Shown here: piece by piece, positions 1 through 64,000 of the stretch | Layout: each line of letters opens with the position of its first letter | Numbering within the stretch: the stretch's first letter is position 1 | From: Microcaldota archaeon | GTDB lineage: Archaea; Micrarchaeota; Micrarchaeia; Micrarchaeales; Micrarchaeaceae | Length of the DNA stretch: 64,000 nt | NCBI GenBank assembly: GCA_028866715.1 | Contig: JAGWHO010000003.1 | Coordinates: forward strand, 1-64,000 | Direction of reading: 5' to 3' | The notes under the pieces: model-generated | The model's input: only the letters and a program-made list of their open reading frames with translations | What the model was told of the DNA's origin: nothing | Database searches by the model: none | Program-made: the position numbers and the translations under genes

Positions 1-54
1 TCCCAAATATATATGGATTGTGGGAAAGCCGCTTTTTGGCGTATAATTAGCCAG

Positions 55-570
55 CTACCTCAATACCTTTCCAAAAATGTAGGTATCTGAGTATCTGCCG
101 TTATCAAGCGCCATTCCTGCCTTGAGCCTGCCCTCAACCTTGAAGCCGCACTTCTTCGCTAGCCTGACGCTTGAGGTATTTATGACAGCAGCTTCGGCCT
201 CGGCCTTCTTGAACCCGCGCCTTTTGGCCTCCAGAAGCGCCCTTAGCAGCAACTTGGTGCCGACACCTCTTCCCCCATATTCCATATCCACCCACCAGCC
301 GAGGTCTACCCTGTGACTTAACCTGCCACGCTCGTTCGAGCGTGCGCTGCAGACGCCTATAACATTGCTGGTGGATTTGTCTATAGCCAAGAACGTGAAT
401 GCGCCTCTTTTGTCAGCGGCATACCTTTCGCGGAACTGTTTTAGGTCAGAGCTGTCTCTACGCCAATTGGTGCCGGTATATTTCATATGGCCTGCAGCAA
501 AATTCCTGTTCCAGAATTCCACTACACGCACAGCATCGTCCTTCCTTGCCTTTCTTACCACTAGCGACAT
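55..570 (-). CDS. GNAT-family N-acetyltransferase
   Basis: A 171-residue protein with the GNAT fold. It has an N-terminal basic strand/helix region and a central strand ending in DLGWWVD. The acetyl-CoA pyrophosphate loop is GGRGVGTK (about residue 100), followed by the NTSSVRLAKKCGF motif of the C-terminal strand/helix. It should transfer an acetyl group from acetyl-CoA to an amine; the substrate cannot be read from sequence. It is divergent from priS and shares a 60-bp AT-rich promoter gap with it. Function class is confident, substrate unknown. Confidence 0.85.
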   Translation of the reverse strand: MSLVVRKARKDDAVRVVEFWNRNFAAGHMKYTGTNWRRDSSDLKQFRERYAADKRGAFTFLAIDKSTSNVIGVCSARSNERGRLSHRVDLGWWVDMEYGGRGVGTKLLLRALLEAKRRGFKKAEAEAAVINTSSVRLAKKCGFKVEGRLKAGMALDNGRYSDTYIFGKVLR

Positions 571-633
571 ATTCAGAACCTTTCTATGATAAAGATAAAA
601 ATGTGAGAGGATAAATAATAATATAGTACAACG
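571..633. promoter_or_regulatory. divergent promoter region, acetyltransferase/priS
   Basis: This 63-bp gap lies between two divergent genes. AT-rich TATA-like stretches (GATAAAAATG and ATAAATAATAATAT) could serve both directions. The plus-side spacing would give a leaderless or nearly leaderless priS transcript. Confidence 0.4.
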
Positions 634-1794
634 GTGCTTTTTTTGCTAGATGCGAAAACCACAGACGCAATAAAGGGCCTGATCAAAACATATTACCAGA
701 ATGTTCAGAACATAGCGCCGCCAAACATCGAGAAGCTAGAATTCGGTTTCGGCACCTTCGAGAACAAGATAGCGTACAGGCACTACGCGTTCAAGAACGA
801 GGCCGCGCTCAGGAAGTACCTTGTAGACAATGCGCCGCCTTTCGTATCCGTATCATCTTCAGAGTACCAGAAACCGGACGGCAGGCCGATGGAAGCAAAG
901 GGGCTCATCGGCTCGTGGCTCGTGTTCGACCTTGATGCCGATGATTTGAGCAGCCTGAAGTGCAAGCTTGAACATGGCAAGTCGTGGGTCTGCCAGAAGT
1001 GCCTGGACGGAATACGCGAAGAGACAGTACATCTGATAGAGGATTTTCTTATCCCCGACTTCGGCTTCGACGAGAAGGACATGCAGATAAACTTCAGCGG
1101 CAACAGGGGATACCATGTGCACGTGTATGACAAGCGCGTCTACGGGCTCAGCGGCGATGCCAGGAAGCAGATAGGCGATTACATAACAGGCAAGGGCATC
1201 GAGCTTACGACATTCTTCCCAACTCTCGGTATGAGGGGCAAGAGGCTCGAGGGCCCGAAGCCTACGGATTACGGATGGGGGGGCAAGCTTGCAAACGGCA
1301 TAATAAGAGCGCTTAACGACGGCGTGAGCTCTCTCATGGACATGGGCATAGACAAGAAGTCCGCAGAGCTCCTAGTCAGGAAAAGGGCAGAGGTCATACT
1401 CGGGATAACGACCGGGAACTGGGACATGATAAACATACCGAAGAAAGCCGAATTCTGGAGCAACGTGCTTAAGGGCATTTCAATAGAGCAGAGCGAATCG
1501 ATAGACAAGAACGTTACCGGCGACATATCCAAGATACTCAGACTTCCGGACTCGATTCATGGAGACACTGGGCTGATTGCAAAAAGGATACCGTCGCTCA
1601 AGGCGCTCAAGTCCTACGACCCGATGACGGACGCAATCGCATTCAAGGAGGGCAAGCTGAAGGTACACATAGACAAGGCGCCGAAGTTCAGGATGAACGG
1701 CGAGGATCTGGGCCCTTTCGAGAACGCGGATAAGGAGCTTCCGACATACGCTGCAGTGTATCTTATCCTCAAGAAGAGGGCGCGCCTGGCTTGA
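634..1794 (+). CDS. priS: DNA primase small (catalytic) subunit PriS
   Basis: A 386-residue archaeo-eukaryotic primase catalytic subunit, which makes the RNA/DNA primers for replication. The metal-binding motif FDLDADD is at about 98-104. A Cys/His zinc motif follows (C110, H114, C120, C123). The nucleotide-binding motif SGNRGYHVHV is at about 155-164. The start shown is GTG; an in-frame TTG nine bases downstream is also possible, and no ATG fits. No gene for the large subunit PriL is visible in the window. Family assignment is secure. Confidence 0.95.
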   Translation: MLFLLDAKTTDAIKGLIKTYYQNVQNIAPPNIEKLEFGFGTFENKIAYRHYAFKNEAALRKYLVDNAPPFVSVSSSEYQKPDGRPMEAKGLIGSWLVFDLDADDLSSLKCKLEHGKSWVCQKCLDGIREETVHLIEDFLIPDFGFDEKDMQINFSGNRGYHVHVYDKRVYGLSGDARKQIGDYITGKGIELTTFFPTLGMRGKRLEGPKPTDYGWGGKLANGIIRALNDGVSSLMDMGIDKKSAELLVRKRAEVILGITTGNWDMINIPKKAEFWSNVLKGISIEQSESIDKNVTGDISKILRLPDSIHGDTGLIAKRIPSLKALKSYDPMTDAIAFKEGKLKVHIDKAPKFRMNGEDLGPFENADKELPTYAAVYLILKKRARLA

Positions 1795-1822
1795 CAACGT
1801 TCCCGGACGTGGGCAAAGCAAG

Positions 1823-1848
1823 CTATAAATATGTATATAGTCTATATA
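1823..1848 (+). promoter_or_regulatory. TATA box and inverted repeat upstream of vapBC
   Basis: CTATAAATA at 1823-1831 looks like an archaeal TATA box. Just downstream lies a perfect inverted repeat, TATATAG-T-CTATATA (1834-1848), 12 bp before the vapB start. A dimeric antitoxin binding here would block transcription, as in known autoregulated toxin-antitoxin operons. The operator role is an inference. Confidence 0.5.
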
Positions 1849-1860
1849 TAGATTGATTGG

Positions 1861-2076
1861 ATGAAGACCATAATGATAAGCGACGAGGCATACAAGAAGC
1901 TTAAGACGCTGAAAGGCAATAGGAGCTTTACAGAGCTGCTCTCTGACATGGCTGACAGCGTGAAGCCAAAGTTCGTGGACATAAGCAAATATGCGGGCAT
2001 AATGAGCAAGGAAGAGGCGAAATCCAGGGAAAGGCTTCTCGAAAAGATAAGGAAAAGCACTAAGGTGACGGTATGA
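1861..2076 (+). CDS. VapB-type antitoxin
   Basis: A 71-residue protein starting MKTIMISDEAYKKLK. This is the typical strand plus helix opening of the short archaeal VapB (DUF217-like) antitoxins, which pair with PIN toxins. The N-terminus should bind DNA as a dimer and the charged C-terminal tail should wrap the toxin. The stop overlaps the start of the downstream PIN gene by four bases (ATGA), so the two are translationally coupled. Function is inferred from family and context. Confidence 0.8.
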   Translation: MKTIMISDEAYKKLKTLKGNRSFTELLSDMADSVKPKFVDISKYAGIMSKEEAKSRERLLEKIRKSTKVTV

Positions 2077-2477
2077 AGCTCTTCCTGGATTCTTCGGCAA
2101 TAATAGAGCTCTTTGACAACAACAGCAAGGTAGTTAAGGTTATAGCAGAAGCTGATGAGCTGTATACGAGTGTGATATGCGCATATGAGGTTCTTGTCGG
2201 AGAAAAGCACCATCAGATCAAGGGCTTACGGTCTTACTATGAGAAGGCGATGAGGTTCTTTATGGACATACCGACTTTGGAGGTGACACACGCTGACGCG
2301 GTGTTGGCTGCAGATATCACAGCGGCATCCATATCCAAGGGCAAGGCCGTAGATGGATTTGATTTTATCATAGCTGCACAAGCATTGTCGAGGGGCACAG
2401 CCGTCCTTACGAAGAATTCGAAGCATTTCGAAATGATAAGCGCAGAAACCGGGCTACAGGTCGAGAAAATCGCTTAA
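2073..2477 (+). CDS. VapC-type PIN-domain ribonuclease toxin
   Basis: A 134-residue PIN domain. It shows LDSSA with the first catalytic Asp near residue 6, a central Glu in CAYEVLVGE, and the C-terminal acidic pair region DGFDFIIAAQA. VapC toxins cleave structured RNA such as tRNA or rRNA with a divalent metal. It overlaps vapB by four bases, forming a complete toxin-antitoxin operon with its own promoter. The RNA target is unknown. Confidence 0.88.
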   Translation: MKLFLDSSAIIELFDNNSKVVKVIAEADELYTSVICAYEVLVGEKHHQIKGLRSYYEKAMRFFMDIPTLEVTHADAVLAADITAASISKGKAVDGFDFIIAAQALSRGTAVLTKNSKHFEMISAETGLQVEKIA

Positions 2478-2564
2478 GCCAGTAGGCGTACCGGCGCTCT
2501 CCGTTAACGTCGGACGGTGATGAGAAGCTTTTTAAGGTAATCTGGGCAAATTTATACTGATAGG

Positions 2565-3785
2565 ATGGCGGAGCGTCTCTTGGTGCTAGCTGTAGATGCA
2601 GACAACGACCTTTACAGGAAGACCAGGATAACTGGGCCTGTGATAGGCAGGCAGGACAACCTTAAGGCAGCCGCAAAGCTGGCGCTTGCAGATCCATCAG
2701 ACCCGGACGCGAACACGATGTTCGAAGCCGTAAAGAAATTTGATGAACTCAAGAAGAAGGGCTACGCAGTTCAGGTGGCCACGATAACCGGCGCGGAGAA
2801 GGAGGGCTTCGACGCGGACAGGGAGTTGAGCAGGCAGATAGACATAGTTATAGACAGGTTCAAGAGCGACGCCTGCGTCCTCGTCACTGACGGGAAGAGC
2901 GACACAAGAGTGGTTCCTCTCCTAAAGAACAGGATAAAGCTCAACAGCGTCGACATCCTAAGGATAAAGCAGGCGGAGCAGCTTGAAAATACCTATTTCA
3001 CTGTGCTTGAGAAGCTCAAGGAGCCGCATTACGCGAGGATAGTCTTCGGGATACCTGCCGTACTGTTCATACTCTTTGCCCTTAGCTACTATTTCAACCT
3101 AGGCTGGGAGCTCCCTGTTGCGCTCATCGGCATATATCTTGTTGTCAAGGCATCCGGGTTTGAAGACTCGCTTTCTAATTCATTCAGAGGATTGGGCTTC
3201 AGCATCGACAGGCTGAGCTTCGTCTTCTACATAGGCTCTCTGGTATTCTTCATGATCGGCATGATAGTCGGCTATGGGAATTATTCAAGCCTTACAGCGA
3301 CGACAAACAACCAGCTTACGCTGGTTTCGGCCGCGATACAGGGCTTCCTGATAATATTCCCTGTCAGCATGGTGTTCTACCTGATAGGCAGGGTAATGGA
3401 CCTTGAGAACAGGCACATGCGCTACAGGGCGATAACCCAGGGCACGTATGTGGGATACGCGCTGATAGTGCTCTCGCTGCTTTACATAACGTCGTCATGG
3501 TTCGTCGGGCAGATATACTTCTGGCAGTTCATCGTATACAGCATAATCGCGATAGCGTTCGGCTATGGGGTATCCAAGTTCAGCGCATCGCTGAGGAAGA
3601 GCGCGATAAAGAGGGCAAGGCTCAAGGAGAAGAACGTCATCAACGACATCGGAGCGTATATCGGCAAGATAAAGGATGTTGACTCGAAGCACGGCATGAT
3701 ATTCGTCAAGACCGAGTACGGCAGCATAATCAAGTACGACATCGACAGGATAACGAGCGTAGCCGACCGCGTGATGATAAGATAA
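2565..3785 (+). CDS. DUF373 family membrane protein
   Basis: A 406-residue protein of the archaeal DUF373 family. The soluble N-terminal half (about 1-150) has the conserved opening VLAVDADNDLYRKT and the motif CVLVTDGKSD, an arrangement resembling a nucleotide- or metal-binding Rossmann-like domain. About six hydrophobic helices follow between residues 155 and 345. A cytoplasmic tail at 365-406 looks like a small beta barrel. The family has no established biochemical role. It is monocistronic, with a TATA-like stretch before the ATG. Confidence 0.85.
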   Translation: MAERLLVLAVDADNDLYRKTRITGPVIGRQDNLKAAAKLALADPSDPDANTMFEAVKKFDELKKKGYAVQVATITGAEKEGFDADRELSRQIDIVIDRFKSDACVLVTDGKSDTRVVPLLKNRIKLNSVDILRIKQAEQLENTYFTVLEKLKEPHYARIVFGIPAVLFILFALSYYFNLGWELPVALIGIYLVVKASGFEDSLSNSFRGLGFSIDRLSFVFYIGSLVFFMIGMIVGYGNYSSLTATTNNQLTLVSAAIQGFLIIFPVSMVFYLIGRVMDLENRHMRYRAITQGTYVGYALIVLSLLYITSSWFVGQIYFWQFIVYSIIAIAFGYGVSKFSASLRKSAIKRARLKEKNVINDIGAYIGKIKDVDSKHGMIFVKTEYGSIIKYDIDRITSVADRVMIR

Positions 3786-3803
3786 TCTTCAGTATGTGGG
3801 GGA

Positions 3804-4679
3804 ATGGAAAAACTAGCGAGCATTGACAGTCTGATAGAGAGAGCATCCAAATCTTTTGATACGGGAGATTTCAGAGCTTCGGCATCGTCTTATTCTAGGG
3901 CTATTTCGCTCTGCAAAAACGAAAAAAGCAAAAGCTGCGCCCTTAGGCTTGCGAGGGCTTACAACGGGCTGGGCCATACGCTGAGGTCGCAAGGCAAATT
4001 CGCTGACTCTAAACGCTATCAGATCCTGGCATTGGAACGCTATAGGGCAATAGCAAAATACAATCAGAAAGTATTACCTGAACTAGCGGTCTCGCTTCAT
4101 TATATGGGCGATATACTAGCAGATTACAAGAAGATGAGAGAGGCATTGAAGTTTTATACAGAGGAATTTAAGATAGCTAAATCACTGTACAGCCGAAAGA
4201 ACAGCAAGGGCCTTGCGCTCATGGTATACGGATTGAACGGCATGGCATGCAGGTATGCGGACCTTAAAAATACAGGAAGGGCGCTTCGGCTCCTGAATCA
4301 ATCCGTAAGGTATCTCAACAAAAATGCGAAAGGCAGAGGAAATAAGCTATATCCTAATCTATCGTGGACATACCACATAATAGGCACTACAATGCTGAAG
4401 AGCGGCGACGCAAATGGCGCGGTTAAGAACCTCAAGCTAGCAGCCAAGATGAGGAAGGTGATAGCAAAAGATAATAAGAGATTCATAGCCGCGCTCAAAA
4501 ATACGCTCAACAAGTTAGGGGACGCCTACGTTGCAGTTGGAAACACAAAGGAAGCGGATAGGTACTTCAGGGAGACTATTCGCATTGTTTCAAGCGCCAC
4601 ATATAAGAAGCAGGTTACTGCGCAGGTAAGCTCAAGGGAGCTCAGGCAGCTTAAACAGAAGATCAGCCATATGCAATGA
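3804..4679 (+). CDS. tetratricopeptide-repeat protein
   Basis: A 291-residue, all-helical protein with repeated helix pairs (such as ARAYNGLGHTLRSQGKFADS and KNTLNKLGDAYVAVGNTKEA) typical of TPR/Sel1-like scaffolds, about five to six repeats. It has no signal peptide or membrane segment, so it should be a cytoplasmic protein-protein interaction platform. Its stop overlaps the Rpp29 start by four bases (ATGA), coupling it to the RNase P/ribosomal operon. In other archaea this upstream slot is usually held by S3/L29. The partner is unknown. Confidence 0.85.
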   Translation: MEKLASIDSLIERASKSFDTGDFRASASSYSRAISLCKNEKSKSCALRLARAYNGLGHTLRSQGKFADSKRYQILALERYRAIAKYNQKVLPELAVSLHYMGDILADYKKMREALKFYTEEFKIAKSLYSRKNSKGLALMVYGLNGMACRYADLKNTGRALRLLNQSVRYLNKNAKGRGNKLYPNLSWTYHIIGTTMLKSGDANGAVKNLKLAAKMRKVIAKDNKRFIAALKNTLNKLGDAYVAVGNTKEADRYFRETIRIVSSATYKKQVTAQVSSRELRQLKQKISHMQ

Positions 4680-5008
4680 TAGGCACAGACGCAAAACAAA
4701 GGTTTAAAGCCATGCGCGGATATAATAATAAGACTATAATCCTCCACGAGCTTATCGGCTTGCAGGCGGAAATCGTAAACAGCAGCGACAGGTCGCAAAT
4801 CGGCATCAAAGGCAAGGTAACAGACGAAACGAAAAACTTAATATACCTTAGCGACAATACACATACAAGAAAGATAGTCAAGAAGACATCCACTTTCAGA
4901 TTCAGCGACGGTAAGAACCGCTTTGTTGTTGACGGAGAGGAAATAAACTTCAGGCCGTACGAAAGGACGGAAAAAGCCTTGAAGTTCTACAAAAGAAGAA
5001 CCCTTTAA
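4676..5008 (+). CDS. rnp1: RNase P protein subunit Rpp29 (Pop4)
   Basis: A 110-residue archaeal RNase P component 1. It has the Sm-like beta barrel typical of Rpp29 (ELIGLQAEIVNSSD, IGIKGKVTDETKN, FRFSDGKN), then the basic C-terminal helix RTEKALKFYKRR. With Rpp21 it binds the specificity domain of the RNase P RNA, which trims tRNA 5' leaders. Its place just before S17 is the conserved archaeal order. It overlaps the TPR gene upstream. Confidence 0.9.
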   Translation: MIGTDAKQRFKAMRGYNNKTIILHELIGLQAEIVNSSDRSQIGIKGKVTDETKNLIYLSDNTHTRKIVKKTSTFRFSDGKNRFVVDGEEINFRPYERTEKALKFYKRRTL

Positions 5009-5038
5009 CGAGGGTTTTCAAAGATGTGAAGTGATCAT

Positions 5039-5329
5039 TTGGAATGCAAAGACCCAAAATGCCCTATGCACGGGAACCTTAAGACTCATGGCAATGAGAT
5101 AGAAGGCATTGTCGTCAGCGACAAGGCTCCGAAGACCGTGATAATAGAGCATGCTTATGCTACATTCCTTACGAAGTACGAGAGGTCCCTGAGAAAGACC
5201 TCGAGAATAGCCGCTTACAACCCTGAGTGCGTAAAGGCAAAGACCGGAGACACGGTGATTATAGCCGGGTCGAGAAGGCTCAGCAAGACAAAGTCATTTG
5301 TCGTGACGAAGATAACGAAGAAGGCGTAA
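5039..5329 (+). CDS. rps17: 30S ribosomal protein S17
   Basis: A 96-residue uS17 with the OB-fold core IEGIVVSDKAPKTVIIEH and the later KTGDTVIIAGSRRLSKTKS. The start is TTG at 5039. A GTG core element at 5031-5033, followed by five bases and then TTG, matches the spacing used by the neighbouring genes. No ATG fits. It binds 16S rRNA early in 30S assembly. An N-terminal CxxxxC pair (KDPKCPM) is typical of archaeal S17. Confidence 0.93.
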   Translation: MECKDPKCPMHGNLKTHGNEIEGIVVSDKAPKTVIIEHAYATFLTKYERSLRKTSRIAAYNPECVKAKTGDTVIIAGSRRLSKTKSFVVTKITKKA

Positions 5330-5332
5330 ATC

Positions 5333-5734
5333 ATGAAGGGATTATCAACAACAATACCAAAGGTGCTCATTCCAGGAAGCGTCCTGACATGCGCCGACAA
5401 CAGCGGCGCAAAGACGCTCATGATAATCAACAGAATAGGAAAGGGAGGCCAGAGGAAGGGAAGGAACTCTCACTCAGGAATTGGAGACATCGTAATTGCA
5501 AGCGTAAAGAGCGGCACGCCGCAGTACGTCAAGAAGAAGGTAAGAGTCGTGATAATAAGGCAGAAGAGCCCGATGAAGCGCGCTAACGGAATGCGCGTGA
5601 GATTCGAGGACAACGCAGGCATACTCGTAACTGAGGCGGATCTCGCAGTAGGAACAGAGGTAAAGGGAGCCATGGCGAGAGAGATCGTAGAAAGATACGT
5701 CAAGCTCGCAGGAATAGCGTCAAGGGTAGTTTAA
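5333..5734 (+). CDS. rpl14: 50S ribosomal protein L14
   Basis: A 133-residue uL14 with the conserved ADNSGAK motif and KGGQRKGR loop, typical length for archaea. It sits at the subunit interface, contacting L19e and 16S rRNA helix 14. It starts three bases after the S17 stop and lies two bases before L24, within one operon. Confidence 0.96.
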   Translation: MKGLSTTIPKVLIPGSVLTCADNSGAKTLMIINRIGKGGQRKGRNSHSGIGDIVIASVKSGTPQYVKKKVRVVIIRQKSPMKRANGMRVRFEDNAGILVTEADLAVGTEVKGAMAREIVERYVKLAGIASRVV

Positions 5735-5735
5735 C

Positions 5736-6197
5736 ATGATACAAAGCGGCAAAGCGAGAAAACAGAGGCTATTCAGGTACACTGCTCCGATGCATGCAAA
5801 ACAGCATTTCGCTCATGCGCATATCGACAAGGCGCTCAGGACCAAGCTCAACATAAAGAAGAGGGCCATCCAGATATCGAAAGGAGATACAGTCAAGGTC
5901 ATGGCAGGAGGGAAGAGGGGCACGACAGGAAAGGTTACAAGAGTGAATCTTAGGACAGGAAGGCTCTATCTCGATTCTCTGATGAAGAAGAACGCAAGAG
6001 GCAAGGAGTTCGGCGTCTCGATCAGCGTTAATAATGTTTATATAACGGATCTCAATCTATCCGACAAGGTGAGGGCAGCAAAGCTGAAGGTTGCGGTAGT
6101 GCCGCAGCAGAAGGCGGCTGCGCCAAAGGCAGAGAAGACAGAGAAAATAGAAGAGAAGAAGCAGGTCGTTGAGGCGACGGCACAGGTCAAGGAGTGA
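5736..6197 (+). CDS. rpl24: 50S ribosomal protein L24
   Basis: A 153-residue uL24. The KOW motif region is KGDTVKVMAGGKRGTTGKV, following the archaeal N-terminal stretch with APMHAKQHFAHAH. About 40 residues at the C-terminus are a low-complexity Ala/Lys/Glu tail (KAAAPKAEKTEKIEEKK) beyond the folded domain. That tail makes the protein longer than the usual archaeal L24 of about 120 residues. Confidence 0.94.
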   Translation: MIQSGKARKQRLFRYTAPMHAKQHFAHAHIDKALRTKLNIKKRAIQISKGDTVKVMAGGKRGTTGKVTRVNLRTGRLYLDSLMKKNARGKEFGVSISVNNVYITDLNLSDKVRAAKLKVAVVPQQKAAAPKAEKTEKIEEKKQVVEATAQVKE

Positions 6198-6202
6198 TAT
6201 TT

Positions 6203-6889
6203 ATGGCAAACAGAGGAAAGAGCAGGCACATCAAGGGGCTTAACGCACCAAGGTACTTGGCTATCCACAGGAAGGAGCAGAGGTATGTCGCAAAGACGAA
6301 CCCCGGAAGGCACACTCTCGACAAGAGCATAACACTGCTGCTTTTCGCGAGCAAGGCCGAGCTCACCGAGAACGCCAAGGACGCAAGAAAGGTGATAAAG
6401 GCCGGATCCATCCACGTGAACGGCAAGCCGGTCAAGGACCCTAAGTACCCGATAGGGCTTAACGACACGATTGAAATTCCTCAGGAGAAGAAGTACTACA
6501 AGATAGGCATAACAGAGCTCGCGAAGGTAGCTATAAACCCGATAAGCAAGCCAGGACACGAGGCAATGCTGTACAAGGTCGTGGGCAAGTACAAGGCAAA
6601 GGGCGAGAAGATCATGATAAGGCTGCACGATGGCAGCGCGGTCCACGGAACAAAGGACGTCAAGGTCAACGATTCTGTAATACTTGATTCGAAGAGGAAG
6701 ATAACAAAAGTACTGAAGCTCGATGTTGGCGCGGAGTGCGAGATTGTCGACGGAGTGCACGTAGGCACGACAGGCAAGATCCACAAGCTCGTTCCAGGAA
6801 CGATGCACAAGACGGAATCCGCAACCATAGAGCAGAAGGACGGCAACAAGTTCGAGACTCTGGTCAAGAACGTGATGGTAACAAGCTGA
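6203..6889 (+). CDS. rps4e: 30S ribosomal protein S4e
   Basis: A 228-residue eS4 with an S4-like RNA-binding region near 40-90, then the ribosomal S4e central domain and a KOW motif (ECEIVDGVHVGTTGKI). The ATG at 6203 is preferred over an in-frame GTG at 6194. That GTG is itself the Shine-Dalgarno core (GTGATATTT then ATG), and archaeal S4e begins with a short basic MANRGKSRHIK. It overlaps nothing after this correction. Confidence 0.95.
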   Translation: MANRGKSRHIKGLNAPRYLAIHRKEQRYVAKTNPGRHTLDKSITLLLFASKAELTENAKDARKVIKAGSIHVNGKPVKDPKYPIGLNDTIEIPQEKKYYKIGITELAKVAINPISKPGHEAMLYKVVGKYKAKGEKIMIRLHDGSAVHGTKDVKVNDSVILDSKRKITKVLKLDVGAECEIVDGVHVGTTGKIHKLVPGTMHKTESATIEQKDGNKFETLVKNVMVTS

Positions 6890-6894
6890 TGTTG

Positions 6895-7413
6895 ATGGCA
6901 GAAAATCCGATGAGGAACGTTAAGGTCAATAAACTTGTCATAAACATAGGCACGGGCAGCGACGAGCAGATGCAAAAGAACGCAAAGCGCCTCATCGAGC
7001 TAATAACAGGCAGGAAGCCAACTGACGAGATATCGAGGAAGAGGAACCCTGCATTCAAGGTCATAAAGGGCCAGAAGATAGGCGCCTATGTCACCCTGAG
7101 AGGGGAGGACACAAAGGAGCTGGCAAAGAAGCTGTTCGACGCGGTAGGCAACAGGATCAACGACCGCGCAATAACGGATAACGGCCTGAGCTTCGGAATT
7201 CACGAGTACATAGACATCAGCGGGGTAAAGTACGACCCAAAAGTGGGAATGCTTGGAATGAATGTAAACCTATCGTTCATGAGAAACGGCGTGAGAGTCG
7301 GCCTCAGGAAGAGGAAGGCATCCCACGTACCGGCAAAGCACAGGGTAGTCACGAGAGACGAGATAAAGGATTACATAAAGAAGGAGTTCAACGTAAGTGT
7401 TGTGAGCCAATGA
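6895..7413 (+). CDS. rpl5: 50S ribosomal protein L5
   Basis: A 172-residue uL5, which binds 5S rRNA in the central protuberance. The archaeal N-terminus NPMRNVKVNKLVINIGTG and the later GRKPTDEISRKRNPAFKVIKG are clear. The ATG at 6895 (MAENPMRN) gives the expected N-terminus; an in-frame ATG six bases earlier is possible. Longer upstream readings overlap S4e and look artificial. The end overlaps the S14 start by four bases. Confidence 0.95.
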   Translation: MAENPMRNVKVNKLVINIGTGSDEQMQKNAKRLIELITGRKPTDEISRKRNPAFKVIKGQKIGAYVTLRGEDTKELAKKLFDAVGNRINDRAITDNGLSFGIHEYIDISGVKYDPKVGMLGMNVNLSFMRNGVRVGLRKRKASHVPAKHRVVTRDEIKDYIKKEFNVSVVSQ

Positions 7414-7568
7414 AGGTAAGAAACGAGGAGAAATTCAAGGGCAAGGGCATCAGGAAGTGCAAGATATGCGGCACTCCTAGAGGGCTCATCAGATCGCACA
7501 AGCTTTACGTTTGCAGGAGATGCTTCCGCGAGATCGCGAAAGACATCGGCTTCAAGAAGTATGGTTGA
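7410..7568 (+). CDS. rps14: 30S ribosomal protein S14 (zinc-binding type)
   Basis: A 52-residue uS14 read directly from the sequence, starting at the ATG that overlaps the L5 stop. The zinc ligands are CKIC and CRRC, with RGLIRSHKLYVCRRCFRE between and after them, and it ends IGFKKYG. It is a small primary 16S-binding protein of the 30S head. Its place between L5 and S8 is the conserved archaeal order. Confidence 0.94.
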   Translation: MKVRNEEKFKGKGIRKCKICGTPRGLIRSHKLYVCRRCFREIAKDIGFKKYG

Positions 7569-7573
7569 ATACA

Positions 7574-7954
7574 ATGGACAGGTTCGCTGACGCAATAAAC
7601 AAGATAAAGACCAACGAGCGCATCGGTAGGTCTGAATGCATAGTCGACTCGACAAAGCTGATAAGGGCGGTCGTCGAGCTCATGAAGAAAGAGGGATACA
7701 TATCGGGCTATGAGGAATTCACGGACAAGAAGCTGAACATGCTCAGGGTCAAGCTCGCGAACAAGATAAACAGCATAGGCGTATCAAAGCCGAGATATTC
7801 GATCTCAAGCAGGGACATCCAAAGGTACGAGACAAGATACATACCGAGCAGGGACTTCGGAATACTGATACTCTCGACGTCAAAAGGGATAATGACAAAC
7901 AAGGAGGCAAAGGAGAAGAACATTGGAGGAAGATTGCTAGCATACGTTTATTGA
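7574..7954 (+). CDS. rps8: 30S ribosomal protein S8
   Basis: A 126-residue uS8 with the archaeal N-terminus MDRFADAINKIKTNERIG and the C-terminal core SSRDIQRYETRYIPSRDFGILILSTSKGIMTNKEA. It binds 16S rRNA helix 21. The ATG at 7574 follows the S14 stop by five bases; a longer upstream reading would run through S14 and is rejected. Confidence 0.95.
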   Translation: MDRFADAINKIKTNERIGRSECIVDSTKLIRAVVELMKKEGYISGYEEFTDKKLNMLRVKLANKINSIGVSKPRYSISSRDIQRYETRYIPSRDFGILILSTSKGIMTNKEAKEKNIGGRLLAYVY

Positions 7955-7962
7955 TGATATTT

Positions 7963-8484
7963 ATGATACAGATTGATGTGCCGAGCGGATTGACCGTCGA
8001 GATAAAAGACGGTACAATTAGCATAAAGGGCAGCGCAGGAACCAACACAAGAAAGGTCAACGACAAGCTTCTGGTCGTCAAGAAGGACGGCGAGAAGATA
8101 AGCATAGACCCAGTTAAGGACAAGACGCTTGCCAAGCCTGCAATGAAGGCAGAGATAGCGTTTGCAAAGCTGGTCAAGAACGACATAGAGGGCGCACAAA
8201 AGGCATACGAGATAAAGATGAAGATCGTATTCGCGCACTTCCCGATAAACGTGGAGGTGAAGGGCACAAACCTGCACATCAACAACATGATCGGCGAGAG
8301 GGTTCCGAGAATCTCGAGGATAATCGGAGCCACCAAGATAGAGGCAAAGGGCACAGACGTCAAGCTCACAGGGCCGAGCCTCGATGACGTTTCGCAGACT
8401 GCGGCAAACATAAGAAAAGCGTGCAAGATAAGGAACAAGGACAGCAGGACCTTCCAAGATGGATTGTATTACGCAATGGAGTGA
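7963..8484 (+). CDS. rpl6: 50S ribosomal protein L6
   Basis: A 173-residue uL6 with two tandem L6 domains, starting MIQIDVPSGLTVEIKDG. The second domain ends with the archaeal RIWKACKI-like segment NIRKACKIRNKDSRTFQDG. The start chosen is the ATG at 7963, preceded by a TGATGATATTT ribosome-binding stretch. An in-frame TTG at 7951 is part of that stretch. It follows S8 directly. Confidence 0.95.
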   Translation: MIQIDVPSGLTVEIKDGTISIKGSAGTNTRKVNDKLLVVKKDGEKISIDPVKDKTLAKPAMKAEIAFAKLVKNDIEGAQKAYEIKMKIVFAHFPINVEVKGTNLHINNMIGERVPRISRIIGATKIEAKGTDVKLTGPSLDDVSQTAANIRKACKIRNKDSRTFQDGLYYAME

Positions 8485-8488
8485 TATC

Positions 8489-8932
8489 ATGGTATTGAAG
8501 AAGAAGTCTCATCCGAAATTCAACGTGCCGAACTTCGGCGCAAGAAGCAGGTCAAGAGTGCCTGAAAGATGGAGAAAACAGAGGGGCATAGACAACAAGA
8601 AGCGCATAAAGAAGGACTTCATGGGAGCTGAGCCTACCATAGGCTACAAGACCCCTGACAAGATAATGCACGTGCGACCAAGCGGATTGCGCAGCGTGAT
8701 AGTGCACAACGCAAATGAGCTGAAGGAGCTCATAGCCGCGAAGAGGCTTGAAGGATACGAGGTAACGATCGCGAAGCCTGTGGCAAAGAGGAAGAGGATT
8801 GAGATAATAACGCTTGCAAAGAGCAGCAACGTAAGGGTCACGAACCCGGGAATAGCTGTAGAGAAGCCGGCAGAGGCAAAGCCTGCCGCTGCAAAACCAG
8901 CAGCAACAGCTGAAAACGGTGCGAAGAAATGA
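8489..8932 (+). CDS. rpl32e: 50S ribosomal protein L32e
   Basis: A 147-residue eL32 with the conserved KKKSHPKFNVPNFGARSRSR, WRKQRGIDNKKR and GYKTPDKIMHVRPSG blocks. The ATG at 8489 follows GTGATATC with the five-base spacing typical of this genome. A 30-residue Ala/Lys/Pro tail extends the usual core. The stop overlaps the L19e start by four bases. Confidence 0.95.
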   Translation: MVLKKKSHPKFNVPNFGARSRSRVPERWRKQRGIDNKKRIKKDFMGAEPTIGYKTPDKIMHVRPSGLRSVIVHNANELKELIAAKRLEGYEVTIAKPVAKRKRIEIITLAKSSNVRVTNPGIAVEKPAEAKPAAAKPAATAENGAKK

Positions 8933-9405
8933 GCGTCAGATTGACAAGAAGGATTGCGGCGGAACTCCTCAACAGAGGAGAGAGCGCCATACGAATAAAG
9001 CCGGCAGCGATAGCAGACGCGCAGAAGGCGATAACAAGAGATGACGTTAGGACGCTCATAGGCTCTGGAAGCGTTTACGCCTTGCAGGAGAAGAGCAACC
9101 TCAGCCTCTACTCGAAAGAGCTCAGGGAGAAGAGGAACCAGGGCAGGAAGAGAGGAAGGGGCAGAAGGAAGGGTACAGCCAAGGCAAGAGGAGCGACGCT
9201 AAGATACGAGAAGAAGGTGCGCGGGCAGAGAAGGGTGCTGGCCGCGCTCAAGAAGGACAAGACCATAGACAACGAACAGTACAAGAGGTTCTATGCGCTT
9301 GTAAAGGGAGGAAACTTCATGACGAAGGCCTCGCTTCTCGGGCACATAAGGGCGCACGGAGTGACGCTCACAGAAGAGAGGTACAAGCAGCTTAAGCACA
9401 TGTGA
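8929..9405 (+). CDS. rpl19e: 50S ribosomal protein L19e
   Basis: A 158-residue eL19 with the archaeal start SVRLTRRIAAELLNRGE, the internal basic stretch GRKRGRGRRKGTAKARG and a long C-terminal helix. It is a bridge protein between the subunits. It overlaps L32e by four bases and is followed within six bases by L18. Confidence 0.95.
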   Translation: MSVRLTRRIAAELLNRGESAIRIKPAAIADAQKAITRDDVRTLIGSGSVYALQEKSNLSLYSKELREKRNQGRKRGRGRRKGTAKARGATLRYEKKVRGQRRVLAALKKDKTIDNEQYKRFYALVKGGNFMTKASLLGHIRAHGVTLTEERYKQLKHM

Positions 9406-9410
9406 TGATT

Positions 9411-9959
9411 ATGCAGAGACTGATAAGGCTAAGAAGGAAATCGGCAGTTACGAACTACAAGAAGAGGATAGCCATGCTCAAGAGCGGGCTGTCCAGAGTC
9501 GTGATCAGGAAGAGCAACCGCGGCATAACGATGCAGGTCGTGGCTTACGAGCCGGACGGGGACAAGGTAACGGCAAGCGCAGACTCGAGAGAGCTCAAGT
9601 CAATGGGATGGGAACCTAGAGGCAACATACCTACGGCGTACCTCACAGGCCTGCTTCTCGCCAAGAAGGCAAGCTCGATGAAGGGCATGGACATGATCCT
9701 CGATATCGGCATATACAGGCCGGTGAAGGGTTCCGTCATATTCGCAGCTGCAAAGGGAGCACAGGACGGCGGCCTCAAGGTAGCCGGACAGATAGAGATT
9801 GACGAAAAGAGGCTCAGCGGCGCGCACATCGCAGAGTTCAGTGCAAAGAAGGATTCGCAGAGCAAGTCGCAGTTCACGGCATATGCAGAGGCAAAGTTCG
9901 ATGCAACAAAAATTGTAGAGAGATTCGATTCCGTTAAGAAACAGCTTATGAGTAAGTGA
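9411..9959 (+). CDS. rpl18: 50S ribosomal protein L18
   Basis: A 182-residue uL18, the main 5S rRNA-binding protein, with RRKSAVTNYKKRIAMLKSG, SMGWEPRGNIPTAYLTG and DIGIYRPVKGS. The ATG at 9411 is preceded by GTGATGATT; the in-frame GTG at 9402 belongs to that ribosome-binding site. Length matches archaeal L18. Confidence 0.95.
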   Translation: MQRLIRLRRKSAVTNYKKRIAMLKSGLSRVVIRKSNRGITMQVVAYEPDGDKVTASADSRELKSMGWEPRGNIPTAYLTGLLLAKKASSMKGMDMILDIGIYRPVKGSVIFAAAKGAQDGGLKVAGQIEIDEKRLSGAHIAEFSAKKDSQSKSQFTAYAEAKFDATKIVERFDSVKKQLMSK

Positions 9960-9963
9960 TTGA

Positions 9964-10656
9964 TTGCCATTCGGAAGGACAAACTATAGGAGGGATGACA
10001 GGGACCAGCCGCAGTTCAACGTAGAGGCCTGGACCCCAAGGACGACGCTTGGAAAGGACGTGAAGGCAAAGAAGATTACGTCGATTGAGCAGATATTCCA
10101 CGAGGGCAAGACGATAGAGGAGCCTGAGATAATAGACGCGCTCCTGCCTAGCCTGAAGAACGATGTCATAGAGATCGCAAGCGTACAGAGAATGACAAAG
10201 AACAACCGCAAGATGAAGTACAGGGTCACCGCCATAGTAGGAGACAGGAGCGGCCACGTAGGCATAGGCTCAGGAAAAGATGTCGAGGTAAAAGCAGCGA
10301 TCGAGAGGGCAATCACAAACGCAAAGAGAAATGTCATTCCGTTGGTATTGGGATGCGGCTCATGGCAGTGCGCATGCGGAACGAAGCACAGCCTTCCGTT
10401 CACGGTCAAGGCAAGCTGCGGCAGCGTTGACGTGATACTAAGGCCTGCTCCGAGAGGACTTGGAGTGGTGGCAAGCGGCCCGGTCAAGAAGATGCTTGAG
10501 CTTGCAGGCGTCAAGGACGTATGGACGTTCTCAAGAGGCAGGACAAGGGCAAAGTACAACACGCTTGTGGCTGTTTACAGGGCATTGGAAGAGATAAACA
10601 GCATGAAGAACATACCGCAGAAGCTAGTGGCAGAGCAGATATCTGCGCAGCAATAA
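9964..10656 (+). CDS. rps5: 30S ribosomal protein S5
   Basis: A 230-residue uS5 with the double-stranded-RNA-binding N-domain (VQRMTKNNRKMKYRVTAIVGD, HVGIGSGKDVEVKAAI) and the S5 C-domain (LRPAPRGLGVVASGPVKKML). The start is TTG at 9964, five bases after a GTG core. No ATG is available near the conserved start. It influences decoding accuracy and mRNA entry. The usual downstream L30, L15 and SecY are absent here. Confidence 0.95.
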   Translation: MPFGRTNYRRDDRDQPQFNVEAWTPRTTLGKDVKAKKITSIEQIFHEGKTIEEPEIIDALLPSLKNDVIEIASVQRMTKNNRKMKYRVTAIVGDRSGHVGIGSGKDVEVKAAIERAITNAKRNVIPLVLGCGSWQCACGTKHSLPFTVKASCGSVDVILRPAPRGLGVVASGPVKKMLELAGVKDVWTFSRGRTRAKYNTLVAVYRALEEINSMKNIPQKLVAEQISAQQ

Positions 10657-10680
10657 CGCTTAATTTTTCTGAGTGCAAAC

Positions 10681-11313
10681 ATGCAAGAAAACATGCTTGT
10701 GATGCCGGGAGACAAAATCGCTACTGAAGAGGAGTTTCTGCCAGGGAGCAACACTTACGCAGAGGACGGCATAATCTACGCAGCTACGACAGGCAGGGTG
10801 AAGATTGCCGACGGGAAGGCAACAGTCCAGACCGTGGCAAGGGACATAGAGAAGATAAACAGGGGCATGTACATAGTCGGGGAGGTAACCGACAACATGA
10901 GAAGCGTAATGTTCGTAGACATAGACACCATTTACACCAAGAGCAAGGAGTTCATAGCCATCAAGGACGGCAAGATCATAATAGAGAGGCAGAGGCCCAA
11001 GCCTGCGTTCAGGGAGAGAAGAGGAGAGGCGCCTAGACCGGAAAGGCCGCAAGCACCGGAAAAGGACTGCGGGGTAGGGGACATAATACTGGCTAAGGTC
11101 CAGTACAACGATCCTGATGCCTATACGCTTACCCTGGATGACAGCGATTCGGGCGTTATTCATTCCGTCTGCGACAGGTGCGGATCCGAGCTCGAGTACA
11201 ACAGCAAGGAGAACGTTTTAATATGTAAGGAGTGCAAGTATAATCAGCCGAGGAAGATAAGCCCTCATTACAACAACGCGAAGAGCGTTGAGAAGCTATT
11301 GCTTATGACGTGA
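10681..11313 (+). CDS. csl4: exosome subunit Csl4
   Basis: A 210-residue archaeal exosome cap protein. It has an N-terminal domain (VMPGDKIATEEEFLPGSNTY), a central S1 domain, and a C-terminal zinc ribbon with CDRCGSELEYN followed by CKECKYNQPRKISP. A basic, Pro-rich insert (about 115-145) splits the S1 region. It tethers DnaG and RNA to the phosphorolytic exosome core that degrades or tails RNA. It lies 4 bp before rpoL. Confidence 0.93.
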   Translation: MQENMLVMPGDKIATEEEFLPGSNTYAEDGIIYAATTGRVKIADGKATVQTVARDIEKINRGMYIVGEVTDNMRSVMFVDIDTIYTKSKEFIAIKDGKIIIERQRPKPAFRERRGEAPRPERPQAPEKDCGVGDIILAKVQYNDPDAYTLTLDDSDSGVIHSVCDRCGSELEYNSKENVLICKECKYNQPRKISPHYNNAKSVEKLLLMT

Positions 11314-11317
11314 TATT

Positions 11318-11587
11318 ATGGACATAAAAGTTGTAAAGGACGAAGCCAAGGAATTACACATAGAGTTCCAGACGAATGATTTTACCATACCTGATCTTAT
11401 AGCGCACCAGCTCCTTGAGAGCGAGAGCGTTGAATTTGCCGGAGTGTCGAAGGACCACCCGGAGACAGGCAAGCCTCTTCTTGTGATAAAGAGCAAGAGG
11501 AGCGCGAAGACAGACTTCGTCAAGGCCCTGGAAAGCATAGACGAGCAGGTCTCCGAGCTGAAGACCCAATTGGGCAAGAAGAAGTAG
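11318..11587 (+). CDS. rpoL: DNA-directed RNA polymerase subunit L
   Basis: An 89-residue Rpb11/AC19 homologue, which forms the alpha-like assembly platform with RpoD. The conserved IEFQTNDFTIPDLIAHQLL segment and the FAGVSKDHPETGKPLLVIKS strand are clear. A ribosome-binding GTG followed by ATATT sits directly before the ATG. It belongs to the csl4-rpoL-DUF99 block. Confidence 0.94.
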   Translation: MDIKVVKDEAKELHIEFQTNDFTIPDLIAHQLLESESVEFAGVSKDHPETGKPLLVIKSKRSAKTDFVKALESIDEQVSELKTQLGKKK

Positions 11588-11589
11588 AT

Positions 11590-12153
11590 ATGTTGAAGTC
11601 TGGATCAAGATTTATCGCCATAACAAGCGGGCCGATCCAGAAGAAGCGTTCAGGGAGCGCGCTCATCGTAGGGGTAATAGGCAAGGACGGCACAGTCGAG
11701 GGCATACTGTCGTCGAAAATAAAGACAGACGGCACTGATTCTACAAGCAAAATAATCCGCATGATAGCCGAGTCAAGGTTCAGGGAGCAAATCAGGATCG
11801 TGGCGCTCAACGGGATTGCGCTTGCAGGGCTGAACGTGGTAGACATACCGAGGCTCGAGAAGATGCTCGGCGTGCAGGCGGTGATAATAACAAGGAGCAG
11901 GCCAAGGCCGAAGAAGCTCCTTCTCGCGCTTAGGACATTCGCAAAGCTGAGCGGGCAGAATGTAGACAGGAGGATAGCGCTGGTGAGGGGGCGGGCGAAG
12001 GTCAAGCCGGTGAATGCCAAGGGCATTTTCATCCAGAGCACGCTTGAGAGGCACGAGACCGTTTCGTTCGCAGCAAAACTCTACGACGCCACGAGGCTCT
12101 CGCATCTGATATCGAGCGGCGTGTCAAAGGGGGAGTCGACCGGGCGCGTATAG
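11590..12153 (+). CDS. DUF99 / UPF0215 family protein
   Basis: A 187-residue DUF99 protein, with DGTDSTSKIIRMIAESRFREQIR, the conserved LNGIALAGLNVVDIPRLEKMLGVQAVIITRSRP and a C-terminal helix pair. The family is widespread in archaea next to exosome/RpoL genes and has been linked to an endonuclease V-like fold. Its activity is not settled. It is tightly coupled to rpoL. Confidence 0.85.
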   Translation: MLKSGSRFIAITSGPIQKKRSGSALIVGVIGKDGTVEGILSSKIKTDGTDSTSKIIRMIAESRFREQIRIVALNGIALAGLNVVDIPRLEKMLGVQAVIITRSRPRPKKLLLALRTFAKLSGQNVDRRIALVRGRAKVKPVNAKGIFIQSTLERHETVSFAAKLYDATRLSHLISSGVSKGESTGRV

Positions 12154-12262
12154 CGACCAATAGATCAATTCATGTAGCCGCGGTAAAGCGCGGCCACCGG
12201 GATAAACGCGGGCAGACAGAACCGCTATAAGTTTTTGCGCAGATATGCTCTCGGTGTAAAAA

Positions 12263-12523
12263 ATGGCGAAGAGTTTCGCGTGCAAGGACATGGGCATGCA
12301 GTGCGGATTCGAAGTGAAGTCCGACAACGAAGACGAGGTACTGGAGTATGCACAGCTGCATGCACAGAAGGCACACAACATACAGAGCATAGATGCCGCC
12401 ATGGTGGCGAAGCTGAAGGGAGCGATGAAGGATGTCCCTTCTGCTGCTGGAACGCAGCCAAGCGCACCGGCAGCAGCACCCTCTGGCGCAACAGCGCCGG
12501 CAGGAACGCCGCCAACGGCATGA
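12263..12523 (+). CDS. DUF1059 small protein
   Basis: An 86-residue protein. The first 55 residues are a DUF1059 domain (FACKDMGMQCGFEVKSDNEDEVLEYAQLHAQKAHNI). The Cys pair and the HAxxxH pattern could bind a metal. The remaining 30 residues are a flexible Pro/Ala tail. A TATA-like CTATAAG lies about 40 bp upstream, so it is probably monocistronic. Function of the family is unknown. Confidence 0.85.
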   Translation: MAKSFACKDMGMQCGFEVKSDNEDEVLEYAQLHAQKAHNIQSIDAAMVAKLKGAMKDVPSAAGTQPSAPAAAPSGATAPAGTPPTA

Positions 12524-12526
12524 CCC

Positions 12527-12560
12527 CATACCGCGTTTGCGGTATGCTTTTCTTTTTTTT
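12527..12560 (+). terminator. hairpin plus T-tract terminator after the DUF1059 gene
   Basis: CATACCGC-GTTT-GCGGTATG forms a perfect 8-bp stem with a four-base loop at 12527-12546. It is followed at once by CTTTTCTTTTTTTT. This has the shape of a bacterial intrinsic terminator, placed four bases after the stop codon. Confidence 0.75.
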
Positions 12561-12592
12561 GTTTGCAATTAGATGCATAACGATAGGTGCCA

Positions 12593-12877
12593 ATGATGGA
12601 ACGCCGGCTTATGATGCACAGGAGGATAAGGAGCCTTAGGAGCTGGCTTGATAGGATCGCGTACGCGTCGCTTGCGGCAGACATAGCCATAGCTGTGGTG
12701 ACCCTTGTTTACGTGAATACCCATGCCGAAAGGATTCTTAATCTTGAGCTGACGCTCAACTATGTGCTAACTGTGATAGTGGTCGTTTCGGTAATCGTGC
12801 TCGCAGTGATAGGATTCCTCAGCATGTATATCAGAGTGCTCTCTGCAAGGGAGCGCGCATACAAGAGACGCAGATGA
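12593..12877 (+). CDS. small membrane protein, two helices
   Basis: About 94 residues with a basic N-terminus (MMERRLMMHRRIRSLRSWL), two hydrophobic helices (IAYASLAADIAIAVVTLVYV and LTVIVVVSVIVLAVIGFLSM) and a basic C-terminus. This places both ends in the cytoplasm. No family recognised. The in-frame GTG at 12587 is an alternative start. Its stop overlaps the start of the next small gene by four bases. Confidence 0.6.
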   Translation: MMERRLMMHRRIRSLRSWLDRIAYASLAADIAIAVVTLVYVNTHAERILNLELTLNYVLTVIVVVSVIVLAVIGFLSMYIRVLSARERAYKRRR

Positions 12878-13008
12878 GCAGCAACAGTATCTGCTACGCG
12901 CTCTTGGGTTGCGCATTCTTCATGCCTTTCTTCTCTTTGCCCCTCTGGGCTGCCGTCTCCGGCCCAGGCTTGATAATAATAGGAATGTTAAGCAGATGCC
13001 CCATCTAG
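12874..13008 (+). CDS. 44-residue hydrophobic small protein
   Basis: A 44-residue reading frame beginning at an ATG that overlaps the preceding stop (ATGA). It is almost entirely hydrophobic, starting MSSNSICYALLGCAFFMPFF and ending GMLSRCPI, with four Cys in all. The overlap and membrane character suggest a coupled small membrane protein partner of the preceding gene. Nothing else supports it. Confidence 0.45.
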   Translation: MSSNSICYALLGCAFFMPFFSLPLWAAVSGPGLIIIGMLSRCPI

Positions 13009-13018
13009 AAAAGCAATC

Positions 13019-13027
13019 GTTTTTATA
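13019..13027 (+). promoter_or_regulatory. TATA box of the flavoprotein gene
   Basis: GTTTTTATAGTC centres about 35 bp upstream of the ATG at 13059. This implies a transcript starting only about ten bases before that ATG, and disfavours the upstream TTG at 13047. Confidence 0.5.
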
Positions 13028-13058
13028 GTCTTGATACTACTGAATCTTGGGCCAATCC

Positions 13059-14807
13059 ATGACAATAATGCGCGGATACATCACTGTGAGGGCTGACGTT
13101 CTCGTCATAGGCTCTGGAGCTGCAGGGATCAGGACGGCCATAGAGGCGCACGATAGTGGGGTACAGGACGTCATAGTCCTGGGCAAGTGCAAGAAAGGCG
13201 ATGCGCACACTGTGCTCGCGACAGGCGGGATAAATGCCGCGCTTGGGACCATGGATCCCGAGGACAGTTGGCTTATACATGCTGCGGACACCCTGATGGA
13301 AGGATGGTCCATAGCGGATTACAGGGCGGTTGAGACGCTTTGCAAGAACGGCCCTGATGCGGTAAACGAGCTTGTGAGATGGGGCGCGCGATTCCATAGG
13401 GAAAAGAACGGAAAGCTCACTCAAAGATTTTTCGGCGCCCACACCTATAGAAGGACGTGTTTTTACGGCGACCAGACAGGCAAGGAGATAATGCGCGTCC
13501 TGATAGGCCAGGCCGAGAAGCGTAAGATAAAGTTCATGGACAGCATGTTCGTCGTCTCGTTGCTTAAAGGGCCGAGCGGGGTGAAGGGGGCGCTTTGCAT
13601 AGATTTCAAGAACGGCCGAATGGTTGTCTTCAGCGCGAAGGCGGTTGTCATAGCTGCAGGAGGATACACAAAGCTGTATTCGAGAAGCTCGTCTAGAAGC
13701 TATGAAAATCACGGCGACGGGGCCGCGCTTGCGCTGAACATAGGCATAGACCTCGTAAATATGGAGATGGTGCAGTTTCATCCAACCGGCATGGTATACC
13801 CCAAGAGCGCTGTCGGCACCCTTGTCACTGAGGCGGTCAGAGGCGAGGGAGGCACACTCCTGAATGCGAAGGGGGAGCGCTTCATGAAGCGCTACGATCC
13901 TGTAAGGATGGAGCTCGGGCCGAGGGACGAGGTCTCAAGAGCGATATTCAACGAGATAAACAAAGGAAACGGGACAAAGCACGGCGGGGTTTACCTCGAC
14001 ATAACTAACGTGCCGAAGAACAAGATACTCGAGAGGCTTCCGAAGATGTACAGGCAGTTCAAGGAGCTCAACGGCATCGACATATCGAAAGAGAGGATGG
14101 AGGTGGCGCCTACTGCGCACTATACGATGGGAGGCGTGGACGTGTCCCTAACAGGCGAGACAAAGATAAAGGGGTTATTCGCCGTGGGTGAGACTGTGGG
14201 CCAGATACACGGAGCGAACAGGCTTGGCGGCAACAGCCTGCTGGAAACAGTTGTATACGGCAAGATCGTAGGAAGGGAAGCCGCAAAGATTGCCAAGGAA
14301 TCGGAAAGGAATCCGCTGACGCTGATCGAGATAGAGAATACTATCGCGCACATAGACAGCTTCTTCGGGAATGGAGGGGCGAAGGTTGAAGATATAAGAG
14401 CGGAGATGCAGGCCCTTATGTGGGATGACGTCGGCATTGTGAGAAACGAGACGGACATGAAAGCGGCACTCGATAGGATAATGGGGCTCAAGATTGACTT
14501 CACAAGCGTAAGGGTGCCGCACGGGCTGAAGAACAATATTGAACTAAAGGTCGCGCTAGAGACTGAAAAGATGCTGCCGTTGTGCGAGGCGGTTGTAAGG
14601 AGCGCCCTCATTAGGGAGGAGAGCAGGGGAGCGCACTACAGGAGCGACTACAAGAAGATGAGCGACGACTGGCTGGCCGAGACGGTTACCAGGAACGAAG
14701 GAGGACGGGTTGCCATCTATAAGAGGCAGATGCCAAAGGCCGAGGGCAGGCTTGCCGAGACGGTAAGGAAAATGAAGGAGAGGGCGTCGCACAAGCTCCT
14801 TGAATGA
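13059..14807 (+). CDS. fumarate reductase/succinate dehydrogenase-type flavoprotein
   Basis: About 582 residues. The FAD-binding Rossmann motif is VLVIGSGAAGIRTA near residue 15, followed by ATGGINAALG. The active-site block FHPTGMV is near residue 240, with TEAVRGEGG following. HGANRLGGNSLLE lies near the end of the FAD domain, and there is a C-terminal helical domain. These features are shared by SdhA/FrdA, thiol:fumarate reductase A and L-aspartate oxidase. HPTG with the RGEGG arginine favours fumarate/succinate chemistry over aspartate oxidase. No iron-sulfur or membrane-anchor subunit lies nearby, so the electron partner is unknown. Directly followed by an aspartase-like lyase. Confidence 0.88.
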   Translation: MTIMRGYITVRADVLVIGSGAAGIRTAIEAHDSGVQDVIVLGKCKKGDAHTVLATGGINAALGTMDPEDSWLIHAADTLMEGWSIADYRAVETLCKNGPDAVNELVRWGARFHREKNGKLTQRFFGAHTYRRTCFYGDQTGKEIMRVLIGQAEKRKIKFMDSMFVVSLLKGPSGVKGALCIDFKNGRMVVFSAKAVVIAAGGYTKLYSRSSSRSYENHGDGAALALNIGIDLVNMEMVQFHPTGMVYPKSAVGTLVTEAVRGEGGTLLNAKGERFMKRYDPVRMELGPRDEVSRAIFNEINKGNGTKHGGVYLDITNVPKNKILERLPKMYRQFKELNGIDISKERMEVAPTAHYTMGGVDVSLTGETKIKGLFAVGETVGQIHGANRLGGNSLLETVVYGKIVGREAAKIAKESERNPLTLIEIENTIAHIDSFFGNGGAKVEDIRAEMQALMWDDVGIVRNETDMKAALDRIMGLKIDFTSVRVPHGLKNNIELKVALETEKMLPLCEAVVRSALIREESRGAHYRSDYKKMSDDWLAETVTRNEGGRVAIYKRQMPKAEGRLAETVRKMKERASHKLLE

Positions 14808-14843
14808 GCTTACCAATAAAAATGCTTCTTTCTATGTTATATC

Positions 14844-16226
14844 ATGGCTCAGAGGATAGAGCACGATGTCCTTGGCGATGTAAGAGTGCCTGCAGACGCC
14901 TATTACGGCTCTGAGACGCAGAGGGCCCTCGACAATTTCAAGATCTCGGACAGGAAGCCGCAAAAGGAGCTGATAAACGCCATCGCTCTTGTCAAGATCG
15001 CTGCTGCAAAGGCGAACATGAAGGCGGGAAAGCTCGACAAGAGGAAGGGCAACGCGATAATAAGGGCGGCAAACGAGGTCCTGAATGGTAAATTTGACAG
15101 CCAGTTCAAGATAGATCTGTTCCAGGCCGGAGCCGGAACCAGCACCCACATGAACGTCAACGAAGTGATAGCCAACAGGGCCATAGAGATGCTTCACGGG
15201 AAGAAAGGGGATTACAAAATCGTACACCCAAATGACGACGTGAACATGTCGCAGTCAACGAACGACGTCTTCCACAGCGCGATACACATTGCAGCGTATC
15301 TTATGCTTGAAGAAAGACTGATTCCTTCTCTGAAGAAACTCGAAAAGGCGCTGGATAGGAAGTCTTCAGAATTCATGAAAGTTGTGAAAGTGGGCAGGAC
15401 GCACCTGCAGGATGCTGTGCCTATGACCCTTGGGCAGGAGTTTTCCACGCACGCGCTTGCTGTGTATGTGGAATCTAAAAGAATAGGACTCGCCAGAGAC
15501 GAGCTGAGGTACTTGCCAATAGGCGGAACTGCGATAGGCACAGGGATAAACACACCCAAAGGATATGCGACTTCGTGCATCTTGGAGATAAACAGGCTCA
15601 CTAAGCGGAAATTCGAAAGGACAAAGAACACGTTTTACGAGATACAGGACCAGAGCGCAGAAGCTTTCGTAAGCGGCGCATTGAGAAATGTTGCGATAGT
15701 GGTGAGCAAGCTGGCGAACGACCTGAGGCTCTTGACTTCCGGCCCTTCAACAGGATTCAACGACATAGCTCTTCCGGCAGAGCAGCCAGGCTCGTCCATA
15801 ATGCCTGGAAAAGTAAACCCGAGCATACCGGAGATGGCGAACATGGTATGCTTTGAAGTGATAGGGAACGACCTTGTCGTGGCAAACGCAGCGCTTGGAG
15901 GCCAACTCCAGCTCAACGTATTCATGCCTATAATCGCCTACAAGCTCATCTACTCCATCGAGATAATGTCGAACGCGATAGACACGCTTGCCGCAAAGTG
16001 CATAGACGGCATAAAGGCCAACGAAAAGCTTCTCAAGAGCAGGATAGAGCACGACATGTCAATCGCTACTGCCCTGACTCCGTATATAGGATACGCAAAG
16101 GCAGCCGAGATAGCAAGACTGTCTTATAAGACAGGCAAGACGGTGAAAGACATCTGCATTGAGAAAAAAGTTTTTGGCAGGAAGACGCTTGACAGGCTTC
16201 TAGATCCTAAGAGGATGATCCTTTAA
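14844..16226 (+). CDS. aspartate ammonia-lyase-like enzyme (aspartase/fumarase II superfamily)
   Basis: A 460-residue member of the aspartase/class II fumarase superfamily. It has HPNDDVNMSQSTNDVF, GRTHLQDAVPMTLGQEFS (catalytic His near 187) and the flexible SS-loop GSSIMPGKVNP (about 316-326). QAGAGTSTHMN, QSTNDVF and NPSIPEMANMVCFEVIGND resemble aspartase; fumarases have QTGSGTQSNMN, QSSNDTF and NPTQCEA. Aspartase releases ammonia from aspartate to give fumarate, the substrate of the upstream flavoprotein. Fumarase activity remains possible. Confidence 0.82.
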   Translation: MAQRIEHDVLGDVRVPADAYYGSETQRALDNFKISDRKPQKELINAIALVKIAAAKANMKAGKLDKRKGNAIIRAANEVLNGKFDSQFKIDLFQAGAGTSTHMNVNEVIANRAIEMLHGKKGDYKIVHPNDDVNMSQSTNDVFHSAIHIAAYLMLEERLIPSLKKLEKALDRKSSEFMKVVKVGRTHLQDAVPMTLGQEFSTHALAVYVESKRIGLARDELRYLPIGGTAIGTGINTPKGYATSCILEINRLTKRKFERTKNTFYEIQDQSAEAFVSGALRNVAIVVSKLANDLRLLTSGPSTGFNDIALPAEQPGSSIMPGKVNPSIPEMANMVCFEVIGNDLVVANAALGGQLQLNVFMPIIAYKLIYSIEIMSNAIDTLAAKCIDGIKANEKLLKSRIEHDMSIATALTPYIGYAKAAEIARLSYKTGKTVKDICIEKKVFGRKTLDRLLDPKRMIL

Positions 16227-16988
16227 TACAGGTCTGTCGAACGTTTTCTCCATTCCTATAGGAGTCAGATTTGGCATGTTTTGGTCTGTCGGGAGCTGAA
16301 TCGACATGTCTCCGTTCCTTAATATCCCGCTTTGTTCTAGAGTGGTTATGAAACCGTTAACTGTTGCTGCAGTATCCCTAAGCCGAATCTGCGCAAGCCT
16401 CATCTTGATTTTAGGATCGTGTTTGTTGTCTTTCTTGTAAGTCTCGGGTATTTTCGCCAATGTGTTGGCCAACTCGTCCAGCCTTGCTGCTGCTTTTGCC
16501 CTGTCGGCAGCTTCATGAGGAGTAAGCCCCGTAATCGGCAAGCCGATCCTTTTTACAATAGGGGATATCGTCTCGCATAGGCCTCTGCATTTTATCTCAA
16601 GCTCTTGCAGGTCAGGCGTCTCGAGGCCCTTCCTGCCTGCTCGCGCAACCTCGTTGTTGAGTTTGGCCAGCTCGACGCCGTTAAGCTTATTCAGCATTTG
16701 CGTTACTATTTTGTTTATCTCGTACCTCTCGCTCTCCTCTTTCGCCAGCTCCATTAGCCCTTCAGGTGACAGCCCAATCTGAGAATTCTCTAAGCTCATT
16801 GATTCGAAAAGACCCCTGATAGCGGAACTGTTTGTTTCAGGGCAGTGCCTAGAGAATATCTTTATTATGGTGTCGGTTATGTCTCCTGCATTCCCGCATT
16901 TCTCGTTCAGCCTGGCGAGTACGTATTCGCACACCATCTTCGAAACAAGCAACTCTCGCGAATCAGAATTGTTGCGCGTTGCGCTCAT
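16200..16988 (-). CDS. uncharacterised helical protein
   Basis: A 262-residue, mostly alpha-helical, charged protein with no recognised motif, signal peptide or membrane segment. Its C-terminus overlaps the 3' end of the convergent lyase gene by 27 bp. A ribosome-binding site is not obvious before the ATG. Probably lineage-specific. Confidence 0.6.
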   Translation of the reverse strand: MSATRNNSDSRELLVSKMVCEYVLARLNEKCGNAGDITDTIIKIFSRHCPETNSSAIRGLFESMSLENSQIGLSPEGLMELAKEESERYEINKIVTQMLNKLNGVELAKLNNEVARAGRKGLETPDLQELEIKCRGLCETISPIVKRIGLPITGLTPHEAADRAKAAARLDELANTLAKIPETYKKDNKHDPKIKMRLAQIRLRDTAATVNGFITTLEQSGILRNGDMSIQLPTDQNMPNLTPIGMEKTFDRPVLKDHPLRI

Positions 16989-17038
16989 GTTTCATGCTGG
17001 GCTCGTCTAAATATATATGCCTTGCGTGCTAACGGAAT

Positions 17039-17437
17039 TCACATGTAAAAGAGGCGCCTTACCTCGTCTACCTCAGAGTCCTTGATTACATGCTTGCCTG
17101 GCGCGAAGTGCGGCTTCCTGCGGTTGCTGTACCTTGGTATTACGTGTATGTGCAGATGGGGCACAGTCCCCGCTCCGCCTATGTTTACCCCTATGTCCAT
17201 GCCCATGCACTTGAGTTTCCGCTTGGACTTTGAGCCGAACCTCTTCGCTGTGTTGAACATGTGCGACACTATCGGATCGGGAGTCGAGAGCATGTCCTTG
17301 TAATGGCCCTTTGATATTACCAGAAGGTGGCCCTTCTCGACAGGGTACTTGCTCAGTATTATCCTGCAAACTTTGTCGTCGTAAATAGTCCTTGCCAGCT
17401 CCTTTTGCGGCATTTCGCAGAAAACACAGCCCTTCAT
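17039..17437 (-). CDS. HIT-family nucleotide hydrolase/transferase
   Basis: A 132-residue HIT protein. The N-terminus CVFCEMPQ carries a possible zinc Cys pair. The histidine triad HLHIHV lies in PHLHIHVIPR near residue 96. These proteins hydrolyse nucleoside phosphoramidates or dinucleotides. It is divergent from the 16S rRNA gene, and a TATA-like TTTAAA lies about 50 bp upstream of the ATG. Confidence 0.9.
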   Translation of the reverse strand: MKGCVFCEMPQKELARTIYDDKVCRIILSKYPVEKGHLLVISKGHYKDMLSTPDPIVSHMFNTAKRFGSKSKRKLKCMGMDIGVNIGGAGTVPHLHIHVIPRYSNRRKPHFAPGKHVIKDSEVDEVRRLFYM

Positions 17438-17651
17438 AGCCCCCAGACCCCAAATATCACACTCAAAGTTGGATACGATAAGCTTTAAATACGTTAATAA
17501 CTTAACATATATCGTCTGTTTTTGCAGATATCTTACGGGGCACAGGCTTCGTTTTGTGTGTAGGCATTTTTGCTTACCCTATTGTGAAAATTCCTGCTTG
17601 GAATTGGATGCAGTCTTGAGGAGTGTAAAGAGGAATCGCGAACGACAATTC

Positions 17652-17680
17652 GCTTTTTAATAAGTTGATTGTACGTACAA
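17652..17680 (+). promoter_or_regulatory. 16S rRNA promoter with perfect palindrome
   Basis: CTTTTTAATAA (17652-17663) is a likely TATA box. Between it and the 16S start lies a perfect 12-bp palindrome, TTGTACGTACAA (17669-17680), where a regulator or initiation factors could bind. The region 17438-17651 shows no convincing gene. Confidence 0.5.
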
Positions 17681-17695
17681 ATAAAACAGCGTATC

Positions 17696-19182
17696 GACTC
17701 CAGTCGATGCTGCTGGAGGACACTGCTATCAGATTTCGACAGCCATGCAAGTTTGCCCAACGGCTTCGTTGGGCGGCGTACGGCTCAGTAACACGTGGTC
17801 AATCTACCGCAGGGAGGCGCATATGGTCGGGAAACTGACCGTAATTCGCCATAGGCCATGGCATCTGGAAGGAGCCATAGCTTAAAGGAGTGCAAATTGC
17901 AGCACCACCGCCCCGCGATGAGACTGCGGCGGATCAGGCTGTTGGCGGGGTAACGGCCCACCAAACCGATAACCCGTAGGGGATGTGAGAGCATAGGCCC
18001 CGAGAAGGGCACTGAGACAAGGGCCCTAGCGCTACGGCGTGCAGCAGGCGCGCAAACTCCACAATGCGCGGAAGCGTGATGGGGGGAATCTGAGCGGTTC
18101 ACTTCGGTGAACCTTTTGCCAAGTCCAGTAAGCTTGGCGAATAAGTGCTGGGCAAGACCGGTGGCAGCCGCCACGGTAATACCGGCAGCACAAGTGGTGT
18201 CCACGATTATTGGGCTTAAAGCGCTCGTAGCTTGCCTATGCCGTCTCATGTGAAATATTGGAGCTCAACTTCAATGCGTGCATGAGATACCCATAGGCTA
18301 GGGAGCGGGTGAGGTCAGGAGTACTTATGGGGGAGGGGTAAAATCCTGTAATCCTATAAGGACTAACGGTGGCGAAGGCGCCTGACTAGAACGCATCCGA
18401 CAGTGAGGAGCGAAGGCTAGGAGAACGAATCGGATTAGATACCCGAGTAGCCCTAGCAGTAAATTATGCAGACTCTGGTGTTGCAGGCATCTCGAATGCC
18501 CGCAGTACCGTAGCGAAAGTGTTAAGTCTGCCGCCTGGGGAGTACGGTCGCAAGATTGAAACTTAAAGCAATTGGCGGGGGAGCACCACAAGGGGTGGAT
18601 GCTGCGGTTTAATTGAATTCAACGTCGGAAATATTACCGGGAGCGACGGCAGGATGAAGGTCAGACTAAAGATCTTACCTGACGAGCCGAGAGGTAGTGC
18701 ATGGCGATCGTCAGCTCGTGGTGTGAACTGTCCGGTTAAGTCCGGGAACGAGCGAGACCTTCGCCAACAGTTGCAACCCGCTTAGAGATAAGCGGAGCAC
18801 TCTGTTGGGACCGCCTCTGTTTAAAGAGGAGGAAGGAGAGGGCGACGGTACGTCAGTATGCTCTGAATCTTCCGGGCAACACGTGGCATACAAAGGTTGG
18901 CACAATGAGATGCAATGCCGAGAGGCAGAGCCAATCCCCTAAAACCAACCTAAGTTCGGATTGAGGGCTGAAACTCGCCCTCATGAAGCTGGAATCCCTA
19001 GTAATCGCTTGTCACTATCGAGCGGTGAATCTGTCCCTGCTCCTTGCACACACCGCCCGCCAAGTCACCCAAGTGGGGCCCTAGTGAGGCAGCGCCTTAA
19101 GGCGTTTTCGAGTTAGGGTTCTGTGAGGAGGGCTAAGGCGTAACAAGGTATCCGTAGGGGAACCTGCGGATAGATCACCTCG
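17696..19182 (+). rRNA. rrs: 16S ribosomal RNA
   Basis: A full archaeal small-subunit rRNA of about 1487 nt with no intron. Its 5' end corresponds to the conserved TTGATCCTGCC region (here TCGATGCTGCT). The 3' end corresponds to GGATCACCTCCT (here AGATCACCTCG). The 530 loop, 790 loop, 915 region and decoding-site strands are all recognisable, but many near-universal bases differ: G518, A527, C917 with G18, and C1406 with G1495 (E. coli numbering). Ends are approximate by a few bases. No 23S, 5S or tRNA gene follows; the next gene is a nucleotidyltransferase. Confidence 0.97.
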
Positions 19183-19308
19183 AATAATTTTAGTGTGCAC
19201 TGGAACGCGATTCCTTACATTAATCCTCAAGACTGCAATCCTTTTTCTTCTATTTGATTGCTTAACCTAGCGCGAGCTACACGCTTGGTACCTTCGCTAC
19301 GCTATGAC

Positions 19309-19347
19309 GTTCTCAAAAAGAGAACGATTTGTTCTCTAAGAGAGAAC
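19309..19347 (+). repeat. two tandem GTTCTC/GAGAAC hairpins downstream of 16S
   Basis: GTTCTC-AAAAA-GAGAAC (19309-19325) and GTTCTCT-AAG-AGAGAAC (19331-19347) form two adjacent short inverted repeats with the same arms. They could end or process the 16S transcript, or bind a regulator of the downstream toxin-like operon. The rest of 19183-19386 holds no gene I can see. Confidence 0.5.
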
Positions 19348-19386
19348 AGGTCCAACTAAATGTATAATAGAGCAAACGATAGTTTT

Positions 19387-19412
19387 ATATATTATACAAT
19401 TGTATAATATAT
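19387..19412. promoter_or_regulatory. 26-bp perfect palindrome at the MNT gene promoter
   Basis: A perfect palindrome centred at 19399/19400 with core TATACAATTGTATA runs to one base before the ATG. It overlaps the likely TATA element (TTTTATATATT). A matching half-site, TGTATAATA, sits at 19361-19369. This arrangement suggests an autoregulatory operator bound by the winged-helix domain of the downstream protein. Confidence 0.65.
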
Positions 19413-19413
19413 T

Positions 19414-19962
19414 ATGCTATTGAGCGCATGGAGAAAGTTCAAGGGCTGGAAGGTGCTTGAGTACTTCCTGCAGGATAATACTAAGGCTTACATAAGGGAG
19501 GTAGCCAAGAGGCTCGACATCAGCCCGATGACTGCGCTGCTGTACCTAAACATATACCACAAGGAGGGCCTGCTTGACAAAAGTATAGTAGGCAATACAT
19601 CGCTGTATTCGTTGGCGGACAACGCAGCAACGCGCGAGCTTAAAAAGGCTTATTTCCTGCTTTCGGCATCTCACGAATTGATCGGATTCGCGAAGGAGAA
19701 CGAAGACATTGCCTCGCTGATTTTGTATGGCAGCCACGCAAAAGGGGACTATGACAGGTGCAGCGATGTAGACCTGCTTGTGATAGCCCAAAGAAAAGAA
19801 TTAAATCTTGAAAAATTAAAATTACTAGAAGGCAGATTGGGGAAAGAGGTAAAGGTGCAGGTATACCCTATAGGCAAGTGGAGAGAGAAGGCAGACAAAA
19901 ATGACCCATTCTATGCATCTGTGATCAGAAACCGTGTGGTAATTTATGGAGCAGATATATAA
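19414..19962 (+). CDS. winged-helix plus MNT-type nucleotidyltransferase protein
   Basis: A 182-residue fusion. Residues 1-70 form a winged helix (YIREVAKRLDISPMTALLYL). Residues about 85-180 form a minimal nucleotidyltransferase with GSHAKGDYDRCSDVDLLVI, containing the GS and DxD catalytic signature. MNT proteins AMPylate and silence HEPN RNase toxins, and the HEPN gene follows with a 17-bp overlap. The N-terminal DNA-binding domain is well placed to act on the upstream palindrome. Confidence 0.88.
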   Translation: MLLSAWRKFKGWKVLEYFLQDNTKAYIREVAKRLDISPMTALLYLNIYHKEGLLDKSIVGNTSLYSLADNAATRELKKAYFLLSASHELIGFAKENEDIASLILYGSHAKGDYDRCSDVDLLVIAQRKELNLEKLKLLEGRLGKEVKVQVYPIGKWREKADKNDPFYASVIRNRVVIYGADI

Positions 19963-20380
19963 TCTTGATGAGCTTTTAGGGAAGGGGCTGATAAAGCGCA
20001 GCGTTGAGGATCCTGCTGCGGTATCCGGATCGATCAAGATTGCTGAGAGGTACCTTGATCTGGCCGAGAGGAACATGGAGATTAATTTATTCGACGCCGC
20101 ATTCTTGCTCGCGTACAGTTCCATGTTCCATGCCGGCAGGGCCTTGCTTTTCGCAAAAGGGTACAAAGAAAGAGGGCACTACGCAGTCGTCGTTGCGCTG
20201 AAGACGATCTATAAAGACGATCAGGGATCCAGGCATTTGCTTGAGCTCTTGAACGGCTACAGATTGACAAGACACGCGATTCAGTATAATGGCGATCTTG
20301 GCTCTGAGATAGATGCATCAGAAGCGATAAGAGACTCCGAAAAGATTATCGAATGCGCAAAGAGGTTAACCAGTATATAG
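19946..20380 (+). CDS. HEPN-domain protein, probable RNase toxin
   Basis: A 144-residue all-helical HEPN domain. AERYLDLAERNMEINLFDAAFLLAYSSMFHAGRALLFAKGY is the typical core, and RLTRHAIQYN near residue 117 holds the conserved Arg/His/Tyr cluster used for RNA cleavage and as the AMPylation site in MNT-HEPN pairs. It overlaps the MNT gene and should be neutralised by it. Toxicity is an inference. Confidence 0.85.
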   Translation: MEQIYNLDELLGKGLIKRSVEDPAAVSGSIKIAERYLDLAERNMEINLFDAAFLLAYSSMFHAGRALLFAKGYKERGHYAVVVALKTIYKDDQGSRHLLELLNGYRLTRHAIQYNGDLGSEIDASEAIRDSEKIIECAKRLTSI

Positions 20381-20390
20381 GCGTGATACC

Positions 20391-20915
20391 ATGTCCAAGA
20401 AGCTAGCGATGAGCCCCGATGTCAGCTACATGCTGGGAGTCTACAGCTGCAACAGAAGGCGTGAAGGCATCTCGCTAGTAACGAAGAACAACGACCTTCT
20501 TGAAAGGTTCGTGCAGCTCGCTGTCAACGTCCTTGACGTTGATCCTACTAAGATAATGATAACAGAAATAGAGGGAACGTTCAGCGCGCTGATATACAAC
20601 TCGAAGCTAAAGAAACTGTTTGAGGATTCTTTGGGGAGAAGGGAGATAATCTTCAAGTACGCAAATGATTACTCTGCAAACTATTTCTCTGCAATATTTG
20701 ACTGTAGAGGAGGCTACAACGAACAAGGCATCTACATAATGAGAATGGACCGTTTGGACAACAGAGTGCTTGAAAGGCTCGGCTTCCATACGAGAGGCAG
20801 CCTGAGGACATATGTCCTTAACACAAAAGAGTTCTCAGGTTTTATAGGAAAGTACAGCCTAAGGATGAAAGCGATTTCTGAAAAGGCGAGGCTCAGAAAC
20901 CGAAGTTCTCGTTGA
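20391..20915 (+). CDS. degenerate LAGLIDADG-like protein
   Basis: A 174-residue protein. Two segments resemble LAGLIDADG helices: SYMLGVYSCN near residue 12 and NYFSAIFDCRGGYN near residue 98. The spacing and alternating strands fit a single-chain homing endonuclease or WhiA-like fold. The acidic residue of the first motif is Cys, so cleavage activity is doubtful and a DNA- or RNA-binding role is possible. The ATG follows GTGATACC, the usual spacing here. Lies 10 bp after the HEPN gene. Confidence 0.6.
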   Translation: MSKKLAMSPDVSYMLGVYSCNRRREGISLVTKNNDLLERFVQLAVNVLDVDPTKIMITEIEGTFSALIYNSKLKKLFEDSLGRREIIFKYANDYSANYFSAIFDCRGGYNEQGIYIMRMDRLDNRVLERLGFHTRGSLRTYVLNTKEFSGFIGKYSLRMKAISEKARLRNRSSR

Positions 20916-21001
20916 GCAGTTGTGGTTGTGCGTCCCGTCCTATTGCCCCAGTACACCGGCGCACGCTGGGCTTATTAAGTTAGCGTTGGAAATCTATTTC
21001 G

Positions 21002-22327
21002 ATGCCAGGTGCGCCGAAACTCCATAGGGTCGCAGGCCTGTTCCAGGTCGTCACATACGGCGTAGGCAACATAATTGGCGCCGGAATATACGTTCTCGTA
21101 GGTGCAGCCTCTGGGCTCGCAGGCGGTGCAGTCTGGATGGCATTCCTGGTAGGAGCTGTGATAGCGCTATTTACAGGATTATCGTACGCAGAGCTCGTGT
21201 CGATGTACCCGAGAGACGCATCGGAGTACACGTACATAGGCAGGGCATACGGGAATAAGGCTCTGTCATTCCTTGGGCAGTGGATGATGCTTATAACTGA
21301 GATGGTCGCAGCTGCAGCAGTATCGCTGGGGTTCGCATACTATTTCCAGAGCATACTGCCGTCATCTATACCGCTTGTCGCTGCTGGGCTCCTGGCGGCG
21401 CTCACGATAATAGCGATAAAGGGCATCAAGCAGTCGCTTACGCTGAACACGGTATTGAGCGCTATAGCGATAGGCGGGCTCCTGATAGTGATAGCTGCCG
21501 CAGTGCCGAAGTTCGGCTCTGTGAATTATACCATATCGCCGACAGGGACAGCAGGCATATTCGGAGCAGCGATCCTTGTGTTCTTCGCATACATAGGCTT
21601 TGACAACATAGCAAACCTTGCCGAGGAGACGAAGCGGCCGCAAAGGAATCTGCCGCGCGGCCTGCTGATAGCCGTTGCCATAACGACAGTGCTATATGTG
21701 CTTGTCGGGATATCGGCAGTAACGCTTGCAGCGCCGCAGAAACTGGCAGTATCTGATGCGCCTCTTGCGCTTGCTGCATCAGCAACGTTCGGAAGTACCG
21801 CATATGACGTGCTGACACTTGCCGCGCTGCTCACTACGCTGAACACTGTGCTTGTGATGCTCATAACGAGCTCGAGGATAGTCTACGGTATGTCCAACGA
21901 GGGAGTCCTCCCGAAGGCGCTAGGCAGGATAAGCAAAAGGACAGGCACCCCGATACTCGCATCGCTGTTCACGTTTTTAGTAGCGCTGCTGTTCATACCG
22001 ATAGGCAATGTAGGGATAGTGGCGAAGATCACTAGCTTCGGCTCGCTTGTAGTCTTCATAATAGTGAATTTTGCCCTGTTGCATCTGAGAAGGACTGCAC
22101 CTCACTTCAAGAGGCCGTTCAAGGTGCCGCTCAACATTGGATGGGTGTCGGTGACAGCGGTGCTCGGCGCGGTGTCGTGCTTCCTGCTTCTCACGCAGTT
22201 CGATCTGTTGAGTATAGGATTAGGCTTGTTGCTGCCGATTTCAGGGATGATAGTATACGTGTTCACAAAGGGGGGCAAGATCCTGGAGATAGACAAGAAA
22301 CTGCACCAGCAGCATGAGAAAAGATAA
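21002..22327 (+). CDS. APC-superfamily amino-acid permease
   Basis: A 441-residue integral membrane protein with about 12 hydrophobic helices. It has the APC signature GVGNIIGAGIYVLVG in helix 1, then SYAELVSMYPRDASEY and FFAYIGFDNIANLAEETKRPQRNLPRG near helix 6. It should import amino acids by proton or sodium symport; the substrate is unknown. It stands alone between a cluster on the same strand and the convergent S11 gene. Confidence 0.9.
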   Translation: MPGAPKLHRVAGLFQVVTYGVGNIIGAGIYVLVGAASGLAGGAVWMAFLVGAVIALFTGLSYAELVSMYPRDASEYTYIGRAYGNKALSFLGQWMMLITEMVAAAAVSLGFAYYFQSILPSSIPLVAAGLLAALTIIAIKGIKQSLTLNTVLSAIAIGGLLIVIAAAVPKFGSVNYTISPTGTAGIFGAAILVFFAYIGFDNIANLAEETKRPQRNLPRGLLIAVAITTVLYVLVGISAVTLAAPQKLAVSDAPLALAASATFGSTAYDVLTLAALLTTLNTVLVMLITSSRIVYGMSNEGVLPKALGRISKRTGTPILASLFTFLVALLFIPIGNVGIVAKITSFGSLVVFIIVNFALLHLRRTAPHFKRPFKVPLNIGWVSVTAVLGAVSCFLLLTQFDLLSIGLGLLLPISGMIVYVFTKGGKILEIDKKLHQQHEKR

Positions 22328-22329
22328 CG

Positions 22330-22345
22330 GAGGTTGCGCAACCTC
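22330..22345. terminator. palindromic hairpin between convergent genes
   Basis: GAGGTTGCGCAACCTC is a perfect 16-bp palindrome in the 25-bp gap between the permease and S11 stops. Transcribed from either side it gives a 6-bp stem with a four-base loop, so it may act as a bidirectional terminator. A T-tract is lacking. Confidence 0.4.
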
Positions 22346-22352
22346 TGCAAGA

Positions 22353-22868
22353 TTAGACTCTCCTTCCCCTTCTGCCGCCTGACCTTCTTGTGGTGTCTGT
22401 CGGTATTGGAGTTACGTCTTCAATTCTGTTGACCCTGAGCCCGCTTCTTGCAAGCACTCTCACGACCGCCTGGGCTCCCGGCCCCGGCGTCTTCGAGTTG
22501 TGGCCCCCTGGCGCCCTTATCTCGATGTTGACGTTCGTTATGCCCTTCTCCTTCGCTGCTGCCGCGACCTTGTATGCCGCCTGCATTGCCGCGTATGGGG
22601 ATCCTTCCTGAGAATCAGCTGTTACCATCATGCCTCCGCTGCCTACTGCTATTGTTTCGGCGCCGCTGAGGTCCGTAAGCGTTATTATTGTGTCGTTCTT
22701 GGATGAATAGACATGAGCCACTGCCCATCGCTCTATTCTTGGCTTTATGAGCGACGTCTCTAATGCCTTTGCCTCGTATGATATCTTCTCCTTTTGCTGC
22801 TGTTGCTGCTGAGGCTGCTCCTGCTTCTTGTCAGTTTTCTTTGCCGGACCTTTGCCCTTTCCTGCCAT
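22353..22868 (-). CDS. rps11: 30S ribosomal protein S11
   Basis: A 171-residue uS11. After a Lys/Gln-rich 30-residue extension come [43 protein letters not shown] and the C-terminal [23 protein letters not shown] with a basic end. It lines the 30S platform near the mRNA exit. It sits at the end of the S13-S4-S11 operon; RpoD, which usually follows in archaea, is not here. Confidence 0.95.
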
Positions 22869-22870
22869 GA

Positions 22871-23443
22871 TTATTCACTCTTCTTCTCTTCTACTGCTGG
22901 TGCCGGTGCAGCTTCAACCGGAGCAGGCTCCTCTGCTGCTGCCTGCTGCTCTGTCGGCTTCTTTGCTGCTATGTCGATAGGCTTGTAATATCCGATCCTT
23001 GCCTCTGACTTTACCTCTATGAGTATGCCGGGCCTGTTGACCTTCTTCCCGTCTATCGCTATGAAGCCGTGAGTAGTGAGCTGCCTTGCCTGCTTTATTG
23101 TGCGTGCAAGACCTCTCTTGAATACGATTGTCTGCAATCTTCTTTCCAGTATGCTGTTCGGCTTCAGGTCAAGCAGGTCGTCGAGAGACGCGCCTGGCCT
23201 TGCTATGCCGAGGCGTTCGAGCCTTGCGATGAGCTGCGTCTTCATGCTCTCTTGGGATGAACCTGCCAGAAGCTCTCTTGCGTTTCCTCTTATTCTTGAG
23301 ATCTCAGTCTGCGCCTTCCATAACTCGCGCATGTTCTTGAGGCCGTACTCATCCTTCAGGGCGTTGTCCGACTTTATCCTGTCGAGGTTCCAACGCTCCT
23401 TTGGCTTGTCGTATGTGCTTCTATTCCTTTTCGGTGCTCCCAA
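22871..23443 (-). CDS. rps4: 30S ribosomal protein S4
   Basis: A 190-residue uS4. The N-terminal part ([22 protein letters not shown]) is followed by the S4 RNA-binding domain ([37 protein letters not shown]) and an Ala/Pro/Glu tail. The start is TTG, five bases after a GTG core (GTGATATT then TTG). It nucleates 30S assembly. Confidence 0.95.
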
Positions 23444-23447
23444 AATA

Positions 23448-24011
23448 TCACTTCTTTGCGTCTGCCTTTACAGGCGCTCCTTGCGCCGGTGTCTTTGCTG
23501 CACCTTGCGCCGCTGCGACCGCCTTCTTCGTGACTCCTACAGTCACGCCTGTACGGCCTGTGCTTCTCGTGTGCTGGCCGCGCACCTTCTGCCCGTACTG
23601 GTGCCTGTGACCCCTCCACGTCTTGTTTGTCATGTCTCTTCCTATGTCCTGCCTTACGGCAAACATAAGATCGTTGCTGACCATGTGCATCGTCTTTCCT
23701 GACTCTGCATCCTTGTTCCTGTTTAATATATAAGAAGGAATTCCGAAGTTGCCCGGATTCTTTATTACGTTCTCTAAATCAGCCATCTGCTTCTCTGATA
23801 ATGAGCCTATTTCAGTTGACTTTGGTATGCTGAGCTTCGAGTCTATCTGCAACGCAAGCGCATGCGCCATGTTCGCGCCTATGCCCTTCACCTTTGTCAG
23901 CGCTCGCTCTATGTTAAGAGAGCCGTCGACGTCCCTGCCTGCTATTCTGATGATTGACGACGCTCCCTTTGTCGCGCCCTTGCCTCCTTGCTGCGGTTTG
24001 TTTTCTGCCAT
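23448..24011 (-). CDS. rps13: 30S ribosomal protein S13
   Basis: A 187-residue uS13 with SIIRIAGRDVDGSLNIERALTKVKGIG, DIGRDMTNKTWRGHRHQYGQKVRGQHTRSTGRTG and an Ala/Lys tail. The ATG at 24011 is used because a longer reading would run into the upstream tRNA-Ser gene. It contacts the P-site tRNA and the large subunit. Confidence 0.95.
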   Translation of the reverse strand: MAENKPQQGGKGATKGASSIIRIAGRDVDGSLNIERALTKVKGIGANMAHALALQIDSKLSIPKSTEIGSLSEKQMADLENVIKNPGNFGIPSYILNRNKDAESGKTMHMVSNDLMFAVRQDIGRDMTNKTWRGHRHQYGQKVRGQHTRSTGRTGVTVGVTKKAVAAAQGAAKTPAQGAPVKADAKK

Positions 24012-24050
24012 GCTATTATCCTTTTTTGCAACGATAACGCCAGGGTTGGG

Positions 24051-24069
24051 ATATTCAGCACTGAAGTGC
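24051..24069 (-). other. T-loop intron in tRNA-Ser
   Basis: A 19-nt insertion between T-loop positions about 59 and 60, containing the hairpin GCAC-TTCA-GTGC. Removal restores TTCAAAT inside the TTGGG/CCCAA stem. The exact register is uncertain by a base or two. Confidence 0.75.
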
Positions 24070-24103
24070 ATTTGAACCCAAAAGGCCCTTGCGAGCCATG
24101 CGC

Positions 24104-24117
24104 TTTCGAGAGAAATC
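24104..24117 (-). other. anticodon-loop intron in tRNA-Ser
   Basis: A 14-nt insertion (GATTTCTCTCGAAA) between the CTGGAAA loop and the 3' anticodon stem GCGCA. This is near the canonical 37/38 site. The short TTTC/GAAA helix could form part of a relaxed bulge-helix-bulge. Confidence 0.75.
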
Positions 24118-24279
24118 TTTCCAGGCGCACGCGTTACCGGATTCTGCCACCCTGGCTTGATATGAATTTACCAAACTAGTATTTAGACCTTGCTAAATTC
24201 AGGGTAGCTTACAGATAGATATTAGCAACAGAGGGTATTTAAGCCTTGATATGAGGGTGGTTGGTGCTCTATTGGCGCT

Positions 24280-24663
24280 CTATGGTTCTAGTACTTCCGC
24301 ATAAGGCAGGCCGAGGAAATCGCGGTCGCAGGTAAGGATCCTGAGCCCGTGCCTGGCCGCTGTGGCTGCTATCAACGAATCTACCATCCCCCACCTCTTT
24401 ACTGTCTTCTTCCTTTCGTAGTTTATATGCCCGGCAATAAACGCTATCTCGCTATCCGTATCTATTACCTGAGAGGTGCCTTCAATCAACATAACAATTT
24501 CATGTGGGTCTAGCAGCTCTCTTAGCGCCCACTTTGTAATCTCAGCTATGGTTACAACCGAAGTCCAGCATTCTCCACTATCTAGCAGGAGTTTCACTTT
24601 GGCGCCCTTTGCGCTTTTCTTAAACAGCTCTATCCAGGCCGAGGTATCCAAGATAATTGGCAT
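24280..24663 (-). CDS. PIN-domain ribonuclease (VapC-like)
   Basis: A 127-residue PIN domain. IILDTSAWIELF carries the first Asp, a central Glu lies in TIAEITKWAL, and WGMVDSLIAATAARHGLRILTCDRDF carries the distal acidic residues. It is downstream of an AbrB-type gene with a 56-bp gap, so the pair reads as a VapC toxin with an AbrB-fold antitoxin. Confidence 0.87.
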   Translation of the reverse strand: MPIILDTSAWIELFKKSAKGAKVKLLLDSGECWTSVVTIAEITKWALRELLDPHEIVMLIEGTSQVIDTDSEIAFIAGHINYERKKTVKRWGMVDSLIAATAARHGLRILTCDRDFLGLPYAEVLEP

Positions 24664-24719
24664 AATCTAGATATACAGGTATACATTTATATACTCTACT
24701 ATACGTATTTCGTGCCTGT

Positions 24720-24935
24720 CTAGAATCTATCTTCCTCGTATTCCCTCTTGAAAGGCTTAGCTCCTTTTGCGATGCCAAATGCCCTCTCTACCAACTTCAG
24801 TCGCTCCTTCTTGAGCAGAGCTACTGACACTTTAGACCCTTCCTTAAGGTGCTCTTCGGCTATTATCCTCTTGGGTATTATTACCCCTAATGAGGTGCCT
24901 ATGCGTCTGACCTTGAGCTCTACGACTTCAGGCAT
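24720..24935 (-). CDS. AbrB-fold antitoxin
   Basis: A 71-residue protein with the swapped-hairpin AbrB/SpoVT N-terminus (VVELKVRRIGTSLGVIIPKRIIAEEHLKEGSKV) and a charged C-terminal tail. It should dimerise, bind its promoter and neutralise the PIN protein encoded just downstream. The start codon touches a 20-bp palindrome. Confidence 0.85.
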   Translation of the reverse strand: MPEVVELKVRRIGTSLGVIIPKRIIAEEHLKEGSKVSVALLKKERLKLVERAFGIAKGAKPFKREYEEDRF

Positions 24936-24954
24936 ATTATAATATATTATAATA
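24935..24954 (-). promoter_or_regulatory. 20-bp perfect palindrome at the AbrB/PIN promoter
   Basis: A perfect palindrome centred at 24944/24945 (core TTATAATATATTATAA) abuts the ATG and overlaps any TATA element. It looks like an autoregulatory operator. Its layout parallels the palindrome before the MNT/HEPN genes. Confidence 0.5.
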
Positions 24955-24988
24955 AAATATTTAAGGCTTGCTGAGGATTAGCATAACG

Positions 24989-25087
24989 CGGGCTCGGGGG
25001 GAGTTTCATCTCTATTTAAAGAAATTTTGAACCCCCGACTTAGAGGTTAAAAGCCTCCCACTCTGGCCAGGCTGAGTTACGAGCCCG
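24989..25087 (-). tRNA. tRNA-Lys(UUU) with a T-loop intron
   Basis: Minus strand: acceptor stem GGGCTCG/CGAGCCC, G73; D-stem ACTC/GAGT; anticodon stem GGAGG/CCTCT with loop CTTTTAA (anticodon TTT at 25049-25051); variable loop AAGTC; T-stem GGGGG/CCCCC. Between the T-stem halves are 30 nt instead of 7, so about 23 nt (25003-25025) must be removed. Mature length is then 76 nt. It is the nearest upstream feature to the AbrB gene on the same strand. Confidence 0.92.
25003..25025 (-). other. T-loop intron in tRNA-Lys
   Basis: A 23-nt insertion after TTCAAA of the T-loop, flanked by a TTTC/GAAA helix. Removal restores a standard seven-base T-loop. It falls at the same place (about 59/60) as the insertion in the nearby tRNA-Ser. 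Confidence 0.8.
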
Positions 25088-25129
25088 CTGATTGTTAATG
25101 CATTGTTCAGCTATATAAACGCTTCGAAT

Positions 25130-25720
25130 CTACTTTCTCTCAAGGCCGTAAAGAGCAGGAGAACCATCTTCCGGGAAATCATTGAACCGTATCCTCAGCG
25201 TGACAAAGTCGTTGATGTCGTCGCTGAGGTACTTGTTTACCTGCACGTGAAGATGCGGAGTGTAGGTAAAGCCTGTGTTGCCGCTAAAGCCTATGACCTG
25301 GTCTCTTGAGACAGTGTCGCCTGGCTTGACCACAACGCCCTGGAACTTGAGGTGCTCGTAATAGCTGGATATCTTGCACCCGTCATCAGGATCATGCATT
25401 ATCTCGACGTAGTTGCCTTCAGCCCAGTATTTCGTGCTTATCCCGTGCACGTCCGAATCGTCCTTTATCTCTACGACAATTCCGTCTGCCATCGCATATA
25501 CAGGCGTACCCTCATTGACCAGGAAGTCTATCGAGTTGTCGAGATTGTGGCCTGGGACGTGCGCAGGCGAGAAGCCGGTAGCGCCGTATTCCTTTATCGC
25601 ATCTTTTGGCACTGGAAGGTCGAAAACGGTCTTTGTATACTCGTCGGTGTGCTTGTCGGTGACTAGGCCCTTGCTTACTACAAACTCGGCCTGGTTCATG
25701 AAAGCCTTTTTGTACGGCAT
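25130..25720 (-). CDS. M23-type (LytM-like) metallopeptidase domain protein
   Basis: A 196-residue protein with the M23 fold. HNLDNSIDF holds H58 and D65, followed by VNEGTPVYAMADGIVV, then YEHL (H123) and PHLHVQV (H156, H158). Zinc ligands appear intact. M23 enzymes cut peptidoglycan cross-bridges in bacteria. There is no signal peptide or membrane segment, and archaea lack that wall, so the substrate is unclear. A TATA-like CTATAAATACTTTTA lies about 25 bp upstream, implying a leaderless mRNA. Confidence 0.85.
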   Translation of the reverse strand: MPYKKAFMNQAEFVVSKGLVTDKHTDEYTKTVFDLPVPKDAIKEYGATGFSPAHVPGHNLDNSIDFLVNEGTPVYAMADGIVVEIKDDSDVHGISTKYWAEGNYVEIMHDPDDGCKISSYYEHLKFQGVVVKPGDTVSRDQVIGFSGNTGFTYTPHLHVQVNKYLSDDINDFVTLRIRFNDFPEDGSPALYGLERK

Positions 25721-26065
25721 GATGAATCTGCTTGGTAAAAGTATTTATAGATGGTCATTGCTGCTGGAACGTCATTCATCGTATGCCGGCGAATCCGGTA
25801 TATATATGGCCAGCAGTAAAAGATATCATGACCGGCAAGAACATTGACGCGGCATTATGTGTGCTCATCGGCTCGAGGCCAGGGCCGCGGGTAAGAGTGG
25901 CAGAGGCTGAACCCAAGAGCACGCCAGTACATGCGGGCAAGCCGCAAATCCAACTGCTTAGGCAGGGAAAGGAGCTGCATGAAGCACTCGATCCTCTCTG
26001 ATCCTGCTTAGAGATCCTGGCGCACAATGCGCCCATATCCTAATCAATTGAATGTTTCTGCAGGA
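25721..26065. other. intergenic region with no confident gene
   Basis: A 345-bp stretch between the M23 gene and the IPP isomerase gene. It holds the M23 promoter at its left end and one weak short plus-strand frame. No RNA gene or repeat is evident. Confidence 0.5.
25828..26001 (+). CDS. possible 57-residue protein
   Basis: A short frame beginning MTGKNIDAALCVLIGSRPG and ending LHEALDPL. A TATA-like TATATATATGG lies 25-30 bp upstream, and GATATCATG resembles the local start-site pattern. No family recognised; may not be coding. Confidence 0.3.
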   Translation: MTGKNIDAALCVLIGSRPGPRVRVAEAEPKSTPVHAGKPQIQLLRQGKELHEALDPL

Positions 26066-26581
26066 TTAATTCCTGCGATTTATTACCTCGTCAGTGAACG
26101 ACAGCCAGGGGGCGTAGTTCTGCGGGTTCCTGGACATGTCTGCCCTCAGGTCCTTCAGGCTCATCCACTTCCAGTCCATGACCTCGTCCTTGTTCGGCTT
26201 TGGCATGCCGTCGAACTCGCCGAAGAATATGTGGTCGTACTCGTGTTCCGTGAGGCCGTTCCCCACCTCTGCCTTGTACGTGTAATGGAACGCCTCCTTG
26301 AGCCGGCACTCGACGCCCATCTCCTCCTTTAGCCGCCTTTGCGCAGCTGCGAGGTTGTCCTCGCCGGGGAACGGGTGGCTGCAGCACGTATTGGCCCACT
26401 TGCCCTGCGAGTGGTACTTCGACAGCGCCCTCCTCTGCATGAGGAGCTGGCCCTTGGAGTTGAACAGCAGCACGGATACGGCCCTGTGCAGCTTCGCACC
26501 GTTCTGGTGCGCCTTCAGCTTCTCCTCTAAGCCTATCTCGTTGTCGTTCTCGTCTACGAGCACAACGTTTATGTTTTCCAT
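26066..26581 (-). CDS. idi: isopentenyl-diphosphate delta-isomerase, type I
   Basis: About 171 residues of the Nudix-fold type I isomerase, which interconverts IPP and DMAPP for isoprenoid lipids. The catalytic Cys is in NTCCSHP and the Glu region is HEYDHIFFGEFDG. A Nudix-like block reads AAAQRRLKEEMGVECRLKEAF. The ATG at 26581 (MENINVVLVDE) is preferred; an ATG 15 bases upstream is also possible. Many archaea instead use the unrelated type II enzyme. Two prenyl synthase genes lie 1.2 kb away on the same strand. Confidence 0.93.
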   Translation of the reverse strand: MENINVVLVDENDNEIGLEEKLKAHQNGAKLHRAVSVLLFNSKGQLLMQRRALSKYHSQGKWANTCCSHPFPGEDNLAAAQRRLKEEMGVECRLKEAFHYTYKAEVGNGLTEHEYDHIFFGEFDGMPKPNKDEVMDWKWMSLKDLRADMSRNPQNYAPWLSFTDEVINRRN

Positions 26582-26639
26582 ACCCACCACAGGCATATTC
26601 TCTGCTCAGCTATTTATTCATTGCCCAGAACTACGGCAA

Positions 26640-27131
26640 TCAGTGGGACAGTGATCTGTCCTTCGGGGCTGCCGTCCTGCTGCCCAACAGCACGCTGTGG
26701 GTGCTGATTATATCAAGTATCGTGTCTTCGTCAAGGCCAAGCTTTTCGTCGCGATGGCCCCTCAGGGCGATATCGTTGGAGGTCACATACGAGACGAATC
26801 TCGAGTCTGATGCTATCTCTTCCGGGATATCGGGAGCCTTGATGCCCTTGTCGCGCGCGTCGCTGTACGCGTCTGCCGCCAGCAGGATTGCAAAATTCTG
26901 GTATGCGTCTCCAACGCCCTGGAGCGTTGCCCAGTCAATGCTGTTGATGTCGGCATTCGCAGGCGCGGGCGGGTTCCTTGAAAACTCCAGGAGCATCGAT
27001 ATCATGTGCATATCGTCTCTAGGTTCCTCGGGGAATATCTGCGCCTTGGTATAGCGGGGTTGCACCCTGAGCACGCGACCGGCTTCGCGCATCGCGGCTG
27101 CCCATTCCTCTCTTGTCGAATCGTCTGGCAT
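26640..27131 (-). CDS. uncharacterised soluble protein
   Basis: A 163-residue acidic, helical protein starting MPDDSTREEWAAAMREAGR, with no recognised domain. The ATG follows GTGATACAC, a normal local ribosome-binding spacing; the in-frame GTG upstream is part of it. It lies in a minus-strand run between isoprenoid genes, without evidence of a role in them. Confidence 0.65.
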   Translation of the reverse strand: MPDDSTREEWAAAMREAGRVLRVQPRYTKAQIFPEEPRDDMHMISMLLEFSRNPPAPANADINSIDWATLQGVGDAYQNFAILLAADAYSDARDKGIKAPDIPEEIASDSRFVSYVTSNDIALRGHRDEKLGLDEDTILDIISTHSVLLGSRTAAPKDRSLSH

Positions 27132-27172
27132 GTGTATCACTAATATTATTTTAACTTAAATCCGTCTTAACG

Positions 27173-27715
27173 TCAGCACTCGTCATCCGTCCTTACGAGC
27201 GGATGCGCGCCTGCGTGTTGGAGAAGCTCGGTGAATCTTACGAAAAGCCTCTCTCCTGCCTCGTCTACGATGTTGAGCTCCTTGCATGCGTTGTACCCGG
27301 GGTATATGCCGCCTGTGCTGTCCGTTAGGAATTTGCCGAGCTTCCTGTGGCGCTCGCTGTCTATAGTCGCAAAGTTCGAGTCCGTGCAAAACAATCCCGC
27401 AGGAAGCTTTACCTTGCTCTCCGGATGCTCGGTGACAAGGTATTTTGTGCCCTCAGCTTCGCCCATGTCTGTGTCGATGTGCGCCCGGTACAGCCCGTGT
27501 CTTGCCGCCTGGCCTGCAAAGTACATCACGAGTTCCACGCAACGCTCCTGTTTTGCCTTTGGCAGGCTCATCGCAAATTCGGAGAGGTTCTCCATGAATT
27601 CCGTCGGCGTATTAGCATCGATGACCTTTGCAAGAGTGAACTTGCCGTCATCTGTCTTCTCGTCTATGCTGTGGCCGCTTGAGAGCGTGCCCCTAGCGGC
27701 TGATGAGGACTGCAT
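27173..27715 (-). CDS. uncharacterised soluble protein
   Basis: A 180-residue protein with a Ser-rich N-terminus and a mixed helical body (PTEFMENLSEFAMSLPKAKQER). No domain recognised. A TATATATAAAC element lies about 30 bp upstream of the ATG, so it has its own promoter. Confidence 0.62.
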   Translation of the reverse strand: MQSSSAARGTLSSGHSIDEKTDDGKFTLAKVIDANTPTEFMENLSEFAMSLPKAKQERCVELVMYFAGQAARHGLYRAHIDTDMGEAEGTKYLVTEHPESKVKLPAGLFCTDSNFATIDSERHRKLGKFLTDSTGGIYPGYNACKELNIVDEAGERLFVRFTELLQHAGAHPLVRTDDEC

Positions 27716-27803
27716 GAGGTATAATGTTTGTAGCGTTTATATATAAGCACTCGATACATCCGTCTTTTGACGCACATTGGATTGGAGAGTAACGAGACGC
27801 GGA

Positions 27804-28862
27804 TTACTTGTCCCTTGTATACATCTCCCTGATTGCCTCGACGAATATAGGCCTGAAGCTGTTGTCCGGCAATAAATTGAACGCGTCCATCAGTGCCAGC
27901 TCGGCCTGCTCTCCGTAGCTCTTGGCAAGCTCCGTCGCCTTCTCGATTGAGCTGTACTTCTCTATCGTCTCTACGAGGAATCGGATCTCCTCTGCCGTCT
28001 TATCCTCTCTTTTCTTTGCGTAGATGCTATTGATCATTGCCCGCTCTTCCTGCGTTGCGCTCTGGTAAGTGTAGATTATTATCGCGGTCAGCTTGCCCTC
28101 GTAAAGGTCGCCGTATCTCTGCTTCCCGAACTTCGCCTCGTCTGCAATCATGTCGAGTATGTCGTCCTTTATCTGGAAGGCTACGCCTGCATAGGCGCCC
28201 ACAGTTTCGAGAGCCCTTATCACGTTTTCAGGCTGGTTTGCGAGCATAGCGCCGATTACCATAGGGTCCATCACAGAGTATCTGCATGTCTTCTCCTTTA
28301 CTATGTGGAGGTAACGCTCCATGGTTACGCCCTCGAGGCTCTTGCCTATGAAGTTGACATCCATTGCCTGCCCCTCGCTGGTCCTGAGCAGGGTATTATA
28401 CGTTCTTGAGGATATGAGTGTGCCTATTGCGGCAGCGGATTTTCCGAATTCAGAAAGCATGCTGTCCGCAATCATGTGAAGCGTGTCGCCTACAGTTATG
28501 GAGAGAGGGATTCCGTATTTCATGTGCAGGGTCGGCAGGCCGCTCCTCACCTTGGCGCCGTCCATAATGTCGTCATGGACCAGCACCCACTCCTGCGTCA
28601 TTTGGATCACAGCAGCAATCTTGTATGACTCCTCCTTCGGCACCCCGAACATCTCTGCGACAAGCATGACAAGCCCGGGCCTCCTGTAGCCGCTCGGCCT
28701 TGAAGGATATTCTCTAACTATGTCGTAGAACCACTTGGCGTCGTTGTCCGCACCGCGCTCCGCGTCGGCGATGCGATTCATTATCTCGTGATGGACCAGA
28801 GGCTTTATCTCGGCTACATAGCCCTTGAAGCCGCTGTGCTCCACGTGCCTGTGCTTATCCAA
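27804..28862 (-). CDS. polyprenyl diphosphate synthase (isoprenyl transferase), paralogue A
   Basis: A 352-residue trans-isoprenyl diphosphate synthase. The first Asp-rich motif is in LVHDDIMDGAKVRSG and the second in FQIKDDILDMIADEAKFGK. Both are full DDxxD. It extends allylic diphosphates with IPP to make the C20 (or longer) chains of archaeal lipids. Product length cannot be set from sequence alone. It lies near a second paralogue and idi. Confidence 0.93.
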   Translation of the reverse strand: MDKHRHVEHSGFKGYVAEIKPLVHHEIMNRIADAERGADNDAKWFYDIVREYPSRPSGYRRPGLVMLVAEMFGVPKEESYKIAAVIQMTQEWVLVHDDIMDGAKVRSGLPTLHMKYGIPLSITVGDTLHMIADSMLSEFGKSAAAIGTLISSRTYNTLLRTSEGQAMDVNFIGKSLEGVTMERYLHIVKEKTCRYSVMDPMVIGAMLANQPENVIRALETVGAYAGVAFQIKDDILDMIADEAKFGKQRYGDLYEGKLTAIIIYTYQSATQEERAMINSIYAKKREDKTAEEIRFLVETIEKYSSIEKATELAKSYGEQAELALMDAFNLLPDNSFRPIFVEAIREMYTRDK

Positions 28863-28966
28863 GGAACCTACACATATTTTTACGTCTTCCGAAATATATA
28901 TAGCTTATGAGAGACGTACCAGGAAGGCCATAACCGGCCATTACCGGGTTGGCTGTCTGAACCGCC

Positions 28967-30034
28967 TTATTTGGTCCTGGATATCATGAAGGCGGCAAGG
29001 TTCTTTAGTATATCTTTGGCCTCTGATTCGGGAATAAGCTTATCTGCCTCGTCCCACGCCTGCTTGAGGATCTTCTCGCCAAGCTCTGTGACATACTCCT
29101 TCGATCCGTACTTCGTTATTATCGCTATGGCTTCGGTTATCAGCGCCTTGTCCCTCGTGTGCATTCCAAGGATCTCTATGAGCCTATTCTTGTCTTCTTG
29201 ATAGCCTGTCTGAAGGACATGTATCACCATGAGGGTTATCTTGCCCTCTGAGATGTCATCGCCTACACCGCCTTTGGTCTTTGAGACGTTGCTCTCGTAT
29301 ATCGCCAAGACATCGTCCTGGATCTGGAAGACAATCCCTACTGTGGCGCCGAACTTGCCCAGCGCCTCGACCACATTCTGAGGCGCGTGCGCGATTATTG
29401 CGCCCATCTCCATCGCGAATCTTGGAAGCACGCCGGTCTTGTCGTGCACCATCTGCAGGTATTTGTCAGGCGTTATTGATGCGGGATCTATCAGGCCTTT
29501 GTGCCACGATATGTCAGTAGCCTGGCCTATCGAGAGCCTCGTCATGTTAGCTATGTACGTGGACATGATCCTGTTCTTAGTTTCCATATCAAGCTTCTTG
29601 CTGTCAATAAGCGCCCTTATCGGGAAGAAGTACATGAAATCGCCGAGATTTGTGGCCACGTCTATGCCGAACTTTATGTGAGCGGCAGGGGCGCTCCTCC
29701 TCATCGGGGAGTTGTCCTCTATGTCATCATGGACCAGCGTGCCGTTGTGTATTACCTCCGGTATTATGGCAAACTCGAGATAGTCCATCGGGTTCTTGCC
29801 CAATGCCTGTATCGTAAGGAGCGCGATGGCAGGCCTCCATCTCTTGCCGCCGAGGTCAAGCAGGTACCATGACGGCTCTAGGATGCTCTTGTTTATCGCT
29901 TCAGTATCGTATGTGTAGCCTGCCCTGCCCAGAAGGCTCTCTATGTAGCGCTCGTCCGACCTCTTCTTCAGGTATTTCTCAAGTTCGGTATTCACAAGCT
30001 TAGAATTTTCTGCAAGATATTCGTCTATGTTCAT
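28967..30034 (-). CDS. polyprenyl diphosphate synthase (GGPP synthase-like), paralogue B
   Basis: A 355-residue homologue of the same family. The first motif is LVHDDIEDNSPMRRS. The second is FQIQDDVLAIYES, where the last Asp is Ala; archaeal GGPP synthases often have DDxxG here. KGGVGDDISEGKITLMVIH is typical of archaeal GGPP synthases. With paralogue A it probably divides the chain-length work. Confidence 0.93.
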   Translation of the reverse strand: MNIDEYLAENSKLVNTELEKYLKKRSDERYIESLLGRAGYTYDTEAINKSILEPSWYLLDLGGKRWRPAIALLTIQALGKNPMDYLEFAIIPEVIHNGTLVHDDIEDNSPMRRSAPAAHIKFGIDVATNLGDFMYFFPIRALIDSKKLDMETKNRIMSTYIANMTRLSIGQATDISWHKGLIDPASITPDKYLQMVHDKTGVLPRFAMEMGAIIAHAPQNVVEALGKFGATVGIVFQIQDDVLAIYESNVSKTKGGVGDDISEGKITLMVIHVLQTGYQEDKNRLIEILGMHTRDKALITEAIAIITKYGSKEYVTELGEKILKQAWDEADKLIPESEAKDILKNLAAFMISRTK

Positions 30035-30154
30035 CTCTAATCCCCACGTTTAAGCGTAGGATATGTCTTATAGCGGTTTATATTCCTATCTGCAAGCTTG
30101 GTTAAAGACGAAGCTGTATGAAGCGGGATAAAAGCCTTGGCTATTCTGCGATGT

Positions 30155-30188
30155 TATAAAAAGAGATTGGGCTGGCGAACCAGCCCAA
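30155..30188 (-). terminator. hairpin terminator after the small membrane protein gene
   Basis: TTGGGCTGG-CGAA-CCAGCCCAA makes a 9-bp perfect stem (30167-30188). Read on the minus strand it is followed by TCTCTTTTTATAAC. It lies five bases after the stop of the 30194-30502 gene. Confidence 0.7.
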
Positions 30189-30193
30189 AAGAG

Positions 30194-30502
30194 TTATCTG
30201 CGCCTTCTTGCCCTTGCAGATCTTGCAGGAGCGGCAGGTGCTGCAGAAGCGCCCTTCTCGCTTATGCTTATTATGAAGGCGATTATCGCTATCCAGAATA
30301 CCGCATCGATCAATAGGCTCGCTATGTTGAGGTGCCACGGGTTGTACTGCGGCGCTATGACCAGCTTGTAGAGCCAAGCCGTAGGATATCCGTACCACGT
30401 CGCGCCTACGAGGCCAGCGGGCGTGCTGCTTATCACTCCGGTTATCAGGGTGACTACTATTCCCCCGACCACAGAAACTATGCCTGATTTGTAGCTCATC
30501 AT
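30194..30502 (-). CDS. small membrane protein, about two helices
   Basis: A 102-residue protein with hydrophobic helices at about 8-28 and 61-81. The C-terminus is basic (ARSARARRRR) and probably cytoplasmic. No family recognised. It is followed by a clear hairpin terminator. Confidence 0.65.
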   Translation of the reverse strand: MMSYKSGIVSVVGGIVVTLITGVISSTPAGLVGATWYGYPTAWLYKLVIAPQYNPWHLNIASLLIDAVFWIAIIAFIISISEKGASAAPAAPARSARARRRR

Positions 30503-30551
30503 ATTCTCACGCTACAAGCTTGTCAAGCTGAATTAAAAAGGTTTCTTTTGG

Positions 30552-31025
30552 TCAGCCCATGTCCTTTGGGCTGATCTCGGTCCTGCGCTCCTCGCTCGTT
30601 GTGTAAATGTGCTCGAGCCTTATCCTGAATATCCTGAACTCTGCCGGCTCAGTGTAGTTCATAGGGTCGTACCTTGCGCCAGGGTTCTCTGTCCCGCTGA
30701 AAAGCTTCCTGCAATAAGTATCTATAGCCGCAGGCACGTCCTGCCTGTTTAGCTGCTCCACAACCCCGGATGCCTGGACGGCATCGTACCTGCCTATGGG
30801 GGTATGTGAATCGAATATCACGAACGCTACGTTCGGATTCTCGATTATGTTCTTGGCGTGAAGCGTGTCTATCGCAGATATGAAGTAGAAGTTGTAGTCC
30901 CTGTCATGCGCGTAGAACACAGTGGCTGCCCATGGCTTGGCCGAGCTGTCGCACGTCGAGAGCACCATGTACTTGTTGCCCTCTATGAGCGACCTTGCGA
31001 TTCTTCCTGCAGTTTCCTTGTCCAT
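30552..31025 (-). CDS. pyridoxamine-5'-phosphate-oxidase-like FMN-binding protein
   Basis: A 157-residue split-barrel flavin-binding protein. It has KYMVLSTCDSSAKPWAATVFYAHD and YNFYFISAIDTLHAKNIIENPNVAFVIFD, the hallmark first half of the PNPOx-like fold. Members bind FMN or F420 and reduce diverse substrates; the substrate here is unknown. It is four bases from the SDR gene, likely one operon of redox enzymes. Confidence 0.85.
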   Translation of the reverse strand: MDKETAGRIARSLIEGNKYMVLSTCDSSAKPWAATVFYAHDRDYNFYFISAIDTLHAKNIIENPNVAFVIFDSHTPIGRYDAVQASGVVEQLNRQDVPAAIDTYCRKLFSGTENPGARYDPMNYTEPAEFRIFRIRLEHIYTTSEERRTEISPKDMG

Positions 31026-31029
31026 AAGC

Positions 31030-31803
31030 TTACCAGATGGTCCAGCCTCCGTCTACGAATATCGTCTGCCCTGTTATGAAGTCGCTAGCGTGCGACGATA
31101 GGAGCATGAGCGTCCCCTTCAGATCGTCAAGGTTTCCGATGCGGTTGAGCGGAGCCTTGGACTTGAGGTAGGTGAGCGTCTTCTCGTCCTTGAAGAAATC
31201 CTCGGTCATCTCGCTCGGGAAATAGCCTGGCGCGATGGCGTTGACGTTCACGCCGCTTTGCGCCCATTCCACGGCAAGCGCCCTCGTCAGGTTTATCACG
31301 CCGCCCTTCGCCGCATGATACGATGATACTGGAAAGATGTCCGCGACCTGGCCGTATATGCTCGCGATGTTGATTATCTTCCCATGGCCTTGCTTTATCA
31401 TGTACTTTGCCACCTCCCTGGCAAATACGAACACTGAGACGAGGTTCGTGTTTATGACCCTCTGCCAGTCCTCCTTAGGCACTTCGGTGGAGGGGCTCTC
31501 CGCGCCCGTGCCGGCGTTGTTCACTAGTATGTCTATGCGCTGGAATTTTTCATAGGCCTTTGCGACGAACTCCTTGACCTTAGTCTCGTCATTCACGTCC
31601 AAAGCCATGTAGAACACGCTTATGCCGTATTTCGCTTCGAGCTGTTTTGCGAACGCCTCGAGCCTGTCGAGCCTTCGCGCGCATATGGCTATGTTCGCGC
31701 CCTTCGACGCAAGCGTCTCGGCAAACAGCTGACCAAGTCCGCTTGACGCGCCTGTGATTATCGCGACGTTGCCTTTTATGTTGAAGAGCTCGTCAACATC
31801 CAT
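31030..31803 (-). CDS. short-chain dehydrogenase/reductase
   Basis: A 257-residue classical SDR. Cofactor motif TGASSGLGQLF, ARR (after strand 2, suggests NADPH), NNAGTG, catalytic Ser in IASIYG, YHAAK active site, and PSEMTEDFF at the end. It should oxidise or reduce an alcohol/ketone. The ATG at 31803 (MDVDELFNIKGN) follows GCGATATC and replaces a longer reading overlapping the next gene. Confidence 0.92.
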   Translation of the reverse strand: MDVDELFNIKGNVAIITGASSGLGQLFAETLASKGANIAICARRLDRLEAFAKQLEAKYGISVFYMALDVNDETKVKEFVAKAYEKFQRIDILVNNAGTGAESPSTEVPKEDWQRVINTNLVSVFVFAREVAKYMIKQGHGKIINIASIYGQVADIFPVSSYHAAKGGVINLTRALAVEWAQSGVNVNAIAPGYFPSEMTEDFFKDEKTLTYLKSKAPLNRIGNLDDLKGTLMLLSSHASDFITGQTIFVDGGWTIW

Positions 31804-31834
31804 GATATCGCTTGTGAGAACGCGTATAAAATAG

Positions 31835-32530
31835 TTACTCTGGCTTGAAGAACGGCAGAGGCTCTGCAAGGTTTATCACCTTGACGTAGCCAGTGGCTTT
31901 GTCGGAGAGTTTTCTCTCGGCAGTGACCCTGTCGGTGTTGTAATCGTACATCAGCGCGGAAAACGGCTCCTTCTCGCCTACCTTCGAATAGGTGAAGACG
32001 CGTGTATCGCCTTCCCTGATGAGATCGCCTGTCCCTATGTACCGCGCGCCCTTTGACACAAACGAGTATATCATCGGCATGCCCTCATCGGAGCCGTTCG
32101 TGAGCAGCGCCTTTACGAGCGACGCATAGTCCTTTATCTGCATGAGCACTATGTTGTCGAACTTTGCCTGCGCCTTTGTGTCGTACATCTCTTTGGGTAT
32201 CTCGATTATCGGCACCTTGAAGGACTTGAAGTCTATCATGTCTTCGGAGATATCATCCTTAAGCTCTGCACTCTCTTTGCCGTCATGGCCTATCCTGAGC
32301 GTACAGAACTTCCTTATGCTCTGCGACTTCACGTAGTAGATGCATCTGGTGTCGCCGAATCTCTCGCCCTGGAGGAACAGCTTGTACGAGCTGCCGTCCT
32401 TTATCGCGCGTATGTGCCTCGGTATGTGCGGTTCTCCTACATGTATCCTTAAGAGATCCTCCAGGGAGTGCAGTTGCACGTACCTGCCGATGAGCTTGCC
32501 CTTCTTCTTGTCATCGTGTTTCTTTGCCAT
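31835..32530 (-). CDS. uncharacterised protein
   Basis: A 231-residue protein with a basic N-terminus (MAKKHDDKKKGK) and a mixed alpha/beta body; no signal peptide or catalytic motif that I recognise. It lies between the secreted protein gene and the SDR gene on the same strand. Confidence 0.65.
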   Translation of the reverse strand: MAKKHDDKKKGKLIGRYVQLHSLEDLLRIHVGEPHIPRHIRAIKDGSSYKLFLQGERFGDTRCIYYVKSQSIRKFCTLRIGHDGKESAELKDDISEDMIDFKSFKVPIIEIPKEMYDTKAQAKFDNIVLMQIKDYASLVKALLTNGSDEGMPMIYSFVSKGARYIGTGDLIREGDTRVFTYSKVGEKEPFSALMYDYNTDRVTAERKLSDKATGYVKVINLAEPLPFFKPE

Positions 32531-32543
32531 CGGCTCACTAAAA

Positions 32544-33371
32544 TCAGTGCTTGAATATCAGGCTTATCAGGTACATTACAGCATAGGCGGGTTCATACAC
32601 TGTCGGGAACCCTAGGACCCCCTGGCCTAGCGCGGAGTAATCGTTTGCCAGGCTTGCCTGGACGTTTATCTGCACGTTGCTCTGCTCGAATACGAGAGGG
32701 CTTGCCAGCGAGCTTACGTAAAGCTGCGTGTCATATACGCCGGGCGTGCCCTCATATACCGGATATATGAAGTTCTGCGATGTGTGGTGCTGCGCTATTA
32801 CGGTGTATGAATTGTTCCATGCTGGAAGGTTGTGCATGTTTATGACGAACGGGCTGTCTGACACTCCTGTGTTGTTTATGGTAACGTATATGCTTGCCGG
32901 CTGGCCCGGGCCTGTGCTTATCGTTGTCGGATGAACCGTAAGGACGAATACATTGGGCGTCACGTTGACGTATGCCCTGAACCTTACGCTGCCGAGCTTG
33001 GAGTAGTTGCCTACGTTGACTGCAGTGAGGTTGAACCCGTATGTGCCGTTCGCCGCGTTCGGCGCAGTTGTTATCCTTATCGAGAGCTGCTGGTTATAGA
33101 GGGATGAATTGGCAGCGAGCCACCCGCTCGGCAGGCTCGATGCGAGGAACTGGTTCCAACCGAGAGGCAGTGTGACACCGCTCTGGTTCTGCGTTGCTGC
33201 CGATATTGTCACGAAGAATGTCTGGCCAGGCCCGACCTTGCCCAGATATACAGTACCGTTGTTCTGCAATGTGGCGTTGTACGGCTCAACCATGTTGACG
33301 TTCGCTGCGCTGGTGAGCGCCGCAAGCGCTATTATCGTGAGCGCGCCTACAAAAATCAGGCCTTTGTCCAC
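32544..33371 (-). CDS. secreted or surface protein with Ig-like repeats
   Basis: A 275-residue exported protein. The signal peptide is residues 1-22 (GLIFVGALTIIALAALTSA). Two beta-rich domains follow, each with CARDB/NEW1-like patterns (GPGQTFFVTISA and GPGQPASIYVTINNTG). About ten N-x-S/T sequons suggest glycosylation. A hydrophobic C-terminus (AYAVMYLISLIFKH) could anchor it. Likely a cell-surface component. Confidence 0.75.
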   Translation of the reverse strand: MDKGLIFVGALTIIALAALTSAANVNMVEPYNATLQNNGTVYLGKVGPGQTFFVTISAATQNQSGVTLPLGWNQFLASSLPSGWLAANSSLYNQQLSIRITTAPNAANGTYGFNLTAVNVGNYSKLGSVRFRAYVNVTPNVFVLTVHPTTISTGPGQPASIYVTINNTGVSDSPFVINMHNLPAWNNSYTVIAQHHTSQNFIYPVYEGTPGVYDTQLYVSSLASPLVFEQSNVQINVQASLANDYSALGQGVLGFPTVYEPAYAVMYLISLIFKH

Positions 33372-33405
33372 TGGATCACTTCTTTAATTGCGATGTCAAA
33401 GCTTA

Positions 33406-33960
33406 TTAACTTAATGCATGTTTCTCTCGCAGCATGGACAGCGCTCGGCCCATGTTGTCTGACAGCTGCCTTCGGGTGCCTGAATTGGAGACGAGCATGT
33501 CAGCGGAGTGTATCACCCTGCCTATCCCGAGCTTCTTGTTCTCGTTGTCGCGCCACCTGAACTCCTTGAAGCTCTTGACGTCAGAGGGTCTTGCGCGCGC
33601 CTTTATCCTCTCGTATCTGAGCCTCTGGGGCGCGACCAGCGCTATTACCGGGATGATCTTCTTCAATTTGCGGCGCATGTAGAGCACCTCGTCGATGTCC
33701 CTGACGCCGCTTATCGCTATGTCGCCCCTCATCCTTGAAATGTCTTTTATCGCGAATTTTGCCGTCATGTCCATGCCCAGTTTCTTGCGCATCGCTATGG
33801 CGAAATGCTCTATGTTCTTTGCCGTTATCTCTATGCCCCTATGGCGCATCTCCTTCTTTATGAAATCGGAAAGCTCCACGACCTTGAAGCCCTTCTTCTT
33901 TAGTATCTCTGCTGCCGTGCTCTTTCCGCTGCCTGGCATTCCTGTAATCGCTACTATCAT
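33406..33960 (-). CDS. UPF0200 / dephospho-CoA kinase-like P-loop kinase
   Basis: A 184-residue P-loop kinase with Walker A GMPGSGKST at the N-terminus, then SDFIKKEMRHRGIE and RGDIAISGVRDIDE. This is the archaeal UPF0200 group, which has been proposed to phosphorylate dephospho-CoA or a related small molecule. The assignment to a reaction is not firm. Confidence 0.82.
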   Translation of the reverse strand: MIVAITGMPGSGKSTAAEILKKKGFKVVELSDFIKKEMRHRGIEITAKNIEHFAIAMRKKLGMDMTAKFAIKDISRMRGDIAISGVRDIDEVLYMRRKLKKIIPVIALVAPQRLRYERIKARARPSDVKSFKEFRWRDNENKKLGIGRVIHSADMLVSNSGTRRQLSDNMGRALSMLREKHALS

Positions 33961-33964
33961 AGGA

Positions 33965-34537
33965 TCACGTGTACTTGGCTGTGAAGCTCGCCATCTCCTG
34001 CACGTTGTTCAGGTTGGACGGCAGGTCGCTGATCGTGTAGTTGAGCCAGAGTATGCCGCTGAACGAGTTGCCTAACTGCGATGTCGCCTTGCCGAAATGG
34101 GTGTAGCAGTATACGGTTATGAGCCCGGAGCCGCTTGACGAGAGGGATATGCTGTTTGCTGGAGGAGAATTGAACGGTGTGTTGAACGGTACGATTGCTG
34201 GGTAATACTGCGGCGCTTTCGTGTACGGCAAAAGATTCACATTCCCGTAAGCCGGGTAGTCTCTTGTCGCGTTTGCGGCGCTTGAGCAGCCTGCCCCATT
34301 TATCGTCAAGGTGCCTCCTGTTGCCTGGGAGAACGCTATGGTCAATACCCCCATGGTGTTCATGGTCGCTGCGGTGCACTGGAAGCCTGGCGCGGGATTG
34401 CATGTAGTCGGCGCAAGCCTTACGTTGAAAAGGCCGAGCTGAACCACCACAGAAAGCGCGATGGCTATGACAAGCAGCGCTATCCCATAAGCGACCATGA
34501 AGTCAATTGATGCCTGCGCCTTGTTGTGCAACATCAT
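33965..34537 (-). CDS. type IV pilin-like protein with class III signal peptide
   Basis: A 190-residue prepilin. A short basic N-terminus is followed by KAQASIDFMVAYG, the class III signal motif cut by an archaeal prepilin peptidase, then a hydrophobic helix. The body is Ser/Thr/Asn-rich with two Cys pairs. It should assemble in a surface pilus or archaellum-like filament. Its stop and the upstream regulator gene overlap at 34537. Confidence 0.82.
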   Translation of the reverse strand: MMLHNKAQASIDFMVAYGIALLVIAIALSVVVQLGLFNVRLAPTTCNPAPGFQCTAATMNTMGVLTIAFSQATGGTLTINGAGCSSAANATRDYPAYGNVNLLPYTKAPQYYPAIVPFNTPFNSPPANSISLSSSGSGLITVYCYTHFGKATSQLGNSFSGILWLNYTISDLPSNLNNVQEMASFTAKYT

Positions 34538-35739
34538 TACTCCTCGTCGCCCTTGCTCACCTGCAGCTTCACTCCGTTTGAATCCCTCGTTATGGTGAGG
34601 TCTATGTCGTCGCTGCCGAGCATCGACCTGAGCTCTTCGTACGTGTAGGAGCCTATGTCTGCCTTGGCGCTCTTCTTGCTCTTCAGGATCTCGTTCCTCT
34701 TCTTGAGGATCTTGTCTCGCTCGGATGGCTCGAACACGAGCTGCAGCCTTGGCACCTCGTTTGTCTCGAAGAGGCTCTCTATGTCAAGGTTTATGTCCCT
34801 GTAACCCTCATCTTGCAGTATGAACGGCATGACTGCGTTGAACTCCTGCTTAAGTTCTTCTACCACAGACTGCACGCCCTCCTTGTCCCCCGCTATTATG
34901 AATGACTCGCTGTTCAGGAAACCGACGAACGTGTCCTGCTTCTTCTTCTCTATTATGTCCTGAAGGAGCTGCGATATCAGCCTGAGGATGACCAGAGCGG
35001 ATTTCTCGCCAAGACTTTTCGCGTACTCCGCGAGGTTTACAACCTTCAGCTTCCCTATCGTGTACTGGCTGTCTGACTTGATCGAATGCTCTATCTCGTT
35101 CGATATCCTTTCCTCGTTCGGCAGGTCTATCAGCGGGTCGAAGCGCTTGCCCTTCTTCTTCAGGAATATGGTTACAAGGCTCTTCAGTTCTGCAGGGTCG
35201 AACGGCTTCTTTATGTAGTAATCGGCGCCGTACTTGATGCCCTTGAACCTGTTGCTCGTGGGGTCCATCGCGCTTACGAGTATTACGATGGTGTTGCTTA
35301 TCATCGGGTCGCTCTTTATCGTCTGGCATATGTCAAGGCCGTCTTTGTGCGGCAGCATGAGGTCCAGTATCACGAGATCCGGCCTCATGTTCCTGACAAG
35401 CGCCATTGCCTGGCCGCCGTCGTATATCTGGGTTATCTCGAAGCCCTTGCCTATCGACAGGCCCATGAGCTTGTTGATGTTCTTGTCATCCTCTACTATC
35501 AGGACCTTCCTGAGATCCTCCTGCTGCTGCAGCAGATAGTACATCATTATCCCGCCGCTGCTCCTGCCCTCCACCACTTTGGTGGATTTGAGCTCGTCAA
35601 GAGCGGAATTGAGCCTGCCCTCGTCTATGCCCCTGTTCGCCGCGACATCAAGCAGCTCGTTGTAAGCTATCTGCTGTCGCTCGTTCATTATCTCAAGTAT
35701 CTCGTTTAGGTCTGAATCTGAACCTTTCCCTCCTGCCAT
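34537..35739 (-). CDS. response regulator: winged-helix, REC, degenerate GGDEF
   Basis: A 400-residue regulator. Residues 1-70 form a winged-helix-like region. Residues about 78-195 form a REC domain (VLIVEDD, phosphoacceptor Asp near 122 in DLVILDLMLP, Lys in YIKKPF). A third domain starts FDPLIDLPNEERISNEIEH and contains VGFLNSESFIIAGD. This follows the GGDEF outline (DxLTGLPN, then GGDEF) but lacks the GG(D/E)EF residues. It is unlikely to make c-di-GMP but could bind a nucleotide. The likely partner kinase is at 37525-39801. Confidence 0.85.
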   Translation of the reverse strand: MAGGKGSDSDLNEILEIMNERQQIAYNELLDVAANRGIDEGRLNSALDELKSTKVVEGRSSGGIMMYYLLQQQEDLRKVLIVEDDKNINKLMGLSIGKGFEITQIYDGGQAMALVRNMRPDLVILDLMLPHKDGLDICQTIKSDPMISNTIVILVSAMDPTSNRFKGIKYGADYYIKKPFDPAELKSLVTIFLKKKGKRFDPLIDLPNEERISNEIEHSIKSDSQYTIGKLKVVNLAEYAKSLGEKSALVILRLISQLLQDIIEKKKQDTFVGFLNSESFIIAGDKEGVQSVVEELKQEFNAVMPFILQDEGYRDINLDIESLFETNEVPRLQLVFEPSERDKILKKRNEILKSKKSAKADIGSYTYEELRSMLGSDDIDLTITRDSNGVKLQVSKGDEE

Positions 35740-35901
35740 CTAGTCACCTGTTAGCCTATCAACAAAAGGGATATTATTCCTTTCTGTAACTGATGAATAG
35801 CGGTGGAAACGGCAGTGTGAGAAAATGTGCTCGGCCGCAGGAAGAGGAATAAGATATAAATATTATACCATATTAAACGCTTAACTAGGCAGAAGGATTC
35901 C

Positions 35902-36936
35902 ATGGCATTCTATCGCGACCAGAATGTGCCACATGCCAGATCATCAGGCAGGGGCAAACTCATACTCGGAGTCATAGCGGTGATAGTGGTCGCTGCCGTA
36001 TCATTTGTATTCTTCGGAAGCGGCGGGGTGACAAACATAAGCCAGTCAGGCCAGCTGCATCTTACAAATGCGAGCACGCTGTTCAGCACCAGCACAGGCG
36101 AGTACATGATATACTTCGGCTCCGGCAGCAGCTCAGGAGCCACGGTCTACGTGGGCAAGCTTCCTGCGCTCGTCAACCCGCTGCTCAAGGTGTCTCTCAC
36201 CGCAGGCAACACCACAAGGATAAACGTCGGCACGTCATACTCAAACCTTGAACTCACGCTTAGTTCGGCAGGCAAGAGCAGCGCCGATGTCATAGTGACT
36301 GCGCTCGATCCTGCATTGCAGATAAACCCTGACGCCGGCAGCATAAGCCTGGTTCAGGGTGGCCTCAGGGGGACTGCGCAGAACAACAACATACTTGGCG
36401 CAACGGCAAACATAACCACTACGACAGTCCCGCAGAACCTTCTGTCGCAGACAACAACAATCCCCACTACAACTATATCGCAGGCTAACGTATCTTACAA
36501 CACCGCGATAACAACATGGCACACGAGCAAGTACTACACGCTTATGGCAAATTACACGAAGCTGTATGAGAACACAACGGGATGCACCGCTAGCAACTAT
36601 AACTCAACATATAGGGAAGCTGTCTTGTTCGGCTATGTTCAAGGACCAGGTATTGCGATAACGTTCCAAAATGCAAGCAAGATGACCCCATATGATATGT
36701 ACAGCAATTTTACTGATGTGGACGGAGGCAATTACAAAGTTGCATATTACACTAAGACAAAGGATCCTACAACAAACAATACGGCCGTCCTTACCCTTAT
36801 TATCAATGCTTCGAATAAAAATGTCCTAAACTTTAATTATACAGGAGCATTCCAGGGCGAGAGCTATGCTGCCGTTCTTTCCGGGTATCAGGCAGCCGTC
36901 AAGCTTGGCGGGGCTTGCGGCATAGAAATTGCATAA
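35902..36936 (+). CDS. single-pass surface protein with Thr-rich linker
   Basis: A 344-residue protein with one hydrophobic helix near residues 20-40 (KLILGVIAVIVVAAVSFVFF) and the remainder outside the cell. It has a beta-rich domain, a Thr/Ser/Asn linker (TTTTVPQNLL, TTTIPTTTIS) and a second domain. Many N-x-S/T sites. It lies between the regulator and kinase genes, in the opposite direction. Function unknown. Confidence 0.68.
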   Translation: MAFYRDQNVPHARSSGRGKLILGVIAVIVVAAVSFVFFGSGGVTNISQSGQLHLTNASTLFSTSTGEYMIYFGSGSSSGATVYVGKLPALVNPLLKVSLTAGNTTRINVGTSYSNLELTLSSAGKSSADVIVTALDPALQINPDAGSISLVQGGLRGTAQNNNILGATANITTTTVPQNLLSQTTTIPTTTISQANVSYNTAITTWHTSKYYTLMANYTKLYENTTGCTASNYNSTYREAVLFGYVQGPGIAITFQNASKMTPYDMYSNFTDVDGGNYKVAYYTKTKDPTTNNTAVLTLIINASNKNVLNFNYTGAFQGESYAAVLSGYQAAVKLGGACGIEIA

Positions 36937-37053
36937 TCTCGTAGCTGTTGCATCCTTTTCCTGAAAATGCAGATTCACGTCTAGCGCGGTGTATCGGGGT
37001 ATAACGAACCCGGTAACTCCTTTATATATTTAGACAGCCCATACGCTACTGGG

Positions 37054-37524
37054 ATGTGCAGGATGGGCATAGGCAAGACGCGTGCCATACAGAGAGTTGA
37101 GACGTTGCTGATGCATGGGGAGCGGATAGAGCGCATGGCATCGGAGGTAAGGAACATAGTCGGCGGATCTTTGACCGCACCGACAATGGTGTTCGCCACA
37201 AACAAGCGAATCATAATAACAAGAAGGGACTGGACGAACATAAACAAGAGCTACAAGATAATCAAGTACGGCAACATAACTGACATCAAGCTGCTTCAGG
37301 GCCTCAAGTACTGCAGCATTCATTTTGGAGTGCACGGGGACGAGAACGACGCAAACGGCAGGAAGTGGGTCACAGGCATACCGAACGACGAGGGGCTTGA
37401 CTTAGTCAAGTTCGTGAACGAGGTGCACATGTTCGAGGGATCTACCGTAGAGGCCACTGTCTCGCCTGAGAAGAAGGAATTGAAGATAGAGGTCGTGGGC
37501 GCAGGATCGTTCGCACGAAAGTAG
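37054..37524 (+). CDS. bacterial-PH-like domain protein
   Basis: A 156-residue protein. LLMHGERIERMASEVRN, ATNKRIIITRRDWTNINKSY, YGNITDIKLLQGL and a terminal helix are typical of bPH/PH-like domains in prokaryotes, which form ligand- or protein-binding barrels. TTTATATATTTAG at 37021-37035 puts a TATA box about 25 bp upstream, so the mRNA is likely leaderless from the ATG at 37054. Sits beside the kinase. Confidence 0.65.
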   Translation: MCRMGIGKTRAIQRVETLLMHGERIERMASEVRNIVGGSLTAPTMVFATNKRIIITRRDWTNINKSYKIIKYGNITDIKLLQGLKYCSIHFGVHGDENDANGRKWVTGIPNDEGLDLVKFVNEVHMFEGSTVEATVSPEKKELKIEVVGAGSFARK

Positions 37525-39801
37525 TTATTGGTCTTTTCTCTTTCCTTTCTGCTTTATCGGCAGCACAAACCAGAACTTGCTGCCCTTCCCTAACTCTGAT
37601 TCGACGCCTATGGACCTCTTCCTTGATTCCACGCCGTTGTGCAGCCTCACTATCTCTTTCGTTATCGACAGCCCCAGGCCTGTGCCGGACTCCGCCTGTT
37701 TCACAAGGCCCTTCTTCGGCGCCTCGTAGAAGTCCTTGAACAATTTATGTGAATCCTCGTCGCTGATGCCTATGCCGGTGTCTGTGACATCGCATTCCAC
37801 GAAGTTCCTGCCCTTCCTTGTTATCTTTACTGCTATGCCGCCCTTGTTCGTGAACTTTATCGCGTTGCCTATCAGGTTCACGAAAACCTGTATCAAGCGG
37901 CTCTGGTCCGCCATTATCGTAGGCACATCAAACGCTACGTTCCACGCGAAAGACAGGCCCTGGCTCTGGGCCTTCTCCTTGAGCGATCTTATCGTCGAGT
38001 TGTTCTCCAATTCCTTCAGGTCGACTTCCTTGAGGTCGAGCTTCGTCTTGCCGGTCTCGAGCTTCGCCGCATCGAGCACCTGCTGTATTATCTGCATCAG
38101 CCTGTCCGCTTCCTCCTGGATCGTGATGAGCGTGCTCTTCTGCTCGTCGTTTATGTCGCCGAAATCTCCTTGATAAAGAAGTTTTGAATATCCTTTTATG
38201 TTGGTGAGCGGGGTCTTGAGCTCATGTGATATGTTGTATATGAACTGCGATTTCTGCTCCCCTATCGATGACAGGTTCTTGAGGCGCTTTTCCAGGAAGC
38301 CGAGCTCTTTCTCCTTGTCCTTGAGCTTCTGCTTTGTCGCCTTCTCCCGCAGAACTATCAGGTAGTTTGTGTTGCCCTCGTCGTCCTTGATTATGCGCGT
38401 CGACTGCGTTGCGGGTATCTTTGTGCTGTCCTTGGCTATTAGAGTTACATACGTGTTGTCGACGTTCATCCCGTTCCTCACGTAGGTTATGTCCCTGTCT
38501 ATGATAGATGGATCGACGTAAAGCGACTTCACGTCCTTGCCTATCAGCTCGTCGCGGGCATAGCCGAGAAGCTCCTCTATGGGCATGTTGCACGCCTTTA
38601 TGAAGCCGATGGCGTCGAGCGTTATCACTATGTCGGATGCGCCGTTTATGAAATCCAGGAACGAGCCCTTTATCGCCTTTATCTCGCGCTCCGCTTCCGC
38701 GTTTGTGAATACCAATATGTAGCCGTTTAGCCATTTCGAGAGCACGAACCTGACGCGCACGGGCGCGGAGTCACTCCCTATCATGTCGGTCGAGTCTATC
38801 ACATGGCCGTTCTCGAGCCTCTTGGCAAGCTCCTTGAAGCCCTGGCGCATGCTGTCGATTACGAGCTCATAGAAGCCCTTTCCGACAAGCATGTTGTTCT
38901 CTATGCCCGTCATCTTCGATAGGCCGCCGTTTGATCCCGTTATCTTGAGCTCGCCGTCTAGGTAGACTATACCCGAGTAAAGGTCGCTGTTGACGGTCTC
39001 TATCACAGAGTCGAACAGCTCGTTCTTGGTTATGTCCCTTGCGGACACGTGTATGAGATTGTCGTTTATCGGGCTTGATGATATGGAATACACGCGCTTG
39101 CCGTTGCCGGAGCCGAGTATCGTTTTAGCGCTCCGTCCGTTGGATAGCTGTTTGAGCTCAGCAAAACCGATGCCGAGTATCTGCGGGATGTTTTTCTTGG
39201 ATGCGCCCTCTATCCCGAATTCCTTGCCTGCGCTCTTGTTGAACTTGACTATCGAATCAGCGTTCGACACGAGGAACTGCGGCATGTTGCTGTTGAACGC
39301 GCCGTTGAAGTAATTCGCTATTCTTACGTTCTTGCTGGTCTCGTACTTGTATATCAATGAAGGGCCTATCAGAGATGCGCCGAAAGAGATTACGCTCAGC
39401 ATCTCGTCAGAGAACTTGTTCTCCTGCTTGGAGAGGAGCTCAAGTATGGATATGACCCTGCCGTTCGCGATTATGGGCACAAGTGCGCAGCTCCTGAAAC
39501 CGTCGTGCCAGAAGCCTATGAGCTCCGGGAATGAAGAATACTCGCTTAGCTGGTTGTCGGAATAAGGCTTCCTTGTATTGGCTACGTATCCGTGCAGGTT
39601 CCCTTCCTGCTTCTCCTCCTTGTATATGTTGTCTAGCGTGGCTTTTTCTATGCCGAATATGTCGGATACAGTTTTAGTGAAATGCCTGGATACCTCTTCC
39701 TCGCCGACTGCGCTGTTCGAGACCGGAATAAGGTCGAGGAATAGCTTGTTTATGAGAATGTTCTCAACCATCAGCTCAGGCCGCCGAGAACACGCAGGCA
39801 T
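37525..39801 (-). CDS. cytoplasmic hybrid sensor histidine kinase (GAF, PAS, HisKA, HATPase)
   Basis: A 758-residue kinase with no membrane segment. GAF is at about 15-160, and two or three PAS-like domains span about 170-505. HisKA follows with the phospho-His near residue 528 (NISHELKTPLTN). The HATPase domain shows NLIGNAIKFTNKGG, DTGIGIS and GTGLGLSITKEI. It should phosphorylate the REC protein at 34537-35739. The start at 39801 is about 30 bp from a TATA-like TTTAAATA; an alternative ATG is at 39771 (MVENILIN). Histidine kinases are uncommon in reduced DPANN genomes. Confidence 0.92.
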   Translation of the reverse strand: MPACSRRPELMVENILINKLFLDLIPVSNSAVGEEEVSRHFTKTVSDIFGIEKATLDNIYKEEKQEGNLHGYVANTRKPYSDNQLSEYSSFPELIGFWHDGFRSCALVPIIANGRVISILELLSKQENKFSDEMLSVISFGASLIGPSLIYKYETSKNVRIANYFNGAFNSNMPQFLVSNADSIVKFNKSAGKEFGIEGASKKNIPQILGIGFAELKQLSNGRSAKTILGSGNGKRVYSISSSPINDNLIHVSARDITKNELFDSVIETVNSDLYSGIVYLDGELKITGSNGGLSKMTGIENNMLVGKGFYELVIDSMRQGFKELAKRLENGHVIDSTDMIGSDSAPVRVRFVLSKWLNGYILVFTNAEAEREIKAIKGSFLDFINGASDIVITLDAIGFIKACNMPIEELLGYARDELIGKDVKSLYVDPSIIDRDITYVRNGMNVDNTYVTLIAKDSTKIPATQSTRIIKDDEGNTNYLIVLREKATKQKLKDKEKELGFLEKRLKNLSSIGEQKSQFIYNISHELKTPLTNIKGYSKLLYQGDFGDINDEQKSTLITIQEEADRLMQIIQQVLDAAKLETGKTKLDLKEVDLKELENNSTIRSLKEKAQSQGLSFAWNVAFDVPTIMADQSRLIQVFVNLIGNAIKFTNKGGIAVKITRKGRNFVECDVTDTGIGISDEDSHKLFKDFYEAPKKGLVKQAESGTGLGLSITKEIVRLHNGVESRKRSIGVESELGKGSKFWFVLPIKQKGKRKDQ

Positions 39802-39826
39802 GTTCTACGATTACCGATTGGCAGAC

Positions 39827-39842
39827 AAAATATTTAAAGATA
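39827..39842. promoter_or_regulatory. shared AT-rich promoter, kinase/HEPN
   Basis: AAAATATTTAAAGATA lies about 30 bp upstream of both the kinase start (39801) and the HEPN start (39869). It may serve as a TATA region in both directions. Orientation-specific use is not established. Confidence 0.4.
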
Positions 39843-39868
39843 GGCTGAGAGTGCTCCTCGGTGAGAAC

Positions 39869-40270
39869 ATGGGTATGAAGAAGGTCAGGACCCTTATACA
39901 AAGGGCCGCAGAGGATCTGGAGCTGGCTAGAAGGTACGAACGCGTGAAGGAGTACGCCACAGCCGCGATCTTATACAATAAAGCGATAGAGAAGGCCCTT
40001 AAGGCCATGTTCATCAGCAAGATGAGGAGGGAGCCGCCGGTAAATGTCTCAATAGAGTACCTGTCGGGCAAGACCATGGTGCCAGAGGACGTTGTCGATG
40101 AGATAAGATCCCTTCAAGAAGAGGAGATGGAGCTCATAGACGCGGAAGGCAACCCAGACAACGAGGATTACGGCATGAGCATCTCCGAGAGGGCGATGTC
40201 TAGAGTCTCAAGGCTCGGAGGCATCTCAAGGCGATTGATGGACTACGCAATCGCGTATTCGAAGGCCTGA
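39869..40270 (+). CDS. HEPN-like helical protein
   Basis: About 133 residues, all helical: AAEDLELARRYERVKEYATAAILYNKAIEKALKAMFISKMRR is the typical HEPN core, with a Lys/Arg-rich end. The R-x-x-x-x-H catalytic signature is not evident, so it may be a non-catalytic HEPN or a related scaffold. The ATG at 39869 follows GGTGAGAAC with the local spacing; an upstream reading is antisense to the kinase. Confidence 0.62.
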   Translation: MGMKKVRTLIQRAAEDLELARRYERVKEYATAAILYNKAIEKALKAMFISKMRREPPVNVSIEYLSGKTMVPEDVVDEIRSLQEEEMELIDAEGNPDNEDYGMSISERAMSRVSRLGGISRRLMDYAIAYSKA

Positions 40271-40314
40271 CTAACGTATTAAATCCCTTGCAAGAGAGTA
40301 TTAGCCGATAGGCT

Positions 40315-40974
40315 ATGGAAGCCAAGGCTATTTTCCCTGGAGTGTTCCTTATCGACAAGAGGCTGGCAACGATAAACCTAGCCAAGGGCAGGAAGGTATA
40401 CGGCGAGGAGCTCATAAATATAGGGAAGACGGAGTACAGGCTCTGGAACCCTTACAGGAGCAAGCTTGCGGCAGCCATACTGAACGGCATGAAGGAGATG
40501 CACATCAAGGACGGAAGCAACGTGCTGTACATAGGCGCGGCCACAGGCACGACACCCAGCCACGTGAGCGACATAGTCGGAAGCGACGGCAGCGTCTATG
40601 CGCTTGAATTGTCAGAGAGGAACATGCGCAACCTCATAGCCGTCTGCGAGACAAGAAAGAACATGCTGCCTATACTTGCTGATGCCATGCACACTGAAAG
40701 CTACGAGGATATGGTCGGCGAGTGCGACATACTCTATCAGGACGCTTCTGCAAGGGAGCAGGCGGCGCTGCTGCTGAAGAACTCGAAGTTCCTGAAGAAA
40801 GGCGGTTACGCCTATTTCATAATAAAATCCCAAAGCATCGACATATCGAAGAAGCCGAAAGAGGTCTATGAAGAAGAGTTGAAGATCTTGGAGGGCCATT
40901 TCAAGATCGTTGAGAGGCTAAGCCTGGAACCGTACGACAGCATGCACCTCTTCGTAGTGCTGAAGAAATTGTAG
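40315..40974 (+). CDS. flpA: fibrillarin-like rRNA/tRNA 2'-O-methyltransferase
   Basis: A 219-residue fibrillarin. The N-terminal domain begins FPGVFLIDKRLATINLAKG. The Rossmann domain has the SAM motif VLYIGAATGTTPSHVSD, then SVYALELSERNMRNL and DILYQDASAREQA with the catalytic Asp. It works in C/D box RNPs with Nop5 and L7Ae, which are not in the window. Confidence 0.95.
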   Translation: MEAKAIFPGVFLIDKRLATINLAKGRKVYGEELINIGKTEYRLWNPYRSKLAAAILNGMKEMHIKDGSNVLYIGAATGTTPSHVSDIVGSDGSVYALELSERNMRNLIAVCETRKNMLPILADAMHTESYEDMVGECDILYQDASAREQAALLLKNSKFLKKGGYAYFIIKSQSIDISKKPKEVYEEELKILEGHFKIVERLSLEPYDSMHLFVVLKKL

Positions 40975-40978
40975 TGCT

Positions 40979-41332
40979 TTAGAATTCTCTATATTCCAAT
41001 CTGCTTGCTCGAAGCGTCTTCCTTGCAAACTTAATGGCCTTATTAGGCTCAAACTTTTTGCACGTGTATACCACGATAGATACAAATTTGGCTTTAGGCC
41101 AGACGCCCATATATATGCCGGAGGTTGTCAACGGTATGAATGCATCATAACCAGAATTTATCTTCTTGCTTCCAGGGGTCGTATGTACAGAGGCTTTGTC
41201 GTAAGTTTTCTGCCCAAGCTCTTTTGCAAGTCCTCCAAGAAACTTTTTTATCGATTTTTCGTCTAGTCTAACATGGTATATGCAGTCGATAAGAAGCCTC
41301 TGCCTAAATACCCTAGGCGCCAAATCCTTCAT
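40979..41332 (-). CDS. S-adenosylmethionine decarboxylase-like protein
   Basis: A 117-residue protein with the SpeD/SpeH-like fold: DAFIPLTTSGIYMGVWPKAKFVSIVVYTCKKFEPNKAIKFAR. In active enzymes the cleavage motif is ESH, followed by a His in IHTWPE and a later Cys. Here the Ser and Cys are kept, while ESH is TSG and the His position reads Gly. It may therefore not self-process or may have a different substrate. Convergent with flpA. Confidence 0.6.
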   Translation of the reverse strand: MKDLAPRVFRQRLLIDCIYHVRLDEKSIKKFLGGLAKELGQKTYDKASVHTTPGSKKINSGYDAFIPLTTSGIYMGVWPKAKFVSIVVYTCKKFEPNKAIKFARKTLRASRLEYREF

Positions 41333-41404
41333 CTAAACACCTAACATTTATAGTTAATCCTGAAAGCATATAAATAAAGTGTGTGAAAGCTTGACAGGGA
41401 TAAG

Positions 41405-42232
41405 ATGAGCCTAAGTACCGCGATAAAGGCGATAGATGCAGCCACAAAAACATACACTACGCTGATGTGCGAGTACTGCGGCAAAGAGACATTCGCGGTC
41501 CATGACATGGCAATGTGCACAGGCTGTGAGAGCCTTGTTCACCTTACAAGGAAGGTGGTGCAGTTAAAAAACCCAGGGCTTGCGGGCTCCCTTGACACCA
41601 TAAACAGGCTTGTTGAGGCAGGAGAGCACGAGAAGGCCGCGCAGATATACGAGAAACTTTATGCTGACACGAAGGACCCGCAGCTTCTATACGCAGAGGC
41701 GCTGCTTTACACAAAGTATTCGAATTACGAGACCTCAATGATATCATATGACAAGCAGGGGTTCATGGACGAGAACATAGCCTTGAGGGATTCCTCGCTT
41801 AAACAGGTATCCGCATCGAAGAAGCTGCTCGCGAAGCTTATATACATAGCAAGAGGCAACGTCGATAAGAATATAATATCGATAAACACGCTCTATTCGC
41901 TCTTCCTTGCCCAGCTGAAGTTCGGAGACGTAAGAGGCGCGAAGCGCAGTCTCGAGATGCTGAGCAACTTGAACAACGATTACGTACATACATACGCGTC
42001 GATGGTATTCGAGAACGCTATGGGAAATTACGACAGCGTGATAAAGAATGCGGAGGCGCTCCTTACGCAGAACAGCTTTTCGATAAACGCGGCTTACTAT
42101 CTTGCGTTCGCCTGGTTTAAGAAGGGCAGGATAGGCGATGCGAAGAAGCTGATTAACGCCGCACAGGGGTATCTTGGCAGCGACACAACGGAGTCTCTAG
42201 TGCAGGACATGGAGGAATACGGCACTTATTGA
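41405..42232 (+). CDS. zinc-ribbon plus TPR-like protein
   Basis: A 275-residue protein with an N-terminal zinc ribbon (CEYCGKETFAVHDMAMCTGC, near 22-41). Six to seven helical TPR-like repeats follow (YSLFLAQLKFGDVRGAKRS, AYYLAFAWFKKGRIGDAKKL). Likely a soluble adaptor; partner unknown. Convergent with gltX with no gap. Confidence 0.75.
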   Translation: MSLSTAIKAIDAATKTYTTLMCEYCGKETFAVHDMAMCTGCESLVHLTRKVVQLKNPGLAGSLDTINRLVEAGEHEKAAQIYEKLYADTKDPQLLYAEALLYTKYSNYETSMISYDKQGFMDENIALRDSSLKQVSASKKLLAKLIYIARGNVDKNIISINTLYSLFLAQLKFGDVRGAKRSLEMLSNLNNDYVHTYASMVFENAMGNYDSVIKNAEALLTQNSFSINAAYYLAFAWFKKGRIGDAKKLINAAQGYLGSDTTESLVQDMEEYGTY

Positions 42233-43942
42233 TCAGCTTGAGAATATGAACTGCATGTTCTTTTTGTCGTGGAGTATGCAGAATCCGAACCTTTCGAACT
42301 GTACTACCTCTTTTTCCTCAATGTCGTCTGCAAAACCCTCGACATAGCCCCTGCTCGTCTTTATGCTGCTCTTGATGAATTTTCCATTATCATCCAATGG
42401 GTTTTCAGGCACCAGTACGCTGCACTCGATGTATGTTTCAGGCACCCACTGTATCGATTTTGAACCCTTGACGTCTGTCATTTTTGCCTTGATTGGCTTC
42501 CCGGCCTTTGTTATCTCGATGTTGAAGAGGTCCTTGAGCCTTATCACTTCGCCGGCCTTGAGATCCTTTGTATCAGCTCCGCTTATGTACACGGTATCGG
42601 TTATCTTGTATGCCCTTTCGCCCATGTCCTTGCTCGGGTGCACCTTTATAGCCACGTCAATCTCCTCATCGGCATCAAGCATGAGCTTGACAGGATTCTC
42701 TACGTAGAACAGGTGCTTTGCCACCGGGTCGAGGATCTTCTTATTCTCTGCCAATAACATCTCTATGTCCACAACGCTGTCCGTTTTGCTCATTCCGAAC
42801 CTGAGCGCGAACTCTTTTATCGCTGCTGGCTGTATGCCCCTCTTCTTCAGCGCAGCAAGCGTGACCAGCCTCGGGTCGTCCCAGCCGGTTATTATCTTCT
42901 TGCTTATCAGCTCGTTGAGCTCACGCTTGTGCGTGATGTTGTTCTTTATGACGAGCCTAGAGTCGGAATGGATTCTTGGCTTCCTGAGCTTGAGCGCATC
43001 GAGTATCATTGCATCGAGCTCATCCCTCAGTTCATATTCCTTTGTGCGCACGGCATCGGTTATCCCGTGCACAGAGTCGTTTATCGGGGTGCTCATGTCG
43101 TAATTCGGCCAGACTACATATTTCGTGCCCTGCCTGTAGTGCTTGTCCTTCTTTATGCGCATGAGAGTAGGATCCCGCAATGCAGTGTTCTGCGAATCCA
43201 TCGAGCCCTTGAAGCGCAGGATTGCCTGCCCTTCATCGTATTTGTTTGCCACCATGTCGCTGAACAGCTTCGCGTTTTCCTTCTTTGAATGGCCCCTGTG
43301 CTTGCATTCTCTGCCAACAAACCTGTCCTTCTTTATTGCCTCGGCGCTACACATGCATACGTATGCCGCATCGGCGTCTATGAGCTGCCTGGCATAGCCG
43401 TAGAATGCCTCCATGCCGTCGCTTGAGTAGTACTCATCGTCGAACTTGAGGCCAAGCCACTTCAAATCCTTTTTTATCGCGTCTACGTATTCCTTCCTGT
43501 CCTTTTCAGGATTCGTATCGTCAAAATAGAGGAAGACCTTGCCCTTGTAGATCTTTGCGAATTCCGTTGCAAGAAAAGCTGCCTTAGTATGCCCGATGTG
43601 CATGTATCCGCTTGGAGCGGGAGCGTATCTTATGGCAAACTTGCCTTCAACTGCGCCTTCCAGCACCATCTTTGGCTTCGAGGTCTGCTCGACCTTTTCC
43701 TTATACTCCTCGGCAAACTCTTCCTGGTGTTTCTTGTACTCTGCGGCTAGTCTGTCCTTTGGCAGGGCGTTCACTTCGTTTATTACCCGCTCGACCTCTG
43801 CCTTGATCTCGTTTATCCTGCTCTTAGCGTCGGGCATCATTGAAAGGGACTTGCCCAGAACGCTGCCAACGCTCGCCTTGCCGTAGTCTATCGCGTTCTT
43901 GATTGCGTATTTTCTGATTATGCCCTGGGATTTCTTGTCCAT
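42233..43942 (-). CDS. gltX: glutamyl-tRNA synthetase
   Basis: A 569-residue archaeal-type GluRS. A helical N-terminal extension of about 100 residues precedes the class I motif HIGHTK (about 115-120) in RYAPAPSGYMHIGHTKA. LVIKNNITHKRELNELI takes the place of KMSKS, and an anticodon-binding beta-barrel region follows. In archaea lacking GlnRS it also charges tRNA-Gln for amidation. The 3' end touches the convergent TPR gene. Confidence 0.95.
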   Translation of the reverse strand: MDKKSQGIIRKYAIKNAIDYGKASVGSVLGKSLSMMPDAKSRINEIKAEVERVINEVNALPKDRLAAEYKKHQEEFAEEYKEKVEQTSKPKMVLEGAVEGKFAIRYAPAPSGYMHIGHTKAAFLATEFAKIYKGKVFLYFDDTNPEKDRKEYVDAIKKDLKWLGLKFDDEYYSSDGMEAFYGYARQLIDADAAYVCMCSAEAIKKDRFVGRECKHRGHSKKENAKLFSDMVANKYDEGQAILRFKGSMDSQNTALRDPTLMRIKKDKHYRQGTKYVVWPNYDMSTPINDSVHGITDAVRTKEYELRDELDAMILDALKLRKPRIHSDSRLVIKNNITHKRELNELISKKIITGWDDPRLVTLAALKKRGIQPAAIKEFALRFGMSKTDSVVDIEMLLAENKKILDPVAKHLFYVENPVKLMLDADEEIDVAIKVHPSKDMGERAYKITDTVYISGADTKDLKAGEVIRLKDLFNIEITKAGKPIKAKMTDVKGSKSIQWVPETYIECSVLVPENPLDDNGKFIKSSIKTSRGYVEGFADDIEEKEVVQFERFGFCILHDKKNMQFIFSS

Positions 43943-43943
43943 G

Positions 43944-44558
43944 TCAATGTCCTTGGAACGTTATCCTTATCTGGTTGTTGAATATAGTGCCGTTTGCGGT
44001 TGCGAGCGCCGCTACTGTGACATTGAGAGCCGAGCCTATTGGCACAGGGTTCAGGAACTGCACAGTGTAGTTCGACTTCGGCATGGTCACGTTGAGCCCT
44101 ACGCCCCTGTAGTACAGCTTGACGACCTTTGGCAGCGAGATTACAGCTGTCGAGTTGACTACGAACTGGCTGGCATTAACCTTTGCTGCGATCAGCCTGT
44201 AAAAAGAGTAGGCGGTCGCGTTGCCCAACGAGACATAGTACCCGTTGGGATTGTTTATGTACGTGCTCACGGAGTTGTTGCTCTCGAGCCTGTTGAGCAG
44301 GCTGGTCACGGTAGAGTTTACGCTGCTGTTCGTGCCGGTGAGCGTAAGGTACAGCTGGCTGCCGTAGCCGCCGACAGTTGCGATGGCGTTGCCTGACACG
44401 TAATAGGTAGTGGCAGGCTTTATCGTTGTCGTGCTTGTAGTTGTGTTGCTGCCTCCGTTGTTCCCGAACGCTGCATAAGATGTTATGAACACCGCAGCTA
44501 CGATAAGCACGCCTATGCCTAGAAGCTTCTGTCTCGTCTTTTCCTGCACTTCAATCAC
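43944..44558 (-). CDS. single-pass surface protein with Thr-rich stalk
   Basis: A 204-residue protein with one hydrophobic helix at about 12-32, a short Thr/Ser stalk (SNTTTSTTTI), then a beta-rich extracellular domain with many N-x-S/T sites. Same architecture as the proteins at 35902 and 53897. No family recognised. Confidence 0.62.
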   Translation of the reverse strand: MIEVQEKTRQKLLGIGVLIVAAVFITSYAAFGNNGGSNTTTSTTTIKPATTYYVSGNAIATVGGYGSQLYLTLTGTNSSVNSTVTSLLNRLESNNSVSTYINNPNGYYVSLGNATAYSFYRLIAAKVNASQFVVNSTAVISLPKVVKLYYRGVGLNVTMPKSNYTVQFLNPVPIGSALNVTVAALATANGTIFNNQIRITFQGH

Positions 44559-44654
44559 TTATTTATACCCTTAGGAGTAATATAAATTAAACAGAACAGC
44601 TTCTGCTTCGAAGGCTTTTATTTGTATCTGTAATTGCGATAATCAAGTGATAAG

Positions 44655-45356
44655 ATGGCTTTTAAGGACGGAGATTTTCTAGAGGTAGAGTACAGCGCAT
44701 GGACGGCGCCGGAGAACACGCTGATCTCAACAACAGACGAGAAGATGGCAAAGGACTCTGGGCTTTATGAAGAGCACGTCAAGTACGGGCCTGTGCTTGT
44801 GATAATAGGCTCTAGCGGAGTGATAAAGGGGCTCGACACCGCATTGCGCGGCATGAGCGCAGGAGAGCAGAAGAAGATGACATTCAAGCCTGACGAGGCA
44901 TTCGGCGAGAGGAGCGAAGGCCTCATAAGGGTCATGCCAATAGCGGAATTCAGGAAGAGGGACGTAGAGCCTTATCCTGGCATGAGAGTGGATCTCGACA
45001 ACTTCACTGCGACGGTCAAGAGCGTGAATTCAGGCAGAGTCGTAGTTGATGCTAACCACCCGTACGCTGGCAGGGACATAACCTACGAGGTAAAGGTAGT
45101 GAAGAATCTCACTGACGAGAAGGAGAAGATAAACGCCTTGGGAAAGATGGCAGGCATAGAGGTCACGAAGGTCGATGCCAGCGGCAAGGACGTGAAGGTG
45201 AGCTTCAACAATGCTGTCAAGAAGAACGCTGATTATTTCATGGGCAAGGCTAACTTAGTCGCCTCGATATTCACGTATTTCCACAACATTGACAAGGTCA
45301 ATGTCGATGAGGAGTACATAAGGCCCCCTGAGCTGAAGGAGCAGAAGAAGCAATAA
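44655..45356 (+). CDS. FKBP/SlyD-type peptidyl-prolyl isomerase
   Basis: A 233-residue FKBP. SSGVIKGLDTALRGMSAGEQKKM and the SlyD-like DANHPYAGRDITYEVKV are clear; a 70-residue C-terminal extension is typical of long archaeal FKBPs. It should act as a folding catalyst/chaperone in the cytoplasm. A GTGATAAG ribosome-binding site precedes the ATG. Confidence 0.9.
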   Translation: MAFKDGDFLEVEYSAWTAPENTLISTTDEKMAKDSGLYEEHVKYGPVLVIIGSSGVIKGLDTALRGMSAGEQKKMTFKPDEAFGERSEGLIRVMPIAEFRKRDVEPYPGMRVDLDNFTATVKSVNSGRVVVDANHPYAGRDITYEVKVVKNLTDEKEKINALGKMAGIEVTKVDASGKDVKVSFNNAVKKNADYFMGKANLVASIFTYFHNIDKVNVDEEYIRPPELKEQKKQ

Positions 45357-45365
45357 AAATTAGGA

Positions 45366-45557
45366 TCAGGCCTTTATGTTGACGGCATAGGTGCTGTTCA
45401 TCTTGAGGCCGAACTTCTGCGCTATCTGCGACTTCTCAGCATTCAGGATTATTATGTAGCCGCTCCACTTGTTCGTGAGATCCTTTGACCCGCAAATCGG
45501 GCAGGTATCCCCGTGGCTTATTATCAATCTGCACGCCTTGCATGCCTTTTCTTCCAT
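45366..45557 (-). CDS. spt4: transcription elongation factor Spt4 (RpoE'')
   Basis: A 63-residue zinc ribbon (CKACRL then CPICGS), followed by NKWSGYIIILNAEKSQIAQKFG, the conserved Spt4 core. It pairs with Spt5 on RNA polymerase. The neighbour rpoE is in the classical archaeal order. Confidence 0.93.
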   Translation of the reverse strand: MEEKACKACRLIISHGDTCPICGSKDLTNKWSGYIIILNAEKSQIAQKFGLKMNSTYAVNIKA

Positions 45558-45566
45558 AGTATCACG

Positions 45567-46151
45567 TTACCTCTTTTTCTTGCCTGTCGCGCCGGCCGTA
45601 GTCTTGCCCTTGCGCTCTCCTTCCTTTATCCACTCCTCTTTGCCAAGACCTTCTGGCTTCATCGTTAGGGCTATCTTCGAGTCCTTGACCGAGTGCTTCA
45701 TGCTGACTGTGGATATCTTAGCGTAAACAACGTCGCCTTTCTTCAGGCTCCTTCCGGTCTTCCTCGAAACGAATGACGTTGTCTTCCTGTCAAACGACAA
45801 AAAGTCATTGGTTATCTGCGATACGTGCACGAGGCCGTCTATCGGGCCTATCCTGACGAAGGCGCCGAATTCGGCTATCTCGCTTACCTCTCCTAGCACC
45901 ACTTCCTCGACCATCGGCATGTACGTGAGAGCGTCGAACTCAACGTCATGGTGCGTCGACGGATCGCCCGGGTATATGATCCCGTCGCTGACGTCCTTTA
46001 CGTTGAAGATTGAGACTATTACGCCTGCCTCCTTGTCTATCGCGCCCTCGTACTTCCTCTGCAGTATGTCTGCCGCTACGTCCTCTATGTCCTTGTCGAA
46101 GCTGTCAGGGGGCATCTTGAACGTGTCTTTTATCGTGTATACGTAATACAT
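45567..46151 (-). CDS. rpoE: RNA polymerase subunit E' (Rpb7-like)
   Basis: A 194-residue RpoE'. The N-terminal RNP-like tip domain (MYYVYTIKDTFKMPP) is followed by an S1 domain (VVLGEVSEIAEFGAFVRIGPIDGLVHVSQI) and a basic tail. With RpoF it forms the stalk that contacts RNA. Just upstream of spt4. Confidence 0.95.
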   Translation of the reverse strand: MYYVYTIKDTFKMPPDSFDKDIEDVAADILQRKYEGAIDKEAGVIVSIFNVKDVSDGIIYPGDPSTHHDVEFDALTYMPMVEEVVLGEVSEIAEFGAFVRIGPIDGLVHVSQITNDFLSFDRKTTSFVSRKTGRSLKKGDVVYAKISTVSMKHSVKDSKIALTMKPEGLGKEEWIKEGERKGKTTAGATGKKKR

Positions 46152-46158
46152 CTTACCA

Positions 46159-46533
46159 CTAGAGCTGTTTTAGCATTCCATTTCTTGAGATCTTGAATAC
46201 CTTAAGATTTGCGCCGGCCAATCTCTTCGCGAGCGCAGTATCATTTGTTATCGTAGTTGCATTGAGCCGTTTTGCCTTGGCAAAAACCCAGGAATCGGCA
46301 TATACGCTTATACGATCGACTTGAATCCTTTTAAGCCTTATCTCGAGAAGGGCGAGCCTTGCGCACGCTCCCTTCTTGCCTTTGTTGATAGATAATCTGT
46401 TTAATTCACTTATTATACCTTTCGAAACCAGTTGTTTCCTATCAGGGAAACGCCTCTTTACAGCCTCGAAGACGCTCCTGTTGTTGGCGAATCCGAATAA
46501 CATGGAACTGGTGTCTATTATGATGTACTGCAA
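46159..46533 (-). CDS. PIN-domain protein of the rpoE operon
   Basis: A 124-residue PIN domain (IIIDTSSMLFGF, GIISELNRLSINKG, ITNDTALAKRL). In archaea this PIN gene (VapC9/FCF1-related) commonly lies next to rpoE, so it is probably a housekeeping nuclease in rRNA processing rather than a toxin. No antitoxin is adjacent. Confidence 0.82.
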   Translation of the reverse strand: MQYIIIDTSSMLFGFANNRSVFEAVKRRFPDRKQLVSKGIISELNRLSINKGKKGACARLALLEIRLKRIQVDRISVYADSWVFAKAKRLNATTITNDTALAKRLAGANLKVFKISRNGMLKQL

Positions 46534-46541
46534 TCATGCAC

Positions 46542-46907
46542 CTACTTCTTCATGTGCTTGAGCTTCTCGCTTATGTAGCCGGCAAGGAATAGCGCCCCGT
46601 TGTGTTCGGTGTCTTTGGCGGCGTACACGAACGTCACAGTGTCGTTCGTGGCGACTATCTCGATGAGCTTTGATACGGGGCCAGGGTTCTCGTCCAGTTC
46701 CTTCCTGTACTTCACCTTGAAGGACTCCCATTTGGCAGGGTCGTGGGCGTACCACTTCCTGAGCTCGTTGCTTGGCGCGACATCCTTCATGTGGATGTCT
46801 ATGTTTGGGGTGTTCTTTCGCACGCCGCGGGGCCAGAGCCTCTCTACGAGTATACGTGTCCCGTCGGTGATGTCAAACTTTTCATAGACCCGCTTGAGCC
46901 TTATCAT
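46542..46907 (-). CDS. DUF488 (YeaO-like) family protein
   Basis: A 121-residue DUF488 protein: GTRILVERLWPRGVRK, LRKWYAHDPAKWESFKVKYRKEL and TFVYAAKDTEHNGALFLAGYI are the family blocks. The biochemical role is not known. It lies 8 bp upstream of the PIN gene. Confidence 0.87.
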   Translation of the reverse strand: MIRLKRVYEKFDITDGTRILVERLWPRGVRKNTPNIDIHMKDVAPSNELRKWYAHDPAKWESFKVKYRKELDENPGPVSKLIEIVATNDTVTFVYAAKDTEHNGALFLAGYISEKLKHMKK

Positions 46908-47071
46908 CAGTAATACTTTAGTGCATGTCTTTTAAAAGTTTGTGTGCTTGTTGCGATTTTGGAAGCTTGGAACCTGCATGCCAGGTTGACGCCGATTCTA
47001 TTCCGTAAATGCAAAAGGTATTTAAAACCAATCTACATATAGGTAGATGAAGGCGATAACCAGGTGAAAAC

Positions 47072-47473
47072 ATGGGCGTATTTGATAAGCTAGGTAAAGG
47101 ACTAGGAATGTCATCGAAGGAACTCGATGTCGAAGAGTACATGAATGCGGCTGAGATGGAGAACGTAGACGTAATGCACGAGCCAGCGGACCACTACATA
47201 AAGCCGGTCTCGCTGCAGCAGCAGTCCGATCTTGACCTCATAAAGAGGGAGCTCACAGAGGGCAACATAATACTTCTTAACATCACTGAGATGGCAAAGA
47301 GGCCGAACACGTTAAAGGGCCTTGTAGACGACCTCAGGGGCTTCGTAGAGAAGCAGAACGGAGACATTGCGAGGATCGACAACGAGAAGATCCTTCTCAC
47401 TCCAGGAAAGAATGGAGCAAAGTCCCACTGCAAGATCGCGATAATCAAGACAAGAAGGGCACCGCAGAAGTAA
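47072..47473 (+). CDS. sepF: SepF cell-division protein
   Basis: A 133-residue archaeal SepF. A short N-terminal amphipathic membrane-binding helix (MGVFDKLGKGLGMS) and a flexible region precede the SepF fold: HYIKPVSLQQQSDLDLIKRELTEGN, NTLKGLVDDLRGFVEKQNGDIARI and KILLTP. SepF dimers anchor FtsZ to the membrane. Two FtsZ genes lie 2.4 kb away, with ribosomal genes between. The ATG follows GGTGAAAAC. Confidence 0.9.
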   Translation: MGVFDKLGKGLGMSSKELDVEEYMNAAEMENVDVMHEPADHYIKPVSLQQQSDLDLIKRELTEGNIILLNITEMAKRPNTLKGLVDDLRGFVEKQNGDIARIDNEKILLTPGKNGAKSHCKIAIIKTRRAPQK

Positions 47474-47476
47474 TCC

Positions 47477-48184
47477 TTACTTCTTCGGCTTTTTTATTCT
47501 TGTAGAGAGAGCTATAGATATAGCGTTGAGCTCCTTCGACGTCGGGGCTGCCCTGTTCAGTATGTGCGCGAATGCCTTCACAACCCCGTCCTTGTCGCGT
47601 ATTCCTTTGTTTGATGAGGCCAATTTCCTGAAAAGGCTGACTGCACCTTTTATCTGGAGGTCTGATGCGCTGAACTTCCCGACGTTCTTCTGGTCCATTT
47701 GGCCTCTTGTTAGCTCGTAAAGGATTACGGCAAGCGCATGAGAGATGTTCATGACAGGGTACTCTTTGTCGGTTGCTATGAATACTGACGCGTCGCACTC
47801 GCGGAGCTCGTCCTTCGTTAGACCTGTGCCGTCCCTCCCCAAAAGGATCGTCACGCTCGCGTTCTTCCTGTTCCTTGTAACCTTGCCTATCTCGTTCAGA
47901 GGGAAGATGTTGTAGTACGAAGCCTCGGACTTGTGCCATACGCCTGTTGTGCCTATCAAAAGGTCTGTCTTTGGAAGCCTTCCCAGGCTCTTCAGCGCCT
48001 TTGCGCTTTCAAGGACGTCTCTTGCGTGCTTCGAGTACTTGATTGCATCGCTGCCGGTGTGCCTGCACCTTGGATTGATCAGGAAGAGTTGCGTTGAGCC
48101 GAAGTTCTTCATTGTTCTTGCTATGTGGCCCAGGTTTATCTGGTACATCGGCTCCACAACAGCTACGCTTATCCTCATGTTCAC
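47477..48184 (-). CDS. SpoU/TrmJ-like RNA 2'-O-methyltransferase
   Basis: A 235-residue SPOUT methyltransferase. It has VVEPMYQINLGHIARTMKNFG, LLLGRDGTGLTKDELRECD-like motif 2 and MNISHALAVILYE motif 3 (knot). TrmJ enzymes methylate tRNA position 32. It is convergent with sepF and coupled to the CPBP gene. Confidence 0.9.
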   Translation of the reverse strand: MNMRISVAVVEPMYQINLGHIARTMKNFGSTQLFLINPRCRHTGSDAIKYSKHARDVLESAKALKSLGRLPKTDLLIGTTGVWHKSEASYYNIFPLNEIGKVTRNRKNASVTILLGRDGTGLTKDELRECDASVFIATDKEYPVMNISHALAVILYELTRGQMDQKNVGKFSASDLQIKGAVSLFRKLASSNKGIRDKDGVVKAFAHILNRAAPTSKELNAISIALSTRIKKPKK

Positions 48185-48873
48185 ACGTGTATCATGTAAA
48201 AGAGCGCGAATATTCCTATAAGGTTGATGGCCGCATGCGGGATTATCGTAGCGTACAGCGACCTCGTCTTCCTGAATACGTATCCTGCAGCAAGTCCGAA
48301 TGCGAGCGCCGCCGCGAATTCCGAGACAGATTCATAGCTCAGGCCGTGCAGCGCCGCGAACACCAGGGCGCTGGCGACTATGCCTATGCGCGGCACAAGG
48401 AACCCCCTGAATAGTATCTCCTCGTTTATCGGGGCGATTATTATCCCGAAAGCGAGGAAGTAGATAGGCGCCCCATTGAGCAGCATGCCCACGTTCGTTG
48501 GGAGCGATATCCCGGTAGCGTAGGAGAACAGCCCTATCGCTATCTCGATCATGATGAGTATGGCGAAGAGCATCAGCGCGTAGTATATGCTCCTGCGCGT
48601 CAGCCTGTCTCTAGAAAGGCCGAGCGAGCTTATAATCTCCGTGGGCCTGGTCCCCCTGAAGCCCATCCACGAAAGCGCTATCGAAGGAAAGAGTAATGAC
48701 AGCGTTACGCTGCTTAGGTAAAGGTAATCGCCCTGCTGCGTGGCAGCGTACTGCCATGAGAGGTAAGCCGTCAAAATGATTAGCGCGAGGGTTATCGCGT
48801 AGAATGCGTATCTTGCATTTGAGGGAACAGGCCTGGCGCGCGAACGGCCCTTTGGTGCTCTCCTCTTTGCCAA
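48181..48873 (-). CDS. CPBP-family intramembrane metalloprotease
   Basis: A 230-residue integral membrane protein with about seven helices and the motifs EEILFRGFLVPR, FAALHGLSYE and IPHAAINLIG, which hold the catalytic Glu and His ligands. Rce1-like enzymes cleave prenylated or other substrates within the membrane. The substrate here is unknown. Its start is TTG. Confidence 0.87.
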   Translation of the reverse strand: MAKRRAPKGRSRARPVPSNARYAFYAITLALIILTAYLSWQYAATQQGDYLYLSSVTLSLLFPSIALSWMGFRGTRPTEIISSLGLSRDRLTRRSIYYALMLFAILIMIEIAIGLFSYATGISLPTNVGMLLNGAPIYFLAFGIIIAPINEEILFRGFLVPRIGIVASALVFAALHGLSYESVSEFAAALAFGLAAGYVFRKTRSLYATIIPHAAINLIGIFALFYMIHV

Positions 48874-48878
48874 GGAAT

Positions 48879-49022
48879 CTACTTCTTCTGCTTGAACTCA
48901 GTGTAACCGCACTTGCCGCATGACACTCTGTCTGAGTGCTCGCCCATCCTGGCCCCGCACTTGGGGCAGAGCCTGCCAGGCTTGTATGCAACCGGCTTCT
49001 TCTTGTCTTTCTTGTCTGCCAT
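48879..49022 (-). CDS. rps27ae: 30S ribosomal protein S27ae
   Basis: A 47-residue protein read directly from the sequence: [20 protein letters not shown], then two zinc Cys pairs ([19 protein letters not shown]) and a basic end. It lacks the N-terminal ubiquitin of eukaryotic S27a. It lies right after S24e, as in most archaea. Confidence 0.93.
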
Positions 49023-49031
49023 TGAAATCAA

Positions 49032-49382
49032 CTACTTCTTCTCTTCTGCCTTCTCTTCCTTCTTTTCCTCTTTCTTCTCATCTTTTGCAGGCTGGGCCTC
49101 GCCCTTCTTGCCGATGAACCTGTTCAGGACGTGCTTCGGCTCTGTCTTCTCCATCTCCTCCTTGCTGTGATAAGAGTGTGCAATGCCTGCGCTCTGCCTT
49201 GCGCCGAACGCCTGGTTGACGCTCACGATTATCGTGCTCTCAGGGCTGATGTTCAGCTTCTTGCACAATTCCCTGTGTATCTCTGCCTTCGAGACCGTGG
49301 CATTGTCCTCGCTTATAGAGAATTTTATCTCCTTCCTCTTCAACAGGTTGTTGGTTGTCTCTGATGTTACGTGCAATTCCAT
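49032..49382 (-). CDS. rps24e: 30S ribosomal protein S24e
   Basis: A 116-residue eS24: NLLKRKEIKFSISEDNATVSKAEIHREL, TIIVSVNQAFGARQSAGIAHSY, then a Lys/Glu-rich tail. Genes run aIF5A-S24e-S27ae on the minus strand with short gaps. Confidence 0.93.
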   Translation of the reverse strand: MELHVTSETTNNLLKRKEIKFSISEDNATVSKAEIHRELCKKLNISPESTIIVSVNQAFGARQSAGIAHSYHSKEEMEKTEPKHVLNRFIGKKGEAQPAKDEKKEEKKEEKAEEKK

Positions 49383-49387
49383 GTTAT

Positions 49388-49795
49388 CTAACCGCTTGTA
49401 AGCATTCTTGATAAGGCTCTCTTGCCCATGGCCTCCAATATCTCTACCTCGGCGCCAGGATTTAGCTTGCCCTGGAACTCCTCGGTTATCGGGAGCTCGA
49501 AGACCTCATACGTCTCCGAGTCCATGAGCTGTACGTTCGGGCCGTTGATCGATACAACTTGGGCCTTCTTCTTCTTTATGACCGGGGCTTCGGCATCGGC
49601 ATCGGCAGGCTTGAGAAGGGTCTTCTTCGAGCCGTCGAATATCCCTATTGCGGTGACTCGCATCTTTGCGGATCCGTGCTTTCCTGGAGAGCTTGTCTCT
49701 ATGTCCACTATACGGCAGGGAACGCCGTCTATCAGGATGTACTTCCCTGTGCGCATCTCCTTCATAGTCACGAATTGAATCTCATCTTCCGCCAT
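49388..49795 (-). CDS. eif5a: translation factor aIF5A
   Basis: A 135-residue aIF5A. The hypusination loop SSPGKHGSAK is intact (Lys near residue 39). The C-terminal OB domain includes VVSINGPNVQLMDSETYEVFEL. It helps the ribosome through difficult peptide bonds. It lies upstream of S24e in one run. Confidence 0.95.
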   Translation of the reverse strand: MAEDEIQFVTMKEMRTGKYILIDGVPCRIVDIETSSPGKHGSAKMRVTAIGIFDGSKKTLLKPADADAEAPVIKKKKAQVVSINGPNVQLMDSETYEVFELPITEEFQGKLNPGAEVEILEAMGKRALSRMLTSG

Positions 49796-49874
49796 GCCAA
49801 AACCGCTGATTAACTCTTACGAATACGAATAAGGATTGCAGATTAAGGTATAAATAACGTTCGCAGGAACAGCG

Positions 49875-50906
49875 TCAAAGGCCTTCCATCCCCTCAAGGA
49901 AGTTCCTGTCAGTCGACGCGCTCTTTGATGAGGCAGGCGATGCGCCTGCGCCAAGGTTAGGCGTAACTCCCGTGACTATCGACATGACCTTTATCTCATC
50001 TCCTAGGCTCTCGTCGAGCCTTGCTCCGAATATGACGTTTGCGTTGTCATTCAGGCCTGCGGTCACGCCCTCTCCTACTGTTGTTGCCTCCTCTATTGAG
50101 AGCGAGTGGCTTCCCGAAACATGGACGAGCGCGCTCTTGCCTCCTTCTATGTTCACGTTCATGAGCGGGTGCTGCAGCGTAGACCTCACTGCCTTCTCCA
50201 CCTTGTCGTGGCCGTTTCCCGAGCCTAAATTTATCACAGCCGTGCCTGCATTCCTCATTACAGCCCTCACGTCAGCAAGGTCCAGGTTTATGAGGCTCGG
50301 GTACATTATCGTGTCTGTTATCCCTCTTATGGCGTTTGATGCTATGCTGTCTATGAGTTCAAATGCCTTCTCTATCTGCAGGTTGGGCGCGTAACTTAGG
50401 ACCTTGTCGTTCTCTATGACAACAGTCGTGTCGGCATGCCTTCCAAGCTGCTGGAGGGCCCAGTCTGCCTTGTTCTTCCTTGATCTCTCAAGCGAGAACG
50501 GATAGGTCACAAACGCAACTACGGTAGAGCCCTGCGCCCTTGCTATCTCGGCCACTACAGGCAGAGTCCCGGATCCTGTTCCGCCGCCCATGCCTGCAGC
50601 GAGGAATACAAGGTCATAACCGGATATGAGGTCCTCAATCTCGGACTTGCTCGATTCTGCTGCCTTCATGCCCATCTCAGGGAAGCCGCCTGCGCCAAGG
50701 CCTCTTGTAACGTTCTTTCCTATCAGGACCTTGCGGTCCGCATTGACTATCCTTAGGTGGTTTGCATCGGTATTCAGCGCTATTGTAGTTGCGCTCTTGA
50801 GCCCTGAGTTGTATAACCTGTTTATCAGGTTGCTTCCCTGGCCTCCTGCGCCAACTACAGCTATCTTAGCGACAAATTCATCTCCTTCCTGCGAATTGTT
50901 ACTCAT
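49875..50906 (-). CDS. ftsZ2: FtsZ cell-division GTPase (second paralogue)
   Basis: A 343-residue tubulin homologue. GTP-binding GAGGQGSN, signature GMGGGTGSGT near residue 105, and T7-loop NLDLADVRAVM for GTP hydrolysis. FtsZ2 in haloarchaea controls constriction. Tandem with a second ftsZ gene about 80 bp upstream, but with its own ribosome-binding site (GGTGGAACA). Paralogue number is tentative. Confidence 0.93.
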   Translation of the reverse strand: MSNNSQEGDEFVAKIAVVGAGGQGSNLINRLYNSGLKSATTIALNTDANHLRIVNADRKVLIGKNVTRGLGAGGFPEMGMKAAESSKSEIEDLISGYDLVFLAAGMGGGTGSGTLPVVAEIARAQGSTVVAFVTYPFSLERSRKNKADWALQQLGRHADTTVVIENDKVLSYAPNLQIEKAFELIDSIASNAIRGITDTIMYPSLINLDLADVRAVMRNAGTAVINLGSGNGHDKVEKAVRSTLQHPLMNVNIEGGKSALVHVSGSHSLSIEEATTVGEGVTAGLNDNANVIFGARLDESLGDEIKVMSIVTGVTPNLGAGASPASSKSASTDRNFLEGMEGL

Positions 50907-50952
50907 TGTTCCACCTGAGTCAGAATATTAAAAATATTAAAGAATAAAAAGA

Positions 50953-50999
50953 GGTAGGTTAACACCTACCTGATTGATGATAGGGATTAACCTATCATC
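50953..50999 (-). terminator. tandem hairpins at the 3' end of ftsZ1
   Basis: GATGATAGG/CCTATCATC (50976-50999) spans the stop codon; GGTAGGT-TAAC-ACCTACC (50953-50970) lies just after. On the minus strand the second is followed by TCTTTTTATTCTTT. Probably ends ftsZ1 transcription or limits readthrough into ftsZ2. Confidence 0.65.
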
Positions 51000-52042
51000 T
51001 CGAGGTCGCCATAGGGCTGGGGCTTTGCCTCATCTTGGAGGTTGCCCACTATGGATGCGCCCCTTACTCCTGTGACTATCGCGACTATCTCTATCTGGTC
51101 GTCGTAGCCAGGCATGAGCCTTGCGCCCCATTTTATGTTGGCCTTCTGGTCCATCTTCTCGGTGATTATTTCACCTGCATGTATCGCATCGCCGATTGTC
51201 ATTGATGCGCCGCCTGAGATGTGTATCAGAGCACCGGATGCGCCCTCGAAGTCAACGTCAAGCAGCTTGTTCTTGAGAACAGACTCCGCAGCAGCAGTGA
51301 CCTTGTCGTTGCCCTTTCCTGAGCCTACCGCTATGAAACCAACGCCGCCGTTGCCCATTATGCTTCTTACATCGGCAAAGTCTATGTTGATCAGGCTTGG
51401 CTGGGTTATCGTCCAGACGAGTCCGCCTATTGCCTTTGCCAGAACGTTGTCCGCAAGCGCGAACGCCTCGTTCATCGGCAGGTTTGGCACTAACTTGACC
51501 AATCTGTTGTTATCAAGGATTATTACGCTGTCGGCGTTCTTCCTGAGCTTTTGTATACCTTCTTCTGCCTTGACCTTTCTTACCCTCTCAAGGTTGAATG
51601 GATAGGTCACCATCGCGATTACGATCGCGCCCTGCTCCTTTGCTATCTTCGCTGCGACAGGGATTGCGCCTGTTCCTGATCCACCTCCCATTCCCGCTGC
51701 GAGGAATACGAGCTGCGCGCCCTGGAAGACATCCTCTATTGCCTGCCTGTCGAGCTCGGCTGCCTTCTCTCCCATTGCCGGGTCGCCTCCTGCGCCTAGA
51801 CCGCGCGTTAGAGTCCTTCCGATGAGAACCTTCTTTATTCTCTCGTCAATTATCTTGAAGTGCTGAGCGTCAGTGTTTATCGCAACGAACTCTGTGCCCT
51901 TGACTCCCGCTTTGATAAGACGGTTGACTATGTTGCAACCTGCTCCTCCAAAACCCACTGTCACTATCCTTATCTGGGACGAGCTGTAGTCGTCCGTAGA
52001 TTCCTTGCTCTGCCCGAATATTTCATTTACCATGTCGGTCAT
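50987..52042 (-). CDS. ftsZ1: FtsZ cell-division GTPase (first paralogue)
   Basis: A 351-residue FtsZ with GFGGAGCNIVNRL, signature MGGGSGTGAIPV, and T7 loop NIDFADVRSIM. It starts MTDMVNEIFGQSKE, with an ATG after GCGATATC. It forms the division ring with ftsZ2 and SepF. An AT-rich promoter region (52043-52241) lies upstream, with no gene seen in it. Confidence 0.94.
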   Translation of the reverse strand: MTDMVNEIFGQSKESTDDYSSSQIRIVTVGFGGAGCNIVNRLIKAGVKGTEFVAINTDAQHFKIIDERIKKVLIGRTLTRGLGAGGDPAMGEKAAELDRQAIEDVFQGAQLVFLAAGMGGGSGTGAIPVAAKIAKEQGAIVIAMVTYPFNLERVRKVKAEEGIQKLRKNADSVIILDNNRLVKLVPNLPMNEAFALADNVLAKAIGGLVWTITQPSLINIDFADVRSIMGNGGVGFIAVGSGKGNDKVTAAAESVLKNKLLDVDFEGASGALIHISGGASMTIGDAIHAGEIITEKMDQKANIKWGARLMPGYDDQIEIVAIVTGVRGASIVGNLQDEAKPQPYGDLEMIG

Positions 52043-52241
52043 GATATCGCCTGTTGCATATTAATCTGATAAGCTTTAAAAGCCTTGTGTTTTTTTCGAG
52101 AATTGGAGAATACCCGGAAAAAGGAAAAACTTTTGACGAATGAATTGCTGACGCTTGTAGCTAGGTAAACATTTTATTAATTAAGGAAATGGATTTCTGC
52201 GCTTTTGAGAACAGAATTTGCTACAGTTTCAATCCTTAATC

Positions 52242-52967
52242 TTAAGTTTTTTCTATTATTGCGATGTAACGCGGCGCTTTTCCATAAAATTTTTTAATTT
52301 CCCATCCGGTGCCATTCAGAAGGCTGCGCATTTCAGCCTTTGATACAAACAGGTAATCAAACCATTCTCCAAGATAACTTTTGTACCTGACTCTTATTCT
52401 AAGCTGCCCAAACATTCTGCCTTTTCTCAGATTTGCTTCATTATAAGCTATATCTGATTTATTTTTCGTATCGTAAGGATCTCTTGATGCAGCAATTATA
52501 GTTGCACTTTTTGTGGTTATTTTGTATAATTTCCTCAAAAGTATTTTTGAGTTCTTATAGTTGCCAAGTAAACCGAAGTTCGTGCCAAACAACACTACAG
52601 TATCGAAATGTTGTTTAAGATTCCCTATTTTCGCAAAGGACATGATTTTAACATTCTTGACTCCGCGCAGTTTGCAGACCTTGATTGCAAGCGGTGAATT
52701 ATCTATGCCCAATATTTCATACCTTCTTTTCTGAAAGTAGAGTTCAACCCTACCTGCTCCGCATCCTACATCCAGGATCTTCCCGTGTGCAAGCTTTATT
52801 GCACTTCGTTCCATCGGAAGCCAATCTTTAAATTCTGCAAAATACCTTTTTGCACCATCCTTACCGATATCAATGAAACCGTCATCTCGTTCAATTGTTT
52901 CAGATGTGCTTTTTCCTTTGAAGCACCCATATACAGTACGCCCAAATGCATCTTTTCTGGCTTGCAA
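52242..52967 (-). CDS. class I SAM-dependent methyltransferase
   Basis: A 241-residue methyltransferase: KILDVGCGAGRVELYF motif I near residue 64, then YEILGIDNSPLAIKVCK and FDTVVLFGTNFGLLGN. The substrate is unknown. It is AT-richer than its neighbours and touches pheA with no gap. Confidence 0.87.
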   Translation of the reverse strand: MQARKDAFGRTVYGCFKGKSTSETIERDDGFIDIGKDGAKRYFAEFKDWLPMERSAIKLAHGKILDVGCGAGRVELYFQKRRYEILGIDNSPLAIKVCKLRGVKNVKIMSFAKIGNLKQHFDTVVLFGTNFGLLGNYKNSKILLRKLYKITTKSATIIAASRDPYDTKNKSDIAYNEANLRKGRMFGQLRIRVRYKSYLGEWFDYLFVSKAEMRSLLNGTGWEIKKFYGKAPRYIAIIEKT

Positions 52968-53804
52968 TCAAATCACTGCATTTATGTTCTCCGCTTTTTT
53001 ATACGACCCCAACACTTTAATAATAGACGTGTGTCCTGCCAATCTGCGTATAGCCTTTGAAACAGCGTAGTCTTTTAAGTGGCCTTCTATGTCAAGATAG
53101 AAGTGGTACTCCCAAGGCTTCCCAAGTATTGGTCTTGATTCAATTTTGGTCATGTTTATATCGGCAGTTGCAATCTCAGCGAGAGCCTTGAGCAATTTTC
53201 CTGGTTTGTTTGCTATGGAAAGTACCAAGGATGTTTTATCATTTCCAGATGGGTTAGTGCCACTCTGAGATAGGATTACGAATCTAGTGTAGTTATCCTT
53301 ATGTGACTCAATATTAGCTGCAAGGACCTTCATGTTGTTGACATCAGAAGCCCTCCGGCTCGCTATAGCCGCATTAGTTTTATCATTGAGTTCTTTGACC
53401 AGCTTTACGCCTGAGGCAGTGCTTGTAGATGCCAAAGGCTTCAGCCTCATTTTTTCTATGAATTCCCTACATTGGGCTAGCGCCTGTGGGTGCGAGTATA
53501 CATTACGGATCTCTTCTATCATAGATTCTGGATTAGCTATCAAGCAGTGGCTTACGCGTATGACCTCTTCCCCTACTATCTTTACTCCGTCCGTTCTTAG
53601 CAATAGATCGTATACCTCGTTTACGCTCCCCTCTATCGTGTTTTCGATAGGGGCTATGCCTAATGCCCCTTTGTGGCCTATCTCTAGGAAGACCTCAGAA
53701 AACGAGTCTACGTTTCTTAGTTTGACTCCTGACCCGAAATATTTCATTGCTGCAATTTCTGCGTAAGCCCCTGGAATACCCGAATAGACTACATCATTGC
53801 CCAT
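52968..53804 (-). CDS. pheA: prephenate dehydratase
   Basis: A 278-residue enzyme of phenylalanine synthesis. The catalytic domain starts VVYSGIPGAYAEIAAMKYFG and has IAPIENTIEGSVNEVYDLL and the TRF motif (NYTRFVIL). A C-terminal ACT domain (TSLVLSIANKPGKLLKAL, ESRPILGKPWEYHFYLD) would give feedback control by Phe. The ATG at 53804 (MGNDVVYSG) is used; a longer reading overlaps another gene. No other shikimate genes are in the window. Confidence 0.9.
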   Translation of the reverse strand: MGNDVVYSGIPGAYAEIAAMKYFGSGVKLRNVDSFSEVFLEIGHKGALGIAPIENTIEGSVNEVYDLLLRTDGVKIVGEEVIRVSHCLIANPESMIEEIRNVYSHPQALAQCREFIEKMRLKPLASTSTASGVKLVKELNDKTNAAIASRRASDVNNMKVLAANIESHKDNYTRFVILSQSGTNPSGNDKTSLVLSIANKPGKLLKALAEIATADINMTKIESRPILGKPWEYHFYLDIEGHLKDYAVSKAIRRLAGHTSIIKVLGSYKKAENINAVI

Positions 53805-53896
53805 ATGGGCTTTATGAATTGGCTTCGCATCACACCACTTATGAATAGTATTGTTGGTATACTGTATATAAGCGTTGTGTGCAGATTCAAGTAGAA

Positions 53897-54532
53897 TCAG
53901 CGGTTTTGGGTGTAGTTCGCGATTATGTGGCCCGATGAATCTGTCAGGACGTAGAGCGAGTACTTTGCATACCTTGCGGTGTAGTTGACGAGCCAGACGT
54001 TGTAATAGTCGGAATTGAGCGGCGTGACATTCGAGTTGAGCGTGGCGTAATATCTTGCTGACACGGCGGTGCTGTTGTAGCCGAATGTAGATACATAGCC
54101 TTGTGCAGGAGATGAAGACTGGTTGTAAGATCGCGCGATCGCGATGAGCGGCGAGCTTATCACGTAAGAGGGCGCCTGCGATATGCCGTATATCACGCAC
54201 CCGCTGGTGTACACGCTGTCGACGCTTGGCACAAGCCCGGTGGCAGGGTAGTCGAAGCCCTCTATCGAAAGGGTGGGACAGGGCCTTGTGGCGTTGTATG
54301 CGACCGCAAGAACTATGCTCCAGCTTCCCGACTCGAGCGTCGATGGGGTAACGCTGACTACCGTGATGTTGGCGTTGGGGCTCGCCGACTTTATGTCGTT
54401 CACAACAAGGCTCTGCGCCATGCTTGATGAGATGTTGCCGCCGCCGTTCGTGTGGCTGGCCACAACGAAAATGACCGCAGCGATTATTATGAGCACTATG
54501 ACTACGATGCCTACCTTAGTGAAAAGATCCAT
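53897..54532 (-). CDS. single-pass membrane-anchored surface protein
   Basis: A 211-residue protein with a hydrophobic N-terminal helix (KVGIVVIVLIIIAAVIFVVA) and a beta-rich external domain with several N-x-S/T sites. A KVG rather than QxS motif argues against a class III pilin signal. It fits the family-less stalked surface proteins at 35902 and 43944. Confidence 0.62.
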   Translation of the reverse strand: MDLFTKVGIVVIVLIIIAAVIFVVASHTNGGGNISSSMAQSLVVNDIKSASPNANITVVSVTPSTLESGSWSIVLAVAYNATRPCPTLSIEGFDYPATGLVPSVDSVYTSGCVIYGISQAPSYVISSPLIAIARSYNQSSSPAQGYVSTFGYNSTAVSARYYATLNSNVTPLNSDYYNVWLVNYTARYAKYSLYVLTDSSGHIIANYTQNR

Positions 54533-54570
54533 GTTGCTCTATTCCTCTGACAACAATTATATAACTATCA

Positions 54571-55470
54571 TTATCTGCCGTTAGAGAGATAGACCAGGAG
54601 GGCCTTCTCAAGCAGCAGCTTGTTCCTTGCCTGCTCCCACACCACGCTCTGCTTCCCGTCAATCACGTCTGCAGCTATCTCCTCGCCCCTGTGCGCCGGC
54701 AGCGGGTGCATTACGATGGCATTAGGCTTCGCGAACTTCAGCATCTTGCTCGTTACCTGGTAAGGCGCAAAGAGCTTCCTTCTCTTTTCCGCCGACGACT
54801 CCCTTCCCATGCTCACGAACGTATCGGTGTATATGACATCCGCATCCTCAAGCCCATCTTCTATTGAATGGATCAGGTGTATTTTAGAGTGGGAATTCGC
54901 CTTTGTATAGCACCTGTTGTTCGGCTGGTAGCCCTTGGGCCCTACGAGATTGACCTCAGCGCCGAGTTTTGAAGCCGTGAGCATCAGCGAGTTGGCCGTG
55001 TTCTGCGATATGTCCCCGACAAACGCGATCTTCGCCTTGCTGATGTCGCGCCTGTGCTGCCTTATTGTATATACATCAGCAAGCGCCTGTGTCGGATGCT
55101 CGAGAAGGGTGAGCGCATTTATGACAGGAACCGTTGAATTTTCAGCGATCTCGACAAGCCTGTCGTGGTCGTTGATCCTTACCGCGATGAAGTCGCAGTA
55201 GCTGCTTATTACCTTTGCCGTATCGGCAAGGCTCTCCCCCCTAACAAGCTGGGACGTGTGCGCATCCACATAAATCGCGGTGCCGCCGAGCTGCGCCACA
55301 GCGACCTCAAAAGAGATCCTGGTCCTTGTCGAGGGCTCTTCGAAGAGAAGCGCGACTGTCGCGTGCTCCTTTACCGATTCAACCTCCTTGCCTGCGGCAA
55401 ACCTGTCGGCTATCGAGAATATTTTATTTATGGAATCTTTCGTGAGGTCGTCAGAGCTCAGGAAGTTTAT
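54571..55470 (-). CDS. ornithine carbamoyltransferase-like enzyme, non-canonical start
   Basis: A 299-residue carbamoyltransferase. The carbamoyl-phosphate site STRTR is at 47-51, and HPTQALADV and SMGRE are present. It ends with HPLPAHRGEE, where OTCases have HCLP. The reading frame opens INFLSSDDLTKDSINKIFSI, just as OTCases begin. The codon before is the stop of the upstream gene. No ATG, GTG or TTG occurs until residue 58, after STRTR. The likely start is ATA at 55468-55470, five bases after a GGTG core; CTG three codons later is an alternative. Cys-to-Pro makes the substrate uncertain. Confidence 0.85.
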   Translation of the reverse strand: MNFLSSDDLTKDSINKIFSIADRFAAGKEVESVKEHATVALLFEEPSTRTRISFEVAVAQLGGTAIYVDAHTSQLVRGESLADTAKVISSYCDFIAVRINDHDRLVEIAENSTVPVINALTLLEHPTQALADVYTIRQHRRDISKAKIAFVGDISQNTANSLMLTASKLGAEVNLVGPKGYQPNNRCYTKANSHSKIHLIHSIEDGLEDADVIYTDTFVSMGRESSAEKRRKLFAPYQVTSKMLKFAKPNAIVMHPLPAHRGEEIAADVIDGKQSVVWEQARNKLLLEKALLVYLSNGR

Positions 55471-55938
55471 CTAACCACCGAATATTGAACCGAAACCTGT
55501 AGCTGCAGTCTCCTTCTCGCTGCTTATCGCCTTCGCGACCTTTTCCTGTTCCTCTTCTGTCGCGCGCTTTATAGACTTGAACTCGTTCTTGAGCTTCTCC
55601 TCTGCGCCGGCAAGAAAGTCTTCAGGTGCGTTAAGATAGATATAAACTTTGTCCCTGTTCAGGCCGACCGATGCGCCGTCCTTTACCTCATACTCCTGCT
55701 TCCAGAATATTATGTTCATGAGGCGGTCCTCACGGAGCTTCTTGAGCTTCTCCTGCCTCGCTGCCTCTTCCGCACTCAACCTGTCCTGCTCCTCCTTAGG
55801 GAGTTTCTTGAATTCCTTCTCATCTTTTGGCATCGAGCTTGAGGGCAGAACCTTAGGGTCGTCGTAAGGATCATATTTCAAGAATTTCTTGAGTGCGTCT
55901 GCCTCGTTCCTGTCGCACTCGTATACCCTGATGGGCAA
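55471..55938 (-). CDS. uncharacterised coiled-coil protein
   Basis: About 155 residues, acidic/basic alternating and helical (EEQDRLSAEEAARQEKLKKLREDRL), ending GFGSIFGG. No domain recognised. The TTG at 55938 (LPIRVYECDR) fits the GGTG-plus-six spacing; a GTG at 55947 is also possible. Its stop directly abuts the ATA start of the carbamoyltransferase. Confidence 0.6.
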   Translation of the reverse strand: MPIRVYECDRNEADALKKFLKYDPYDDPKVLPSSSMPKDEKEFKKLPKEEQDRLSAEEAARQEKLKKLREDRLMNIIFWKQEYEVKDGASVGLNRDKVYIYLNAPEDFLAGAEEKLKNEFKSIKRATEEEQEKVAKAISSEKETAATGFGSIFGG

Positions 55939-55948
55939 TTGACGCACC

Positions 55949-56341
55949 TTAAGCTAGCTTTGCCGTGACCATGCCCTCCCTTCCTGGCCTGTTGATCACT
56001 ATGGCGTTCCCTGCCTCTGTGCTTATCAGGGCGCCCTTGGTCAGTATGGCCTGACGCGCGAAGTTCCTGTTGTCCTTCGATTCTATCACGCCGGTTATCT
56101 TGACCTTCTTGTAGCCCTCCTTAGTGAGAAGGTTTGCGAATGCCGCCCTCTTCAGCCTCACGGTCTTTAGCGCCCCCCTTCTCCTTATCGGGACAACTAC
56201 GTTCGCGTCTCCGAGCTTCGTCGCCGAGAAGTAGTTCCCTATCTCGGATCTGCGCCTGTCCCTTAATCGTATGTTCTTCTTTCCGTTACCTGTGTTCTTG
56301 GTATTGGACTTTTTGTGCATCTGAATTCCAAATTGGCTCAT
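55949..56341 (-). CDS. rps8e: 30S ribosomal protein S8e
   Basis: A 130-residue archaeal eS8: NIRLRDRRRSEIGNYFSATKLGD, VVVPIRRRGALKTVRLKRAAFANL and GALISTEAGNAIVINRPGREG. The N-terminal 20 residues are basic. It lies 1 bp before the coiled-coil gene. Confidence 0.94.
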   Translation of the reverse strand: MSQFGIQMHKKSNTKNTGNGKKNIRLRDRRRSEIGNYFSATKLGDANVVVPIRRRGALKTVRLKRAAFANLLTKEGYKKVKITGVIESKDNRNFARQAILTKGALISTEAGNAIVINRPGREGMVTAKLA

Positions 56342-56415
56342 TAGATTACCCTGTTTTCTTCAGTAAAGAAGAAGGATTTCCAATAGAATATTAGCTAAGA
56401 TAAGGTTATTAGCCT

Positions 56416-56769
56416 TTACCTATCCCTGCCCCTTTTGGCATGCTTCTGCTCCTTTATGTCGACCGCAGAAACGCCGAGGTTGGCCCTCTCCTCGCCGAGG
56501 CCCACGTACATGAGCTCGAAATTGTTGAGCTCGTCTATGAACTCATCCTTCCTGTTGCGCAGCACCGAGGCAGTCGCGTGTATAAAGAAGCTGTTGGTGA
56601 GCCTGTTGCCGTTTGCCTTCCTGACAAGGAAGGCACTTGATATCTCTCCCGTTGTCTCCTCATCGAAGCAGTCCAAAAGAGCCTCCTTGAGCCAGTAATA
56701 CGACTCCTGTCCGCCTCCTGGCGAACACCTGAGTATCGCTTTGAGCTCTACGCTGCCTTTCCTGGCCAT
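56416..56769 (-). CDS. uncharacterised small protein
   Basis: A 117-residue protein (starting MARKGSVELKAILRCSPGGG) with a mixed alpha/beta look and a basic end (KHAKRGRDR). It resembles neither a ribosomal protein nor Pcc1 clearly enough to name. In a minus-strand run with S8e. Confidence 0.6.
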   Translation of the reverse strand: MARKGSVELKAILRCSPGGGQESYYWLKEALLDCFDEETTGEISSAFLVRKANGNRLTNSFFIHATASVLRNRKDEFIDELNNFELMYVGLGEERANLGVSAVDIKEQKHAKRGRDR

Positions 56770-56804
56770 GCAGAATCAGGAGTCATATCTGTATGGGCTT
56801 ATAC

Positions 56805-57071
56805 TTAAACCCTTCGCCGCATCTGTTGCTGCAGGATCTTTTTCGCCTTCTCAAGCTCTATTTTGCGCTCCTTCGAGAGATTTTTCCCTGACCTGTTTAT
56901 GAAGAACTGTATCATGCGGATGCCGGAGCCTATCCCCTTGGGCGAGACGTCCTTCCTTGCCATGATGCGCGCTATGTCCTTCGCAGGAAGAGTAAATGTC
57001 CCAGGAGGCGGGTACGTAGAAACCGTAGTCACGTTCTTCACCCAGGTCCTTGGGGCCTTCCGCCTTGCCAT
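56805..57071 (-). CDS. DUF3175 family protein
   Basis: An 88-residue DUF3175 protein: FTLPAKDIARIMARKD, GIGSGIRMIQFFINRSGKNL and KERKIELEKAKKIL are the family pattern, seen mostly in bacteria. Function unknown. The ATG at 57071 (MARRKAPRTW) is used; a longer start would add eight unlikely residues. Confidence 0.8.
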   Translation of the reverse strand: MARRKAPRTWVKNVTTVSTYPPPGTFTLPAKDIARIMARKDVSPKGIGSGIRMIQFFINRSGKNLSKERKIELEKAKKILQQQMRRRV

Positions 57072-57135
57072 GAGAGCTAGACGCACACAAGGCATTTATA
57101 TCTGATACATTTAAGCAGTATAAAAACGTGAGAAG

Positions 57136-57309
57136 ATGGCAGCCCCGACACAGAGAAAGAGCAACAGGGACAGGATCCCAGATGTAACCCCTCAAAAGGT
57201 AGTCCCTACAAAGATAGACCCGAGCATACCAAATATCTTCGATAAATTGCGCGTTGCCAGCGAGCAGAAGAAAAAGCAGATTAAAGAGCAGGACGGCCCA
57301 AAGAAGTAA
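57136..57309 (+). CDS. 57-residue basic hypothetical protein
   Basis: A short frame: MAAPTQRKSNRDRIPDVTPQ, and ending KKKQIKEQDGPKK. It is basic, without known motifs. It sits directly before the tRNA-binding protein gene. The low-complexity charged composition fits a small RNA-associated protein; not proven. Confidence 0.55.
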   Translation: MAAPTQRKSNRDRIPDVTPQKVVPTKIDPSIPNIFDKLRVASEQKKKQIKEQDGPKK

Positions 57310-57320
57310 TCGGTGTTTTA

Positions 57321-57647
57321 ATCGCATCGTTCGACGATTTCTCCAAACTCGACATAAGGGTAGGTAAGATCATAGAGGCAGACGACCTCGAAGGCGCGAG
57401 AAAACCCATCTACAAGCTGAAGGTCGACCTCGGCGAGCTCGGGATAAGAAGCATAGCTGCGGGCATAAAGGACAGATACACAAAAGAGGATCTTCTCAAC
57501 AAGCTTGTAGTTGTAGTGACAAATCTTGATCCAAAGAGCATTGCCGGATTCATTTCGGAAGGGATGCTGCTTGCAGGAGAGGATGGAGACATCCTGTCGC
57601 TTATAACCCCGGACAAGGAGCTGAAGCCTGGAAGCAAGATCGGCTGA
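57321..57647 (+). CDS. tRNA-binding domain protein (CsaA/MetRS C-domain type), ATC start
   Basis: 108 residues reading (I)ASFDDFSKLDIRVGKIIEAD near the start, SIAAGIKDRYTKEDLLNKLVVVVTNLDPKSIAGFISEGMLL and ending PGSKIG. This is the OB-fold tRNA-binding domain found at the end of MetRS and in CsaA/ARC1. No ATG, GTG or TTG exists upstream in frame within the intergenic gap; the family usually starts (M)xxFxDFxKLDIRVG. ATC at 57321 follows GGTG by five bases, the normal spacing here. MetRS at 58429 lacks this domain, so it may act in trans with it. Confidence 0.85.
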   Translation: MASFDDFSKLDIRVGKIIEADDLEGARKPIYKLKVDLGELGIRSIAAGIKDRYTKEDLLNKLVVVVTNLDPKSIAGFISEGMLLAGEDGDILSLITPDKELKPGSKIG

Positions 57648-58391
57648 TCACAGAGGTATTATCTTCCTGCCCCTGAGGAATACGTAATCGTATATCACAG
57701 CCGCAAGGATGCCCCCGAATATCGGGCCTATCCACCAGACGTACCAGTTCGTGAATGTCATAGAGACCAGCGCCGGTCCTATCGCCCTTGCAGGGTTGAG
57801 AACCGCTCCAGTGAATACGCCTCCGCAGAGAATTGCCATGAACTGGGTGAGCCCGACTGCGAGGCCGCCGACCTTGACATTCCTCCTGTCAACAAGAGTG
57901 CCGAATACTGTGAGCACAAGGAAGAATGTCAGCACTCCCTCTATCGCTATGGCATTCGTTATTGACATGTTCTGCGCGAGCATCGGTGTGCCCCAGTGGT
58001 TGATGCTTCCGAATACGGCAGGGAACGTGGCAAACAGTATGGCTGCGCCTATCACTGCGCCTATTACCTGCGCTATTATGTAAGCGAGCGCGTGCTTTGC
58101 GGTTATCCTGCCGGTGACCCAGAACCCGAGCGTCACTGCCGGATTTATGTGGCCTCCAGAGATTCCTGCTGCGATTGTTACAGCTATCGCGAGCGCGATT
58201 CCAGTTGCGGCCGCGATTATGAGAAGGGACTCTATGCCTGTGCCGAATAAGTATGAAGTTGAGATTATTGCGCCTGCGCTTATGAACGTGAGGATGAAGG
58301 TCCCAAGAGCCTCTATTGCCATGCGCTTCCTGAGCGCCGGCTCTCTCGCCATCTCTTTCTCTATCTCTTTCTCGATGTCGCTCATTGCCAT
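57648..58391 (-). CDS. aquaporin / glycerol channel (MIP family)
   Basis: A 247-residue six-helix channel with two NPA boxes: GGHINPAVT and LNPARAIGP. A 30-residue charged N-terminal region precedes the first helix. Whether it favours water or small neutral solutes cannot be read reliably. Its stop lies directly next to the convergent tRNA-binding gene. An ATG six bases downstream of the start shown is also possible. Confidence 0.92.
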   Translation of the reverse strand: MAMSDIEKEIEKEMAREPALRKRMAIEALGTFILTFISAGAIISTSYLFGTGIESLLIIAAATGIALAIAVTIAAGISGGHINPAVTLGFWVTGRITAKHALAYIIAQVIGAVIGAAILFATFPAVFGSINHWGTPMLAQNMSITNAIAIEGVLTFFLVLTVFGTLVDRRNVKVGGLAVGLTQFMAILCGGVFTGAVLNPARAIGPALVSMTFTNWYVWWIGPIFGGILAAVIYDYVFLRGRKIIPL

Positions 58392-58428
58392 CCAATGACC
58401 CGATTAAGTATGAAACGCAAGGAATATA

Positions 58429-60102
58429 TTATTGCTGTTCCTGCTTCTCGAGCTTCGCCAGCGCCTCCTTGCTTACCTTGCTGAATATGGGGGTAATCTC
58501 AAGGCTGAGGTCCGGCTTTGCCCTCTTTGATAGCAGCTTCATGTCAGGTTCCTTCATTATACCGAAATACGAGAGGGCCTTGCCGCTTGCGTCAGGCGAG
58601 AACGGATATAGGAGAACGCTCACGTAATAGACAAGGTTTAACAGCGAGCCCATTATCTCTGTGAACTCCTTTTCTGCTGCAGAGTCTGCAGCAGCTTTTT
58701 TTGCCAGGGCCCATGGCTCCTTGGAGCTCATCAGCTCGTTTCCATAATCGGCAAGCTCCAGCAGCGCGTTCAGTGCTCCCCTCAGGTCAAACTTCTCAAA
58801 CCTGTCCCTGTATTCGGTTATGATCTCGTCTGCCTTATGCCCGGTCTCAGCATCTATCTTCGCGGTCTCGTCTATGCGGTCGCTGTTGTTCTTCGATATG
58901 GTGAGAACCCTGTGTATAAGATTCCCGATCTTGTCGTTCATCAGCTTGTTCACTACTTCGACAAGAAGCTCCTTCGTGAACTCGGTGTCGGCAGTCTCGG
59001 GGTACATGTGCATGAGCGCGAATCTCCAGTAATCAGATGGAAGGATGTGCAGCGCGGTGTTAAGGTTTAGGCCCACTCCCCTGCTCTTCGAAAATTTTAT
59101 CTTCTTTGATATGAGATGCTCTGATGCCCTTATCGTTGCCGGGAGCGTGAAGCCCATCTTGGAGCCTATGAGCATCGCAGGCCACATCGTGGTATGGAAC
59201 TCTATGTTGTCCTTTCCCATGAAGTGGACGAGTCTTGTATCCTCAGAGAGCCAGTAGTCCTTCCATCTCTTGGCGTTCCACTCCTTCGTTATGCCGATAT
59301 AGCCGGCTAGGCCGTCGTACCAGACGTAGAAGACGTTGTCCTCGAATCCCTTCCTGTTGACAGGTATGCCCCACCTCATGTTCCTCGTTATATCCCTTGG
59401 CTTCAGGCCTTCTTTTATGTAGCTCAATGACTTGTTGTACGCATTTTTGCTCCAGTTGTTGTTTCTAGATGACTCAACGAACTTCAGTATCGGCTTCTGC
59501 AGCTTGTCCATCGATAGAGCCATGTTCCTCGCTTTCACGAATTTTATGTCGCTCTTTCCGCATATGGTGCAGTGCGGCTTGATCAACTCTGCTGGTGTTA
59601 GGAGATGGCCGCAGTTGTCGCACTGGTCGCCGCGGGCCAGTGCGCTCTCGCAGTACGGGCACGTTCCCTCTATCAGCCTGTCTGTCAGAAAGCGCCTGTC
59701 GACGTTGCAGTATGCCTGGTCCTGCTCTACCGTGATTATGTAGCCGTTCTTGTCAAGCGCGTCGGTTATCTCGTAGACTATGTCCATGTTTGCCTTTGAG
59801 TGGGTCTTGCCGTAATGGGTGAAGGTGCAGCCGTACTTCTCGAAAAGCGCCTTTATCTCCTCGTGCATTGACTCTGCAAGCTTCTCCGGGTCTATTTTCT
59901 CGCGTATGGCCCTGAGCTCCACAGGCGTGCCGTGCTGGTCGGAGCCGGATATGAAGATGAAGTCCTCTCCCTTCATCTTGAGGTATTTTGAGTACACGTC
60001 AGCGGCTAGGATCGAGCCCACGAAGTTGCCGAGGTGCGGGATTGAGTATGCGTAAGGAAGCGCTGCAGCGACTATTGTCCTCAAATTACCACTATCAGAC
60101 AT
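58429..60102 (-). CDS. metG: methionyl-tRNA synthetase
   Basis: A 557-residue class I synthetase with PHLGN in place of HIGH (AAALPYAYSIPHLGNF), zinc ligands CPYC, CDNC and CTIC, KFSKSRGVG for KMSKS, and an anticodon-binding helical domain ending LAKLEKQEQQ. The OB-fold C-terminal tRNA-binding domain is missing and is encoded separately at 57321. Confidence 0.95.
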   Translation of the reverse strand: MSDSGNLRTIVAAALPYAYSIPHLGNFVGSILAADVYSKYLKMKGEDFIFISGSDQHGTPVELRAIREKIDPEKLAESMHEEIKALFEKYGCTFTHYGKTHSKANMDIVYEITDALDKNGYIITVEQDQAYCNVDRRFLTDRLIEGTCPYCESALARGDQCDNCGHLLTPAELIKPHCTICGKSDIKFVKARNMALSMDKLQKPILKFVESSRNNNWSKNAYNKSLSYIKEGLKPRDITRNMRWGIPVNRKGFEDNVFYVWYDGLAGYIGITKEWNAKRWKDYWLSEDTRLVHFMGKDNIEFHTTMWPAMLIGSKMGFTLPATIRASEHLISKKIKFSKSRGVGLNLNTALHILPSDYWRFALMHMYPETADTEFTKELLVEVVNKLMNDKIGNLIHRVLTISKNNSDRIDETAKIDAETGHKADEIITEYRDRFEKFDLRGALNALLELADYGNELMSSKEPWALAKKAAADSAAEKEFTEIMGSLLNLVYYVSVLLYPFSPDASGKALSYFGIMKEPDMKLLSKRAKPDLSLEITPIFSKVSKEALAKLEKQEQQ

Positions 60103-60247
60103 CTTGGGCTAAAATCTATAATAATGCTACTGCCTGCTTTACTACCACTATTCGCGCTTGACAGCAAACAATAATAACCCGCTTATTGCACCATTAGCTA
60201 CCATATCCTATTCTATAGTTTGACGTCGTTAATCATAGCAGGATACG
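60103..60247. other. intergenic region between metG and mcm
   Basis: A 145-bp divergent gap, AT-rich, likely holding both promoters. No gene or obvious repeat seen. Confidence 0.4.
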
Positions 60248-62320
60248 GTGGTGTGGGACGTGGATTCGGCTCTTGAGAGCATAAAGCTCAAGTTTGATGA
60301 CTTCTTTGACGCGTATTACAAGGAGGCGATAGAATCCCTCATAGTCTCTTTTCCTGACAAGCGCAGCATAATGGTCGACATAAAGGACCTTAGCAGGTTC
60401 GACCCGGATCTTGCGACAGAGCTGATAGAGAAGCCTGAGGACATTGTGGAGGCGGCGACAGAGTCGCTGAAAGGCAAGCTTGAGGACATAGACCTCAAGG
60501 ACAAGGAACCGCATGTAAGGTTCTTCGGCCAGACGGTCAACATGCCGATGGTCCAGGATGTGGGATCTAACTTCATAGGCAAGATGATACTGCTCGACAG
60601 CCTTGTCGTCAAAAGGTCGGAGATAAACCCGAAGGTGAAGATAGGCTCATACAGGTGCACGTACTGCAACGCCGCATACAAGTTCAGGATAGACAGGGAC
60701 GAGGTGCCGGAGCTCTGCCCGCAGTGCAAGAGGAAATCCCTGAAGCAGGAAGCGGAGACGTCGCAGTTCATAAACCTGCAGAAGATCGCGGTGCAAGATC
60801 CGTTGGAGAAGCTAAGAGGCAGCACGCCCACCTGGCAGCTCGAGGTCTGGATTGAAGATGATCTTGTCAACACGATAATACCGGGAGACAGGATAGAGCT
60901 TACAGGCATATTGAGGATAAGGCCAAGGAGGAACCAGAGAGGCAAGCTGGACAAGAATCTTTACACGATGTTCCTTGACACAGTATCGGTAAAGCCGAGG
61001 CAGAAGGAGTTCACAGACATAGCGATAAGCGAGGAAGACGAGAGGGAGATAATAGAGATGGCGAAGGATCCCTCAATCTTCGACAAGATAGCGAAATCGA
61101 TAGTGCCGTCGATATACGGCCACGACGAGATAAAGCAGGCCGTTGCTCTCCAGCTGTTCGGAGGCACCGCAGGAAAGACTCTTGTAGACGGCGGCGCGAT
61201 AAGAAGCGACATGCACATGCTTCTGATCGGAGACCCGGGAAGCGCAAAGACGAGAATACTGCAGGCGGTTTCAAGGCTGGTTCCGAAAGGGATTTACGTA
61301 AGCGGAAAATCGGTCACTGGAGGAGGAATGACGGCAGTCGCAGAAAGGGACGAGTTCTCTGAAGGGGGCTGGACGCTCAAGGCAGGAGCCCTCGTTCTTG
61401 GAAGCGGCGGCGTAGTAGCAATCGACGAATTCGACAAGATAAGCGACGAGGATAGAGCGGCATTGCACGAAGCGCTAGAATCCCAAACGATAAGCGTCGC
61501 AAAGGCAGGCATAATCGCAACATTTACGGCAAAGGCAGCAGTGCTTGCAGCCGCAAACCCGAAGTACGGGAGGTTCGACAGGAACATCTACCCTGCAGAG
61601 CAGTTCGACATACCGACGACGTTGCTCTCGAGGTTTGATCTGATATTCCCGATAGCGGACATAATGGACGAGGCGCTGGACAAGAGCATAGCGCAGCACA
61701 TCCTCAAGCAGCATGAAGCCGCAGGCGCCCAGATTGCAGAGGTCATAGACTACGAACAGGTAGAGAAACCGGCGATAGACAGCGAGAAGCTCAGGAAGTA
61801 TATAGCTTATGCGAGGAAGAATGTGCACCCGAGACTGGGCAAGGAGGCTGCAAATAAAATTGAATCGTATTACATAGAGCTAAGACAGGCAGGCGCGAAG
61901 ATGGGATCCGTAGCCATAACGCCAAGGCAGATAGAGGGACTTATAAGAATGGGGGAGGCAAGCGCAAAGACGAGGCTGTCGAGCATTGTTGAGCTGCTTG
62001 ACGCAGAGAGGGCGATAATGCTGAGCGAGTTCATGCTGAAGACGCTTGCTGTAGACAGAGGCGGAAGGCGTGACATAGACACTCTCTTGACCGGAATGCC
62101 GAGAGAGAAAGTCGATAAGATAAACCAGATAATGGGCATAATAAAGAAGCTTGAGGCCGAGGAGACGACAGCGAGGATCCAAAGGGTCGTGGAAGAGGGA
62201 ATGAAGCAGGGCCTGGACGAGAACACTGTCAACAGGTTCATAACAGAGCTTGAGAGAAGCGGCGATGTCTTCAGACCAAGGGCAGGCATAGTGAAGATTG
62301 TAAAGCACGAAGCTGAATGA
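60248..62320 (+). CDS. mcm: MCM replicative helicase
   Basis: A 690-residue helicase. A zinc-binding motif (CTYCN near 137, CPQCKRKS near 157) and an OB-fold precede the AAA+ ATPase. Walker A is GDPGSAKT near 326, Walker B AIDEFDKI, and arginine finger LLSRFDLIF. A winged-helix-like C-terminus follows. The start is a pair of adjacent GTG codons (60248 and 60251); no ATG fits. It unwinds DNA at forks. No origin or Orc1/Cdc6 is visible. Confidence 0.95.
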   Translation: MVWDVDSALESIKLKFDDFFDAYYKEAIESLIVSFPDKRSIMVDIKDLSRFDPDLATELIEKPEDIVEAATESLKGKLEDIDLKDKEPHVRFFGQTVNMPMVQDVGSNFIGKMILLDSLVVKRSEINPKVKIGSYRCTYCNAAYKFRIDRDEVPELCPQCKRKSLKQEAETSQFINLQKIAVQDPLEKLRGSTPTWQLEVWIEDDLVNTIIPGDRIELTGILRIRPRRNQRGKLDKNLYTMFLDTVSVKPRQKEFTDIAISEEDEREIIEMAKDPSIFDKIAKSIVPSIYGHDEIKQAVALQLFGGTAGKTLVDGGAIRSDMHMLLIGDPGSAKTRILQAVSRLVPKGIYVSGKSVTGGGMTAVAERDEFSEGGWTLKAGALVLGSGGVVAIDEFDKISDEDRAALHEALESQTISVAKAGIIATFTAKAAVLAAANPKYGRFDRNIYPAEQFDIPTTLLSRFDLIFPIADIMDEALDKSIAQHILKQHEAAGAQIAEVIDYEQVEKPAIDSEKLRKYIAYARKNVHPRLGKEAANKIESYYIELRQAGAKMGSVAITPRQIEGLIRMGEASAKTRLSSIVELLDAERAIMLSEFMLKTLAVDRGGRRDIDTLLTGMPREKVDKINQIMGIIKKLEAEETTARIQRVVEEGMKQGLDENTVNRFITELERSGDVFRPRAGIVKIVKHEAE

Positions 62321-62326
62321 CACTTA

Positions 62327-63124
62327 TTAGGGTTCGATCTTTTTAAGTTTCCCAAGAGGGAAAGGTCTGCGATAGGGATGGAAGACACGCCTGCCTTTTA
62401 TTTTCTTTAGCTCGGCATTTATTTTGATATCAGATATCTCATTATTGAATGCATGGAAAAACTGGCTGTCTGTTTTATCGTAGAACTTTTTAACAAAGCC
62501 ATTATTGAAAAGCTTAAACCCATATATCTGTGCGTATACTGGGACCCTTATCTCGTCATGGCATAGCTGTGGGATTCTCTCTTTGGAGTACCGTTCTAGA
62601 AAACTCTTTGGTAAACATGTACCGCCAAATATGCAACCATATGGTTTGGAGTCATAACCATATCTGTCTTTCACGATCTTCATGAAACGTATCCATCTGC
62701 TTTTGTATGGTTCTTTTGATGTCCAATTCCAGTGGTCTTTGGCTTTGTCCAAAGGTGTGAGCGCAGTAAGACCTAATGAGTTCTTAGGCACGTTTGAATA
62801 AGCCTTCGCTAAAGAGGTAAGAAGTAGCTCGTCCCATTCCACTATGTAGAGCATATCGAAATCGAGTTTATGGCCGTAGTCCTTATACCACATGTTGACT
62901 GCAAGATCGCAGTTAAACCATTTCCATTTCGGGCTTTTCCCTTTGATTAGATAGATATGTTCTAGATGGAATCCTAGGCCTTTTTTGAATTTGTTTAATG
63001 AGTTTTCGTCTCCACCGAACATCCCATATATCTTCACGTCAGGATTGAAGTGCCTGAGTATCTGTAGCTTGTTCCTACATACATCGAGGTTCTTGTGGAA
63101 GCGGAAGAGGATTATTCGTTTCAT
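62327..63124 (-). CDS. glycosyltransferase-like protein, AT-rich
   Basis: A 265-residue protein with a Rossmann-like start (KRIILFRFHKNLDVCRNKLQIL) and LYIVEWDELLL, reminiscent of the nucleotide-sugar DxD region of GT-A enzymes. Codon use and base composition are more AT-rich than the neighbours, suggesting recent transfer. Convergent with mcm. Assignment is tentative. Confidence 0.6.
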   Translation of the reverse strand: MKRIILFRFHKNLDVCRNKLQILRHFNPDVKIYGMFGGDENSLNKFKKGLGFHLEHIYLIKGKSPKWKWFNCDLAVNMWYKDYGHKLDFDMLYIVEWDELLLTSLAKAYSNVPKNSLGLTALTPLDKAKDHWNWTSKEPYKSRWIRFMKIVKDRYGYDSKPYGCIFGGTCLPKSFLERYSKERIPQLCHDEIRVPVYAQIYGFKLFNNGFVKKFYDKTDSQFFHAFNNEISDIKINAELKKIKGRRVFHPYRRPFPLGKLKKIEP

Positions 63125-63148
63125 CAGACAACCTTAAGTAATGACCAT

Positions 63149-63772
63149 CTATGAGATTATCTTCTCTTTGATTAGCGCTTTCTTTACTGCATCTGCCATT
63201 ATCTTATGGCCTTTTGAATTGAGATGCAGACCATCGTAAAGCACACCATTTCTTCCTTTCCTGAGGGTATTGTAGACCGGTATAATTTTGAGATTATTTT
63301 TCTTACACACTCGATCTAGTATCTCATTATACTTTACTATACGGCTGTTTCTGTATGCGACGTGTTTATTGTCTCTGATTGGTGAGGTTTCTAGTTCGTT
63401 GACTGGGGATATCTCGATGAAGAATATCTTTTTTGTATAAGACTTTGCAGTGGCGATGAGTTTGTTGAGATTCGTTTCAAATTGTTTTTCTGTGATCTTA
63501 GGCTTTCCGTCTAGAAGGTAGGAATCATTCAGGCCTATTGAGAAGACTAAGACAAACTGCTCTTTGTATTCTATTGCTTCTTTGGCTCTTGCCTCACATT
63601 CCGTATTGAAGCGTTTTAGTAAATCGGCAGTTGTGTCGCCAGAGACGCCGCAATTATAAATGACATCGTTCTCTTTTCTAATGTAGCTTGCTATCCGGTT
63701 TACCCATCCTCCTTGGTCCATATCCCAAGCTCCATAAGTATTACTTGACCCAAAGGCAACTATATAGGTCAT
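63149..63772 (-). CDS. SGNH/GDSL hydrolase
   Basis: A 207-residue SGNH hydrolase: GSSNTYGAWD (catalytic Ser), GVSGDTT (Gly block), SIGLND (Asn), and DGLHLNSKGH (Asp/His pair). These enzymes remove acetyl or acyl groups from sugars or lipids. AT-rich like the preceding gene, so the pair may modify surface glycans. Confidence 0.87.
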   Translation of the reverse strand: MTYIVAFGSSNTYGAWDMDQGGWVNRIASYIRKENDVIYNCGVSGDTTADLLKRFNTECEARAKEAIEYKEQFVLVFSIGLNDSYLLDGKPKITEKQFETNLNKLIATAKSYTKKIFFIEISPVNELETSPIRDNKHVAYRNSRIVKYNEILDRVCKKNNLKIIPVYNTLRKGRNGVLYDGLHLNSKGHKIMADAVKKALIKEKIIS

Positions 63773-63774
63773 CG

Positions 63775-64000
63775 TTAATACCAGCCGCGCGCCTTCATCG
63801 CCTTCGCCACCCTGTCTACCGCTATAATGTATGCTGCGGTCCTCGGCGTTATCTTCTGCTTCTTCTCGAAGTAACTCTTCCTGAGGTCCATCGTGTCCTT
63901 GAACGATTTGGTTATTATCTCATCGAGCCTTGCGTAGAACTCCGGGGTCTTCCAGTAAATTTTGCTCTGGTTCTGCGCCCATTCGAAATACGATCCAATG
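63775..64000 (-). CDS. gdhA: glutamate dehydrogenase, C-terminal part
   Basis: The 3' part of a gene entering from the right edge. The readable end is SYFEWAQNQSKIYWKTPEF, ...AAYIIAVDRVAKAMKARGWY, which matches the C-terminus of Glu/Leu dehydrogenases (glutamate family). The active-site region lies outside the window. It releases or fixes ammonia with 2-oxoglutarate. Confidence 0.9.
   Translation of the reverse strand, partial: IGSYFEWAQNQSKIYWKTPEFYARLDEIITKSFKDTMDLRKSYFEKKQKITPRTAAYIIAVDRVAKAMKARGWY

Follow-up and report, generated by a model that had tools for sequence, protein, structure and literature searches.

The tRNA-binding protein gene and its surroundings

The window analysed here, 64,000 nucleotides of contig JAGWHO010000003.1 from a Microcaldota archaeon, contains a gene for a small tRNA-binding protein that has an ATC where a start codon is expected (Table 1). 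A TGA 12 codons upstream of the ATC closes the reading frame, neither ATG, GTG nor TTG lies in between, and the first canonical in-frame codon is a GTG at 57516, codon 66 of the gene. In a profile search the PF01588 domain was complete in the product (residues 12-106 against profile positions 1-96 of 96, E 3e-25), bearing out the original prediction of a whole domain with no standard start upstream. With this domain and a length of about 110 amino acids, the product is, by its sequence, a stand-alone tRNA-binding (MetRS-beta-like) protein for which tRNA/MetRS binding is predicted. The gene is single copy in the genome, stays open to its normal end and has a good coding score in the codon-model scan. 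Differences from the closest orthologue (genome G012) fall 21/12/65 on codon positions 1/2/3, and the gene is therefore under purifying selection.

A methionyl-tRNA synthetase encoded nearby lacks the C-terminal tRNA-binding domain and is the probable partner of the protein. Directly upstream lies an orphan ORF of 57 amino acids that probably comes first in the transcript. Its product is basic, a TATA-like sequence lies shortly upstream of it and it is possibly leaderless. No homologue of this ORF was found near the orthologues of the tRNA-binding protein gene and a Pfam search with it was also empty.

Table 1 Genes and signals discussed in the text. Positions are those of the window unless a contig (C) or genome (G, A_DKE) is named
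Feature	Position	Strand	Start codon	Remarks
Orphan 57-aa ORF	57136..57309	+		Ends 11 nt before the ATC
GGTG Shine-Dalgarno core	57312..57315	+		5 nt ahead of the ATC; spacer TTTTA at 57316-57320
ATC start codon (candidate)	57321..57323	+	ATC	Same column as ATG/GTG/TTG of non-extended orthologues
Stand-alone tRNA-binding (MetRS-beta-like) gene	57321..57647	+	ATC	108 codons and TGA
Methionyl-tRNA synthetase	58429..60102	-		557 aa, PF01588 absent
Ornithine carbamoyltransferase (OTC)	54571..55470	-	ATA	ATA at 55470-55468; in-frame TAG immediately upstream; OTCace_N match from residue 2
GGTG ahead of the OTC ATA	55476..55479	-		5 nt spacing
Pelota	C2:10490		ATC	Confirmed by orthologue column; ACG in the G006 orthologue
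FtsZ	C5:4510		ATA	Confirmed by orthologue column
aIF1A	G000:C19:78423	+	ATA	After AGTG-N5; probable only, TTG and ATG without Shine-Dalgarno upstream
C24:15191 protein	C24:15191		ATA	Weaker case, found partly through the Shine-Dalgarno sequence
RNase HII	C22:13904		ATA	Possible case; TTG six codons upstream; found partly through the Shine-Dalgarno sequence
TBP-domain protein	A_DKE		ACG	GGTG-N5
Rrp42-like exosome subunit	A_DKE		ACG	GGTG-N5
Spermidine-synthase-like protein	A_DKE		ATC	GGTG-N5; the preceding codon is a stop
Membrane protein	A_DKE		CTG	GGTG-N5

Orthologues place the start at the ATC column

Among the genomes compared, this one is the sole member of its genus, and the orthologue alignment took in its family (85 genomes) together with the sister family. 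Orthologues of the tRNA-binding protein gene are present in 83 of the 85 family genomes. Throughout the family and sister family, orthologues that are not extended at the N-terminus have ATG, GTG or TTG at the ATC column or within a few codons of it, in agreement with the earlier claim that the ATC gives the expected N-terminus. The exceptions, in which a canonical codon is missing, are the ATC described here, an ACG directly after TAA in G034 (CGTG-GTTAA-ACG) and a CTG in G006 (GGTG-ATTCA-CTG). Extended orthologues, with about 40-170 extra residues and their own upstream ATG, occur in genera g4, g6, g10, g18 and g26; the extension is absent from the closest orthologues (G012, G035, G034 and G016). 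The gene in the window offers no canonical start that would preserve the conserved N-terminus.

The spacing between GGTG and ATC had been predicted to be that used locally, and five is indeed the modal Shine-Dalgarno (SD) spacing of the genome (108 of about 250 predicted starts bearing an SD in the 418 kb scan described below). The exact GGTG-N5 context precedes only 27 of 406 canonical genes, and GTG-N5 only 79 of 406 (19 %), so that its presence ahead of the ATC is specific rather than trivial.

Near-cognate starts elsewhere in the genome

The genome is a metagenome-type assembly of 25 contigs. With contig C19 as the training set, a codon model was run over 418 kb of the genome's 878 kb, yielding 420 closed genes. 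Fourteen of these have no well-placed canonical start, and in six of the fourteen ATA or ATC follows (G)GTG-N5, as the original prediction had proposed that such a scan might reveal: the genes for the tRNA-binding protein, ornithine carbamoyltransferase, aIF1A, pelota, FtsZ and the C24:15191 protein. The ATA case to which that prediction had referred is the ornithine carbamoyltransferase gene, read as GGTG-GTTAG-ATA with the in-frame TAG ahead of the ATA. Nearly all of 30 orthologues have a canonical start at its ATA column, and G005 provides another ATA with GGTG-N5. Any canonical start in this gene would remove the STRTR carbamoyl-phosphate motif. Tandem FtsZ-like paralogues also lie in the window (49956-50870 and 51065-51982, minus strand), besides the canonical FtsZ elsewhere, and a similar set is found in each relative. 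An Rce1-like gene near 48810 (minus strand), also flagged by the scan, was dropped, as an ORF from the TTG at 48873 covers it.

In the raw tally of codons after GGTG-N5, ATA and ATC together occur 6 times against about 3.3 expected. Because this enrichment is only mild, the case rests on the orthologue alignment and not on the tally. Orthologues fix the position of eight near-cognate starts, four in this genome and another four in relatives; GTG-N5 precedes all eight of them, compared with 79 of 406 canonical genes (about 2e-6 if the cases are independent).

Near-cognate starts in relatives

The relatives traced through aIF1A that bear a name belong to Candidatus Micrarchaeota. Of one of these, Candidatus Micrarchaeum sp. 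A_DKE (NZ_CP060530.1), a single contig of 989,838 bases, we also scanned 400 kb. Nine of 367 genes were flagged and four of the nine have GGTG-N5 followed by a near-cognate codon (Table 1). For example, the Rrp42-like gene reads AGGTGATTTT-ACG in three assemblies of the genus (A_DKE and two others), and a 94 %-identical congener reads AGGTGATTTT-ATG; in this comparison G103 additionally carries an upstream ATG. The remaining flagged genes without GTG-N5, in the scans of both genomes, look like coding-edge noise. In both genomes sampled, near-cognate starts would account for some 1-2 % of the genes. The earlier suggestion that AUH initiation is tolerated is supported by the ATA and ATC starts of other conserved genes but proved too narrow, as relatives use ACG and CTG as well; the alignments support widening it to near-cognate codons after GGTG-N5.

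The start of aIF1A

Among the family genomes in which aIF1A could be read, its gene has ATA or ATT with an SD at N5 in nine genomes from five genera (G010, G018, G092, G019, G004, G029, G095, G013 and G074), counting strictly those that lack a canonical codon ahead of the conserved core, with the exception of G092, which has a single GTG at the core edge; aIF1A is an initiation factor. About seven more genomes, including this one, are probable cases, giving 16 in total. The majority of aIF1A genes in the family start with ATG or TTG, so the non-canonical start is not conserved group-wide, and none of 13 sister-family genomes has an ATA or ATT start of aIF1A. On a weakly resolved tree of FtsZ and pelota, about 5-6 changes of the aIF1A start are needed. 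The excess over other genes is modest (9/70 compared with 4/121 for the other genes pooled, p 0.016, with kinship ignored and denominators counted by hand). The start of aIF1 is ATG in 13 of 13.

Initiation machinery

The gene for the initiator tRNA (C18:32317) encodes a CAU anticodon, the A1:U72 pair and GGG:CCC in the anticodon stem. An intron of 13 nt follows directly behind the anticodon (G000:C18:32317-32404). A dedicated AUA initiator tRNA was sought, but the one initiator-like tRNA in the genome stretches examined carries CAU, none with another anticodon being seen there, and tRNA-Ile(UAU) has an elongator-type acceptor (G1:C72). The UAU anticodon of this tRNA-Ile is genomically encoded (G000:C18:17843-17917), and in the coding model no codon is more over-represented than ATA; in most archaea tRNA-Ile has CAU with agmatidine. 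Loss of aIF1 as the cause of near-cognate starts was likewise rejected, for SUI1 is present and starts with ATG. The aIF1 (SUI1) of this group (G000:C1:28001-29300) has an N-terminal zinc-ribbon-like segment, CPRCGLP...CVC.

Alternative explanations

Translation might instead begin elsewhere, either through a frameshift or an unseen indel fusing the gene to the 57-aa ORF, or at a shorter downstream start. Orthologues in five genera do have long N-termini begun at an upstream ATG, but the 57-aa ORF bears no similarity to these extensions, the closest orthologues are unextended, initiation at GTG 57516 would cost most of the domain, and a GGTG stands 5 nt ahead of the ATC. We regard a start elsewhere as very unlikely. 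An error of sequencing or assembly, with a true ATG turned into ATC by one wrong base, is slightly less probable still: the assembly is a draft in 25 contigs and a single substitution would restore ATG, but further conserved genes of the same genome show a near-cognate start at the same spacing, like starts occur in other genomes, including the single-contig A_DKE, and are common to congeneric assemblies, and random errors would not pick out start codons behind GTG-N5.

Gene decay often begins with the loss of the ATG, which is what would be expected if the gene were a pseudogene that has lost its start. This is the least likely of the three explanations. The frame is open to its normal end with a good coding score and differences mostly in third positions, the gene is single copy and retained by nearly all relatives, and joint decay of FtsZ, pelota and ornithine carbamoyltransferase is unlikely.

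Translation from ATC as the preferred explanation

We conclude that the gene is very probably real and translated from its ATC by the ordinary initiator tRNA, as part of a dispersed use of near-cognate starts in this Micrarchaeota family; this conclusion is drawn from sequence comparison, namely from the orthologue alignment, the SD spacing, purifying selection and the recurrence of the pattern in other conserved genes, both here and in related genomes that come from independent projects. By pairing with the 16S rRNA anti-SD, GGUG would position AUC in the P site, where the ordinary CAU initiator tRNA would take it despite the third-position mismatch. The product would be expected to begin Met-Ala-Ser-Phe-Asp-Asp-Phe, with both initiation at the ATC and insertion of Met being inferred. 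More generally, the family would use AUA, AUC, AUU, ACG and CUG starts where the SD sits at its best spacing. Since an ordinary CAU initiator tRNA and aIF1 are both present, the simplest mechanism would be mismatch-tolerant recognition in the P site, offset by optimal placement of the SD.

If this is true, archaeal start selection accepts single mismatches at optimal SD spacing even with aIF1 present. The affected genes include those for FtsZ, pelota, aIF1A, ornithine carbamoyltransferase, a TBP-domain protein and an exosome subunit. Standard gene finders would truncate or miss such proteins, and annotation would have shortened or lost essential genes.

Comparison with known systems

Known stand-alone MetRS beta-subunit-like proteins (PF01588) are likewise full-length single domains, and here a synthetase without the domain is encoded nearby; the ATC start sets the present gene apart from them. 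A review of archaeal initiation gives only AUG, GUG and UUG as start codons (PMC7531240). The SD-led initiation described there shares with our proposal the SD pairing, the initiator tRNA, aIF1 and aIF1A, and differs in limiting starts to these three codons. Literature searches on start codon use in Micrarchaeota, or on AUA or AUC starts in archaea, returned nothing relevant.

In bacteria, AUU, AUC and AUA starts occur and IF3 discriminates against them (PMC4611024). The GTC start of Streptomyces sigR, repressed by IF3 and proven by mutagenesis (PMC5472188), is similarly an uncommon non-canonical start carried by a conserved gene, and predictors restricted to ATG, GTG or TTG overlook it; it differs in being a single bacterial gene established by mutagenesis, whereas the archaeal cases here are known from sequence comparison. 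The gene for IF3 itself, infC, starts with AUU (AUC in Streptomyces) and is autoregulated by IF3 (PMC5472188; PMC4611024). The recurrent AUA/AUU start of aIF1A would resemble this feedback: both are conserved genes with an AUH start, and aIF1A, as IF3, is an initiation factor repeatedly started in this way. The differences are that the present cases are archaeal, that IF3 is absent, that many unrelated genes are involved, that ACG and CUG are used too and that repression by aIF1A is putative. Tentatively, and with considerable doubt, the near-cognate start could, besides being tolerated, be a regulatory device in which the start-codon stringency of aIF1A limits its own synthesis, with metG-beta, OTC, pelota and FtsZ under the same control. 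The recurrence of AUA/AUU at aIF1A makes an archaeal start-codon feedback loop directly testable.
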